Assembly (NCBI GenBank): GCA_030062745.1
Contig: CP099848.1
Coordinates: forward strand, 6,896,501-6,960,500
From: Capitulum mitella
Lineage: Eukaryota > Arthropoda > Thecostraca > Pollicipedomorpha > Pollicipedidae
Length of the DNA: 64,000 nt
Reading direction: 5' to 3'
Shown here piece by piece: positions 1 to 64,000 of this stretch. Within the stretch, counting starts at the first letter, position 1; every line of letters begins with the position of its first letter. The translations under genes and the position numbers were made by a program. The notes beneath the pieces were generated by a model that had not been told where the DNA came from, searched no databases, and saw nothing but the letters and a program-made list of their open reading frames with translations.

Positions 1-1318
1 AGCCGTATATAAGCCGAAGTTTTCGGATCTCTGTGATAGTAGATATTTGGTAATATTATCACATTCGTGTAGATTATTAGAGGCAAAATTTGGAGTCATT
101 GCTTTCAATTAAGAAGAATGATTTACGTATATATGTACGTTTTTCGGGAAAATACTGCTCAGGGTTTACGTTCTCAAATAAATATGCCCTTCAGAAGATA
201 GGTGGTCTAAAGCACCATAGAACCAACGGTTCTAGAGACTCTCCACGTACGAATAAGGTGCAAAATTGATGTCTCGACCTCATTCGTCGATGTGTCTGTT
301 TTCAGTGCGTAGTCATACCTGCGGGAAAGCTGTAATCATTGCTTTTGGAAACTTTTTTTTCAGCCGTCTGTGCACTGAATTTGCGGTTCTTCTAATTCAT
401 CCACGGACCACTTACCGTCCATGCCGTCCTGATCGGTCTTGGCAATATCTCCGCCTGCCGTCTTCTAAACCAGTATTGTCCTATCGTTTCGATAACTTCT
501 TTACTGAGGTTCTCAGCCCACACTCTTATTTCCTATTGGCGTCAACACACAGCGTTTTTCCCCTTTCTGACGGGTCGTCATGCAACGCCTGTCTCTCTCG
601 CGTGACACCGCTTGCAGCTTGAGAGTCCCGGTTTTGAGCCGGGCCGTGACCTGGCTCGGTGCATGTTCCCGCGTGTGGCTCTGCCCGAGAATCGAGACGG
701 CGAGGTGCTGACACCGGTCCCTCAGCATGCTCCGGCATTTGTTCCCTGGACCTGCCCCACCATCACACACTGGGACGGTAGGCAGGAACGCGCTTGATTG
801 TCCCGTATTCCGTCACGGTGCAGGAGAATGTCTGAAAATCTCTACCTGTTCTAGGTAATCGGCAAATTAAACAATAATCATTATTCCCTAATGGAAACTT
901 CGCGAGCAGTAATGCGGAGTTGATTATTTGCGGTAATTATTGCCTCTTGCTAGTGACCTAAACACTGCCACTGTGTCCTGATTTTCCCATGTGAGTGCGG
1001 TTTGTGCCAAACTAAACTTTCTTTAATTTGTCCGATGAATATTCGTGCCTACACAAAGTTGACTGATGACATTGCCAGCTACCTTTTTGTCACCAACTGT
1101 CGTTTGTTGTCGGGCTAACTACCAAACGTGCAACTCGTTTTTGATGTTGACTTTAAGACAATGTTATGTATCTCATCATTTGGCACTCAGTACCATTTCG
1201 CCTCTGCCATTACGGTTCGCTCGCCCCCCCCCCGCTGCGTTTGTAACCCAGGCTCGCAGATGCAGTGACACACCGCTGGCACTGACGCGCCTGTTGAGTT
1301 TGTGCTCCGCTCCGGCAG
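1..1318. other. No recognised gene; probable intron or upstream part of the first gene
   Basis: I see no exon with a convincing acceptor, donor and family match here. Short open frames around 266-797 have no recognisable domain. Because the exon at 1319 starts inside a codon, earlier exons of that gene must exist, either in this stretch or left of the window. A poly-C run lies near 1226. Confidence 0.5.
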
Positions 1319-1491
1319 AGACGCTGCAGCGGCCGCCGAGCGGGCCGCCGCCGGCCGCTCCCGCCCAGTTCTCGGAACAGGTGCGCGGCGAGGTACAAAA
1401 AATCCTGGCCGACTACCTGCCGATCACGGCGCGCGGAGACCGCCTGGCATTCCTGCGGAAGCTGATCAGGGGATCGCCTGATCCCGACCAG
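1319..1491 (+). CDS. Unrecognised gene, exon a
   Basis: The acceptor is CCGGCAG before 1319 and the donor GTCCGT follows 1491. The exon begins with two bases of a split codon and ends in phase 0. It encodes a proline/alanine-rich start followed by a charged helical stretch with QKILADYLPITARGD. An alternative acceptor at 1252 is possible but gives a less protein-like sequence. Confidence 0.65.
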
Positions 1492-4400
1492 GTCCGTCCG
1501 AGTCGGCCAATAATCTAGCCAGCTCGGCTCACAGTTCTCATATGGCCCTTCCAGCTCTACATAAGACTACACTGGAAATTTATATTTGTCCAGATCATCT
1601 CCAGATGCTGCTTGATCCATTTTCAGTGTGCATAAGCAGTCCTAAATGAAAAACGGCTTCCTCCTCAACGTGCTTCATAACAGGAAAAGACAGGATGGGG
1701 GACTTTGTATCCAACTGATAAACGACCTTCAATATACCGGGAGGCGATGTATAGTATATACGTTTGTAATGATATATAATGGTCGGTTACAAATCAAAGA
1801 GTATATTAGACTCAACGTTTTGGCCGGGGGTCATCATCAGAGGGAATCTAGAGCATGAAGTCAGAAAAATTCAAAAAAGGCGCGCAATAAATAGAAAAGC
1901 TACCTTAACCCTATTTCCGGACAGGCGGGGGGGGGGCTGAATCCGCCCTCCCTCGGGTTTTTTGCTTGCCAATTCTAGGCTTTTTAACGCAGCTTCACGA
2001 AACCTGGTCACTTTTCCTAGCTATTTTTTCTACGTGCCGTGACAAAATTTCAATTTTTTTTGCTCAGGGACGGAGCCAGGCAACGTTTTTGGGAGGAACC
2101 TCATGCCATTTTTGGCCATGTTGAGGGTAAAATGAAAATGTCTGCCAAAAACAGAATTTTTAAGATAGAACTTAAAACTTTATATGAATGTATAGCTAAA
2201 TAGCTGTGCAATGTGCAGATATTATTTTGTTTATCTGAGGTCATTTTGCAAGGTCAGGTCAAGGTCAAAAGTAAAAATTTGTTTTTCTGCAATAATTTCG
2301 GCTCCGTTTTTTCAAACGCCAAACCCCGAATATATATGACGTACAAAGCTGCCTTCTACTTGTGTACCAAGTTTCAGCTTGATATCAGGTCGGGTCACGG
2401 AGCTATGACCTGAAATGTCCGTACGCGTACCCTGTATCGCAATAGCCATAAAATAAAATTTTTTAAATAGAGTGAGTTCAAATGATTGAAAACGTTTACT
2501 AGATAATGCTAAATGCACACGAGATCATTCTAAGTGACCCCAAGGTCACTGGAGGTCATTTAAGGTCAAAGGTCACAAGCTGATCTGAGAAACGTGTGAC
2601 CATGACAGTTCCCCCTTTTTCATGTCCCTGGCACCGCCTATGCTAAGATTATACAAACATTGTAATGCGATTTTTACTTCTTTAGTATAACAGATATAGC
2701 AGAACATAATATTAGTTTGCTATTAGATATTGTTATTTTTATTAGAATATTAGTATATAATTTAGCAGAAGCCAAAAAAGGGTTTTTGCCTCTTTTGTTC
2801 ATTCAGTTGTTAGAAAACTAATCCTGTTATTTTTGAAACCCTGTGAACGCCCATGAATTTTCCCAAAATTTCAGATTTGTGCACCCATGGTAAAAGCCCT
2901 AACCATAATTTTTCGATTCACGCCAGTTTCATCGAAATCGGTCTATAAACAACGGAGTCATAAGAAGTCCAAAAGTACCCCCCATTTTAACATTTTTGCC
3001 CCCCTGTATCCACAAATTTCAAAATTTTGAAAATTTCTTTTTATAAAATTGTAGTTCACGTCACGGCAAATCGATTGTCGTTTGTTGCAATGAAATCGGA
3101 CGAGTAGTTCTCGAGATCTCATGGGGGGCCGAATCCGCCCCCCCTGCCGGGAATCGACCATACCGTCTAGCCCTCCGGGAATAGGGTGAACACTGCACCC
3201 ACTAAAGAATAAAAAGAAACGGAATACATTATCACACAGCACAATATAAAGGGACCAATTTTATTCATGCCCGAAATAATGAGGGATCCCCCAAACCTAA
3301 GGCCTGTGAAAGCGAAGGACCAGATATATATTTGTCGTGACCGGCCAGAGCAGTGGACCGTTGAATGAACATGTCAACAGCAACGGTTGAGGGAAGCCAA
3401 AGGCGTGTACTTCCTGTGGAACTGCCGCCGCCTCTCAGTCAATATTATCCGCAACCGGTACGGCGTCTTCAATGGTACATGACAATGAAAATATGTTTGG
3501 AACATTTATTTTCTCTTGATACATTTCGCAATGCAAATGGGAACTTACTGATCTATTTATACACAACCAAGAAAGTTCAGCTTTCAGCGCCACGCCCGCC
3601 CAAGATATTGCTCATTATCACGCTCACGCGCGCTCATTACATTATTCGTTGCCGTTACTGAGCGGTTCAGACACCCGTGGAAAAATTGGCCTAAGAGCGA
3701 AAACTTAGTCCTAGATTACCAATGAACAAAAGAGTTTAAAAGCTACACATTGCAAATGGGAGTCCATAAAATTCACGAGACTGAGTTGCTTCATAGCACC
3801 ACCTGCATGATTCGGTGCCCGAGTTGTTGCAAAATTGTTAGCTACCAGGGAACCCAACGGCTGGACCGGACCGGGCTCTGCCTGCGCTGGTTCAAGCCGG
3901 CAGGTACGCCCAATTTGTTTGTTTTGTCGTTGAAGTAAAACTCACTCGGCTACGGCCTCACTGGAAATGACAGGTAGCACCACAAATGATGTCCCTTCAG
4001 CCTGCAGCATCCCAGTATCTCTGTTTTAGACGGGTGTCGTGCTACCCTAAACCCGTTTTTCAGTCACGGCACAGAACGAGCAGCCACATTACTGCATGCA
4101 TCCTAGCATTGGCGTCTCTATGTCGAGATGTATTCAAAGGAAACACATCAGATTTCTGACAAACGCCTGAAGTTAATAGTTAAAGAATAAATTGACTTGG
4201 TTCATCAGGCGATTGCGACGTACTGTTCAACAAACTCACCACTTGGCTTTTTTTCAATATTGCGACTTTTTGCCAACGCCAGGGGAAATATGTTCCGCCC
4301 AAAGTTTCCGTGACGAGCCTTGGTGATGTGGCGTTACAGCCGAGCAGCGACCACGCCGGGCCCAGGCCGCCCAGCCGGCCGCCGTCGGACCGTTCGGACC

Positions 4401-6594
4401 GCTCGGACCGTTCGCACCCGGCCGGACCGGACCAGGCCGGACAGTCGGCGGCCGCTGCCAGCAGACCGCAGCGGTCCCCGGAACCGGACCACCGGCCGCC
4501 CGGCGCACCCAAACCAGGTACGGAGTCGTCCGCGTCCGGACAGCACCACCAGCTCCAGCGTGCGCCCACCACGTTGAATTAAAAAACTCAAGATTTTTAC
4601 TCAAGACAAAACAAGAAAAAACTCAAGACAAAAGACAAGAAAAAACAAGATTCTACAGAGTAAACTCCAAGACTTATACAAATTTTGACTGTTGATAACA
4701 CTTGCAAAGCATAGCCAGAAGCAGAAAAAGGGAAATGTTTGCATCTCTTATTGGTATGATAAATTTAGGATCGCATAACTCCAAAAAAAATCCATTTACT
4801 AATGAATATTGCGTCCCAGTGTTCAACAGAACCATGTACTGATGTGTTTCATTGCTGATGTCGATGCAGGGGCAAGCGAGCTTACCTCGAGGACGTAGTT
4901 GGCCTATAGCGGTTTGCAACGCCTGGCCTGATGTCGGGGGTTTTCGTCGAATCAAAGTCGTTTTGATGCGCTTATCCGCCAATCCATACGTAAATGACTG
5001 TGTCAGCAGGTCCTGTATCACGGAAAATGCTCTTTGTCAACGTCAAAAGCCTCGGATGCCGTACGTGCGACTCTTTCGCCGTACTGCTGGATGTTTCCCT
5101 TCTTATGTTGCGCCAAACGTTGTAATCTGTCCTGGACGTCACGAGCATCGCGCAGGTTTCCGAAATGTTGGGTCATAACGCTCATGAGGGTCTCCCAGTT
5201 TGAACAGTTGTCTTCGATACGCCAAAAGTAACGTTCTGCAGCACCAGACAGAAGTCGTGATGCTACGTGCAGAGCAGTTTCATCACATCATACTGGCAAC
5301 TTTCGAAAATTCTCTCGACCTTTTCGATCCATTCATTTAAGGCCTCAGCATTCTGGTCGTCATGCTTGCTTGTTTGTTTACTTGCTTACAGCCTGAAATC
5401 ATGGTATTACTTTGGAAATGTATGGATCGTACTTTTCCCATGCAAAAGGTCTTGGACCGGCACTGCGGACTGCCGCTTCTAATGCGGGTATACCAGATGT
5501 CTGGGAATGTTGATGACCATAAGACATGTGCGGATGGGCTTAATTTTGATGGACTGACTCAGTAGATCTGTACCTGGAAAGAACAACGCGCTGACGAGTC
5601 CGGCGTCCGCAGTCAGGAATGAATCGGCAACGGCGGCAGGTCACTGAAACGGAACGATGAATGGTTTCGCTGAGCCTTTGGTTGAGCTCACCGGTCGGGA
5701 TGTCAGGATTCAGGCGACCCTTTGTTCCAGCTCAGCTGCTGCAGAACAGTCCACCGGACGGCGGCCAAAGGCCCGACCAGAATCAGACATCGGCAGCCCC
5801 GCCGGCGGCGGCGGCGGCGCGGACGGCGCAGACGGCCCCGGCGGCAGCTCCTGCTTCGTCATCTTCTCAGTCCAGCCCTGGAGGGACGAAGGCGACGCTG
5901 GCCAGGCCGGAGATGACGGTGACCTCTCAGATCAGCCGCGCTAGCTCCAACGTGGTCAAAAGTGAGCAAACGGGCTGGGACACCGTGGAACGAAAGTAAT
6001 GCATAATGCTAAGCGACTTTACAACAGTATTTCCTTTTTGAGGCGTCCATTGAGGTGACAAAAAATATCTATGAAGCTTGGATGGAAATTTCCTAATCAC
6101 TGTGTTCTGTCGGGTGAGGGGGATCTGAATAGGATTCTTTTAAACTTCCTTTTCCAGTCCTGCCATACTGCTATAGGCCTAAAGTTAAATCCCTTAAAGG
6201 TGCGGTCTGGACCTTCCCTGGATCTCCAGCCACGCTATGAAACGCAACATTTAATTTGCATAACATTTATCTTCTTAGATTATAATCTGGTTTCCGCCGT
6301 AACACTCTGGAGTTTGTCCTCACCAGTAATCTAGCTACAGAGGCCAGGCAGGTTATTTTGTGCATCACCACCATTTACATTGACAAGCCTCTCGTAGTTG
6401 CACATTAATCCATTGTATCCCGGGCCTGCTACTCGGCTCTCAGTACTGAAGTGCGTCCTCTGCTGGCAGTCTCAGCGCCTAAACACATCCGGCGCGTGCC
6501 CTGGAAAAGGCCAGCCGGCTCCGACGCTGGCGGTGACGAAACGGAGGAGGCGACGGACGACAGCGCCGTCGACACGTCGGTGGAGCTTCTCTGA
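1319..6594 (+). CDS. 3' part of an unrecognised gene, last four exons
   Basis: Four exons (1319-1491, 4340-4517, 5731-5961, 6476-6594) join with consistent phases into one open frame that ends in TGA at 6592-6594. The first exon carries a charged, probably helical segment (QVRGEVQKILADYL, ARGDRLAFLRKLI). The next two are low complexity, rich in Pro, Ser, Ala and Arg, with a SDR triplet run and alanine/serine tracts. The end is basic then acidic (TPKHIRRVPWKRP, DETEEATDD). This composition suggests an intracellular, largely disordered protein, perhaps nuclear, but I do not recognise the family and give no function. The 5' end lies outside what I can resolve. The first intron carries a piggyBac-like element and the second a retrotransposon relic. 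The phase agreement across three introns is the main support for a real gene. Confidence 0.68.
2238..2267 (+). promoter_or_regulatory. AGGTCA half-site cluster with a TCAAGGTCA site, inside copy A
   Basis: AGGTCA occurs at 2238, 2251, 2256 and 2262. The last forms TCAAGGTCA (2259-2267), which matches the monomer site of FTZ-F1/SF-1 and ERR nuclear receptors. The matching region of copy B keeps the TGACCTTGACCTGACCTTG order. Function is inferred from motif only. Confidence 0.45.
2543..2575 (+). promoter_or_regulatory. Four AGGTCA half-sites in DR4-DR4-DR1 spacing, inside copy A
   Basis: AGGTCA is found at 2543, 2553, 2563 and 2570, which gives two 4-base spacers and one 1-base spacer. The last pair is a perfect DR1, the type bound by RXR/USP, HNF4 and related receptors. 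The same four half-sites with the same spacing occur in copy B (13844-13876). Binding is not shown by the sequence. Confidence 0.5.
4340..4517 (+). CDS. Unrecognised gene, exon b
   Basis: The acceptor GTTACAG ends at 4339 and the donor GTACGG starts at 4518. The exon enters in phase 0 and leaves in phase 1, as the next exon requires. It is GC-rich and encodes a Pro/Arg/Ser-rich segment with SDRSDRSDRS and RPPGAPKP. The flanks are clearly AT-richer. Confidence 0.65.
4690..5560 (-). pseudogene. LTR-retrotransposon gag and retropepsin relic
   Basis: Read on the minus strand, several frames carry pieces of a retrotransposon gag: NEWIEKVERIFESCQYD near 5340-5280, then a stretch from about 5215 with NWETLMSVMTQHFGNLRDA and a Gln/Arg-rich helix, then LLTQSFTYGLADKRIK near 5010. 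Close to 4800 comes LLNTGTQYSLVN, which resembles the retropepsin active-site loop (LxDTGAxxS) but with Asn in place of the catalytic Asp. Frameshifts and stops break the frame throughout. It lies antisense in an intron of the unrecognised gene. The exact ends cannot be placed. Confidence 0.6.
5731..5961 (+). CDS. Unrecognised gene, exon c
   Basis: The acceptor TTGTTCCAG ends at 5730 and the donor GTGAGC starts at 5962. It enters and leaves in phase 1. The segment starts QLLQNSPPDGGQ, runs through alanine, threonine and serine tracts, and ends MTVTSQISRASSNVVK. A competing frame over the same bases is also open, but only this one fits both junctions. Confidence 0.68.
6476..6594 (+). CDS. Unrecognised gene, terminal exon d
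   Basis: The acceptor GTCTCAG ends at 6475. Two bases complete a Thr codon with the previous exon. The exon encodes TPKHIRRVPWKRP, then an acidic tail and TGA at 6592-6594. A second open frame over the same bases (Arg-rich, ending near 6620) is judged a shadow because its phase does not fit. Confidence 0.65.
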
Positions 6595-6943
6595 CCGCAG
6601 AGCGGGCCCTGACCTAGCCTGACCTCGCGCGTCAGTGGTCGGGGCCTCAGAGAAGGGGGGCCTGGCGCGAGTGACTACCGGGATTATGTGGTTTCATTCG
6701 GTTCGCCGTTTTATCATGGTGTTCTGTTGACCGTACGACCATAGGAGTGACGGGCGTTTATGGTGTGGTAGATGACTGAACCGCCTTTCTTTGAATGCTG
6801 GTTGAAATTTTCGGGCGCCTGAATGCCCCATTGTTTCTCCTGTCAAGCCCGATGAGACATGCTATCGTTGAATGCGAAGATCAGCAGGTCGTGAAATGTA
6901 TACATGAAATGCGACACTTCTATTTCTTTGATTTGTTGGCCAA
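6595..6943. other. 3' flank of the unrecognised gene
   Basis: The first few hundred bases may be 3' untranslated sequence. I see no canonical AATAAA close to the stop codon and no other feature before the transposase relic. Confidence 0.4.
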
Positions 6944-6949
6944 TTATAC

Positions 6950-7536
6950 AGAAAGTTGCGACTCATTGTTTTCCCAAGGAGGGGGGGGGGGCGGCAACGA
7001 CTTTTTCAATCGGCTGCTGGGAGGAACTCGAAGTTTCTTTTTCTCGTACGTAAAATACGACTCATCGTTCATAATCACATCAGCTTTCTCGTTGCGCTTC
7101 ATCGGCCCACGCAAGAGTTCCCGTAATCGAGTCTTTTCCTTGTGTTGTTCATCAATAGCGCGAGGAGCCTTTATTTTCCTCCTATACTGGACCCCAACAT
7201 CTCGCAGCACTAGTCTTACGTACGATCTGGATAATTCAAATTTTCCAGTTAGAAGCCTTTGAGAAATGCCTGGTCTAAAGGTGGCCGCACGGAAGAGCCG
7301 ACACTGCAGATTTCCAATCATTTTGACGGTTTCCTCTCCTTGTCAGCATGAGCTAGGCTTCCACGGTTTTCTCTTGTATCGATGATGTTAAACTTCTTGA
7401 AATGTCCTGCTATTTCACTCTTTTTCCGTTCTGAGTAAAGCGTGAAATAGTCCGTCACAATGTCTAAAACCACTGCTTTATTTAGCAGCCCGTAACCGTT
7501 CCTATCAAAATATTCGGGTGTCGCCTGTGACGTCAC
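6950..7536 (-). pseudogene. Tc1/mariner-like transposase relic
   Basis: On the minus strand a 125-residue frame (7321-6944) contains a helix-turn-helix-like start (SQRLLTGKFELSRSYVRLVL), a basic linker, and MNDESYFTY. The last piece matches the DDESYF-type second acidic motif of DDE transposases of the Tc1/mariner group. Upstream (7536-7318) a second frame could be the N-terminal end but is not clearly homologous. The frame breaks after a poly-G/poly-C run at 6980. No terminal repeats were found, so only a fragment of the element is claimed. Confidence 0.55.
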
Positions 7537-7539
7537 GGT

Positions 7540-8094
7540 CCTCTACCAATGGGAGACCGGCGTGGGCCGGCCGTCAGCTGGCTAGCCGGTTATGCGGGCT
7601 GTTTGCTTACGACGAGCTTTGACGGTGGCTGGGGTCGAGCATTATCTGTTTGTATTTCGCGACTGATTATATCATTTGATGCAGTTTTACATTTTCGTGG
7701 ATCCTTTTAGGCTGGCTTTGGCGTGGGGTTAAAAATTAGCAAAGTTTTGTGGGCTGGGACAGTCGCAGGCATGTTGCAGAAGTGGAGGGCCTTGCCAGGC
7801 GATCGAACCTTGGCAGGATCCTATATTGGGCCCTAGGCAAGATTAATGTGGGGTAGACAGTAAGTAGCTATCAGTTTTAGACTAGGCTATTGTTTCATAT
7901 GTTTGGCTTCTCTTGGTTATATTACATATCAGCACCGCTTTCGCGACAAATGTTGCTCATATAAGACGAAGACTCCGCGTACCGCCGGTTGTTATTGGAC
8001 GATTGACTGTGACGTCAGCAGGCATTCATCAGCTGATCTGTTGTGTCATTATCGGTAACTAGATATAGAGGTGGTGTATTACAGATGGAAAGTG
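7540..8094. other. Spacer without recognised features
   Basis: No exon or repeat could be supported. A CRE-like TGACGTCA octamer occurs near 7530 and another near 8010; isolated octamers are too short to interpret. Confidence 0.5.
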
Positions 8095-8815
8095 AATGTT
8101 GTTTGTTATGAAAATACTGTTTTCCGCGATAATGGTATGTCCAATACGGGACAAACGTTAAAAACAGGGGGTTTTGGGTGGGGTTAATTTTCTATATCGC
8201 AACAGGGGGCTTTAGGGAGTTTTTTCGTACCCGACCAGTGACTGCTAACGGTGTTATCGGTGGCTAGGCGGTGGCCGTGCTATGTGTGAATGTTGTGTTC
8301 GAGGATATTGGTATGTCCAATACGGGATAAACGCTGGGAACGGGGGGTTTGGGTGGGGTTAATTTTGTATATTGGGACAGGGGCTTTTCCGGACCGGCGA
8401 TTGGTACCGGTGTTATCAGTAGCCGGGCGGTGGCCGTGCAATATGTGAATGCTGTGGTCGGCGATATTGGTATGTCCAATACGGGATAAACGCTGGGAAC
8501 AGGAGATTTGGGTGGGGTTAATTTTCTATATCGGAACAGCTTTTCCGGACCGGTGATTACTACCGATGTTATCGGTGGCCGGGCGGTGGCCATGCTATAT
8601 GTGAATGCAGTATTCTGCGATAATGGTATGCACAACAAGAGATAAACTCTGGGAACAGGGGGGTTTGGGTGGGGCTTATTTTCTACATCGGAACAGGAAG
8701 CTTCAGGGGGCTTTTCTATACCGGGCCGGTAATTGCTACCGGTGCTATCGGTGGCCTGGCGGTGGCCGTAAAACTATAGGAATTGTAGACTGGTTTTCCA
8801 CATTAAACCAGCGGG
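8095..8815 (+). repeat. Tandem repeat, about four copies of a 155-174 bp unit
   Basis: The block GGTATG...CCAATACGGGA.AAACG recurs at 8134, 8308, 8469 and 8624, so the spacing is 174, 161 and 155 bases. Each copy has GGTTTGGGTGGGGTTAATTTT-like and ACCGGTG..ATCGGTGGC blocks. The copies differ by small indels, and the last is the most diverged. Long open frames here on either strand are shadows of the repeat. Confidence 0.85.
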
Positions 8816-8883
8816 ATGGGTGAACTAGGATATTCCGCCACCTTCCATTAACTGGGATTAACACTGTTTATGGGGCGTAAGGC

Positions 8884-8918
8884 TATCTTATACCGCGGCC
8901 GAAGCGCGGTATAAGATA
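8884..8918. repeat. Perfect hairpin, 14 bp arms and 7-base loop
   Basis: The left arm is 8884-8897 (TATCTTATACCGCG), the loop is GCCGAAG, and the right arm is 8905-8918. The arms pair without mismatch. It lies directly before the leader of the TTAGG array. Confidence 0.85.
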
Positions 8919-8981
8919 CTAGAGGCCACAGGCCGATGAAGGGTGCGATTGGTCTTGGCTCTTTCCAACACTTAAGGTAGA

Positions 8982-9456
8982 TTAGGTTAGGTTGGTAAGG
9001 TTAGGTTAGGTTAGGTTAGGTTAGGTTAGGTTAGGTGAGGTGAGGTTAGGTTAGGTTAGGTTAGGTTGGGTTAGGTTAGGCTAGGTTAGGCCAGGTTAGG
9101 TTAGGTTGGTAAGATTAGATTAGGTTAGGTTAGGTTTTGTTAGGTTAGGTTGGTAAGGTTAGGTTAGGTTAGGTTAGGTTAGGTTTTGTTAAGTTAGGTT
9201 GGTGTGATTAGGTTGGTAAGGTTAGGTTAGGTTAGGTTAGGTTAGGTTAGGTTAGGTTAGGTTAGTTTAGGTTGGTAAGGTTAGGTTAGGTTAGGTTAGG
9301 TTGGGTTTTGTTAGGTTAGTTTGGTAAGGTTAGGTTAGGCTGGGTTAGGTTAGGTTAGGTTAGGATAGGGTAAGTTAGGTTAGGTTAGGTTAGGTTAGGT
9401 TAAGTTAGGTTAGGTCTGTAAGGTTAGGTTAGGTTAAGTGAGGTTAGGTTGGGGTA
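8982..9456 (+). repeat. Interstitial (TTAGG)n array
   Basis: About 475 bases consist of TTAGG units with point changes, broken at intervals by TTGGTAAGG and TTTTG variants that suggest higher-order amplification. TTAGG is the telomere unit of most arthropods. The array ends abruptly in AT-rich single-copy sequence on the right. A 23-base leader (8922-8944, AGAGGCCACAGGCCGATGAA and on) is shared with a shorter TTAGG tract at 50691. Confidence 0.92.
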
Positions 9457-10244
9457 GAGTGCGGAAAATATAGCTTCCTGTATTTGATATCTTTGAGATA
9501 TTTTTTATTTCCTTTTCTGTTTAGTAATTAAGCATGTTTTTATTTTTCATTTCTATTAATTAAACATCTTTTCACTTTTCCATATCGTTTTTTATTAAAA
9601 TTGTATGTCTTAATATTTTACTTATATTTCCGGTTCATTCTATATCTATACTTTTGGATCATTTCACTGCTACATTGGATTGCCATTTCAGCCTTTTCCT
9701 TTATTAAATTCCCACTAACATAATGTATCTATTGCCTTTTGTTCCCCTATCTTGTTAATTATCTATTCAGTTTCATTAGGAAACATGTAAGTTAATGGTC
9801 TTATATATCGATACCACCCAGTGAACAGGACTGAGCATTACAACCCATCTCTACTTTTGATGGGACAACAACATAAATGGCGTCTCAGACGGCAGGAAGG
9901 AGTGAGCGGTGCATTATTGAAATGCTGTTTCCATGGAAATTACAATCTTTACATGTCGGGAATGACGTTTTCACGTAACAAGACTACATATTCTGCGTTG
10001 TAAGTATAGTTTTTCCTCAATATCGTAATCTTCACGCAGCCGGTGCGAAATGGACCGGTGACCCTTCTCTTGTATTTATAATGCTTAACGGCGAAACAAA
10101 GCAAAAGTACTCGGTTTAAAACTGCCGGCATGTCAGGGCCTATTTTAAGGGAAAATGATTGCGGGGCAACGCTGCGAACGAGAGGCATTGACCGAGACTA
10201 CCCACCCCCTGGCATCTGCGTTCTCCTTGTTGAATTTTATCCAC

Positions 10245-10306
<62 letters not shown>

Positions 10307-12315
10307 AGGGCGAATTACGACGACGATTTTTCCAGAGTGCTCTCTCATTAACTGTTGCGTCTTTGGGAAGAAATCATGCGTGCAAAATATGGCCTTGGTC
10401 CAACACTTTTAACCACTTACGCAAGAATATTGTATGTCGCTTTTGCTGGACCTTATTTTTATTTGTATTTTCACCCTTCAGTTTTCTTGTGCTTTAACAT
10501 ATCGGACCTGATCGCCTGCCTCGTCATGTTTAACGTGCTTACAATGCAAAGAAACGCCTTGGCCGCCCACGAGACAGTGAGACAATAGCGGCATCGGGTG
10601 CCGGCGTACCAATTACCAAACACGCTTGCCGACGGCCACTAGGTATGCCTGCAATACACATCATAAAGTGATGCTCCTAAGTGTTCCCACATAACTAAAT
10701 GATTCAAAATATCCTTCGTTGATAAGATGCTGCTTCGCGAGAGTCGAGAGAGACTCTCGAACGCAGTGCTTTATGGAACGCTCTCCTGGTCACGCTACGC
10801 AGCCATGACTGTAGTGGTTGCTCTACTTCTGGCTGTTTTTTTTTCTTTGCATGGGCAAAGGTTCTTGACTGGAGCAGGGCAAAATGCAGGACTGGGGGAC
10901 ATTTTCCTCCCAGTTAACATGTTAAAATAGGCCCTGCCCCATGTTGGGTGAACGGCAGCATGTCGCCTGTGACGTCACGCTAAACACTCCTATGGCCGGA
11001 CGGTTTTATCTGGCCTTCTAGGGCCTTGCTTATTTAGAGCCATCGTGACTGCGACTTAAGGCTTCCGTGTTCCTAAAAATGTGCGTGCGTCTTTGCAACA
11101 ATACATTTTACCCACGTGCAAATTTTCGTTAAAATCCTTCACCACTTTGTATAGTTATGAGACTTCAGACTTTGTGCAGTTTCATAATACACACCGGCAA
11201 TTCGCAGAAAAGACCAGGAACGAATGGAAATAAACAGTGATGAAGGTAACTACGTCATTTCACAGAAAAGTTAAATAGTCGCATCCAACATTTTTTGATC
11301 GAAAGACTATGTAACGGGCGCTAAACTTTACCAACGAAAGATGAAATTCGAGCGGCGACATGCAAACTGCATTGTTATGACGTGGCTTCGCCACATGCAG
11401 TGAGTGGGTTCAAAAATGATGAATCTCTTTCTCATGATTGAGATGCAGTTGCATCCTGATCGTTCGCCTCATATTTGTACTTAAGTGAAACAAATGTTTA
11501 GCGATTGGTTGAATATCATAAAATGTGTCTTCACCATAATCAACTTCTAATTACTCCATTTCGTGAAAAAAGGCAAAACGCCGTGTGTTCACTACTCCAA
11601 CTTCGCGCCAGAAATGAGAGGCACGATAGAAACACGACGTGCTTCGTGAATGAAATACTCGTATGACGCGAATTTAACATGTTCGTACGACATAAATGAT
11701 GCGTTGGAACACGGCTGAAATGTCCATCGTAGTGTGCGACAGATTTTCTGTTTTCAGCAAAAGCACTTCTCAGGCATTTTTCGTGTTGTGCGTCCTTCTC
11801 CTCCAGACATTCCTCCCTAATTACCTGTGGTCTTTACAATTAGTCTTAAACATCCAGTTTCTTGGGCTCCATTTCAAAACCAACGTTTGTTGTTCCATTG
11901 CTCTGTGATAAACGGTATTTCTTTTTGTGAGAAAGACACCTCACAACTGGACTAAGATGCTCCGGATCCACTTCAATGTTACTCCCACCTGAAAAGGACA
12001 TGAAAAATCAAAACCAAAAACAAACTGGAATTCTTTGAGGCTGGACTTTGAACGTGCTTTCTTACTTTCATCCACAAAAAACGACAGTTCGTTCTTCTTA
12101 ATACATGTCACATGTTACGTTAAACGAAAAACGAATGAAATAGATGATCTCGCTGCAACGTATTATCATATGATGGCAACACCAGTTGGTACATACGTTT
12201 CTCTGTATCAGGCGATGAGTGCAAGGCATAAACAAAGATGACAGAAAACTGCAAGCATGAACGCGGGTTTATTTATGAATACGTCAGATTTAAGCAATGT
12301 CACCAAAGGTATTAC
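9457..12315. other. AT-rich spacer between the TTAGG array and the symporter gene
   Basis: The missing C-terminal exon or exons of the SLC5 gene should lie here on the minus strand, but I could not find a convincing one. A (TA)n tract is at 10248-10299. The remaining short open frames have no recognisable domain. Confidence 0.5.
10248..10299. repeat. (TA)n microsatellite
   Basis: About 26 uninterrupted TA units. Open frames encoding Ile/Tyr runs across it are artefacts. Confidence 0.95.
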
Positions 12316-12520
12316 CCGTCAGCAAGGAGACGACGATACCGACGACCATTGCAGTGACGAATCCAAGTATGGAGTACAGCATGTAGGATATGCTGTAGAA
12401 GGTGTCCAGGAAAGACCTGAAATCATCGTTACCAAGCTGATGGTATTCGTCTGTATTCAGTACAGGAAATATTTCCAGACAGGAATGGGAGTTGAGCAAT
12501 ATCACTCGACAAGGAGTACA
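12316..12520 (-). CDS. SLC5 gene exon 9
   Basis: The acceptor TTCTAG precedes 12520 on the minus strand and the donor GTAATA follows 12316. It encodes an extracellular segment (CLEIFPVLNTDEY) and a transmembrane helix with FYSISYMLYSILGFV and GIVVSLLTG, matching the last helix of SMCT-type transporters. It ends in phase 1, so at least one further exon is needed. Confidence 0.82.
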
Positions 12521-15500
12521 CTAGAACAGGACTTTTCCTCGTGATGACCAATGCTTTTAACACGCTTTACTCCTGGAAAACCCCATGGCAGCAGTCCATG
12601 ATACAAAGAATGTGACTTTGGGATTCGAAAGGCTGTTCAGCGGCTTTCGGAGATGAGGGGCTCGAGCGAGGATGAGGGGGACGTGCCCCGCAAGGTCCGG
12701 CAGAGGCGGGCGATCGGCGTCAGCTCTCACTTTTCCGCTGCACTAGGTCCAGGCGCCGGCGTGCTGACGGCGGTGACGTTGAAGGGGCAGCCGTCCGTAT
12801 GGGTGGGCATCATGACCGGAGGCGAGGCGCCGCTGAACGAGGCTCCGAACGAGGCCCACAGCGCTACCGCCAGCCCCACCACCAGACCGCTCGTGACACC
12901 CTGATCAATGATAACGGATGAAGAAAAGCAGGCCTGACACTGCGACAGCCGAACATAAGCAAACTAGTCAAGCGGCGGATAAGCTGCAATCCTGAGGTGC
13001 GACATGGCATAACGCGCGCAAAAAATACCCGGAATACTTCCAGCAGTTGTGGCAGAAGGATTCACACAAGTGTGTCACGTGAGCAAACGTAAATAGATGA
13101 GATCTCCCGCCAGCAAGCAGAGTGCGTAGCAGCTGGGCAGTGTTTTGAGAAGACCACTTGGAATCACAACCGTCTCTTGGCCGGAAGTTTGGGGCCCATT
13201 CCAGCAGGTCTAGTAGGGCAAGACTATCAAAAAGTACGATGCGAGAACAACGCAGGATGATGAGGCGTTAGAAATATTCATGAATGGTTCTTAACCCTAT
13301 TCCCGGAGGGCAAGACGGTATGGTCGATTCCCGGCAAGAGGGGGCGGATTTGCCCCGCCCCCCCCGAGATCTCGAGAACTACTCCTCCGATTTCATCGCA
13401 ACAAACGGCAATCGATTTGCCGTGACGTGAACTACAATTTTATTAAAAAAAGTTTTCAAAATTTTGAAATGTGTGGATACAGGGAGCAAAAATGTCAAAA
13501 TCAGGGGTATTTTTGGACTTCTTATAACTCCGTTGTTTATCGACCGATTTCAATGAAACTGGCATGAATCGAGAGATAATGGATAGGGCTTTTACCTCGG
13601 GTACACAAAACTGAAATTTTGAGAACATTCATGGACGTTCACAGGGTTTTAAAAATAGGAGGATTAGTTTTCTAACAACTGAATGAACAAAAGAGGCAAA
13701 TACACTTTTTTGGCTTTTGCTAGTCATGTTATGCTAAAGAAGTACAAATCGCATCACAATGTTTGTACAATGTTAGCATAGGCGGTGCCAGGGACATGAA
13801 AAAGGGGAAACTGTCAAGGTCACACGTTCTTCAGATCAACTTGTGACCTTTGACCTTAAATGACCTCCAGTGACCTTGGAGTCACTTGGAATGATCTCGT
13901 GTGCATTTAATATTATCTGTACACGTTTTCAGTCATTTGAATTTACTCTATTTCAAAAATTTCATTTTATGACTATTGCGATATAGGGTACGCGCACGGA
14001 CATTTTAGGTCATAGCTCCATGACCCGATCTGATATCGAGCTGAGACTTGGTACACAATTCCGGGTTTGGCATTTGAAAAAACGGCGCCGAAATTATTGC
14101 AAAAAAACAAATTCTGGACTTTTGACCTTGACCTGACCTTGTAAAGTGACCTCAGATAAACATAATTACATCTGCACATTGCCCAACTATTTAGCTATAC
14201 ATCCATATAAAGTTTTAAGTTCTATCTTAAAAACTCTGTTTTTGGCAGACATTTTCCTTTTACCCTCAACATGGCCAAAAATGGCCTGAGGTGCATCCCA
14301 AAAAACGTTGCCTGGCTCCAACCCTGAGCAAAATAGAATTTCAAAATTTTGTCACGTCGCGTAGAAAGAATAACTGGGAAAAGTCACCAATTTTCGTGAA
14401 GCTGCGTTAAAAAGCCTGGAATTGGCAAGCAAAAAACCCGACGGGGGATGGATTCAGTCCCCCCTGCCCGCAACAGGGTTAAATCATGCCGAGTAGCGCG
14501 ATCACGATAATAACTGTAAACATTAATAGTAGTATCATTGTAAATATCAATAGTAAATCATGCCCCGGCAGTTTTCATTCAGCACGAATCCTGCACCTGA
14601 AAAGTCTCGGCCAGTCTCGTCTGAGCGCGACACCACACCACTGACCGCTGGGTTGGAGAAGGGCAGGAACAGCGCCAGCACGAAGATGGCCAGAATGGGA
14701 CCGGTACAGCCGCCGTAGACGCCAATGGCTATCTGCAGGACTCCGCCCATGTTCTGGGCCAGGAAGGAGAGCCCCACGGAGGCGATGCCGAACACGAGCG
14801 CTGTGAAGACCGTAAAGAGCGGGCTCTTACCGCAGGCAGCAGAGCACGGCAGAAGGTGAAAGACATACTGAGATCCTGTTTGGGTGTTAGCTTCGAAACA
14901 GCCGTTTCGAAGTTAACGTAATTGCGACATAAGTCATTTCCATTGGTTGGTCAGAAACAAAGAAAATGCCTAAAAATTACGAAACGGTGCAGCCCTCGTC
15001 ACAAGTCAAGTACAAAATAGAATAACGCTAGTTTAACGCTGAAAAAAAAACACATATCGGCATCGTGTTGGATGTTTTGAGCATGTGGCAACATCTACGG
15101 AGCATGCATGTCGTTGAGGCTAAAGAGCGACGTATTTATTAGCCATGTTCTTGGACAGGCTGTACATCACTATATCTGTTCAGTCCGTCCAATGCCTCGC
15201 ACAAAAGCCAAGTGCAGCCTCGCCATGTTGATAAGAATGTTACTGTCGGGATGCCAGCTGCCTGCTGGCATGGGCAATCCCACAGATAATTGTGGACCAG
15301 TTGTCGTGATTCGCCGTGTAGCAATGAGGTCGTTGACCTCGTGGAAGGTTCACGGTTCTCGGTACTGCGGACCGCCCAGGACTGGTCCAGGACCTCCAGA
15401 GAGTCCGGCGTGGTCACCGACCTATGCCCCTGAGCGTCCAGCGCCGGGCCGCGTCCGTCAGCCGGGCCGAGCAGGCCAGGTCGCGCAGGAAGTCCTCCCA

Positions 15501-16476
15501 GGTGACCGCCGCCAGCGAGTTCAGCGACGACGAGACGGTGCTGAGCGCGCCGCTGAGCACGCAGGCGAGAAACAGGCCGCCCAGGCCGGGCACGTGGCCC
15601 AGCTGATCGGAGACGAAGTGCGGCACGAGCTCGTCCCGCCGCCGCGTGACGCCCGCCGCCAGCGGGTCGCACGTGACATACGTGGCGAAAATGGCCAGCC
15701 CCGACAGCGTGGCCAGCGCCGTCATCATGAGCATCAGGAAGCCACCAATGACGCCCGTCCTGCGGAAGAGGTCAGGGGTAACTGGCGGACGTGGCAGGGC
15801 TTTGTGCAACGCGTCGTCTACAGCGACATGAGCTGTGGCCGTTTTGTCCCCTGCATGATGTCCAGTGGCAGCATTTCCATAAAGGCATCTATTTGGTTAA
15901 CTGCGAATGGTGCTCGCGAGTTTTTGCGTCTGAAATCGCTCTAGTCGCTGTGTGTGTTGTCTTACGTTTTGTTATTATGTTGTCAATGTGTGCCTTATCG
16001 ATGAAGCCTCTGAATGTGCCACACAAAATATGGATCCGGGTGTCAGCACTGATTAGAAGATCTCGATGATTCACTCACACTAAGTTAGCTTAACCCCGGG
16101 ACATGTTTAGTTAAAACCTGATACGCTGCGACCTAATGGGCATCGCTCACGCGGCGGCCTTCTTGTACGTCGGCAGACTGAGAAGTCGCTGCACGGCCGG
16201 CTGGTTGACGCCCAGCAGTGACGTCCACATGAAGATCTGGCCGAAGAACGTGTTCCAGAAGTTGTGCCGCTCCAGTGGATCCACGTTCCAGCTGCAAGGA
16301 GAGAGAGAAGTGAGGAGTGAGCATGAAGACTCTCATCGATTCAACTTAACCTTCATTCTGGTCTACGTCCGACTTTTCTACAGGCAGATACATTGACAGC
16401 CGTCTATATCGTTCAGCTGCTTATTGCACCTCAGCTGACGACAAAGCTGTTACCTCATCTGTGTATATGTATGTCA

Positions 16477-16539
<63 letters not shown>

Positions 16540-19500
16540 GCGTACCCTTTTTAACCTTCACTCACAAGCAATCAATCAAATCAAATCAAATCAAAGCAAT
16601 CACTGCCTCTATTTGCTGCAGTGTGAAGAAAAGACAAACGCACATTGTCGGCCGGGCAAGTTCCAAAACAAACACTGTCTGACTGAAAACCGCTCTGGCC
16701 GGCGCGAGGACTGGCCGGACCCACGAGTCTCACCTGAACAGAGTCAGACGCTCGTGTTTGCGGTTGATTTCCAGCATCTGGGAGAACCCGCCTGCGTTGA
16801 TGCAGCCCTGGACGATGATGGCCAGCACGCCGGCCACCATGATGCTCGCCTGCAGGACGTCCGCCCAGACGACCGCCCGGAATCCTCCCTGCAGCGGAGC
16901 AGCAGAGCACTGCAGATACGACGGCGGCGGGCCTGTTCCCGGGGCCAGCAGGATTAGCGCGGCGGTGTCTGAACGGAATCCTGGCAGAACGTGCACCGTG
17001 CTACGGTTGACAAGTTCACGCGCCCTAAATGAGGGCTGGTGAGGAATGAGAGTATATGCTGACTGCGGCATGAACTGCAATGAACTGCGATATTACACAA
17101 TGTATATGCACTGCTTGCATTTCGAAGTGCATATTGACATATGTCATACGAAGCATAGACCGCGCCTTATTATTGAATTTGAACTGTGCCACGTGGTTGC
17201 TTTCGTTCTCTTTGCTACACATAACGGAGATGTAATTATAACTTTGGCATGTTACTACTACTAAGCCCAGTAGCCTGGGCTTAGTAGTCTCCAAAATCCT
17301 AGGTTCTGAGAACATTGAGCGCTCAGATGATTTGGGTCAAATGCTACGGAGACGCTGAAGGCGAAAAACAACGAACCGTTTCATGCAAATGGCTTTAGGG
17401 CCCCATGCAGTAGACCGATCAAAATATTGCACGATACTAAAAGATTTAAAAGGATATGCGTTTGTTTGTATTTGACCTGAATGGTTCACTAGGATGGTGT
17501 TTTGGGATCGTTTCTCGTAATATGCAGACCCTACTGGACGGACCATGGACCATGGAACGATCACGGGCTGACTCGCTGGCCACGTATCGAGCGCCCGGGC
17601 GACTCGAACCCGTTCTGTGGAGACCGGGGACTAGGGGCCCAATAGTGCTATACCGATCTTGGTGCCGCATGTCCTACTTAGTAAAAAAAAGCAGTGCACA
17701 CCGCAGAGCCTTGTCTCCGGTTTCGAGCAGTCTCTCTTTTTGCCCCGAATAGGCGAGTTCCAGCCTAGGCGGTAGATGGCAAAATCCTAGGGGCAGTCAA
17801 ATGAAAAGCAGCTACATTCAACATACACGCGGACACCACAAGACGACCACAAGACATTTGACTAAAATCGCCACCCTACAAAACCATGGATGAACGCAGA
17901 AGCTCGGTAAAAAGCACAGCAGTGGCTCAAAATTATATTCCTTCGGCCACACCAGTTGTCACACGGGCCAACCCTCCCGCCCACCCGGGCCACCAAGTAG
18001 CCCCCTTCCCTCCCATTCACACGGGCCACCGGGCCACCACGTCCCTCCCACTCACGAAAGCGGTGTACGAGGTGCCGAGCAGGCCGGTCAGACAGATGGA
18101 CAGCCAGGTGGGCAGGCCGGTCACGTTGCTGAGCACGATGGAGGGCGCGTATAGCGCTATGCCCGTATACAGCAGGTTCTGCGTCATGAAGGCTATCGTG
18201 CCGACCAGCTTCAGCGGTTTCTTGTTGTACCGCAGGCCGAGATACTGGAACGGCGAGCAGGCCCACCACGGTCAGCGGCGGTGCCAGAACGGCGACCTCG
18301 GCAGGACAAAAGGCGTCGTGCGCGGATTTGCGGCTGCGTTCAGTTTTCCGGGGCCGCCAGCGCCGTCCTGTTTCCCTTGATGGCTGTGGCGGCATAGACG
18401 ATATCAAGCACGAGGATGCAACGACGTCACTGACGCGTGAAAGCAAGATAAGAACATATGTCGTACTGTTTAAGTTGCTCCGAGCACGACAATTGCAGCA
18501 CGGTCAGAGAAGACGTCACGTCCCCTCGTTTCCGGCGCCGGTGTTGCGGGCACAGTCAGACGAGGATAGATGGTCATCAATACTCTGACGCCATGATCCA
18601 GGCAATAATAACCCTCTAGCTACCGAGTCAGACTTTGGCTAGCTGTGGATATTCCGTCGTCCGTAACAAGCGTGAAATCCTCGCCGCCAAAGTACCACAA
18701 ATGTCGGTACGGCACGCGCAGTCGACATCAGTGAAAAGTCAACGCCAGCGAGGCTGATCCGTCTTCACCATTCGCCAATGAGTCACGTGTCTTTCGCAGC
18801 ACGGTACCCTGGGCAATTGTCGGGAGCAGTGCAGTAGGCAGAGGGTCGCTTGAGTCGCATGTTGCGACCTTGTGAAATGGAGGAGAACATGCGTGTCTTG
18901 CATGTAAGTCAGTAGATGTTCTCAATCACAACATTCCTTTTGACCGTCACTTATTTCGAAAATACAAATGTCGAAAATGACTCATGCTCAATCTGATGAG
19001 ATTTCAGTTAGTCATGAAGGCTTTTACCTATAACCCTGGAAACATTTTCCGTGTCTCAGATCTGGCAGAAAACATTACGGCCGTCGGCCAGCTGATAGCG
19101 CTGTGGGCAAAACTGCATGCCAGGGTTGCCAAACAGGGAATACGCAACCCCGCTTCAGACGGCTTTTAAAATGGAGAAACGGCGCTCACGATGTTTTTGA
19201 ACGGAATGGCGATGTTCAAATAAGGAATAAAGTACGAAGAGTTATAAGGACAATGAAAACCCAATTAAAGCGAAAAACTGCGATTCTGCTGAGCAACTAC
19301 AGCACTTTCAGAGGAACTGAACAATAAACATGAAAACACTTGGATATGACTACTGGTGGCGGTTAAGGGTAGCAAATGAGAGCATGCGCTCGTACGGAGA
19401 TTAGAGACTTCTGTTCCTCTGTCCGCTTCATCGACAGTGAGTTTGCTTGTGAAAACACGGCGCAGCCAGAGAACAAGCCCCGGGGCGAGAAAGATAATGT

Positions 19501-22500
19501 TGCACTAAAAACTTGATACTTTTTGGAGGGGAAGTTGAAGGAGGACATAACAAGTCACATATTTTAAGATTTGAACTTGTTCGTCCGTGGGTTATGATCC
19601 ACGTGGAGTGGATCTGGAAATCTACCAAGGGAAGCATGGATCGGAAGGGATACCTACATTTGAGAATCGGGAGCCGCTTGGTGTTTCTTTTATCACTGTC
19701 TTCATACATTTTATGCACTTTTATTGGCCTTTATTACGGATTGGAGAAGCCTTTGACCCATATAGGTCCCCTCCCTCCTTGATTTGTGCCTGGCGACCCG
19801 GCAGGGGTATAGCCAAGGGACAGCAAGGGGCCCATGGCCCCTTCCTCCGTGTTGGAAATTCGACGAGTTCTTAGGCACCAAAAATGCGTGTAAAGAAAAG
19901 AATTCAGGAACTCAGAAACAGAGTAGCCAAAATCCGAGGAGTTTTCGGTTCTGAGGGGTTAGTGCCGACCCCTCCTTGGTGACATCCTACCTACGCCCAT
20001 GTGACCAAGTAGCTGGCGGCTGGCTGTTGCTCTGGTCAGGAGCAGTACAGCCGCTCAGCAACGCTAGAATAGGTTACCTCGTAGACGCTGGTCAGCTGCA
20101 GCCGAAAGAAGGTCGGCAGGAAGAAGATGGCGCCGATGGAGGCGGCTATTGGGAACGTTATCGCACAGACGGACCACTCAAGCCCGAAGTAGAATATCTC
20201 TGATGGTGTGCCTGAAATGCAATCGGAACTCGTCAGACAGTTGGTGACTGGCGCATACCCGTTCATTTCATGAAACAGGAAGTCGACTAAACTGGTCTTT
20301 GTTTTATTTCCATGCCGTTCTTTTTCTTTTTTATTGTTCTTCGCTGTTCTTTGCCGCCTGTCTGAGACCCACGCAAGGCATAACAGGCATGGACACTGGA
20401 TAGTAATGGGCGACTACGGCGCGATTAATACACCAAGCACCTGGGTAGAATGAATGCCGGGTACGTCGGATTTTAGTCTCGTCTAAGACACGTCACAATG
20501 AGAAACACATGGGGCGAAAATGAAAGTAAAAATAGGTCAAAGTCGATCGTAGCATTCGAAAGTATACCATAACTTATTCCAACAGTGTTAATTATAATGA
20601 ATCCAACAGTGTTAATAATATGTTATAATTTGGTTTCATTTGCATTTTAAGGCCTTAATTTGTTAAACCTTGACACTCCGATTTCTCGGCGACACAGTGA
20701 TCGGAAAAACAGCGGGTGGCGGTTTTCTCATAGACTTCATACAACTGTCAATGTTTATCGCAGGAATTCCAGCAGCAATGGTGCGAGTAGAGCTAGTAGC
20801 TGTAGCTATTGATTTACTTTACTGAATGATGTGTGCTGAATGCTGAATGCTGAATGCTGAATAATGTGATGGCCTGTAACATGATGTGGCATCGCTATGG
20901 CGATATGTTATGAATGATGTGGGCATGGGCGAAGCTTTATCGCAAAAATTAACACTATGTTTAGGGCACTGCTTGAAAAGAATAGGGATCAGAACAGAGT
21001 GTGAGCATCTCCAGTAATTTCGGAAAAGTTCCACTCCTGATTACAGAGATTACGACCTAACGTGGCTTGTCGTCACTACGAAAACCAATAATTGTAATAG
21101 CAATAATAATAATAATACCAATAATAATAGTAGTAACAATGGTAATAACAATACTAAATGTGCCAGATGGCGGCCGGCTTTTAATTTATGGGCGAAATTC
21201 ATCACGCCGCGGTCATCAGTCAAGATAAAGCTGTAAATGTCGTCGTTTCGTCGTCGTCGAATTGGAATCTCTAACGATGCCATCGGAAAAAAACTTTGCA
21301 TCCGCAGAGGCAAACACAACACTGCACGAGCCAAACGCCCCGAACGGTGGTACGTTCATCCTTCGCACGTACCGCTCGCGCCACACACCAGCTGCGTGGG
21401 ACCCCTACGTAAATAACTTGACGACTACGGCGTTGCGTGCAAAGAATAAACTCCAAAATTACACCTTCACCAACATTTTTGCAGAAACGTTTACTCCCAT
21501 CCCTCACTGCGCATGCTGTGTTGGTCTACGCTGACCTGTATGAGCAACCAACTGATCGGCCTCCTTCGGCCATTTTGGCTAGCTCGATTTGTGCAGACTA
21601 GTTGCCAATGACTGGCCGCCGGCCGCTGTGAACTTTGTTTCCATGTGCGACTCCCTGGGTTAGCCGCATTCATTACCGTCGAGTGGATCACCGCAGTCGA
21701 CCGATTTTCTTCTCCTTTGTAGGTGCGTTTGCCTGTTTTACCTGACAACGATGCACTTTTTTGTAGCAGTTGTGTAAAGCGTCTGTCACCGTTACCCAGC
21801 AAGCACTGATTAGCGTGGAACCTGGTTCCAAAGTACCCTAGCAGAGCCTTCTGGTCAAATTTATGAAAATGAAGTTCAAACAGAAAAACATGAATATAGT
21901 AAGATCCATGTAGGCGTTTCAACAAAATCTCACAGGCTTGGGAAAAATCGTGGCGAGACCGACCGACTTAAGAAAAAAAATGAAAAAATATCTCATTGCC
22001 TGACAATGTATTCAACATACCTAACAGCTGAACCAGACAGTACAGCTTTCAAGACCCGTGTTCCGTTTGTTTTTAATAACAGTCCCGAATGGTTCAGAAG
22101 ACGTCCTGGTGATGCTTCCTTTCACATGCTGGCCTAAGCGCAAGGTTTTATAGTTTTATATCAATGATCATGGTACAACTGTCTGACTAATCAGGCTTGG
22201 TTCTTGTCATGCGGCAAAGTTTAAGTTCCGCAATCAATGCTGGAAAGGGGAAATGTACGGGAAGTGCCACTAAGTGCCAGCTGAGGAAAACGCGCAGACA
22301 ACTGACGCTAAGGTCACAGATTTATGTCTGTCGTTGGTCTGGACGTGGTTTAGCGGTACCAACCCTCAGTACGAAACCGACTGTCCCGTTCCTTTTTATC
22401 GTTTTATTCTTAACAAGGTTGTTAGAATTTAACTCCTCGCAAAAGTTTCAATTTCGTGACAGCAGTTTTTCCGGACGCACGTTCAGACTTTCAGACGTTA

Positions 22501-23478
22501 CCATGACGACTGGGGTGCGTAAGCTGACGTCACGAAGGAGAAGCTAACCAGAACTTTCTCCAAAAAATGGTAGAGGTTGCCATACAAAGCCGTAAACTTA
22601 AATAAAAGGTCAACAAGAGAGCCGTCTTGATTGTTTTTGAAGCGTCCAAGACCCACTAATGTGGAGTCCCCGACCAATGCAGGTGACCAGACTAAGCTCT
22701 GAAAATTAATGAAAAATACGACTCAGATAAAAAAAAAACTGATAAAACGCTCATTCACGCATTACATCCACAAAGTTACAAAATTGGGTAAAAGCCCATC
22801 CACACCAAACATACAAAACGTAATATTTTTGATGGACTGCTACCAATACTGGTAAACAATGCTTTAAAAAGCAGCCAGAAGAAAAAATAAAGTGGCCCAA
22901 ACCCACCAAAAATTCTGCTTGTAATGGGAAGTAAAAATGTCTGGCATCGCATCTGGCCTCACGTTTTCACAAAATAATGCCCGTGAGATTCTCTTTATGT
23001 TTATATCACATCATCATCATGCACAATCATACGCATCCTGCAAGCAAAACGAAGAAACGATCCTAATCCAGCAAGACGATACAGGTGTGTTGGAGCTGAG
23101 GGAGGGGGAGCAGGGGACAGTTGCCCCCAGCTTTGGGCAACGTTTACCACTTACCCTGTATATGGTGGTGCATAGATGAAACAAGATAAAAATCACATTT
23201 GCCCCCCCCCCCATCTCCACAGAAGTCGCGCCGCTACTAGGATGATACCTTTACAAACTCATCGACGATCAAAATGACTCACCGACGATCAAAATGGCGG
23301 ACAGGAAAGTGGCCATCATAGATAGTGACACAGGCGCCACTCGCATGTTGCGCGTGATGAGCAGCTTCTGCGCATCTTGGTTGCGCATGCCGTAGAAGAT
23401 GCCGATCGCCAGGGTGGCCAGGATGAACACCACCATCACAATGATGTTCACGGTACCGAACTCGGCCGTCGGCGCCAT
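12316..23478 (-). CDS. Sodium/solute symporter, SLC5 family (SMCT-like), nine exons
   Basis: Nine minus-strand exons (23490-23283, 20211-20078, 18244-18056, 16888-16734, 16291-16151, 15759-15422, 14800-14646, 12900-12769, 12520-12316) join in consistent phase into about 548 codons from ATG at 23478. Family members couple Na+ entry to uptake of small organic solutes across the plasma membrane. Order and sequence of blocks match the sodium-coupled monocarboxylate/multivitamin transporter branch: RNMRVAPVSLSMMATFLSA, GTPSEIFYFG, TSVYEYLGLRY, GGFRAVVWADVLQA, PLERHNFW then WTSLLGVNQPAVQR, and SGALSTVSSSLNSLAAVT, which holds the Ser/Thr positions of the sodium site in this fold. The substrate cannot be read from sequence. 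The last exon shown ends in phase 1, so a C-terminal tail exon is missing. Introns carry a piggyBac-like element, a (TA)n tract and a hairpin. The first donor is tandemly duplicated. Confidence 0.9.
12769..12900 (-). CDS. SLC5 gene exon 8
   Basis: The acceptor GATCAG precedes 12900. It encodes GVTSGLVVGLAVALWASFG (membrane) and then an outer loop with CPFNVT, a possible N-glycosylation site. The donor GTCAGC after 12769 keeps phase 0 into exon 9. A stronger-looking GTGAGA after 12731 is the alternative, but it would not match exon 9 in phase. Confidence 0.75.
13291..14482 (-). mobile_element. piggyBac-like non-autonomous element, copy B
   Basis: Intact TTAA duplications flank it (13291-13294 and 14479-14482), with ends CCCTATTCCCGGAGGG on the left and CAACAGGG on the right. 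It is an inverted, diverged copy of the element at 1905-3190 and is colinear with it over its whole length, about 95 bases shorter. It lies in the SLC5 intron between exons 7 and 8. It has no coding capacity. Confidence 0.78.
13844..13876 (-). promoter_or_regulatory. Four half-sites in DR1-DR4-DR4 spacing, inside copy B
   Basis: TGACCT is found at 13844, 13851, 13861 and 13871, the exact mirror of the 2543-2575 cluster. Conservation of all four half-sites and spacings between two diverged copies is the reason for listing it. Regulatory function is inference. Confidence 0.5.
14646..14800 (-). CDS. SLC5 gene exon 7
   Basis: The acceptor CTTCACAG precedes 14800 and the donor GTCAGT follows 14646. 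It encodes LVFGIASVGLSFLAQNMGG, QIAIGVYGGCTGPILAIF and LALFLPFSNPA, which correspond to two consecutive helices late in the SLC5 fold. It enters in phase 1 and leaves in phase 0. Confidence 0.88.
14801..15421. other. SLC5 intron 6
   Basis: No repeat or additional exon was recognised in these 621 bases. Confidence 0.55.
15422..15759 (-). CDS. SLC5 gene exon 6
   Basis: The acceptor CTTCCGCAG precedes 15759 and the donor GTCGGT follows 15422. At 338 bases it is the longest exon. It encodes a helix (GVIGGFLMLMMTALATLSG), CDPL, a short outer loop, then GLGGLFLACVL and SGALSTVSSSLNSLAAVT, the most conserved block of the family, and WEDFL. A 278-residue plus-strand frame over the same bases is a shadow. 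Confidence 0.92.
16151..16291 (-). CDS. SLC5 gene exon 5
   Basis: The acceptor TTGCAG precedes 16291 and the donor GTGAGC follows 16151. It encodes WNVDPLERHNFWNTFFGQ and WTSLLGVNQPAVQRLLSLP then TYKKAAA, the signature of the loop and helix before the middle of the SLC5 fold. Confidence 0.92.
16292..16733. other. SLC5 intron 4
   Basis: It contains a (TA)n tract at 16481-16532 and a short CAAAT-type run near 16567-16600. Nothing else was recognised. Confidence 0.6.
16481..16532. repeat. (AT)n microsatellite in SLC5 intron 4
   Basis: About 26 AT units, within an intron. Confidence 0.95.
16734..16888 (-). CDS. SLC5 gene exon 4
   Basis: The acceptor CGCTGCAG precedes 16888 and the donor GTGAGA follows 16734. 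It encodes GGFRAVVWADVLQASIMVAG and a helix, then GGFSQMLEINRKHERLTLF. The GGxxAVxWxDxxQ block is diagnostic for SLC5. Confidence 0.92.
17257..17288. repeat. Perfect hairpin, 14 bp arms and 4-base loop, in SLC5 intron 3
   Basis: The left arm is 17257-17270 (ACTACTAAGCCCAG), the loop is TAGC, and the right arm is 17275-17288. There are no mismatches. It is short enough to be a chance fold or a transposon end. Confidence 0.7.
17950..18055 (-). repeat. Degenerate minisatellite next to the SLC5 exon 3 donor
   Basis: Blocks of CACACGGGCCACC and CCCTCCCATTCAC-type sequence recur two to three times immediately downstream of the exon 3 donor (minus strand). One block carries the donor context GTGAGTGGGAGGGA and another GTGAATGGGAGGGA. 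Confidence 0.5.
18056..18244 (-). CDS. SLC5 gene exon 3
   Basis: The acceptor CGTTCCAG precedes 18244 and the donor GTGAGT follows 18056. In phase 0 it encodes YLGLRYNKKPLKLVGT, LLYTGIALYAPSIVLSNVTG and LSICLTGLLGTSYTAF. NVT is a possible glycosylation site if it faces outward. Confidence 0.92.
18245..20077. other. SLC5 intron 2
   Basis: Mostly featureless. Around 19802-20000 a GGGGTATAGCCAAGGG start and CCTCCTTGGTGACATCC end suggest another short element of the hAT-like type seen at 23851, but the ends are too degraded to call. Confidence 0.45.
20078..20211 (-). CDS. SLC5 gene exon 2
   Basis: The acceptor CATTTCAG precedes 20211 and the donor GTAACC follows 20078. It completes the Gly codon begun in exon 1 and encodes GTPSEIFYFG, a helix (ITFPIAASIGAIFFLPTFF) and RLQLTSVYE. 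Confidence 0.9.
20212..23282. other. SLC5 intron 1
   Basis: Three kilobases without a recognised gene. It holds a GCTGAAT run near 20830-20862 and AAT repeats near 21098-21150. Confidence 0.5.
23257..23296 (-). repeat. 20 bp tandem duplication spanning the SLC5 exon 1 donor
   Basis: Two adjacent 20-base copies (23277-23296 and 23257-23276) differ at one position. Read on the minus strand the exon-side copy has GTCG then GTGAGT, while the intron-side copy has ATGAGT, so its donor GT is lost. Confidence 0.88.
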
Positions 23479-23490
23479 CTTGCCTGCGTT
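23283..23490 (-). CDS. SLC5 gene exon 1 of the coding region
   Basis: An acceptor-like CTCCTTCAG precedes 23490, so a 5' untranslated exon probably lies upstream. The ATG at 23478 starts MAPTAEFGT, then the first helix (NIIVMVVFILATLAIGIFYG) and RNMRVAPVSLSMMATFLSA with ILIVG at the end. The donor is GTGAGT after 23283. Confidence 0.88.
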
Positions 23491-23850
23491 CTGAAGGAGG
23501 AAAGGGAAGTCAGCCCATGACGAGAACCCAAAGCGGTTCGGCTGAGGTACCATGCGAGGATTGCTTGTCTGCAGCAGGCAGCAGGAATATTCTGCCGCTT
23601 TACTTTTCAGCATTGACCCGCACATCTTTAGGTCGCACGGGCACCGATTCCCACCACCACCCTATAAAATCATTCGGATGAAATAAAAATAGAAATACAT
23701 AGAATACTGGGCATCACAAGCTAAATTGTCTCCTGAATCAGCAATACGTGTGCTAAAGGCATATGCACATGATATTCATTCAAGGAAAGAGCAACGATCA
23801 TGAGAACAGACTTTCTGGCGATCTGTATCACTGTTTTGTCTTTATGCCTC

Positions 23851-24027
23851 AGCAGGGGCGCAGCCAGGATTTTCTTAAGGAGGGGGCCGAGAGCCCAGTG
23901 CGAACTGCAATCATACGAAAACCGCCTGCTGGGAAGACGATGTGCAACAGTTTTCACAAAAATGTGGGCCTAAGGAAGGGGCCCGGGCCCCCGGGCCCCC
24001 TCCCCCCCCGTTGGCTGTACCAGTGTA
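23851..24027 (+). mobile_element. Short hAT-like element (CAGGGGCGCAGCCAGG end)
   Basis: It starts CAGGGGCGCAGCCAGGATTT and ends with TTGGCTGTACCAGTG, a decayed inverse. An internal block (CAGCAGGCGG and its surroundings) recurs in inverse orientation at 46099-46190. There is no coding capacity. Assignment to hAT rests on the CAGGGG..-type terminus only. Confidence 0.45.
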
Positions 24028-27000
24028 CCTCAGCGACTATCCGTTTTGCATGAGACAGAAGGAAAAGTCTAAACAGTAAAATCGAAGGTCCATCATGCAA
24101 CATGCTTGCTCGAAAAGGTTAATGATTTGAGGCTAATCAAGAGGGTTATGAGCCTGTTACATTTTCTATGCAGTTTAAACTTACGTCTCATAACTGACCT
24201 AATACTTCCTTAACTGACCTGACACCGATTAAAATGCTGTTGATAAAAACCGCTTGATATGCATTCTTGTGAAAAGAGCAAAATAACTAAAGTAACACTT
24301 CATGCAGCGTTAGTACCATATCTGTGCACCACTTCGTTTGTGGGAAATTAATAATCATATGGTCACGTAATTGTAATTGACGCCTCACGACCATCCCATT
24401 CACGATGTCAATCTTCGATGTGTTGCAATATCAATGGCACAGCTCTCTTTTAGAGTTGCAGACATTTTTAGCGGGCTGTTTCGCCTATCGTCGGGAACCC
24501 AGCTGCATTCTCCGGTATTAGACTGAGGTAGTTTACCACCGATCTACAGCTGACTCGCTACGTCTTCGGGGCTGGCGTCTTGCAGCCCCCAGGCCGGCAT
24601 CACGACAGACGAGCCTGCGCCGCGGAACGTTGCAGCTGACGGCAGCGAGGCAGCTGGTAGAAATGTAAGCGTGACGCGTGGACGCGCCGAGTACCAGCGT
24701 TAGCTGAGCGCTGGGGAGAGAGCTGCGTGGTAAGGTGTGTCGATTCGCTGTAGTAAACGTGAGAGCTGCACTGCTTACGGAAACGTCTGTCAGTTGTCAG
24801 GGAATGATGTATGCTCTCGTGCCGCACCGACAACCAAATGCGTGCAGAGGTTGTTGAACACGATCCATATCATTAGTAAATGACCTCGAAAGGCACCGAA
24901 GGTTACGGCGGATTAAGGAGCCACCCACTTGACGAGGTTCCAGCTTGCAGGCTCGTATGGAAGATGTATCATCTGCCGACTCTGAAATCCTGTTCTTTAT
25001 CTTAGCTAATCTTTTTACTTACATAACACGTGACATTGAAATTCGTGCCACGAATGAGATTGTTACAGTGGCTGATGTGACGGAAACTGGTGGAGACCAA
25101 AGCAGTGAGATTCTCCGACCAGGCGGGCGCCTAAGTAAACGTAAGCGAAAACTGCTGTATGGTTTAGTGCAGTTGGTTTATTAGCGTGTTCTTTGTGAAT
25201 GTATTTATTGCCTTTCTCCGGCTATTGCCCAGTATTTTCACAACGGCATCATATATGAGAATGCAATAAATAAAACAGATAGGAACTGACGTCGAAACAA
25301 CTCTTTTTCCTGTTGAGAAATATCTGCATTTCTAGCCATTATGATAATTTCCTAAACACCAAACAGATTCAGTGATGACCATCAACAGAAAGTACCGAGG
25401 TACAGTGATCGGTACCGCGGGTCTACCGGCAACTGGCCAACATAGGTCCAAACTGACTACCACACGATCGCGTCGCATCCTTAGTGGCACGTTTAACCTT
25501 CGCTGCAAAATCAGCCGTCACTTGGCATTGTGCGATCGGTTGTAGGATCCGAAGTCTATGCAACAAGTTCTGCTTAGCACGGACTCCGATCCGTAACATC
25601 GCCCCAGCAACCATTCGGACCAAAATTTAACATGCAGACAACTTTTTTCTTAGACTCTTTTAAGTGGTACGAGCAATTGGGTGTGAATTACATAGAGCTG
25701 AGGATTCGGATTCGGGTGATTCGAATATTTTGCACAATATTAGGATTCGGCGAATGACTGCATTTTGATTTCAAGATTCGAATACTCGGCGAATTTTCGG
25801 TTGGCCACGTTTTCACCCAAATGTTTGCCGAACATTGCAATGCCAACCAAGTATTCGAACACTCTGCTGTGTTTCGCTGCAGAACCTGAAAAAATATGCC
25901 AGCCAAATTACGCATAACCAAGCGGAATGCTAATTTGGGCACTGCCTACCGTTATTTTTGCTTCTGTACATCGTTATGGATGAAAGCAATGCTCAGAGTG
26001 ACACGTCTAAGATATGCTCCGCCTACTCCCCACGTGGCATGGATCTGCTCATCGTGTCTCATGGGGAGATGAGTAGCCTCGAGAATAATCTGACATTGGT
26101 TCCGTGTCTGGTAACGACGGGCAGAGGCGCCAGGTCGGTATCAGTCGGTGAATGAAGCTGGACGCTACCGTAAACTACATGCGAGCTTGCTTATATTGTC
26201 TTTTTTATTTCAGTCTATCATTTTGTCCCCAACTTTTCCCCACAGCATTCACGTCTCCTTGGTCACCTCGCTGGCACCAGTGGCGATGGTGTATCATTAT
26301 GGTTTCCGGTTGGTCTAAAATCCATCCTGTTGGCCTGGTAGGAGTACAGTCTCACTGTCCAACTTCCATCCATTTCCCAAACTCAACAGTTTCTTGCTGG
26401 GGCTCACTGTGCTACAAATGATGCGATCATGCACGCTGTGGATGACTTCCTGTAAATGCAAGCCGAAACCTTTTATTCTGATGGGATCAAGGCCCTCCAG
26501 CATCGCTGCAAAAGTTTGGACCTTAAAGCAGACTATACAGGGAAATAACAGCTCGCGGTTCTTCCCACCCACCTCTGTCATAGTCAGGCTGAGATCTTTT
26601 CGTCCAACGTTCGTACAAATGGTCACCGATAGCCACGTTTGCGGTAACCGTGTTGTCTTAAGGTTCCCTTTGCCTTGACCGGGCCTGGCGAAACTGCTCC
26701 GCCACAAATCCGCCGACGGAGTCCTAATTTTGGTCGGCCACGCCATCGAGCTAACCCACTTCAAGTCCCCATTGGCGCGGCATACCTCGGAAATACGCCC
26801 GTTGTTTCCCAAGTGCCTGCAGCGCACGGCTCGGCTCCCGTCCGACAGCCGTCAGCGTCGTGGAAAACTCCGTGCGTTTCGATGAAAGCAACGCCTTGTT
26901 GTGCCGCCTGGCCATCTGGGCACTGGCCAGTCGTCCTAACGGTTTAAGCGGCTATATTTTGAAGCCGTTCTCGGAAGGTTTTGATGCTTGGTTCCGTGCA

Positions 27001-28411
27001 AATCGCTGACATCGATCGGCTTGTGCTCTGGGCAATGATTTCGTGGCGATGACTGCCGTGAAGATGGCTGCGTGACGTTGCCCGGGAACTCCGCAAAAAC
27101 TTTAAGGAACATGCCATGTTCGTGCTGGGCAACAGCTCATCGCGGGGTGCAGCGCAACACTATAGCAATGGATATGTCTGACGGGATTTCCGCCCATTGC
27201 CTCGTCTATCGGAATTTCCGCAGACTGCAGACTGTTTCATCTAAGAGGGGATTCTGAAAACGCGACTTCTCAGAAATCTGTTGCCATTTTGCGAATTCCT
27301 GTAAGGATGTTCCTTCAGGCTAATTTTGTGGCGGGAAAATTAAACGCTTTGGGATCACGTAGTTACGTTTGAAGTATTTCATCCTAACAGGGCGGTCAAC
27401 ATGGCAAAGCGAAAGACGGAAAAATGTGTGTGTCAAGCTCGCACACAAACTTCAGGATGGACATGAGACCAGGTGAGTTAGCCCAGGTTAACCGGTCACG
27501 GGATGGTCGTATCATAAAGCTGTGAGACAGAGCAGAGACGAGTTCAAGTGATTCAAACTAGCATCAGGGAACACTACTTGGAAGACATGCCTGTTTTTCC
27601 CCCAGTTACCTGAATTAACAAGGCCGGCAGAGTTACGAGAACCGGTTTAATTCTGAGTAATCCAGGTGTGAAATTTCCCGACGTCCTCTGAATGCGCACT
27701 CGGGCGCCAGGATTTTCATACGGGAGAAGCCCGACCAACCCAGCGCCCCCCCCCCCAACTAAAAACTCCTGGAATTTCTGCTACTTTGTTTTCAGATGTC
27801 GGGAGTTTGGATCTCTTATTCATTAGACGAAACAGGCTGTAAAAATTTTGGGGTGTTAAGGGAGTCCGGGGCCCCTTTGGTGCGCCTATGGGTACCTTGA
27901 TGGGGTACGGTTTCTCAATCATGTAGTGGATACCAACACACACGCTTTCTGATCTCTGTAACCTGCTTCATGCATATAGGAGCGTTTTTGGATCTGGGTC
28001 ATGGTACTTACTTTTATTTTCTGATTTTTGGGTGCACAGACCATGGGGCTGCACAGCTGTCGTTTGTGGGTGCAGGCGTACTCACGGAGAAATATAAAGT
28101 TACAGCCCAGGTACAGTCCAAACATAAATACAGTCGACCTCAATGTGTAAGATCCCACACAATCCCCAAGACATTATAACACAGCAAACAGCACTCTGCG
28201 AACAAATCACATTCGGTGCATACAGCAATCACTGCCTATCCAACATACACATTACGCATGAGACACTCATCGCACGGCGTGCACGGCATCCACAGCAGAC
28301 ACCGAATGCATAGCGCAAAGACAAACAGGATCCCTTGTACTACGTATGCACAGCGCATATCCGCCATGCAGTGGACACAGCAATGCGGTGGCCTCACATT
28401 CCCCCAGTGCC
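24028..28411. other. Spacer, no supported gene
   Basis: A 170-residue open frame on the minus strand at 26315-26827 is long for its surroundings, but I recognise no domain and the flanking frames are broken; it may be an old transposon piece. Poly-C runs occur near 24003 and 27746. Confidence 0.45.
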
Positions 28412-28543
28412 CGCAGCGGACAGCGTCGGAACCGGCCCGCGAGCCGTTCGGTTCCTCGCACCGAGCCCGGTCGGTCTCGCCGGCTGGATAGCACGCTCAG
28501 GCCCGACGCTCTGGCCTCGCTGGCGTTACGCAAGGACTTCTGA
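28412..28543 (+). CDS. Possible orphan terminal exon
   Basis: A GC-rich block after a CCCCCAG acceptor encodes an Arg/Ser/Pro-rich stretch with RRNRPASRSVPRTEPGRSRR and then DALASLALRKDF and a stop at 28541-28543. The composition is exon-like compared with the AT-rich flanks. No partner exons or family were recognised, so this is weak. Confidence 0.28.
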   Translation, partial: RSGQRRNRPASRSVPRTEPGRSRRLDSTLRPDALASLALRKDF

Positions 28544-31500
28544 AGGTCGCGCTCTCCGTGGGGCGGTGAGCGGTCAGGTAAAAACACACCACCTGTTGTG
28601 GAGCAAGACCAGAAGGCCGAATGGAACGGATGCCGAATAGTACTGTGCGCTGGCTGGTGGCCTTGGTGCATTACCTTGCTCTCCGTGTAATGAGGTACTG
28701 CGTTAGGTAATTATGATATTGATTGGCAATACTTATTTTGCAGCGTGGCTGCTTTGTCGCAGCGCTCGCGGAATTTCTTTTTAGTTACAGACGATGGGGG
28801 TTAAAACGAGAAAGGGAACGGCCACAGCCTTATAACAGGAGTGGTAAGGTTTTGGAGCTGTGGCGAAATAGCAATGTGGCTTTCACAAGGCACGACCCAG
28901 TGTCGCGGACTGTTCATTAGAAAGTCGGCTGATCCTAAGAATATCGCTGGAATAGTATCACTGGTCGCGTCTTTAAAACCTCTTTTCCTGGGAAATGCAT
29001 GGAAACGTAACAATGTTATCAATAAAACAACCATTTTCTGATGCCTTCGTTCAAGATGATGCATTGCCGGTCTACTGGTAACGTTCGTTGACCTGCTCCA
29101 TCTCGTGTCGTCACACAGCTACTAACAACAGGGCAGGAATCCATAGGATATGCTGAAAATCCTTCGGAAAGGCTTTGAAATCCTGCATGAAGCTGCGCAG
29201 ACATCCTGTCAATGTTCAAACATTTTCATTTAAAAATTCCAAGGAGGTATTCTAAACGTAGAAGTACGGATTATGACAACAAAAGATCCTTGTCCTTTAC
29301 AGATATCACTTACAGACGATTGGCTTAAAGTTTGACAATGATCTTTTGATCCTTTTCTAAGCCCGCAAACCAGTGAGATTAATGCTGATTTTAAAGTCGT
29401 TTGCGTGATCATGGCATCTTTTGCACGGCAGATTTAAAAACGGAAACAACAGGGACAACAGCATGGCTTTTGGCGACCCCCGTGTCATGCATAGAAGACG
29501 CAGACCAGTTTCCTTCATATCGCTGACCGGTATACAGCGCATTGTGCCCTTCTCCATGGTGTGTTTCTGAATAAACCGAATATGGCTACTGCCATTTAAT
29601 TATCGCACAAATTCACGCGTCTTGCCGCAAATCGACGCGTAGTCAGGGCGTCGCACGAGTTTCTCTCTTCTTTTGCGGCCCCTGGTCAGTAGCGTAACCA
29701 GGAGGTCCTAGTGGCCCTAAGACCCTCCGAAATTTTTCCGCACACGAAGAGGCCCCTGGCATTTGCCCGAAGGGGCCCCCTGGCCGGCAAAGGCGCACCA
29801 ACTCCTCAGAAAAGGACCCCTAGATCCCAGGCAAAGACCCATCTGGCAGGTTGCGGATGCCCCCTGACCGGGGAAGGTCCCCGGCATATATCTACCGAAA
29901 GGCATATGCGAGGACCGGAAACGATGCTCCTCTGCAAAGCACCCGCCAGCCAGGACAGGTCCTCCTGCTGTGGGACAGTGCCGCTGTGTCGGGAAGGGAG
30001 CCCCAGTGACGTAATCTAAGACAAGGGCCCAAGGGGTGTACATCCCGCTGGGATAATGATTCCCATGTTCATCATGAACAAGGAAGGGGATCCCCTGCGC
30101 TGGCTTTCTCGCATGTCCTGAAAGGTCCCAATGTCCATTGACCTGGGAAGGTCAGCGACGGGATTAAGCAAAGGCAGCTCTTGGCAGGAAAGGAACCTCT
30201 GCACTGGAATGGCTGTGTTATGTCAGTGCTGGTAGTGGCGTAGCCAGGTGGTCGTCAAGGCAATGGCTAGACATTCAGATCCAGAAAAAGTGGGAGCTCC
30301 ACCATTAAATGGGCGCCGGTGGCCAGAGTTTAGGTAATCCAGGTCCGTTTGTATAGAAACCGTGGTTACTTTGGGGAAAAAGGCAGGTTGCTCGAAATAA
30401 ATTATTATCTATATGTCCGATGACTTTATATAGCTGGAATCAAACGTGCATTTAAGGGCTGCTGTGCACTGCGCATATCAATTTTGATTTAGCTGGGCTG
30501 CTTCTGTATTCTGGCGCAGAGTTCGCAACAAATGCGGCGGCATGTGCAAGATAGCTGGCGAATGTGATCCTGCTGTACAGTCTTCCTTTGCACACCAAAC
30601 ATATGTGTGATTGTGTAGGTGCATTTTTCAGTGGTGAGTGGTGAGCAGGGGTGTAAAGTTACTGTTAAGGGTGTTGCAAGATGCATCTCTCACGATATGG
30701 AGGATCACCCAAATTTCGTCTCAGCCAGCGCAAATTTATATTTCCTCGAAGCCAATGGAAATCTGCGTTTCCCCTGGGCCCAGGGGATAATTGGCCCGAA
30801 AATGACAGGAAACACGTGTTTGCAACAACCAACATTTTAGGAACATTACACTCATGGTGGTGAATTGGTAAACCAACTACACAAGCCTTTGACGCTAGTC
30901 ATTATCAATGCGCATTTCCTACATTGGCATAATTATTCACATTTACTAATCGACGACATTTGTTGTTTACTGCTGCAGCATACCTACCAGTGGGTCAGGC
31001 CCAGAGATGCTGGGAAAATTCCTTGACAAAGTAATCATATTTGGTTGTAGTGCCGCAAAACACGAATAACTTGAAAAGTGCCGATAGTATTTGCAGTTCT
31101 CAAAGTCTGATAATGCGGGATAAACCGGTGGATAAAATAAATTCATATCTTGTAATGCAACTAGTAGGAGTTGTAAAAGATGGTTCGCAGCTCGCGCAGC
31201 GCGGACCGAAAGTCATTAGTGCTGTCGGGTACCTTCATTCTTAATGACACTGGAAAATAGGAGCCAACCACCCTTAGTGTTCTAGCCATTGGGTCTCCGT
31301 AGTGCTCAAGGGGCCCTCCGTGTTGGGGACCCCAAATTCTCTATGACTCCCCTCTAAAAAAATCCCTGATCCCACTGACCCCGGTCATCTCGACTGGGCC
31401 CCGGCCACCCCGGCGTGCCTCCCCTGGCACGACCCGTCTCTGGGTCTGAACATCCAGCAGCCGTCGGCACGCGCGGCCATACTCGCAAGTTCACATTGCC

Positions 31501-32480
31501 CCTGCTGGGGTGGACTCTCTGCCCAGCCGAGTTTACCAGGCCAGAGGCACGTTCGTGCCAAGCCCGCGCCGGCCAGGCCTGGCCAGCTCGCGCCGACTGG
31601 TATCGGTCCGCCGCCGGTTTGCACCTGGCCGGGACGGCGCGGAGAAGGGAGATCGGACACCAGGCAAAAGGCCAGACGGAGACGGAGGCTGGCACTCGAA
31701 CCGTTCTTTGTGAAATCTGGTCTGACGCCGGGCAGGATCAGGTTTGTGTGGCGGATGCTGGGGCCGGCTTGCGAAGGTTTACCGCAGTATCAGCGGAGGG
31801 CCACAGGCTCCATGGTCGCTGTTTGCTATTTTGGCGGGCGCGACGTATTTTCATCTGTGCATTTCATTTCGTGTCGCTAAAAGGCAGGAGTAGGTTACAG
31901 TGACGGAAATACAACCATTCCGAACCCGACGAAACTTTTGATGTGGGGCATTGTCATAGCGCGATGACACCTGTCACATAACTTGGTGAATAACGTACTA
32001 ATTCGAATCGGTCCAGTGGTTCCGAGATGAGCTATGAATTCATTCATTTGGTCCTTGGTCGAGGCCATCACACGACAAACTACAGTGATAAGCATAAGAT
32101 TTTAAGAATTCATTATGGACGAAAAAACTTCAAATCGCCGCGAATAGTTCTAGGTGATCTCCAGTTCCTTTGCATTACTGGAACTGATCATTGCTACTTT
32201 ATCTAGGCTATCCGTCTGAAGAACATCTTCGTTTTCCGTTCACTTCCGGAGCTGCTCCCACAAGCTCTGTAAACATGGTCTGTCATGTGCGACCATGGCT
32301 CCCACCTTGCTAACGACGCCATTTTCCAGTGATACGGCGGTCAGTTGGCATGCATGAAGGTGATGGAAGATCTGTGATGGGACGGACAGCTCGCAAGTTC
32401 ATCGTTCGCCAGTTGAGCTAAACGCAACGCGACAGCAGATGAATGAGCTTCGGGTGAACGGGAGAATGACGAGGATGGGA
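28544..32480. other. Spacer with repeat scraps, no supported gene
   Basis: GTAGCGTAACCAGG-type and GTGGCGTAGCCAGG-type motifs at 29687 and 30234 look like ends of the hAT-like short elements. A GC-rich patch at 31380-31730 has open frames on both strands but no domain I can name. Confidence 0.45.
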
Positions 32481-32489
32481 TCTGGTGGA

Positions 32490-32900
32490 GGAACTGAAGA
32501 AGATGGTGCCGGCGTTTCCAGACTTCTGTAACACCGGTTTGGGCAAGCCGTGGAAGGTCAAGTTCCTGGTCGACGGCTCCGCGCTCCGCTTCTACGAATG
32601 CCGCCCACCGCCGCTAGCCGTGAAGGAGCAGATAGGAGAAGCTTGAGAGGCAAGCTGAGCTAAGGATTCCGGAACGTGTAACAAGTGCTAGCTGGACTGC
32701 CCCGGTGGTACCGATCAAGAAATCGGGACGGCCGCTCAGGCTCTGTGGGGGCTATGAATTGACGACGAATGAGGCTACAATCCAAGAAAAACACCCGCCG
32801 TCCCGTGTGGAGGAACTCTTCGCGCTCCTGACAGCCTAGCCGCAGTTCACGAAAAAAGGCCTGAATGAGGCACAGTTCCGGATGGAGCTCGACTAGTGGA
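32490..32900 (+). pseudogene. Ty3/gypsy reverse transcriptase relic, N-terminal part
   Basis: The plus strand encodes FPDFCNTGLGKPWKVKFLVD and then, after a break, TSASWTAPVVPIKKSGRPLR followed by LCGGYELT. These match the start of gypsy-type reverse transcriptases, where S.W.SPIV.V.KKDG..R.C.DY is the first conserved block. In-frame stops near 32644, 32838 and 32893 show it is dead. It ends where an AT-rich insert begins. Confidence 0.72.
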
Positions 32901-34310
32901 GCCAGGAATACACAACAATCAACATTTACAAAGTTTTATTACTGGCCACAAGATAAGTTTTCGGAATCAGATCAGCTATCGCGATTTTCCAACGTGAAAT
33001 GAAGAACTTTTTTAACTCTGGTCATTCGACAAACATTGAGCGTCCAGCATTACAATATCCAGAAGCCTTCATGCGACCTCATCTCGACCCAGCTGCTTAC
33101 ATGCGAGACAGTCATACACTATTGCAAAGGAAAGGAGCTAGCGTCCTGTTGAGTATCAGTGCCTAAATTTAACATCAAGATGGTACAGGGTAGCCCATTT
33201 GCTATGAACTTGCTGCTATGCTATGCTATGAACCAGTTTACCGTCATTTTTTGCACAGTTGTACACAAAGAGGCTGACTGGAGCATTTCTTATAGAATGG
33301 AAACCGAAAGCTGTCATTTGGTGTGTATGAGGTATATCGGAACTGCCTGTTGGAGATCATTTATCAGTAAATAATAAACATAATCGTTCTCCCTACTAGA
33401 CGACATAGAAGTAAATCACCATGTAGCCCTAGAATTATTCCTTTCGTATTTATCTTACTTGCAAGACTACTAAGGTGTTTTGAATTCAGCCATCACTTCA
33501 GACTATTCGAAAATTGCGGACCACATGTGAGTAATCCCAGAATTTACTCGAAATCACTTTGCGTTGTGAGTAAAAATCACGCTTGTCTGAAAACGTAATT
33601 TGATCTTCTTTAATAACAAACAGTTGGGAACAACAACACGAGTAACTATTTTGTAGCGAGTGTATCTATATTGAGGAGTATCCTTAAATTCGAATAACTG
33701 TAGGGCCAGTCCGTCCCCTGAAATTCTCGCTCCCATTCACCTTCCCAAACGTTTTTTTTCTCGTCTTAAATATAATTTTGTAAGCGAGTTGATCAAATAT
33801 TTCTGTCCATAGTAAGGCTAATTGCGATCCACAACAGGCTGGACACTTTTCTGCTTATTCCTTGATTGTTTCCATTTCGCAGGAAGACTATATGTGAGGC
33901 CAGTGTAGCCTAAGAAAGTTTAGCGTTCACACTATAGCACGTTTTTATGTCATCGTATGTCATGAGCATTTTATCCGTTTATATTAAGCAAACCGTTTAA
34001 TATCTTACTATTAAATGTATGTTTATAATGTTAATATGTTTATGATGTAATGTTTATCTTTTAATGTCAATCTATTTATGGTGTAATGTTAATATGCTTA
34101 TGATATAATGTTAATATGTTAATAATATAATGCTAATGTTTTAATGTTGTAATGTTAATGTCATTTATGTTATGATACCTTTCTTATACCATTCATTTGC
34201 TCACACGTTTTTAAATTGTGTGATGCCTGAAAAAGTGGGAGTTATATCATTTATAACCATTTGGTACTGTTCTCTCCATTTGGTACCTGTAGGCTGGTGC
34301 TCCTAAAAAA
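32901..34310. other. AT-rich stretch between two reverse transcriptase fragments
   Basis: About 1.4 kb with markedly lower GC than the retrotransposon pieces on each side. It includes a degenerate ATGTTAATATGTTTATG-type tandem repeat at about 33990-34170. It may be a later insertion into a single gypsy element, but no terminal repeats were found. Confidence 0.45.
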
Positions 34311-34314
34311 CAGG

Positions 34315-35740
34315 CATTTTGCTGGACGGCATTCGTGTAATGGGCCTCACGAGCGCCGAGCGCCTGGACGGCGTCCGCGAAATGCTGCGGCGTCTCTCTG
34401 CTGCAGGTCTCAGAATCAACGAGAAAAAGACGGTCTGACTGTCCGACGAGGTTCAGGGCCTCGGGCGTCGTCGGCGGGCATCAGGCCGGCCGAGGAGATT
34501 CCAGCCGGCCGCTCTGGACGCCCCGGGGCCGACGTCTCTGCCGACGCCTCCGACGGATGTGGACGGTCTTAGCCGCCTGCCTCTTCCCGACGTTGCCACC
34601 GAAGTCCTCGTCCCAGTGGACGTGGTCAGTCCGATGGACGAACCGGCTAACCTTGTTTTTGTTCCACGGGTGTGCGGCGCCACTCGCCGAGATCCGGTAA
34701 CGGCCGCCACTCTCCTGTCGTTCCAGCACGGTCGGCCGTCCGAGTCGTCCGGCTCTGACCTCACGCCTTACTTCAGACGCCGCCACGAGCTCAGCCTGGA
34801 GGAGGGACGCTTGGTCTGGGGACGCCGAGTCGTAGCCTCCGCAGCTCCGAGCGCGTACTGCAACTGCTTCACGACGGTCACCCAGGCATCAGCACGATGC
34901 AGAAACTCGACCGCTGCCGCGTGCTGTGGCCTGGTCTCGATGGGGAGATCAAAAACATGCTCAGAGCCTGGAGGTCATGTCAGACTCATCGGGGAGCTAT
35001 GCCCGAAGTCCCCGATAACCCGTGGGTCTTCCGGAGCAGGCCCTGGCAGAGAATCCATGTCGACTGTGCTGGGCCAGTCGAGGGAGCTCGTTGGCTACTC
35101 ACTGAGGTGGGCAGTCATTTTAAGTGGCTAGGTATTCACGTCACGTCGTCTACGTCCTCGCCTGCTGAGAACACGTCTGGATTTCCTGAAGCCTTGTCTT
35201 CAGCAGTCCGCGGAGAGAAGGCGGACGGCGTCGAAGTCCGCTCATGATCGCACAGCACAACACCGAGAGTTCACCGTTGGTGACGCGATGTTCTTGGGTT
35301 TTATTCCGGGCAGCGACTCGCAGTGTCTGCCCGAGATTGTCCTGCCGATCGACGGTCTGGGCTGTCGTGTCCGGCTGACGGACGGCCGGGTGTTCCGGCG
35401 ACACCAGGGCTCCGCCCGTCATCGCCCGGCCGCTCCGGACTGAGGTGTCCGTCACGCCGGTGCCCGTCGCGCCCGAGGGATCGGCGCCCGCCGCCGGTGT
35501 TCACCGAAGAAACCGGACCGCCGGCGTCGGCGGCGCCCACCGGGATACCAGAGGATCTGCCGAGCTCGCCGCCGGCTCCTGGCGTCGTGCCGCCCGCCGA
35601 GGTTCAGCGCCGGGACTCCGGTGGACCTGAGCACCGCGACGCCGTCTCGACTGGACACCGAGACCCCGCCGCGTTCGAGTGTCGGGCGCGCTCGGACCCT
35701 GCGTCGGCCGGAGCTCGTCCGATGCAAACCCCAAAAACTT
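34315..35740 (+). pseudogene. Ty3/gypsy pol relic: reverse transcriptase end to integrase tail
   Basis: In order on the plus strand, in shifting frames: a decayed YLDD-type region (LLDGIRVMG) followed by LRRLSAAGLRINEKKTV; DGLSRLPLPD, the usual end of the RNase H region; PYFRRRHELSLEEGRLVWGR; an integrase zinc-binding-like segment (GISTMQKLDR); PWQRIHVDCAGPVEGARW, the start of the integrase core; and, after an apparent deletion of most of the core, RVRLTDGRVFRRHQ, a typical C-terminal tail. RNase H and the integrase core are mostly lost. Same strand and family as the fragment at 32490, so possibly one element. Confidence 0.78.
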
Positions 35741-36045
35741 AAACTGCGAGTTCGTCTTTGTTGCTCGTGGTGGTTCGAGGTGATACCAGCAGATCGTTTT
35801 TCTTTCCTGTTACCTTATTTTATGTGGTTTTAGTTGTCTGAGGCTCTTATGTTCGGTGGATATGCTTTTGCCTAAGAGGAAAGGATTACTGTAATGCGTG
35901 TCTGATAGCCATTTTCCGTGTCCTTTACTGTGGAAGCGCATTGATAGATGATTAGCTAGCTTGCGTGTTTGAGTCTATTCGCTAGCGCGGTGCGCGTTGT
36001 GTACCACTTATCATCTCAAAGTGACCCTTCCGTGAGCGAGTCTGG

Positions 36046-36345
36046 CACTGGGGCGAAACGGCGCCTTGGCCGACCCACGCACGTAACCAGGATATTCCTC
36101 TTATGGGGAGGGACAAGTGTCATTTTGTCATATGTGACTGGCATATGACGAAACTGATAGGAAAAAAGCAGCATTTTTATGTAATTTTCCTCGTACGTAA
36201 CGCACAAGACAGCATATAATGTTTCCTTTTGCAACATATATATATCATCATTATTACGCACTCCTGCGAAATAGTTACATGTCTAATGTAGACCGCTTGA
36301 CTCGGGGGTATGGCCCCCATGTTCCCCTCGGCTACGTCCCTGGGC
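36046..36345 (+). mobile_element. Short hAT-like element
   Basis: The left end is CACTGGGGCGAAACGGCGCC and the right end is TCGGCTACGTCCCTG (inverse of CAGGGACGTAGCCGA). The right third is similar to 47085-47182 (CTCCTGCGAAATAGTTACAT versus TTCCTGCGAAATCGCTATAT). It has no coding capacity. Confidence 0.45.
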
Positions 36346-37134
36346 TGACCGCATGTTTCGTTAGGTGTTCTGGTCTGGGTCGCCGCGCGAACGGCGTGTA
36401 TGTTCGCCGAGATGGCAGTTGATAATGTCACGACAAAAAGACAGGAAACATAACAGCAACAATGAGCCGCAGGGGCACGGGTGTAACCATCGGGGCTGGG
36501 GGACATGTACGTTCCAGTTTTGGCAAAGTGGACTTTTGTCCCTCCCAATTTCGTTCGGGAAATGACGCTTTTTCACAATGTCCCGTTGAGAAAAAATAAG
36601 ATTTTGGGTCAGGCTGTTCCTTCAGATTTTGATTTGGCCTCTCCCCTAATTTTTGGGACGTGGCTACACTCATTCATAGGGGCCCCTCCAGGTTGTCCTG
36701 TTCTTCTAAGAACTGAAGCTATTGCGCCTATGATTTAAAGAACGAAAACTAAATTGCAGCTGTTAAATTCCCAAACAATGAGATTTTGAAAGACCTCATC
36801 TTCAGGTTGCATCCCTAAAATACTTAAAAACGAAAAAAATCCCGTTTCTTGGTAGCATTTGTCTACACAATGAAAAAGAAAACACTGAGTGAGCTACTAT
36901 CGACAAATTCGTTACACAGTTCATTCTAATGTCCAGCTACCCTTTTGCTGAAAAAGATCACAATTTAGTCCTGCTGTCGTTTATCTGAATTTTATGCTGA
37001 CATCCTCTTACTGTGTTGTCTCTATTAAATTCGAAGACTCCCCTGAAATACCGCTGTTGTTGGCCCTGCACAGCTTTAAAGACTTCGATGAGGTTCCCCT
37101 ATGTCTTCTGTATCTTAGTGATAGTATATTCATA

Positions 37135-37190
37135 TACATATATATATATATATATGTGTATATATATATATATATATATACATATATATC
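37135..37190. repeat. TA-rich microsatellite
   Basis: TA units with a few interruptions (GTGTA, CATA, CGA). Confidence 0.9.
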
Positions 37191-38517
37191 GATATAAATA
37201 TGGATATAAACACATACAACATTTATCATATAGTCAAGTTTTACAAGTCGCGGCCGTTGCACTGGCGTGGTCTGAACGACGATGCAGCACGGAGTAAATA
37301 GCCTTAATGGCAGAATGAGTCACCAGTACGACAATATCGACACAACAGCACGATACTGAACAGTCGAGTAGCCAGGGTTGTCGTTTTCTGTCAATGATTG
37401 TGAGGAGCCGAGGCCAGGGTCCGACAAACTAACCTACCTCCAAAAGTCGGTTTCTCAACGGATTTGGCCCACTTTATTTTAACCCATGGAAATTTACAAG
37501 TTTTTCGTTACAAGATAGATGTATGTACATATATACATATGTACATATAAATATATATATATATAGAAAAGCATTTTATGCACCACTAAATACTTCACCT
37601 AATACTTTATTTTGCTGCTTTACTATAAACTTTCTGCCTAGCCCTTGTTTGTTACGGCTGTCCTTTTCGATATTGTTGCATATTTTCCTTCTTGAAACCG
37701 ACAGAAAATACTGAGGGGGCCAAAACCAATAGTGGGGCCCAAATCAACATTGGAGCCAGGGCACTCACAAAAAGAAATGCAAATCGGTACCCTTCTCTAG
37801 AAGCCAACATTATTGTACGTGTATCGGGTTGCTGACAAAAGTGATGCAATTTGGAAACAAATTTACCAAGACGTAGTTGTGGGAAATCAATGGTAAGATC
37901 CGTGATATGGATGGCCTATTGGCCACTCTGTCGTCTCCACTTGGTTACGTATGTGCATACACCGATTATCCAGTTCACCGTCGCCCTTGGCATAAGATGC
38001 ACCCAACATCCCCACAAATCTCCCCGACAGACAGCGACTCACATGACGGGCTCCTCGTGGTCCTGCGTCGCACCCCGCACCACAGCGAGGTCCCACCGAC
38101 GCCGTCAAGTCCTGCGGAACGCGCCACTCACACGCTCACACCGCAGCCGCAAGCACGGCACTGGGCCGCAGCGGCCCCGGCGGCGCGGCGCGGCCGGGAA
38201 GACCCGGCCGGGCCGCGGGCGGCGCCTCAGGGGGGCGCCGTCGGCCTTGGACCGCATCTGGCTTTGCTGAGGGCAGGTGCGTGCGGTGGTCTCGGGGAGT
38301 ACGGTGGAGCGCTCCGGTCAGCGGCTGGCCACGGCTGGGCTGGCAGCGTGTGATCAAAGTCAGTTGCGTGAGACGTGCCAGCTGAGGACAAGTTCGGTAG
38401 TCGGTCAGGGAATGACTGGCGAGAATGGGAAGCGAGAAGGAAGGGAGAAAGCAGGGAAGTGGGCGTGCCATAGGCAATGATCGAAGCTGGAGGGAGAGAG
38501 TGAAAGAAGGGGAGAGA

Positions 38518-38520
<3 letters not shown>

Positions 38521-38548
<28 letters not shown>
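38521..38548 (+). repeat. (GA)n microsatellite
   Basis: Fourteen GA units. Confidence 0.95.
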
Positions 38549-38551
<3 letters not shown>

Positions 38552-38834
38552 GGTGGCAGGATAAGAGAACTCACTGGATCAACCAGCGATTTCCGGTGCC
38601 TAGCTTAGAAAGACCGGAAGTGTCCGGGAAAGAATAGCCGCTCTTCGTTCTGCGGGTGTGAGGTCGTTGAAATTAGGCAGAACATGAACGCAAACGTGAC
38701 GGTTTCTGCACCGCTTCGGCCTGCAAACACGTATGCTTTTTTGACTGTTGAGTGGTGCGTGGCAGCTGTTACGTGGTTCAGTACATGGTCGACCAGCCGT
38801 GACCAGGGCTGTGACCAGCCAGCGGTGTTTTCAG

Positions 38835-39064
38835 GCGAGCCCTTCAGTGGTGTCACGGCGGGCCCGCACGGCCCCCGCGTGCACGCGTCTCGCGCGCCCA
38901 AGCACCGGCCATTCGACGGTGGCCCAGAGGACGAGGCGCACCACGTGGCCTGGCAGCCAGCGGCGGCGGCGGCGGCGTGGCCAGCGCTCGTGGCGTCGAA
39001 GCGCCCTAGGCGGATCGACCCGCTCAGCTCACGCCGGCGAGCCGCGCCGGCCCTGACCGTCTGA
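38835..39064 (+). CDS. Possible orphan terminal exon
   Basis: After a TGTTTTCAG acceptor, a GC-rich frame encodes about 76 residues: PFSGVTAGPHGPRVHASRAP, RPFDGGPEDEAHHVAWQP, a six-alanine run, WPALVASKRPRRIDPLSS and a basic tail, ending in TGA at 39062-39064. It contrasts with its AT-rich flanks and looks like a real last exon of a plus-strand gene. No upstream exon was found and the family is unknown. Confidence 0.35.
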
Positions 39065-39096
39065 CCTGGAGCGGCCGCCAGCTGAGCTCCGCCTCT

Positions 39097-39129
39097 CCGG
39101 ACGCCACCGGAGCCGCCGGTGGCGTCCGG
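39097..39129. repeat. Perfect GC-rich hairpin, 14 bp arms
   Basis: The arms 39097-39110 (CCGGACGCCACCGG) and 39116-39129 are exact inverses around a 5-base loop, just after the possible terminal exon. It could act as a strong RNA fold in a 3' untranslated region. Confidence 0.7.
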
Positions 39130-40628
39130 CTCGCCTGAGGTCCTCCTCCGACCTCGGGCGACGTCGGCGTGACGTCACAGCCGGGGTGGCCAGGCACCCG
39201 TATGGTCCCCTGAGCTCAGCCATGTAACGCATGGGCACTAGAAACTTTTGCAGCGCTAACCGTGATTTTTTTTTATTTATTATGGTACATTATGGCATCT
39301 TGGCGACTCGTGTATGAACAGAGCGTGACTGGAGATTCCCGAAAACAGTTGGGTCTTAATCGGATTTCTGGACAATCCCTTTATAATTAATGTCAAAGGC
39401 CTAAAATTAATATACGTGGAGTGGGATGCCCCAAACCCTCACAACCCCAACACCGCTCCCGCCCCATCTCCAGCTATGTCACAGAGCAAATTACCTGCGA
39501 AAAATCGATGTCGGGACATGGAGGAAGAAGGAAGCAGTCTAATGGTAAATGTCGATTAGGCACCGTTAAGGAACTCATGGATACAATCATTCGTAGTCAG
39601 TTGCTCAAAATTTTACAACGACGCATTTATTTTCCAGGGTGGAAGAGAACCCTTACAATTCAATAATTTCATTCTCCCATCTGATAAACCACACAGTAAG
39701 AGGCAGACCAAAATGGCTTATACATCGTTACGAATAAAAATGCTCCGATTCTGAATTATAGAATAGGGTGGACGGAAGTACTAAAGAGCATGATTCTCTA
39801 ACGATACCATGGCACGATATTTGCAGGGTTAAACCACAAACTTACCATTTCATCTGATGGCTATCATTCCTCGGAACAGACATTACGGAAGCACTTGTGG
39901 GCAGCAACGGTTATGCCAATGCAGGTTGCGACAGACGATCAGATTGAGGGATCCCTGGCTGAAACATGCCGGCATTCTACGTCCCGACTAAGCAAGACGG
40001 CCAGCGGGAAAACCACTGTAACTTCTCATCGCTTCAGCTTCAGCGACCTACCATGCAAAGCCGAGGTGGCCTAGGTAGGACAAAAGTCGCCGGGTATTGC
40101 GAGATTTAAAGGGAGGTGCAGTGCGTTCGCGGGCACCTCTGTCCATCCTCCATCTCTTTGTGTTGTTTGGCCATAGGCTGCCGTCCCGTCAGAGCGTCGG
40201 AGGACTTCCGTGTCACTCCGTACCGGTCAGGGACAAAGACTCAGACAGCACGTGTGACATATCCGTGTTGTTCGCAGCGATGTTCACGATGGGCAAGACG
40301 GAAACCTGCATCTAAGTTCATGCTAATTGATCCTTAAGTGACCGTACGCAATTTGGTTGGCTGATAGAATTCACGGTATGTGGCACTCTATCATGTTTCT
40401 ACGGGTTACACGACTGCCGATGCAAAAAGAATAATAAGAATTGCAAAAAAAATAAATTCCAAAGAACGTTAGTGAAGGGGCGTGTTTAAAATTGGCCGTG
40501 CTGGAACCATTCTACGACTATTTCTCCATGCAATACCAAAACGTTTTTAAGTTTTCCTAAGCTGAGCCATATAACTATTATAATAAATGTTATGTTATAT
40601 ATTATATAACATGTAAAATGTATTATAT

Positions 40629-40660
<32 letters not shown>

Positions 40661-42941
40661 TGTATATTATGTTATATTATATATAACAAATAATTAAGCT
40701 AAGTTAAGAAGATGATGGGGCCGCCTTATGGGCACTACGTGCTACGTCGATGCCAAAGGACTGATAATGACGATCGAATGGTTCAAAATTGCTAAAATTT
40801 AAAAGTTATTGTACATTCGACAAAACCACGTTTTGTGCAGCAGATGGTCACGTACCAGACCGGAGAACTGCGTCAGGCTCGAGTGAGCGCAAACAAGCCA
40901 CGTGAATACCCGTGACGACTTTTACGACGCGGCCACGGCTGCAGCCGGCACGCCCTGGGACGGTCCGCCGTCGCGCCCGATTAGAAACGGCGAGCGAAAT
41001 TTCGCTACGCCGCGCCTGACTGAAGGTGTTGCCAGAGAAACGGCTGATCGACCATCGATGGTCTCGACAGTCCTCCCGGCGACCGGCCCACGGCGACGCT
41101 GGGTGTCGACGGCGAAGCCAGGCGCGCCGTTGTCACCGCTGTTCTGGAATGGTCCAAGCCCCGCCAATGGAAATTTGTGGCTCAAAATGAATTTTTTGAG
41201 CCCCGCCAGTTCAGTCCGCCAGATGGAACTTTGAAGTTGGTATTAGAAGGGGCTATAATCTTCCTTCAAGAAAATATGGTCGGACTGTTTCAGTGCAATG
41301 GATTTACAAAAGTGGTGATGATAGTTGTCGATAGATCCATTGCAGCGCGAGAGGATCAGTGAGAACGCGCCGCGGGCACTCACAGTGCTCGCGGGTGCAG
41401 TCTGCAGCAGAAGCCGGCAGCTGAAGCAGCGTCACCAGTCCGCAGGCACGAAACTGAGAAACCGCCGCGTGCATGGTTCCACGCCGACAGCTCAACTGTC
41501 CCTACGGAGCTCAAAAATACAATACAGGGGTCACGCAGCACCCAGTCACGTAGCACTTACATACCGAGTGGGAGGAATTTCGCGCAGCGGCTCTTAGCCT
41601 GCGCCCACCAGTCCCTGTGCCAGCCTTCTACGTCATCTGGGCGCAAAATGACCTGAGCAGTCGGCGCGCCCGGAAACACCAGTAAACAACCTTCTACGTC
41701 ATCAGCGACACAGTCGACCGTCACCGCTGTACGTCAGAGCCACGTGGGGTTCTGGTGGTGCGCCCAGCTGGTTAGTGCATAAACAAGTCGGAGCGTTGGT
41801 CAGATACGAGGTAAGCATCTTCGGTGCAAATCTGGTCCTTCTCGAGCCACCGTCCGTGGGCAAGCTGTCTGGACAAACGATAAGCTGTCATCAGCGCGGT
41901 TTCGTCGGCCCTCCGTCTTCAATACATCTGTCTTGAAGATACAAAGCATCTATTTTGGTGATGCTGGTGACGATGTTTCTGTCAAAGTACAATTTAGGAG
42001 AGCAGTTATTCCGCTTCCGCCATTAACGAACAAATGCCATAAATAAAATAAAATAGAATGAATAAGTAAAATATCAAATGAATAAATTAAATAAATAAAC
42101 AAATTAAATTAAATAAATACGACCCCCATTTTTTACCAGCTTAACGCGCAGCTGTCAGGTTCTTTGACAAGTCACAGTAAAAATGGCATGATGTTCGCAT
42201 CACATCCTATGAAGATCCTGGGAAACAGGAAATGAATGGTCAACAAGCACTGAAAATAATTTCGGCCACGTTTGCATTGGCATTACCCCTGTGCGTAGCG
42301 GCGAGTTTCGTTTTAACGCCGAGGCGTATGGAGAACGCGTACTGGCGAGATTACAATATCTTGTTTGTATCGCAAAGGCGGAAAATAAAGAGTTTTATCA
42401 CTTGTAAAATGAGACAAAAGTGCCTTCATGGTTTATACACCCGACAATAGCGTTCCCGTCAGCTCTTTGAAGACAAAGGTTCCCGTGACTTTTGAGTTTC
42501 GTCTGACATTGTTGGCTAAACGCCGAATACGTTTATCATTAAGAGCGCGGCAGCGAGACGTGGACTCATTGAAATCAAGCGTTCATAAAAAGCGCGTTTA
42601 GTCAAAAAAATACCCGCAAGCATTGTCTGGGACGGACATGCGTGCACTTCTGGCTTATTTAGACACTTTTAGGCACTCTACTTTTGTTGCATTCTGAGAG
42701 AAACACGTCGTCATTTCTGGGTTGAAATCAAGAATACCAAATGAGTCTTGCGTTCATGCGAAGTAAATGCTGCGTTTACCTTTCTGGGATGCAATTAAAA
42801 CCCCGGGAGCCTATGTTATACGTAATGTCTGATTTCGTAGCACTTGCAAGGCAAAATAACGAGCACATGCAGTATTCTGGACTTATTTAGACTGCAGGTC
42901 CTGGTTGCATCAACACGAGATATGTGGTTAAAGTTTCCGGA
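39130..42941. other. Spacer, no supported gene
   Basis: An AT-rich tract with (AT)n at 40631-40660 and an AAATAAAT run at 42035-42120. A GC-rich patch at 40905-41170 is open on both strands; its plus strand has a weak MVSTVLPATG resemblance to a retropepsin flank, too little to call. Confidence 0.45.
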
Positions 42942-44425
42942 TCCGCGGCCAGAGTGTCACAAGCGAAATTCCAAACCGTCCGATGATCCAGCCGAGACTG
43001 TTTTCAGTGCAGTGCGGGAACAATAGAAACCAAGGGTTTCGACTGCATCCCGACGTCAGAGCACTCGGCCGGGGAAGCCACGACACCGCATCCCTCCTCT
43101 GCTTAAGAGAGAAAGCTGGAGGCGGTCAGGCTGATTTCGCGGATAACTCGCCTTGGCCTTGGCTCCTCTGGCGGGGCCGCATCCGACGGTTCGAGCTCTG
43201 CCGGAACCGTTGGGCCCTAGTTTCCCGATAGGTCATCTGCTGATGGGCTCTGGTTTGTTGGCAGATCCTCTGTTGGCGGCACTCTTGCCAGACAGGTCGC
43301 GTTGCACATATCCCCGACAGACGTCCGGAAGGTGGCGGCTCCGACCTTCTTGGTGACGCGAACAGGTCGTGAGAAGCGCAGAAAGCTTTTCGGCCGATGT
43401 CCTGGGGTCTCAACGAGGACATAATCTCCCACGTGGATGTCTTGAGTGACGACTCCTATGCGCCGGTCGTTCGACGTCTTGTTGGTTGACTGCCGCTTCA
43501 CGACTGTAGCCGTCAGGTGGCTGTCGACTGCGGCGGCAGCTGCGGTGATGACCGGTGGGACGAAGAACATTCGGAGCCCGTGGAGCAGCTCGGCAGCAAC
43601 CTGCCGGAGGTGGTGCGTGGACCGGCCCGACACTGAGCTAGATGCATTCGCACGGTGCTTTCGAACGTCGCTGGCGTCCACCTGCCTGGGCGATCCACGA
43701 TCTGAACGTGTGGTTGAAACCTTCCACAGCGGCGTTGCCTCGAGATCAGTATGAGGCTGACTTCGTGTGGCGGATGCCTCGGTGCTGGAGATAGGTCTCA
43801 GATTCCCGACTGACGAACTGTCTTCGGTTGTCAGGTACCAGCTCTTCCGGGTATCCTTCGCAGACCCAAACAGTGCTGACGAATTTGATTACACCTGCGG
43901 TCTTGACGGTAGGAGTCAGGGCCACTTCCGCCCACTTGCTGGATAGTCCACCATGCAGGTTGCAAACCGAGGGGCTGGGGGGAAGCGGCAATGATGAGGC
44001 CAACCTCGTCGATCCCGAGTTTCGACCATGGCCGCTCTGCCAGCGGCACGGGCTGCATGGGCGCCGGGCGGACGCGACCACTCAGCAACTTGCCGCTGGC
44101 TTAACAGAGGGCACAGCGGCTGACGAGTTCCTTCGCTTCCCTGTCCATCCGTGGCCACTAGGCCGAAGTCCGCAAAATGTGTTTCGTGCGCATCATACCG
44201 CCATATGCGTAGTGAGCAGCGAGTTGAAGGTAGCGACTCCTGGACGCCAAATAATGTCCGTCGGTTCCGCGACCGGAGTGACATACGCGAGACTCCAGAC
44301 CGCTCGATGATCGAGCCGAGACTGTGTTGAGTGCAATGCGGGGAACAATCAAGACCAAGGGTGAGTGACGTCAGAGCCGACGGGCCATTTATGACCACCC
44401 GGGCAGGGAAGGCACGACACTACGG
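42942..44425 (-). mobile_element. Internally deleted Ty3/gypsy element with LTR-like direct repeats
   Basis: About 150-base direct repeats (about 42942-43090 and 44266-44425, for example GCCGAGACTG in both) flank roughly 1.2 kb of integrase-derived sequence on the minus strand. The repeats are taken as LTR remnants. Everything from gag to RNase H is missing, so a large internal deletion is inferred. The repeat ends are approximate. Confidence 0.6.
43200..44262 (-). pseudogene. Ty3/gypsy integrase relic
   Basis: On the minus strand, in order and across frameshifts: LAAHYAYGGMMRTKHILRT and WPRMDREAKELVSRCALC, the HHCC zinc-binding region; PAPMQPVPLAERPWSKLGID with VGLI, the start of the catalytic core; PEELVPDNRRQFVSRE, where intact elements have DNGxQF; GIRHTKSASY and then NHTFRSWIAQ; and HVGDYVLVETPGHRPK with FSRPVRVTKKVG, the C-terminal domain. 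The altered DNG motif and the breaks show it is inactive. Confidence 0.78.
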
Positions 44426-45100
44426 TCATGGAACCACATTTTTGGTGCGTCTCTTCCTTTCGTAAATTTTCCGAAGATACAGCCAATTGCCGCATCCATT
44501 GAAGAAACTCGCCGCAACCTTGAGTCTTGTTAAATGATTTGTTCCCTTGTGCTGGTTGACAAACGGGTGTTGATGGATTATGGCTTTCATTCTTGACTCT
44601 TCATTACTAAATGGCCTTTCCCAATCCTAAAACATGACACTGCTCATAAAACTGTGTTTTGTAACAAAGAAAACTCAGGATTTTAGAATACCTTCGAAGT
44701 GAGAACATTTGAACACCTTCGCCGTCCTGGGTGAGCGGGCGCTCAGTGTTCGCCCTTCGATGGGCTGTGGGCCGCATCGTGAATGGTGATACCTGTTCAG
44801 TTGCTCTGGGTGCTGCGGTGGGAGCTTGATCAAATGAGTGTCCTGTGAAGCAAAGTGGCAGTCAAGTGAGTGTCAAACAAACAAAGTGAGCAGTCCTGCT
44901 TATGTGGTTTTTATCAGATTATTTAGTTTAATATTACAGTTTTTGTCATAAAAAATTAAATACAAATGTTACATTCGGTTGCTCGCCTGAGCATTCCAAG
45001 CCCAGTTCCAAATACTGGCTTCCACCTGTCGTTACTGCACCGCAGACGCAACTCTTGCAAAACGTTGTAAAGTGCTGCGGTACCGAAGATGAACAGTGTA
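44426..45100. other. Spacer, no recognised feature
   Basis: I see no exon or repeat here beyond a short AGTGAGTGTCAAAC-type duplication near 44830-44900. Confidence 0.5.
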
Positions 45101-45104
45101 CTCC

Positions 45105-45235
45105 AGACTCCGCAGGACCTAACCCCGATGTGTTGTGCGTTACCGAGACGTGGCTCTGTGATCCAACTGCGGACTGTAGTGCGAGGGTCTGGATATTCGT
45201 GTTTCCGGCTAAAGGATGACGATGATTGGGTTTTA
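45105..45235 (+). pseudogene. Possible LINE endonuclease scrap
   Basis: One plus-strand frame encodes PDVLCVTETWLCD, which resembles the pDvl.itETWL block near the start of APE-type endonucleases of non-LTR retrotransposons. A neighbouring frame continues GSGYSCFRLKDDDDW, as expected after a frameshift. The match is short and no reverse transcriptase was found nearby. Confidence 0.45.
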
Positions 45236-45855
45236 TACAGCGCTTCGGCTACTGCGGCCATTTTGCGTCGGTCACATGGGCCATCTGATCAAGAAGTCCA
45301 GAGACATGGTAGCAAGCGCCTGTTGGGGAGAATAAATGACATCCAATCCAATTGCAGCTAAGAACTGCGTTATTACACCAAGCGCAATGTCGGGAAACTC
45401 ACCTATAAGCGATGGCAAAGTCGCGAGGCGTCCAAAGATTCTGTCCTTCTGAGCTGAGCACAGTGCAATCAACAAGCATATGCTTCACACATAACAGGTC
45501 TCCACAGCTCTCACGAGAGGGGACGTCTGCTGTGTTGCTCAGTCGAAATCCCGGTTAAAGGATGGAGCGCCGAGACCGGCCGGCTCTGCCCGACCGCGGC
45601 CGCGTCGTCGCGGCACGAAACGCCGATGTTGCCATCCCATGTCGGGACGGCCCGAGCATGAACGTCTTACTGATTTGCAGTGAAGGGCCGTGTTGAGAGC
45701 CGCCGTGGGTTTCAGACTGCTGGTGGTGGGCGTCGCTCGGTTACCTCTGGCGTAGTGTACCGTCAGCTATCCAAACAGATGTCAGCCGGCCTGGATGATT
45801 TGTATGCAGGGGCTCCGCCACGTCATTTTGATCGGGGGGTATAGCAGAGGTGGGC
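45236..45855. other. Spacer, no recognised feature
   Basis: A 67-residue minus-strand frame (45475-45272) is open but matches no family I recognise. Confidence 0.45.
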
Positions 45856-46187
45856 CCGGACAGGGGCGGATCCAGCGGCACGGTTTAGGGGGCCAAACAG
45901 GAATTGCTGAGAATGGATGGTAGGTCAGCGAGTCAGCAGCCGGGGAGGGGGAGGGAGAAGACGCTGGCCGTGGGTTCGGAGTGTCCAGCGTCTTCAAACT
46001 CTGGTCGTGCCACTGGCGCAGCCAAAGAGGGGTCGTGGACGCCGTCCCCTCACCCTAAGCCCGCATTTTTTGTGAATACAAAAAACCGGGCTCATCGCCC
46101 TCCCAGCAGGCGGTTTTCGTATGGTTTCAGTTCACACCGAGCTCCGCCCCCCCCCCCCTTAAGAAAATCCTGGCTGCACCCCTGAGT
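45856..46187 (+). mobile_element. Short hAT-like element
   Basis: The left end is CAGGGGCGGATCCAGCGG and the right end TCCTGGCTGCACCCCTG, inverse in its first bases (CAGGGGTGCAGCC). The right part is an inverted relative of 23851-23945. CAGGGGCGGATCCAG is a terminus typical of some hAT lineages. Confidence 0.5.
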
Positions 46188-46997
46188 TGTGTAGTAATAG
46201 CCATGTGCTTGGCAAGGGGGCCAAATGGCTATTTGCCCCCTTCTCTCCGTTGGGGGGCCATGGCCGAGATACCTTCCTCCCCGGACCCGCCATTGGCTCC
46301 AGAAACCAATCCAGCAAACTAAAGAAGTACAGAATTTCGGCCAAAACTCGTCGGATTTGTATCTTTAAAGGCACTGCGGCGAAGCAGATGGCATCGGAGG
46401 ATCTTTACCGTGTCGTGCAACTCCATGACAAGGTTGGCTCGTGCCTGGCTGACCATTTCGTTCTCTGGCCAAATACAGGTGGCCATTCTGGGCCTCGGAC
46501 CCAATTCCTGTCACGCACCGCATCTGTTGTCCGGCTCCTCATTCATCGGGCTACCGCGGCGCTTGACTCAGCTCGACACCAAAGGAGACTTCAAGGCCCC
46601 AACTAGCCCAAATTTGGGAAGTATTCCGTGTTATGCCCACTTTATTTTCAAGGGCCCGGCAAGTAAACTCAGATTTTCCACTTCACCGAAAAACTCGAAA
46701 AAGTAAATGAAATAGGTTGCATTTTATTTTCCTTCTGTCTTACCCATGCGCCCTTGCGCGAAAAGAAAATAGTTGGGTGGTAGAATGTAGGAGTGATATG
46801 CGAGCGAGACTGGTTCGTTCCCGGATTTTGCGCTGAATATTGCTAGTTCTGTACAATTGTTGACTCGCGCCCTTTTTCCTGTTTCCCATTGGCTGGCTGG
46901 TCCTCCAGTTTTTCACGTGCCCCCGAACTGACATCAGTACAGGCAAGTAGCCAGAATTTTCCTGGGGGGGGGCTAAATGTCAACTTTTGTCATACAC

Positions 46998-47182
46998 CAC
47001 TGGCACAGGAGCGGAACCAGCGGCTCTGTTTTGGGGGCCAAAGTAGAGTTTTCTGGGTCTAGAACGCTATTGCGTAAATGATCACTATTAGGTGTTCCTG
47101 CGAAATCGCTATATATCTAGTATGGAACGACTGTCCCAGGGGGGCCATGGCCCCCATGGCCCCCCTTGGCTACGTCCCTGCA
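46998..47182 (+). mobile_element. Short hAT-like element
   Basis: The left end is CACAGGAGCGGAACCAGCGG and the right end TTGGCTACGTCCCTG. It is related on the left to 45856 and on the right to 36345. No coding capacity. Confidence 0.45.
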
Positions 47183-47754
47183 TCAGTAACAGATCGGCAA
47201 GCGGTGGGGAGTCGGCCTCCCGATTCGCTGCCGTGCGCCGTCCTCTTAGGGCTACTTTTTCTTTCCCGTCATCCCCGCACGCTGCTCAGGGGCACTCTAT
47301 GAGGCGCACCTTTGTCGTTTCTCTGCATATTTGTTTTGCGGCAAGGAGCGAGCCGCCGTTATTCATGCGGTTGGATTGTTACTGTGCCGCGTATCGTCGT
47401 TTACATTTTAGTCACGTTTCTGGATTCCGTCGGGTAAGACGGATGATTAGTAACAAAAGTTTCGTTTTCGCATCCAGGTGTCATTTCAGTCTGATCTAGT
47501 TAAGCGAGAGCTGGTTTCTGAGGCGGGCTGCGACATCAGAGCGTTACATCTTCGCACGTCAGCAAACTAAAACCAGTAAAACGCGTTGCGGGGCACGTGA
47601 CGAAAGATGTTCCCCGTCTTCCCCTTTTTGGTCAGATTTCCTACCACACAACAGTAAATTGGGTACTCGGTTCAGCGCTCCATGAGCAGTACATTCAACC
47701 TATTGACTTTACTACGGTATATACATTACATCACATTACTGTCTCAGCGTTTCT
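47183..47754. other. Spacer, no recognised feature
   Basis: Nothing supported in this stretch. Confidence 0.5.
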
Positions 47755-48552
47755 GACCAGCCCAGGGCCGCTAAGTCCAAGGGCTCCTGACCGTCCCGGG
47801 GCGGCAGAGCCATGATTGTCTCAGGGGTCATGGCTGTCCCAGCCCCAGTTCGCCCCTGACCGTGTGAAGGCCCCTGGCCGTCTCAGCCCCAATGACTGTC
47901 TCAGGGAATCTGACCATGTCAGACCCATGGTGGCTTCATGATGATGATCCATGATGTTTCAGACTCATGGCTGTCCTGTGGCCCAAGACAGCCCCAAGGC
48001 CCCAGACTGTCTCAAGGTTCATGACTCTCTCGAGACCCATGACCATTCCTAGGCTCCTGAATGTGCCGGGGTCCTAGCCATTCCTGGTCCTTCACCATCA
48101 CAGGACGTTGGCTTATCCCAGAGCCTTTGAGCTCCCAGACTCTTCATTCTACCAGCGTCCATGACTTTCCCAAGACCACGAACCGCTCCCGGGGCCCTGA
48201 CCATCTCAGGACCCTTAGCCGTCCGAGGGCTGTCGACCATCCTAGGACCCATGCCGCTCTCCGCCCCACCGCCTCAGAGTCCCTAACTGTGTTAGGATTT
48301 CTGGCTGTAACTTCTGACCGTCGCATTGGTAATCGACACCTCAGCGCCCCGATCGTTCCAGGACTCTTGACCGTTAGCGAGCCCCGGCTGCTCCATGTTT
48401 ATGACAGCCTTGGGGCCCCTGACGGTCTCAAGATCCGTGACAGTCCCTGAAGGTCCTCGAAAATCCCAGGCCTGGCTGTCTCACGGCCTCTGGTTGCTTC
48501 AAGACTTCTAACCATCCCAGCGCCCCTGACTGTCATAGCGCCACTGACAGCC
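47755..48552 (+). repeat. Degenerate minisatellite of CTGACCGTCTCAGG-like units
   Basis: Variants of TGACCGTCTCAGGGCCCC recur with a spacing of roughly 25-30 bases for about 800 bases (for example CTGACCGTCCCGGGG, CTGACCATCTCAGGAC, CTGACTGTCATAGCG). Open frames on both strands, Pro/Ser-rich on one and Gly/Arg-rich on the other, are shadows of it. Confidence 0.8.
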
Positions 48553-48610
48553 TCAGGGCCTCTAATCGAGCTCCAGGAGGTCCCTCCTGGAGCTCGATTA
48601 GAGGCCCTGA
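48553..48610. repeat. Perfect palindrome, 28 bp arms with a 2-base spacer
   Basis: The arms 48553-48580 and 48583-48610 are exact inverses, spaced by TC. The left arm begins TCAGGGCCTCTAATCGAG. It closes the minisatellite, whose TCAGGGCC motif it contains. Confidence 0.95.
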
Positions 48611-49134
48611 TCGCCCTCGCCCCCGCCGCCATGCCCTAGGCTTAGCAACTGATCGTGTTCTAAGTGATCTATATTGGAACTGAGCCTAGCAATTTTGTGA
48701 CGACATAGCTGCCAAACTTCTTCATAGCTTTAACCGATTCTTGATCACAATGATGCGCTAAAATTGTCTGACGTACAAGAATTTCCGGTTCGTTTTCGGG
48801 TGGATAAATTCATGCTAAAAATTCTTACGTATTGCGGAAATTCTAGTGCCTTTTGGGATTCCAGGGCTAACATCCATTGGTTGATTCATCAAAGGTGACG
48901 TTCTGCATCGCTGGGAGAAATGAACTTTGTGTTTCATCCTGTGTGTAATACCTTCCTTGCTGGTTTGTTTATACCACCCCATGCCATCCGACCGGTCTGA
49001 TGTGGGTGGGGCTCAGGGTTAAAATAGTGCCGTATTTTGGTGCTGACGGGCGCCATAAGATTGCGCTCCAAAAGCAGTTTGCATTCCACAAGTTCGCTTT
49101 GAAAAAACTTTGTCTTAAACCTGTTGACAAGCCG
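48611..49134. other. Spacer, no recognised feature
   Basis: Ordinary CpG content; no exon supported. Confidence 0.5.
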
Positions 49135-49656
49135 CAAGTGAAAGTGCTCTGTCTCCATTCAGCAAGGATCAGCTGAGATTTTTTTCACTAAAACCAAGAA
49201 TGCTGAGAGCACACACCTTTATCTTCTTAATGCTTTGTGAAATTTTGCATTCAGTAAGAAAATCTATGCTCTGATAACAAAACCAAATGCCAGATTTCTA
49301 AACTTGGTGTGACTATGTCATGGCTTGTGTTATGGATATGATATTGGTCTTTTAATTAATTTGTTTTGATATTTTCCAAACCTTTCTGGGCTAGAGGTAA
49401 GCCTCTGCCTGAATTCCAAAAAATTTCTGAATTCCAAACAATTTTCCACATAAATGCCATTGCTGTAAAGAATATTACATCCTCTTGTGTTTTGTACTTA
49501 GAGCACCCAGATTTCTCAAAACATAACACTAGCAACAAAATTATAAAAATAATTTACCATGTAGTACTACCATACTGGTTTTCTGATGAGAGACAACAGT
49601 ATTTCATGGTGCAAAATGTAGTGCCTCTAAGGTAAAGGTCATTCACACCAGGGATC

Positions 49657-50059
49657 GGCAATCCTTTAGAAGCACACGCCATAAACCAAGCACACTGGAT
49701 GACACATATACGGCGCGCGTGGCAAAAGGAGACGTCATCTGTTGCAAAAAACATCAACATTAAGCACTAGAGCTCCAGGGTCATGGATCACCTACTATTC
49801 GCTAACCTAACCTAACCTAACCTAACCTAACCTAACATTTTGAAAAGGGAAGGCATTCCAGAATGCAGTAGCCAAAAGATAAGCTAGTATGTGCCTACTG
49901 TGTAAAACAAGAGCGAATAGTAGGTGGATCTACGACCCTGGAGCTCCAGTGCATAATGTTGTTGTTTCTTGCAACAGGTGACGTCTCCTTTTGCCACGCG
50001 CGCCATATATGTGTCATCCAGTGTGCTTGGTTTATGGCGTGCGCTTCTAAAGGATTGCC
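49657..50059. mobile_element. Foldback element with about 147 bp inverted arms
   Basis: The arm 49657-49800 (GGCAATCCTTTAGAAGCACA and on) is repeated in inverse at 49911-50059 with few mismatches. CCAGGGAT stands directly outside both ends, so it may be an 8 bp target duplication as made by hAT transposases. Alternatively the left CAGGGATCGGCAATCC is itself a hAT-type terminus. The loop carries a CCTAA tract. It is non-coding. Confidence 0.82.
49802..49836 (-). repeat. (CCTAA)n tract in the foldback loop
   Basis: About seven CCTAA units, the complement of the TTAGG arthropod telomere repeat. Confidence 0.9.
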
Positions 50060-50129
50060 CCAGGGATTTGTGAAGACCCTGCATAGATTTTGAAATAGGT
50101 AATGGTATTATATAGCTGTCATAACCAGA

Positions 50130-50260
50130 TGCCAAACAACAGAGTCTGGTGAGTGGGAGGCACTGGGTTCAAGTCCCAGAACAGGCACCTGTATTTGGTC
50201 TGAGACCGGAAGTGTCAGTCAGGCATGGGTAACCATGTCATGGAGTTCACGCAGCATGGT
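50130..50260 (+). repeat. Possible tRNA-derived SINE head
   Basis: CACTGGGTTCAAGTCCCAGA (from 50161) forms a perfect T-arm: a 5 bp stem CTGGG/CCCAG around a 7-base loop, with a perfect RNA polymerase III B box (GGTTCAAGTCC). I could not find a convincing A box or full cloverleaf, so it is not called a tRNA gene. A SINE-like body may continue to about 50330. Confidence 0.4.
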
Positions 50261-50690
50261 AAACATCTTCCAGCATGATCTGGCTGTGCACCTGGGGTAA
50301 AAATACTCCATATTTTGGAACATTTGAATGGCAGGGTTAGGGCCAAGCAACAAGCTTGACTCAGTTTGGCAGTGATCCCAATGCTACCCATGTCATTTTC
50401 AACCTGTTTGGGCTAAATTTGTAAAGAAAAAGATGAAAAAATTTGTTTTGTTCCCATAGTTACTGTAGTAATTGTTCAATCATTACATGATTACATTATT
50501 GTATTAGATCATTGTTAGGATAGATTGTGCCAATATTATTATGGTATGGGGTTTTATGTTTCACACATACCACACTTTTGGCACAGGATTTGCACTGAAG
50601 GTGCAACCTCTGATGGAAGGCATGGATAGGATATAGAGGCTGCAGGCTGATAAAGGGCATGACAGGACTTGACCTTGGTTCAACAAAGAG

Positions 50691-50725
50691 GTTAGGTTAG
50701 GTTAGGTTGGTTAGGGTAGGCTAGG
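50691..50725 (+). repeat. Short TTAGG-like tract with the same leader as the 8982 array
   Basis: About seven degenerate units follow a leader at 50635-50657 that matches 8922-8944 at 19 of 23 positions. All four differences are transitions. Confidence 0.75.
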
Positions 50726-52475
50726 CTACCATTTTTGGCAAACTATTTTTTATTTATTCTTTCATTTTGTTTGCTCATTTCCTTCAATTTGCATTGGTGT
50801 TTTTTCAGAGTTATTTATTTTATTCATTTATGGTGGTTTTAATAAATTTATTTCAAATCATTTTCAATGTGTAATATTTGTAATATAAATTCAGATGTTA
50901 TTGCTAACATTTCTGTTCCAAAGTAAATTGATGTTACACCTTAGTTATTGCCACACCTTTCTATTACCTATGGTCTGGACATGGGTTCAGCCAATGATCA
51001 GTCAGTATTAGGATATCATGTTGATAAGTGTTGAATGCTGAGACATCAAAAGTCCCTAATCAGGTGTCTGGTGGTTGACACAGTCATGATGACTAGTCTC
51101 CTCATGGGGAGAAGTAGTTATTTTTGAACTTGTTTTGGATGAAATAAGAAGGGGTATGCATAAACATTGCATTTCAGGCACCATACAACCATGATTACAC
51201 TTGTTTTCCCACAATGTAAGTGCCAGACCAAAATCCTACTGTTCACCTTTTTCTCTTATTCTCATAAGCATTTTCATAAACCCAGAGTCATGTTGTTGTT
51301 GCTTGTAAATATAGGTCTTGCTTATCCATGGGTAGGAGCTTTTAGAAGATGTCCATCAATTATCCAAGGAAAGGTCTGAGCTCTGTGGACTGTTAGCTAT
51401 GTTAAAATCAGAAGATGAGTGTGGATTCCAGTGTCAGGATGTGTGAGCTGTGTTAAAATCAGAAAAAGGGTGTAGCATCCAGTGCCTGGGCTTAGAATCA
51501 TTGTGAATGATTTCTGAACTGTTGGGTATAGCCATGTTTTTCCCATTTTCACTGCAATCTATGCATTCATTTCCTTTGTTTGAATGTCCTACTCAACATG
51601 CATTATGTATTAACTCTGTATTTTTATGTAAGGCATAGATAGAGCCATTTTACATGTTTGTGGACACCTTGGCATCCACTAAGTGTACCATAATCCTGAT
51701 TTGTGTATGAAAATAATTGACAGTGTAGGAATGTAGCATGTTTGGGGCATTTAGGATTTTTTGGTGTCTAGTCAAAATAGTAAGAATACTTTATGCCATA
51801 AATAATTAAACATCAGTGATCAAAATGTGCATGTGGTTCAGGAGTGACATTTTCCTGACATCTTAATACCTCTTAGTCCTGCATGTGTATTTTATGTAAC
51901 TGGTTATATATCGTCTGCCAAAACCAAGTGGTCTTTGAACTGGATGTTTATATTCTTGATCAATTGATTATTGCAGCTTAGGGACTTACAGATCATTCGG
52001 CGCCCATCGATGATTATTTGCCATTGGTGGTTGTGGTCCTGGAGTGGGGATTGAAATTAGTCAAACAAAAACCAGTGAAAAGCAATTTGGCCTAAAAAAA
52101 CTCAGTATGTCATATGGTATTGCATATGAAATCCATTTATCATTGTTAACAAAGTACTTGGTTTTCTGTGCATTGCTTTGCAGTATTAATTCGTCCCGGA
52201 GTTTTCAGCTGTAAGTGTGTAAGGGGTATTTCCTGTTTGTTTTTTTGTGCTATAGCCCTTTCAATAGTTTTGGTTCTCCCTCTTTGCTAATCGTGGAATC
52301 AGTTTATGACGGCTTGAGTCGTGGTCCTGTAGGTGGGCTTGCACCAGACAGTTTCGTACCCTGCTTCAGCAGCTTGACTCACGTATCTCGGTTTCAGTAC
52401 AGCACCAGGACCGCAGAGCCGGCTGCCGCGCAGTGCCGTCCGGCAGGGATGCCATAGCCGGGCCGCCGTCACACC

Positions 52476-52635
52476 ATGCCGCGCGCCCGCAGCAGTGACT
52501 CAGCCCAGTATGAGGACCTGTCGGCGCTGGCCGGCAGCGGTCCGCCCGGCTCGCTGCTCAGCCAGGTGTCGGACGTCCGCGACCCGGGCGACCAGCTGGA
52601 GATGACCGCCTCCACGGCCGGCGTCGTCCCCGATG
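52476..52635 (+). CDS. SVOP: SVOP-like exon 1
   Basis: ATG at 52476 opens [20 protein letters not shown], a cytosolic N-terminal tail, and runs to [11 protein letters not shown]. The donor GTCAGT follows 52635 in phase 1. The tail is poorly conserved in the family, so the start is supported mainly by the frame and by the fit to exon 2. Confidence 0.75.
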
Positions 52636-55600
52636 GTCAGTGGTGGCCCGGCTGAACCGGCTGGGAAGGTCGCGGCGCGGTCCGTGAGGTGTGATTGGTA
52701 GCCTGTCCTGCAAGAGTCGTGTCTCGTATAGTATTCTGTTCATAATAATTGGCGAATCCAGCCCTACAGACACATTCACGTCGTCCGTCCTGTTTGTTCA
52801 GGCCATAGTTTTTGTCATTTGGCCTGCCTCACTTACCCGTCCCACAGGGGACGTGTCTTTCACATCTGTCAGCCAGCTTGGCAGCCCTCTCCCACAGCAG
52901 GCACATGTCTTATGTCTCTTTATGCCTGCCACAGAGGCCACGTATCTCTCGTCACTCTGTGCCTACCGCAGTGGACACGTATCTCCCGTCACTCTGTTCC
53001 TGCCACAGTGGCCACGTATCTCCCGTCTGCCTGCCACAACAGCTCCCGTCTCTGTTCCTGCCGCAGTGGACTTGTATCTCAGTCTCTCTGTGCCTGCCAC
53101 AGCAGACCCGTATTTCCCGTTTCTCTGTGCCTGCCACAGCAGACACGTGCCTGCCAGCCGGCGTAACCGGACCTCTCTGCCCGGCAGACACGTTCACCGT
53201 GGACCAGGCGGTGAACGCCATCGGGTTCGGCCGCTTCCAGATCCGGCTGTCGCTCATCACGGGCCTCTGCTGGATGGCCGACAGCATGGAGATGATGATC
53301 TTGGCCATTCTCTCGCCGGCCGTGCAGTGCTCGTGGTTCATCTCCGAGTGGAAGCAGGCCTTCATCACCACCATCGTCTTCCTGGGCATGATGCTGAGCT
53401 CGCCGTTCTGGGGGAAGTTCAGCGACAAGTATGGTCGGAAAACGGTACGTTCTGTCGGAGATGGGCTTGATGTGCGTCAGATGCTGTACTGTTGCCCATT
53501 TTGTAGAATTACTGTATCATGATGTGTTCCCAAACAGGTCTGAATTTGGTGGCAATGATTGTAGTATAAAGGATATCGTCCATTTTTTTTTTACTTTCAC
53601 CAATGCCCTATGCCTATGCTCTATGCAGAGCTAAGCATATTACAGACAAGCTGTAACGTGCTTGTATCAGTCACACATTTCGGATCAGTGAACGCATGAC
53701 ATGGTACATGCGAATGAGGTTTGTTTCCAAGATCATCAGATTTTGCCTTTATGTCCTGAGTAAATGTGTCGGTGGGCCTCACATTACGGCTGGCCGTCAC
53801 GTGCCGTCCCAGCAGCCGCAGTCGGTCCTTAACTGACCCGGCGGCTTCCCGGCCGTTTCTGCCATCTCTGACCGTCTGTCTCTACTGCCGCTGACGGGCC
53901 ATCTCTGCCCCCGTTGACAAGCTGCTGATGCCGCTCGTTGACCGTTTCTGCCGCCGCTGACGGGCCATCTCTGCCGCCGCTGACCGTCTGCTGACTGACC
54001 CCCGTTGACATACGGTCTGCCGCCGTTGACCGTCTGTCTCTGCCGCCGCTGACGGGCCATCTCTGCCGCCGCTGACCGTCTGCTGACTGACCCCCGTTGA
54101 CATACGGTCTGCCGCCGTTGATCGTTTGTCTCCGCCGCCGCTGACGGGCCAGCCGTGTCCGCGATAACCATCTGCCAACTGATCCCGCTGACAGACTGTC
54201 TGCCGCCGCAGATCGTCGGTGTCTGCCGCTGCTGTCGGTCCGTCACTGCCGCTGCTAACCGGTCGCGTCTGACCTCGGCAGACGCTGGTGCTGTCCGGCT
54301 CGTTCCTGTTCTTCTACGGCTTCCTGTCGTCGTTCTCGCCGACGTACGTGTGGCTGCTGCTGCTGCGGGGTCTGGTCGGCTTCTGCGTGGGCGCCATCCC
54401 CCAGGCGTGAGTGGGTGCCCGCCCTGCGACGCTGCGCCGTGCGCCAGTCCGCCGGACGGTCGGTCTGGCCCTGGTGCCGCGCCAGTAGTTCGCCGCACCT
54501 TTTTTCGGCGCGCAGGGCGGCCGAAGTTCCGCGTTCCGTCGGGGATTGTTTGGTCGTTTTTGTGTGTTTGTCGGCGGAGTTGTCTTGTTTCCGGTACGCT
54601 GGTCCGGCTCTGTACCGCGTCTCGTGACCGACTGTGGGGCTGTGTTTGGGTGGACAACGTCTCGCCGTCCGTCAGTGACCGGAATGGTGGTCATCCGGCC
54701 GAACTCAGAGGGGATGAACTTATCGGAGTAGGCGGAGGGGAATGCTGGATTGTGGGACTCCGTTCGTGGCGTAGGTGTGGTGATTAGATGCATTTTAAGT
54801 TGGTATCGTAGGCGCAGTATTTGGCATGCGCAAAGATGTTTGCATGTCGCTGAAATCGATTTGGAATCGGTCTGGTGAGTGATTAGCCTTACAGTGTGTT
54901 CGAGCATAGGTATGGTCGATTGTTGTGCATGGCCTCATGTTTTACTTTTTTGCGCATTTCAGTGTTACTTTGTATGCTGAATTCCTTCCTATGAAGCAGA
55001 GAGGGAAATGTGTTATTTTGTTGGAGGTAAGTGGTATTTTTGGGTGAATGTTATTGAATCTGCCAAACATTTTGGCTACGCTAGTTACACGGTGAATAGC
55101 GATCTTCTTCAGCGCTGAAAGATGCATTTCTTACTGGGCAGCGGGCTGTACGACAAAGTCACGATTGATTTTGTTGTCTACCCCACAACAGTATGCCATA
55201 AGCGTTGGGTTCCAGGCCCTCTCCTTGGTCGTCAGAACCTGCTCCCGTGACGTCTGATTGAGTGAGACACGGTACCCTTCTTACGCCGCCTGGTGCCGCC
55301 GTCAGCCGGCTGGCCTCCGATACTGACCGCTCGCTGACGCCGTCCGTCCGCCGCCGGCAGTGTTTCTGGGCGCTGGGCGCCTGCCTGGAGGTGCTGCTGG
55401 CGCTGTTCGTGATGCCCACGCTGGGCTGGCAGTGGCTGCTGGGCCTGTCGTCGCTGCCGCTGCTGCTGTTCACCCTCATCTGTCCGGTCAGTGGGCGGCC
55501 AGCGACGGGGGGTCCGGGCCGGTGCCGTTTCCCCGAGGGTTCTGAGGGGTTCCCCACGAGCTGGGATGTGTCCACTTCATTTGCATCTCTTCGATGAGGG

Positions 55601-58600
55601 AGCTGATCGTGGCTTCGGGATTACTTACGGTTTTCAATACTGCCCAGCATTCACTGTTTGCATTATTGCAATGTATGTACAGCATTGCATGCCCAGAATT
55701 CGTTGCAGACGATTACGACGTTAGTTTGCTGGTTATTGCGGCGTTTTAAGAAAGCACCGAATGCCTGAGCTTATCTGGTGTGAACTTAATGATAGTATGT
55801 TGGGGAAGTCCGCTGGAGCACGCATTTTCCACTCTCCCTTTAAGTCGTATTTAGCTTTAAACAAACGCCTGCCGACATGTGTCGGTGCTGACCGTGCGTG
55901 CGCGATGGCCCTGTGTCTCTGACGGCGATCGGTCCGGTGTGGGGTCTCAGTGGCTGCCGGAGAGTGCCCGCTTCCACGCGGCCAGCGGCCAGTCGGAGAG
56001 GGCGCTCAGCACGCTCAAACAGCTGGCCGACGACAACGGCAAGCCGATGCTGCTGGGCCGGCTGACCGTGGACGACGTGAGCACGGTGCGGCGCGGCGCT
56101 GTGCGCGACCTGCTGGTGCCCGAGCTGCGCACCACCACCCTGCTGCTCTGGTTCATATGGTGAGTGGTGACCTGCTGGTGCCCGGACTGCACGTCACCAC
56201 ACTGCTGCTCTGGTTCATCTGGTGAGTGGTGATCTGTTGGTGCTCGAGCTGCTCACCACCACCCTGGTGCCCTGGTTCATCTGGTGAGCGGTGACCGGAT
56301 GGTGCCCGAACTGCGCGTCACCGCCCTGCTGCTATCGAGTGTACGGTGCGCCGTGCCGGTAAAGGGTGGTCACTGGATGTTCAAAGTTTACGGGATTGTA
56401 CGCTGTCGGGTTGTGCGTACTGTGGGCATGCGCCTTGTCTGTATTGGAACTGGGGTGGTGAGCGGTGATGAGATGAAACGGAGCGGAGATGAACTCGTGA
56501 AACGGCAGAGTGGGCTGACAGATTTCATGGAGAGTTCGGGGCTACGTGATGGAGTTGGCTTGTGTAAAGAGGTGCATATATTCCGATCTTGTTTTTAGGA
56601 ATGTTTATTTGTCCTTGTCTTGAAGATGTGGTGGGGCTGGGAGTTTTGTAATCGTCATTTTCTGTTCGGTGGTGAGAATGCCGGATGCCAGATACATATT
56701 GGATTGTTTCATGCTCACCTTACGTGGTGATATCCGTGTTCGTCCCCAGGTGGTCCAGCGCCTTCTGCTATTACGGCATTGTCTTGATGACTACAGAGCT
56801 GTTCGAGCTCTCCGAAGAGGATCTGTGCAGCGCTCCACAAGGCTGGGAGGGCGCGGAGGTGGGTTGTAGGATCTGTGCAGCGCTCCACAGGGCTGGGAGG
56901 GCGCGGAGGTGGGTTGTAGGATCTGTGCAGCGCTCCACAGGGCTGGGAGGGTGCGGAGGTGGGTTGTAGGATCTGTGCAGCGCTCCACAGGACTGGGAGG
57001 GCGCGGAGGTGGGTTGTAGGATCTGTGCAGCGCTCCACAAGGCTGGGAGGGTCAGGTGGGTTGTAGGATCTGTGCAGCGCTCCACAAGGCTGGGAGGGCG
57101 CGGAGGTGGGTTGTAGGATCTGTGCAGCGCTCCACAAGGCTGGGAGGGCGCGGAGGTGGGTTGTAGGATCTGTGCAGCGCTCCACAGGGCTGGGAGGGTG
57201 CGGAGGTGGGTTGTAGGATCTGTGCAGCGCTCCACAGGGCTGGGAGGGCGCGGAGGTGGGTTGTAGGATCTGTGCAGCGCTCCACAGGGCTGGGAGGGCG
57301 CGGAGGTGGGTTGTAGGATCTGTGCAGCGCTCCACAAGGCTGGGAGGGCGCGGAGGTGGGTTGTAGGATCTTTGCAGCGCTCCACGGGGCTGGGAGGGCG
57401 CGGAGGTGGGTTGGAGGATCAGTGCAGCGCTCCGTAGGCCTGAGAGCGCGCGGAGGTGGGTCGTAAGATCTCTAGCGGATCCGCGGAGGCCGAATACGCT
57501 GACCTTGGGTCGCAGATATGGGTGCTGCTATATTTTATTTTGGGGTGGGGGGGGGGCGGGGAGGAGGGAAATATGACGAGATTTTAAGAAACGCAGTATG
57601 TGAAGAAGAAATCCCTGATAGAGTCTTAAAAAGACGCAAATCGACGAGCATAATGTAGGACTAGTGTGCTTTTCTCCGTAAAAAAATGTTATTATTCTAG
57701 CCCCAGGAAATGTCAGTGACTTATGTTGTTCTTCATAATGTTGTTTCTTGTGGTAATGTATTCCTATGTGTTCATGGTCTTCCCGAAAAGTGAACAAGTG
57801 ACTGTAAGATATCTTATTGCCATTTCTTGTAGTCAAGAGTAAACCAAGTGTATTGTTCTCTCAGGTGTGCCAGGCTTCTTGCAAGACGCTGGAACAAGAG
57901 GATTACATCGACCTATTGTGGACTACTCTGGCCGAATTTCCAGGTATTTCGTAAGACCTGAAGGATATTTTGCAGGCATTTCATCCCATCTTATTTATTA
58001 GTATGGTTTCCTAACTTGCAGGAGACACGTTTTGGCATCGTATTAGGGTCTTTCTGCATGCACATTGCTCTCATTTGTCTTTCTTCCAGGGATATTTTTC
58101 ACGGTCCTAATTATTGAAAAGTTCGGCCGGAAGAAGACGATGGCGACGGAGTTCCTAATCTACACGCTGGCCATCTTCACGCTCTTCTTCTGTGTTAAGA
58201 GGTAAGTGTCTGCAATGTTTTCCTCAGCGATTCGGTGGAAATGATCTTTTTGGTTGGGTCTGAGGCTGAGGGGAACTTCAACTGTCGACAAGCAATGGTT
58301 TGAGGCGTAATGGTCCCTGATCTACTTCTGGTTGTTTGGAACGTCCGACTAGTATAGCTTCATTCCGAATACGGTTGTTTTTAATAAACTTATCACTGTG
58401 TTGCTTAAGTTATGCTTAAGATTAAAATCCATGCCAAGCAGAATGTTGCGTGGACCTTAAGTCCACCACGGATCGTACATTGCGTAACGTCGTGATGCTG
58501 TGTGGAAAGTAAATGAAGCATTTGAAAGACTTCTAGTGTTCTGCTTGGGGGTGTCATTTGTACTGTCAGGGTCAAAAGTCAAATGTGTTGAATGGGACGG

Positions 58601-61408
58601 ATGTGTACAGCAGAACTTTCTTTTTTGTGTCCTCTGTGGGGAGTACTGACGAAGTCTTTGTGTCTCAGGCGAGCACAAAGATGCTGCGGTTTTCCTGCTG
58701 TTTCGGCTGGGCATTAATGTCACTGAATGTCTCAGGCACGTGGTCCTGATGGTGCCTCTGTGTTTCAGTCTGGCGGTACTGACGGCGACGCTCTGTGTTC
58801 CAGCCGGGCGATACTGATGGTGCCTCTGTGTTTCTGCCGGGCGGTACTGACGGTGCCTCTGTGTTTCAGCCGGGCGGTACTGACGGTGACGCTGTTTGTG
58901 TGCCGTGGCATGATCGCTGGAGTGTTCCAGGCGGCCTATGTCTACACACCGGAGGTAGGTGCTCATCGGACCCCAGATGAAGTCGAAACGTCTTGGAATT
59001 TTTGTGTTCAGCACCTCGAGTAAAAATATTGCGAAGTATTACGTGTTGCATGTATCTGTTACGCGTCTGTAGATTACTTTGATCCTTTCTGATGTTTGCT
59101 TGACATTACATTCTCGAAGAATCGAAAACAATGCCGAATGACGAGGCTGGTAAGACCCTGTGCTTTTTTTACCTGAATTCTATCGCTTTTTCGATGAAGT
59201 GTGTTCGTATGTTTCGTCCAGCAGAGGACAGTCGGTCTCGTGCTCACCGCAGACTGGTGTTGACCGGGTCCGGCGGTTGCAGGTGTACCCGACCACCCTG
59301 CGCTCGGTGGGAGTGGGCACGTGCAGTGGATTTGCCCGGCTGGGCGCCATGTTGACGCCCCTGATTGCCCAGGTCAGTTCAGGTCACCGTGGTGGGGTCA
59401 CCTGCCCGACGGCCTGCCCTGCCCGCGCATATGTCGTGCCTGCCCTTAAGCGTGACATGTAAATGTGTGGCATGAAAATTGTTTTGTCATTCCTCCCCCA
59501 GAACAAAACGGAAAGGTCCTGCAGCCACTGGGCGTAGATTCTGGTGAGCTTGGAAATTCGAACTACCAGTAAGGCGCCTTGTGGGGCGCAGGAAGAGAAA
59601 GGCTTTCCTCGTTGTTCCATGCATTATTGCTCGTTCTTGGTTTTTGCATTACGACTGGACGTTTATCGGCCTATTTCAGTATTCTACATCCGACGAATTG
59701 CGTGGTTGAACGTGACACGCGGCTGTAGGATTGTTCGCTTCCAATTCTGAAGGGTTCACAAACATCCATAAAAAATGGTCAAAGAGCGATATCACGTATA
59801 GTGACTCCCGGAATAGTTATGTGAAAAAAGAGAGGGCAAGGCAACGCATGGCAAGTAAAATTACGTGCGATTTAAAGAACTGGCTTATCGTCTAGCGAGA
59901 CTTTCATGATCCAGTGCCCAGTGGTTGCGAAGTTATCAGCCAGCTGCGGGCGTTGTGGCCGGGCCAATCATCGGACCACACAGACGGTGATCGGACGGCG
60001 GCCGTACAGGGCCAGACGCAGCGTTTGCGGAGGGTCGGCCGATGGTCTTCCGTCTCTGGGCGGGACTGGGGGTAGGACCCCAGCGGGAGGGAAGTCCCTG
60101 CTCGATCCCGCGGTTTCCGGTGGGCGCGTCCGTGCCGTCTGAGACGCCGAGAGCTGCTGTCGGAGGGGAAGCGGAGACTGACAGCCGTGTGATCGGGAGG
60201 CTGACACGGACGGCCGACCGGATGAAATCGCGGCGTTTCCGAGTCCTGGCGAAGGCGTGGTGATGGTGACGATACAGCCAGCGCTGAGGTAGCTGAGAAC
60301 CTGTGGGACCGACCGAAGAGTTGTGGAGGGAACTGTGGGTAAATTTGGCTTAGTGTGACAGAAATGTCTTGCGAGTCGGTGCCATTTACTGCCCCTGGGA
60401 TATAGTCCGACGTGGTGCCATCATGCAACATCATTGGGAATCCGATCGGGTGATCCGGTCGGGTGTCGTATGCCACCATTGTGACGTGGTCTGATGTGGC
60501 ACCAGTGTGACGTGGTCTGATGTTGGCCGTCACCAGAATTTGGTGCGGAACTCTGTACAGAAGGCGGTACTGGTGTACGGCGGGCTGGCCATGGCCAACA
60601 TGATAGCCGCCCTCTGCCTGAAATCGGAGACCGGAGGAAGGCAGATGCTGTGAGGAGGATCGGCCACCTCAGGAGACCTGCCTGCGTCCTGCGTCCGCCG
60701 TCCTCGGTATATGCTCCTCTCCTGTTCCTCCCTTACCGCTGTTTAACTCTGTGGTATCCTCGCTGTTTTCGTCCGATAAGCCTCGTAATGGGTTATTATA
60801 TATTATATCGGGTTATTTATATTTGTATTTGCTGTGCCTTTCGGTTACGCAGGTCAGGCGCGTTACTGCAGCTACCCGTCCTGGCCGCAGCTGCAGTAGA
60901 CTGTGTTCCATTCGTCCAGCGCGTGTTTCTCCGACCCGTTTAAGCCGCCAGAAAGCAGCGCCTCGGCCCCGCCCACCGCTCAGAGACGATTGTTCTGAGT
61001 ATTCAGAAGGGCCTCTGCTGCAATTTCTGTGTAAAACATCGTCTTTTTCAGGCAAGCCAAGACCAAAAAGGTCGTGTGATTCGTCGTTTGGAAATCTGTG
61101 TCCGTCGCAAGGGCAAAAAAAAAAATCCGCACTCGGAAATACAACCCGCAGTGGAAGTCCATCCCCCAGTCGGATCTCGTCTGCGATGCGCTGCCGCCGC
61201 CGTGTCTGATGTAACGCCATCACCATCCGATGTGCCAGCAGCGTCCCTGTGTCGCCAGGTGCTGATCTACCGTTCGCCGTTCGCCAGCGTGCTGGTGTAC
61301 GGCGCGGTGGCGCTGGCGGCCTGCGTGGGCTGCTTGCTGCTGCCGATAGAGACCCGCGGCCGCCCGCTCCAGGACACCCATCTGACCTCGCGCGACGACC
61401 TGCACTGA
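52476..61408 (+). CDS. SVOP: SVOP-type major facilitator transporter, twelve exons with two alternative last exons
   Basis: Twelve exons join in consistent phase into about 521 residues, close to vertebrate SVOP. The family (synaptic vesicle 2-related proteins) has twelve helices and sits in vesicle membranes of neurons; substrates are poorly defined. Conserved blocks in order: [45 protein letters not shown] (MFS motif A), [107 protein letters not shown] (second motif A), [20 protein letters not shown], and [14 protein letters not shown]. The start ATG at 52476 is preceded by an acceptor-like sequence, so a 5' untranslated exon is likely. Minisatellites overlap or abut six splice junctions. 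A CpG-free block lies upstream. The call as SVOP rather than SVOPL or SV2 rests on block similarity and absence of the long SV2 lumenal loop. Confidence 0.92.
52905..53170 (+). repeat. Minisatellite abutting the exon 2 acceptor
   Basis: Units of roughly 36-40 bases (GCCTGCCACAGCAGACACGT and variants with CTCCCGTCACTCTGT) recur about six times. CAGACACGT, which occurs in the unit, is also the true acceptor and exon start at 53185-53193. Confidence 0.85.
53188..53444 (+). CDS. SVOP: SVOP-like exon 2
   Basis: The acceptor CCCGGCAG ends at 53187 and the donor GTACGT starts at 53445. It encodes the conserved entry [18 protein letters not shown], the first helix with [13 protein letters not shown], and the second helix leading to [11 protein letters not shown], the MFS motif between helices 2 and 3. 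Confidence 0.95.
53870..54280 (+). repeat. Minisatellite in intron 2 reaching the exon 3 acceptor
   Basis: Units such as TCTGCCGCCGCTGACCGTCT, in part organised in roughly 100-base blocks that repeat (GACTGACCCCCGTTGACATA twice), fill the end of the intron. A 286-residue minus-strand frame (54657-53797) is a shadow of it. Confidence 0.85.
54282..54406 (+). CDS. SVOP: SVOP-like exon 3
   Basis: The acceptor CCTCGGCAG ends at 54281 and the donor GTGAGT starts at 54407. It encodes helix 3 ([19 protein letters not shown]) and helix 4 ([18 protein letters not shown]). It leaves in phase 2. Confidence 0.93.
54407..54962. other. SVOP-like intron 3
   Basis: A GC-rich start then ordinary sequence; no extra exon supported. 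Confidence 0.55.
54963..55026 (+). CDS. SVOP: SVOP-like exon 4
   Basis: A 64-base exon between CATTTCAG and GTAAGT. It encodes [20 protein letters not shown] and a final Glu, almost identical to the same segment in animal SVOP (loop and start of helix 5). Confidence 0.95.
55361..55486 (+). CDS. SVOP: SVOP-like exon 5
   Basis: The acceptor GCCGGCAG ends at 55360 and the donor GTCAGT starts at 55487. It encodes [19 protein letters not shown] and [19 protein letters not shown], helices 5 and 6. Confidence 0.95.
55951..56159 (+). CDS. SVOP: SVOP-like exon 6
   Basis: The acceptor GGTCTCAG ends at 55950 and the first donor GTGAGT starts at 56160. It encodes [20 protein letters not shown], the central cytosolic loop ([17 protein letters not shown]), [18 protein letters not shown] and the start of helix 7. 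Its 3' end is the first unit of a tandem repeat. Confidence 0.95.
56107..56340 (+). repeat. 62 bp tandem repeat that duplicates the end of exon 6 and its donor
   Basis: Units start at 56107, 56169, 56231 and 56293 (the last partial). Each contains the coding end and the donor: GTGAGT, GTGAGT, GTGAGC, with the fourth lost. Only the first donor keeps the frame; reading past it meets TGA at 56161. Confidence 0.92.
56341..56749. other. Rest of SVOP-like intron 6
   Basis: No further feature was recognised. Confidence 0.55.
56750..56858 (+). CDS. SVOP: SVOP-like exon 7
   Basis: The acceptor GTCCCCAG ends at 56749 and the first donor GTGGGT starts at 56859. It encodes [20 protein letters not shown] and [16 protein letters not shown] (helix 7 and the following lumenal loop). 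The last 40 bases are unit 1 of a 50 bp repeat. This loop is variable in the family. Confidence 0.92.
56819..57465 (+). repeat. 50 bp tandem repeat, 13 copies, spanning the exon 7 donor
   Basis: Copies start at 56819, 56869, 56919, 56969, 57019 (a 47-base copy), 57066, 57116, 57166, 57216, 57266, 57316, 57366 and 57416. Each holds the coding end of exon 7 and a GAG/GTGGGT-type donor. Copies are over 90 percent alike except the last. Two long minus-strand frames (about 205 residues) are shadows. Confidence 0.96.
57466..57864. other. Rest of SVOP-like intron 7
   Basis: It contains a poly-G run near 57541-57555. Nothing else was recognised. Confidence 0.55.
57865..57943 (+). CDS. SVOP: SVOP-like exon 8
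   Basis: The acceptor CTCTCAG ends at 57864 and the donor GTATTT starts at 57944. It encodes [19 protein letters not shown] then TTLAEFP, matching the strongly conserved EEDYMDLLWTTLSEFPG region of SVOP before helix 8. Confidence 0.94.
58090..58201 (+). CDS. SVOP: SVOP-like exon 9
   Basis: The acceptor TTCTTCCAG ends at 58089 and the donor GTAAGT starts at 58202. It encodes [19 protein letters not shown] (helix 8 and the second MFS motif) and [16 protein letters not shown] (helix 9). It ends in phase 2. Confidence 0.94.
58202..58768. other. SVOP-like intron 9
   Basis: Apart from the acceptor repeat at its end, no feature was recognised. Confidence 0.55.
58753..58902 (+). repeat. 33-35 bp tandem repeat of the exon 10 acceptor
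   Basis: Four copies of a unit of the type GTGTTTCAGCCGGGCGGTAC carry acceptor AGs before 58769, 58804 and 58870; the third copy has CTG instead of CAG. Spacing from 58804 to 58870 is 66 bases, a multiple of three, and that stretch is open in frame. Confidence 0.9.
58870..58954 (+). CDS. SVOP: SVOP-like exon 10
   Basis: Chosen acceptor GTTTCAG ends at 58869; donor GTAGGT starts at 58955. It encodes [17 protein letters not shown] (helix 10) and [11 protein letters not shown]. This start gives the same length as family members. The alternative start at 58804 would insert 22 hydrophobic residues in frame. Confidence 0.9.
58955..59282. other. SVOP-like intron 10
   Basis: No feature recognised. 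Confidence 0.55.
59283..59372 (+). CDS. SVOP: SVOP-like exon 11
   Basis: The acceptor GGTTGCAG ends at 59282 and the donor GTCAGT starts at 59373. It encodes [20 protein letters not shown] and [10 protein letters not shown] (helix 11), a near match to animal SVOP. Confidence 0.95.
59373..60536. other. SVOP-like intron before the alternative last exons
   Basis: A 209-residue minus-strand frame (60533-59904) is open but has no recognisable domain and no splice or start context; I treat it as GC-driven chance. A roughly 26-base duplication (TGTGACGTGGTCTGATGT, at about 60480 and 60506) lies just before the exon 12A acceptor. Confidence 0.5.
60537..60653 (+). CDS. SVOP: SVOP-like alternative last exon 12A
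   Basis: The acceptor CGTCACCAG ends at 60536; the exon is in phase 0 like exon 12B and ends in TGA at 60651-60653. It encodes [38 protein letters not shown]. It aligns with exon 12B over helix 12 (VLVYGG versus VLVYGA; ETGGR versus ETRGR) but lacks the usual LPIET block and the long tail. No AATAAA lies between it and exon 12B. Confidence 0.7.
   Translation, partial: NLVRNSVQKAVLVYGGLAMANMIAALCLKSETGGRQML
61259..61408 (+). CDS. SVOP: SVOP-like last exon 12B (canonical)
   Basis: The acceptor GTGTCGCCAG ends at 61258. It encodes [39 protein letters not shown] and [10 protein letters not shown], then TGA at 61406-61408. [11 protein letters not shown] is the standard end of SVOP and related sugar-porter type transporters, so this is taken as the canonical terminus. 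Confidence 0.93.
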   Translation: MLIYRSPFASVLVYGAVALAACVGCLLLPIETRGRPLQDTHLTSRDDLH

Positions 61409-62233
61409 CCGGGATTTAAGAGCAGGCGTTGTCGAGGACCGTGCTGCCACGGCGCGGTGACCTTCGGTGGCATTGCCTTCACTGGCCGTACTGTCAGAGG
61501 GTGGTAATCTTCTCTGACCCGGACATAAGGGCAGGTCGAGACTCCGTGCTGAGCTGGGCCTCAAGGTGTACTTACAGCTGTATCCCTGTCAGTTTTGCGT
61601 GACCCCGAGCGGTCTCTGTCCGTCCAGACATCGCATTACGGCTGTCTGTGCAAACGGTACCTCCAGTAGCGATGGTTGCCGGGTTGCTTTTAAGAATGCC
61701 ACCTTTGCTGATTCTTCCTGACGGCCTGTGCTCAGGCTGCCGACTTGGGCGGGACCACAGCTGGTGAAGCTGTGAAATGTGATCGTGCGACCGTCTTCGT
61801 TCGCACAGCTGCCGGCCGCTCGTGGCGAACACTGCGTGCAGCTGGCCTGAACTGCCCCCCCCCCCCCTCCCGGCTCTCTTATGCCGCGCAATCGCGCCCG
61901 TGAAACAACGAGGAACAGCGGCGTCCCCGAATTGCTTGAATCTCCCCGCAACGAAGTAGAGCTAATTGTTCACCGTGGCTTTCGTGGTGGCCGTCCCGTT
62001 CCGGGGTGGACATCGGTGGTGATGGCTTTAAGGTACCTGAGATAAGATGCGCACATGCAGCGAGGCAGCTGAAATAGGACTCAGTTATCCACTGAAAGAT
62101 CTGACGTTTCTCTACATTTCTGCGTGCACACTGAGCTGTTGTTAAATTATGTAGGTTTGTATATTTTTGTACTGGCGATTTAGTCATGGTCGTCTTGTGT
62201 GGTATCGTACTTCACCTATCGTACGGTGCTGGC

Positions 62234-62239
62234 AATAAA
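62234..62239 (+). terminator. Poly(A) signal AATAAA of the SVOP-like gene
   Basis: A canonical AATAAA about 830 bases after the exon 12B stop, followed by a T/G-rich stretch (TTGTTGCTGATTTGG). Confidence 0.6.
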
Positions 62240-64000
62240 TTGTTGCTGATTTGGATTTTTACGCCGTGTTGGACCACCAGTTTATGTTTCTGATACTTTA
62301 TGTCGTTTTTGGGGCTGTGGCGTTCACGCAGGCTCCTACTTCGTATAAATAAGGTGTGTGTACACAAAGCTGTACGAGCTTGTATCTTTTACTTCCTGCA
62401 TTACTAGCGATGTTCTGCAAGCACTCGGAGTCATGAGGAAGAGTTTCTCGCGGAAGGAGACGAAATTAACGACAATACATGGGACGCAGAAAAGCGGGAT
62501 GTAGCAGTTGCGAAATCAACTGCAACAATCACGACAGTCGCAGTTCCGCCATAGCGCGGAAAAATTGTGTTGCTAGGACGTGGAAGGAGCAAGAAGTAAT
62601 AATGCTGTAACCAGTAATAACTAGTAATAAGTAATAACCAGTAATAAGGTAATAACCAGTCTGGCTCGCAAACTATTACCCAGTGCTCTCCCACCATGGC
62701 TGGAAATTTCCGGAAAGTTCAGGAAGAGGCAAGAATGGGATGTCAGCCTATTGTTTTCTAATCACTGTGAGGGGCATAATGTTGAAAGTCAGTCAGATAG
62801 AGTCAAAGTCAAAGTCAGAAAGTCGGAACGTGCAGAGCAGGGGCGGAACTTAATAAACTTTGGAAGGGAAGATGTTACCTCTCCCAATGCTCAGTAATGA
62901 AATTATCAAGCATGAAAGGGCTGGACGCACCCCGCCCCCCCAATTGCCGGGTGATCGCCGTTTTCAATTCCGGGATTTCCGAGAAAACTGAAACCATTAA
63001 TCGAACATCAAGATAAAGTGGCCGAAATCAGATTCCCGTGCTAGAGGGGGTCGCTGCCCCAAATTTACATTCTCCTGGAGTAGAGTCTATAGGCTCTGCA
63101 ATGTCCCCACACACGTACACCATCATCATTTAATATTTAAATGATAACAATAGTAGCAATGGAAGTTATAGCCATGATAGCGTAATATTCTAATTTCCAA
63201 CATTTTTCTGGCATTGCATCGTGATACAAATAGAAATGTTCTTGTTAGCAATGCTTGTCTTCTTCGCGCGATGTTTGTCTTTAAATTTGTTATGGTCAAA
63301 AATTCAAGGACGAGGTCGTGCTGTGTTGTGCACACGGCGAGGTCGCTGCCCGTGGTGGAGATACATGGGCGTTTGTGACTTGAGGTTGTTCTTGAGAGCG
63401 CACCTTTTGAGTGACCTTCGCTGATTCAGGTACGTGAGCTTGCAAACTGATTCATTTAACCTTCTTCTACCGCCGTTACGGCCTATGCCGCGGATGGGTG
63501 GAGCCACTTCCCAAAAACTGGGGTGGGGGCATCAGAAGTTCTTTGGGACAGTCTGACCCAAAATCGGATGTGTTAACGTGAAATTGCGAAAATTGCTTGC
63601 TCTCCGATCAAGATTGGGGTGACAAAAAACCATTTGGCTAAAAGTGTAGGGGACATGTCTTCTCAGCCACCTCGGTGGCAGGGATCTATTTCACTATGTC
63701 CAGAGCGTGAAATTTGGTGAAATCATACTTTAAAAAAACATGACTATTATGATCATCTCATTTAACATGTCTCTATCATCATTAGATTCATAATTTCCAG
63801 AGAAAGCAGAATCATGAAGTCCTGACTGCAGGATATGATACAGGCTTCATAATTTATATAAGTATTTGGTTTGATGATGAATGTTTGATTTGCTTGACAA
63901 GTATTTGATGTGATTGATTGGGTAGCAAATTGATTGGTGGTGGAACATGAATATTTGATGTCATTGGTATGATTCAGCATCAAATTGTCTTGTTTACTTT
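62240..64000. other. Downstream spacer
   Basis: It includes a TAATAACCAG-type repeat at about 62595-62655, an AGTCAAAGTC run near 62787-62825 and a GCAGGGGCGGAACTT motif at 62837 that may be a hAT-like end. No gene recognised. CpG is again scarce after about 63700. Confidence 0.5.

Follow-up and report, generated by a model that had tools for sequence, protein, structure and literature searches.

Splice junctions of an SVOP-like gene in the barnacle Capitulum mitella lie within minisatellites that look like mirages

Three splice junctions of an SVOP-like gene in the barnacle Capitulum mitella, the donors of exons 6 and 7 and the acceptor of exon 10, lie inside the units of minisatellite arrays. 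These arrays are probably splice-junction minisatellites ("mirages"), in which the exon-proximal site is used and the extra copies are tolerated, rather than a splicing switch. A tandem duplication would have copied a short stretch across an intron-exon boundary, and slippage or unequal exchange would have expanded the copies into the intron, where added length may be tolerated. At the level of sequence, the pre-mRNA would offer several donors or several acceptors that are alike in strength. Exon definition is predicted to direct use to the copy nearest the exon, which is the first of a series of donors and the last of a series of acceptors, and the remaining copies would be spliced out as part of the intron. 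If a decoy donor of exon 6 or 7 were used now and then, a premature stop would follow, and NMD of such transcripts is expected.

The gene has an open reading frame and is identified by comparisons of proteins. When joined, its exons (table 1) form an open frame of 521 amino acids with exon 12B as the last exon, and of 510 amino acids, open through all joins, with exon 12A in its place. The protein is a member of the SVOP (synaptic vesicle 2-related protein) family, to which it has near full-length similarity, and falls in the MFS / sugar transporter families. SVOP-like proteins of Amphibalanus amphitrite and Pollicipes pollicipes each match at E=0 with 91% identity over 98% of the query, cover almost the entire protein in the alignment, and are both annotated with PF00083 and PF07690. 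Among the 120 matches listed, 91% is the best identity, and other crustaceans and insects rank below barnacles. The two alternative last exons resemble each other along a segment of 29 nt (83%). A search of positions 60654-62400 with five variants of the polyA signal found only AATAAA at 62234 and TATAAA at 62344, and none between exons 12A and 12B. Separately, the jgi protein P0004 is without about 50 residues that are present in P0001 between GWKW and LLGRL. The gap falls between exons 5 and 6 and is unrelated to the arrays. Because a direct repeat, CTGCTGGGCC, is common to both edges of the gap in the Capitulum window, template switching or misassembly is a possible cause.

Table 1. Locations of the SVOP-like gene, its arrays, and the neighboring SLC5-like gene in the window, the stretch of 64,000 nucleotides that was analyzed
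Feature	Position	Strand	Description
SVOP-like coding span	52476..61409	+	exon 1 ATG to exon 12B stop; from frame and protein alignment
SVOP-like exons 1-6	52476-52635, 53188-53444, 54282-54406, 54963-55026, 55361-55486, 55951-56159	+
SVOP-like exons 7-11	56750-56858, 57865-57943, 58090-58201, 58870-58954, 59283-59372	+	followed by 12A or 12B
Last exon 12A, alternative	60537..60653	+	resembles C-terminus of Pollicipes P0003 and decapod P0006/P0009
Last exon 12B, alternative	61259..61409	+	matches C-terminus of Amphibalanus P0002 and jgi proteins P0001/P0004
Array 1, exon 6 donor	56107..56333	+	62-bp unit, about 3.7 copies
Array 2, exon 7 donor	56818..57471	+	50-bp unit, 13 copies
Array 3, exon 10 acceptor	58742..58895	+	33-bp unit, about 4.6 copies
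Array 4, before exon 2	52923..53148	+	37-bp unit, pyrimidine-rich plus CACAG/GCAG; TRF rows 52923-53027 and 53049-53148; ends 39 bp before acceptor
Array 5, before exon 3	53879..54261	+	46/92-bp pyrimidine-rich unit, CTGAC/TTGAC motifs; four overlapping TRF rows, 23 to 92 bp; ends 20 bp before acceptor
26-bp repeat before exon 12A	60474..60523	+	two copies; ends 13 bp before acceptor
SLC5-like gene (sodium-coupled monocarboxylate transporter)	23478 to 11846	-	ten exons
SLC5-like exon 1 donor repeat	23257..23296	-	20-bp unit x 2; exon 1 = 23478-23283; best local copy 18/24

The neighborhood of the gene has features of its own. The best Amphibalanus and Pollicipes matches of the SLC5-like gene are on contigs equal in size (712,246 and 43,530,072 bases) to those with the SVOP matches, and a conserved neighborhood of SVOP-like and SLC5-like genes fits this coincidence of contig sizes. 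A small repeat also spans the donor of exon 1 in the SLC5-like gene; the second copy, ATGAGT, has AT rather than GT and is a dead donor. Elsewhere in the window are interstitial arrays of TTAGG, the arthropod telomere-type repeat, at 8978-9450, 49802-49836, and 50689-50725; the largest spans 473 bp and includes 60 exact units, read on the + strand. A 159-bp unit is repeated 2.9 times at 8233-8696, between the end of the SLC5-like gene and the side of the TTAGG array. An open frame at 34759-35244 (+) contains HPGISTMQKLDRCRVLWPGLDGEIKNML, which we take to resemble the zinc-binding region of a retroelement integrase.

The TRF rows in the SVOP-like gene were merged to six arrays for counts. Repeats had been predicted to overlap the donors of exons 6 and 7 and the acceptor of exon 10, and the junctions indeed lie inside units, at 56159/56160, 56858/56859, and 58869/58870, respectively. 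The unit of array 1 is composed of the last 53 nt of exon 6, the donor GTGAGT, and 3 nt. Donors are located after 56159 (authentic), 56221, and 56283 (GTGAGC), and the last of the four copies has none. The unit of array 2 is composed of the last 41 nt of exon 7, the donor GTGGGT, and 3 nt; the authentic donor after 56858 is followed by 12 more intact copies, the last at 57455. In array 3, the unit has a branch-point-like CTGAC or CTGAT, a pyrimidine-rich stretch, CAG, and the start of exon 10. The authentic acceptor is before 58870, intact AG copies are located upstream before 58769 and 58804, and the copy before 58837 reads TTTCTG and has lost its AG. The branch-point-like motif is 20-22 nt before the exon edge in all four exon 10 units examined, and is a putative branch point by the consensus yTnAy. 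For the two donors and the acceptor alike, extra copies are confined to the intron next to the authentic site.

The organization of the arrays looks like that of mirages described in amphioxus, here in a gene of a crustacean. Amphioxus mirages are reported to lie at 5' and 3' boundaries of genes with apparently normal splicing and mRNA, to differ in length between haplotypes, and to diverge at their edges (PMC3087553). Their units are 10-72 bp in Adh3 and 150-160 bp in globins (PMC3087553, PMC3902484), and TnC and PGBD5 are further cases (PMC3902484). Likewise, in the SVOP-like gene a minisatellite-like unit spans the boundary at each of the three junctions, boundaries of both types are affected, and units are of similar size (33-62 bp). 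AG and GT signals are held by many but not all copies (three of four at exon 6, 13 of 13 at exon 7, and one AG lost at exon 10). Pairwise identities of copies further reveal an array that is homogenized inside and diverged at its end, as in amphioxus, for exon 7 only. The barnacle case differs in that the host is not a cephalochordate, three and perhaps four boundaries are affected in one gene, and exon 7 has as many as 13 copies. Moreover, amphioxus mirages were studied by RT-PCR and across haplotypes, whereas the SVOP-like arrays are known from one genomic sequence alone.

Other counterparts are less close or fail. Genes in human segmental duplications have 27 intron modifications reported to be caused by internal tandem repeats at exon-intron boundaries (PMC2812944). 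Those repeats are similarly minisatellite-type, located at boundaries, and affect splice signals. In the human genes, however, recent paralogs can be told apart by these changes, which transcripts support, in contrast to a conserved transporter gene seen at the level of the genome. The VNTR of CTNS was rejected as a counterpart because the repeat reportedly lies within an intron and is not a junction repeat (PMC5628181). Listings of barnacle genomes and passages of PMC9582164 yielded nothing on junction repeats, and a literature search with most subscription journals outside its reach found no report of junction minisatellites in barnacles; for crustaceans more widely it turned up coding repeats.

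The SVOP-like locus is a strong local hotspot for minisatellites. In TRF counts of arrays with a period of at least 15, they take up 19% of the gene (1694 of its 8934 bases) versus 2% of the remaining window (1088 of 55,066 bases), and a mutational habit of the locus, one of two options raised in the original prediction, is favored because of this difference. Coverage of the SLC5 gene is 1.1%, and the richest other 8934-base segment tested (starts from 1 to about 43.5 kb) has 516 array bases. The arrays themselves are not a product of chance, since dinucleotide shuffles of the gene, 20 in all, were free of TRF arrays above this period limit. A G-quadruplex was considered as a cause and rejected; the array of exon 7 alone is compatible with it (G4Hunter-type score of 0.77). 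Scores are -0.41 and -0.35 for the arrays of exons 2 and 3 (C-rich on the + strand), and -0.14, 0.24, and 0.18 for those of exons 6, 10, and 12A.

A hotspot may include junctions merely by chance, with selection clearing arrays that fall within exons and with no special relation to splicing. This alternative is a serious one, which we judge to have slightly less than an even chance of being correct, and it is compatible with the mirage reading, denying just that junctions are preferred origins. It is consistent with the array content of the gene (19%) and with the number of overlaps. Three of six arrays overlap a junction versus a mean of 1.47 when placements may overlap at most 60 exon bases and swallow no exon (P=0.15), and versus a mean of 2.89 under free placement (P=0.65); a model without exon contact has zero overlap by construction. 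The hotspot alternative is also consistent with an ungapped scan, in which local copies were sought of 24-mers centered on junctions, with intron and exon-interior positions as controls. Copies matching at least 21 of 24 positions were found for 3 of 23 SVOP junctions (13%), compared with 15% of intron and 2.4% of exon-interior positions, and the junction rate is near the 15-20% found for intron positions. For the SLC5 gene, one of 18 junctions reaches 18 of 24 and none reaches 19 of 24, compared with 2.0% and 1.4% of intron positions. When the TRF threshold is lowered to 30, further small arrays are found both near and far from junctions. Placement statistics fall short of showing that junctions are preferred targets.

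Proximity of arrays to junctions is less easily accommodated by a hotspot alone. Distances from the six arrays to the nearest junction are 39.5, 20.5, 0, 0, 0, and 13.5. The 40-bp limit and the gene itself were picked after seeing the feature, and the following P values, uncorrected for the choice of gene or of TRF threshold, are thus post hoc: summed distance has P=0.003, 0.013, and 0.021 under three limits on exon overlap, and the location of all six arrays within 40 bp of a junction has P=0.0014, 0.0094, and 0.014 (0.0032 and 0.02 in a second placement run; about 0.001-0.02 overall). None of 4000 placements in the model without exon contact put all six arrays within 40 bp. When the limit is widened to 150 bp, P for six of six is 0.15 to 0.20. 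That arrays are closer to junctions than expected by chance is suggestive only. The claim that junction repeats exceed chance placement thus finds some support in proximity and none in overlap.

The arrays near exons 2, 3, and 12A differ in how they relate to their junctions. They had been predicted to abut the acceptors, and their ends are indeed close (table 1). Each array was aligned, with gaps, to 21 acceptors (its own and 20 others) and significance was assessed by shuffling. The exon 2 acceptor ranks first of 21 against array 4 (score of 26, next 22; shuffle P=0.006). The ungapped scan, conversely, found no local copy of the exon 2 junction, with a best match of 14/24 that is level with ordinary junctions. 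It is uncertain whether array 4 derived from, and is possibly an eroded copy of, the exon 2 acceptor. The relation of array 5 to the exon 3 junction is weak (rank 2 of 21; shuffle P=0.08), and membership of the exon 12A junction in the nearby 26-bp repeat is unsupported by the alignment (rank 10 of 21; shuffle P=0.50). The original count of six junctions is consequently reduced to three inside arrays, with one test for and one against a fourth at exon 2.

Units that hold splice signals had been proposed to form arrays of competing donors or acceptors, and this is true at the sequence level, as most copies score like the authentic site. Matrices were built from 20 donors and 21 acceptors of the SVOP-like and SLC5 genes, with the exon 10 acceptor and both donors from arrays excluded. 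The three donors of exon 6 score 8.54 (authentic), 9.47, and 7.16. Twelve of the 13 donors of exon 7 are identical from -3 to +6 and score 8.80, the authentic one among them, and the other scores 8.89. Among the exon 10 acceptors, scores are 7.75 at 58769, 5.12 at 58804, 1.63 at the dead copy at 58837, and 7.02 at the authentic 58870. Upstream of exon 2 (52847-53142), ten AGs exceed a score of 4, eight of them inside array 4, and range from 4.87 to 8.09 versus 7.35 at the authentic acceptor. A gradient of strength that favors the authentic donor was ruled out because decoys are equal, better, or somewhat lower (7.16-9.47). Masking of decoys by RNA structure was likewise rejected, as predicted accessibility does not single out the authentic donor; it ranges from 0.0004 to 0.045 across the 13 exon 7 donors (authentic 0.017) and is below 0.0003 for all three of exon 6.

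Proteins of relatives give an indirect indication of which sites are used. The four closest relatives' proteins (P0001-P0004), some of the compared proteins being gene predictions, have no insertion at the 6/7, 7/8, and 9/10 joins. Of four more distant proteins in the alignment, that of Daphnia (P0072) has a few extra residues close to 7/8 and 9/10, in a manner that is not array-like. Because matrix scores fail to separate the sites and the closest relatives lack insertions, we suggest that proximity to the exon decides the choice.

If competing sites were instead regulatory, their number could determine how much of the SVOP-like mRNA is productive; decoy donors would lead to NMD, and in-frame decoy acceptors at exons 2 and 10 to longer isoforms. 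Most decoys keep their signals and come close to the authentic site in strength, as is true of all 13 donors of exon 7, and one decoy acceptor of exon 10 and three of exon 2 remain in frame and free of stops, which allows for the possibility of alternative products. However, the units of exons 6 and 7, at 62 and 50 bp, cannot be divided by three and shift the frame. Donors 2 or 3 of exon 6 cause a stop straight after the exon 6 frame (314 residues), and donors 2 to 13 of exon 7 yield proteins that end after 386 to 418 residues. A regulated switch is therefore unlikely, as all 14 decoy donors (2 and 12, respectively) lead to a premature stop, and the regulated splicing system that the original prediction offered as the other option is unsupported. 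Decoy acceptors argue similarly. For exons 2 and 3, the frame test took only sites that passed filters (scores above 4 and above 2, respectively). The frame stays open for one of six upstream CAG/TAG of exon 10 (58804, +66 nt; one of the two intact array copies), three of ten upstream AGs of exon 2 (+45, +105, and +216 nt), and neither of two of exon 3. In-frame decoy acceptors are at about chance frequency. Conservation of the exon 6 decoy copies as coding sequence is ruled out, with ratios of amino-acid-changing to silent codons of 3:2, 4:3, and 7:2, and sites have been lost from one exon 10 copy and from the second copy in the SLC5 gene. We consider regulation improbable.

Arrays could also be artefacts of assembly, over- or under-expanded or joined from heterozygous alleles. 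The exon 7 array is of greatest concern, since its 13 near-identical copies over 654 bp are beyond the resolution of short reads, and a globin mirage of amphioxus reportedly looked aberrantly assembled in a draft genome (PMC3087553). However, copies in the exon 7 array carry shared as well as private substitutions. Copy 1, which is coding, is identical over 50 bp to copies 6, 7, and 11, whereas copies 2, 3, 4, 8, 9, and 10 differ from it at one or two bases and copy 5 is missing 3 bp. At the intron end, copies 12 and 13 agree with copy 1 at 46 and 42 of 50 positions, respectively. Copies match at 81-86% in the arrays of exons 6, 10, and 2 (TRF), making a pure duplication artefact unlikely for these. 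We accordingly doubt strongly that misassembly is the explanation. The pattern in the exon 7 array is one of homogenization with a decaying edge, and would be expected of an array that is young or still being homogenized with its coding copy. This suggests that the coding end of exon 7 takes part in exchange or very recently seeded it.

The arrays may alternatively be intermediates of intron gain or sliding, in which copies of junctions become new exons or shifted boundaries. Tandem duplication of segments with splice signals is a described route to introns in a paper that covers the Rogers AGGT model, ATP2A1, and potato RdRp (PMC4974935), and the process has been proposed for amphioxus mirages (PMC3087553). 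The SVOP-like arrays resemble the AGGT model in that a segment with splice signals is duplicated in tandem. They differ in that boundaries were copied into adjoining introns, and no new intron or shifted boundary is seen in the gene. We consider this alternative very unlikely. The SVOP-like protein is continuous with those of relatives at the joins, but the AGGT model leaves the peptide unchanged and continuity does not discriminate. The most doubtful proposal is that the arrays of exons 6, 7, 10, and 2 together constitute a heritable splicing rheostat tunable by copy number; if true, alleles with different repeat numbers would yield different proportions of productive SVOP-like mRNA through NMD and the competition of equal sites, and exons 2 and 10 would give rise to rare longer isoforms from their in-frame acceptor copies.

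As splice-junction minisatellites, the arrays have implications beyond this gene. Mirages have been described in amphioxus, and the presence of several in one conserved gene of a barnacle would suggest that they are no mere cephalochordate oddity. The 13-copy array of exon 7 is a natural experiment on how the spliceosome chooses among many equal sites spaced 50 nt apart. Intron sliding and intron gain could draw on such arrays as raw material, and the arrays may serve as hypervariable markers within a coding gene.
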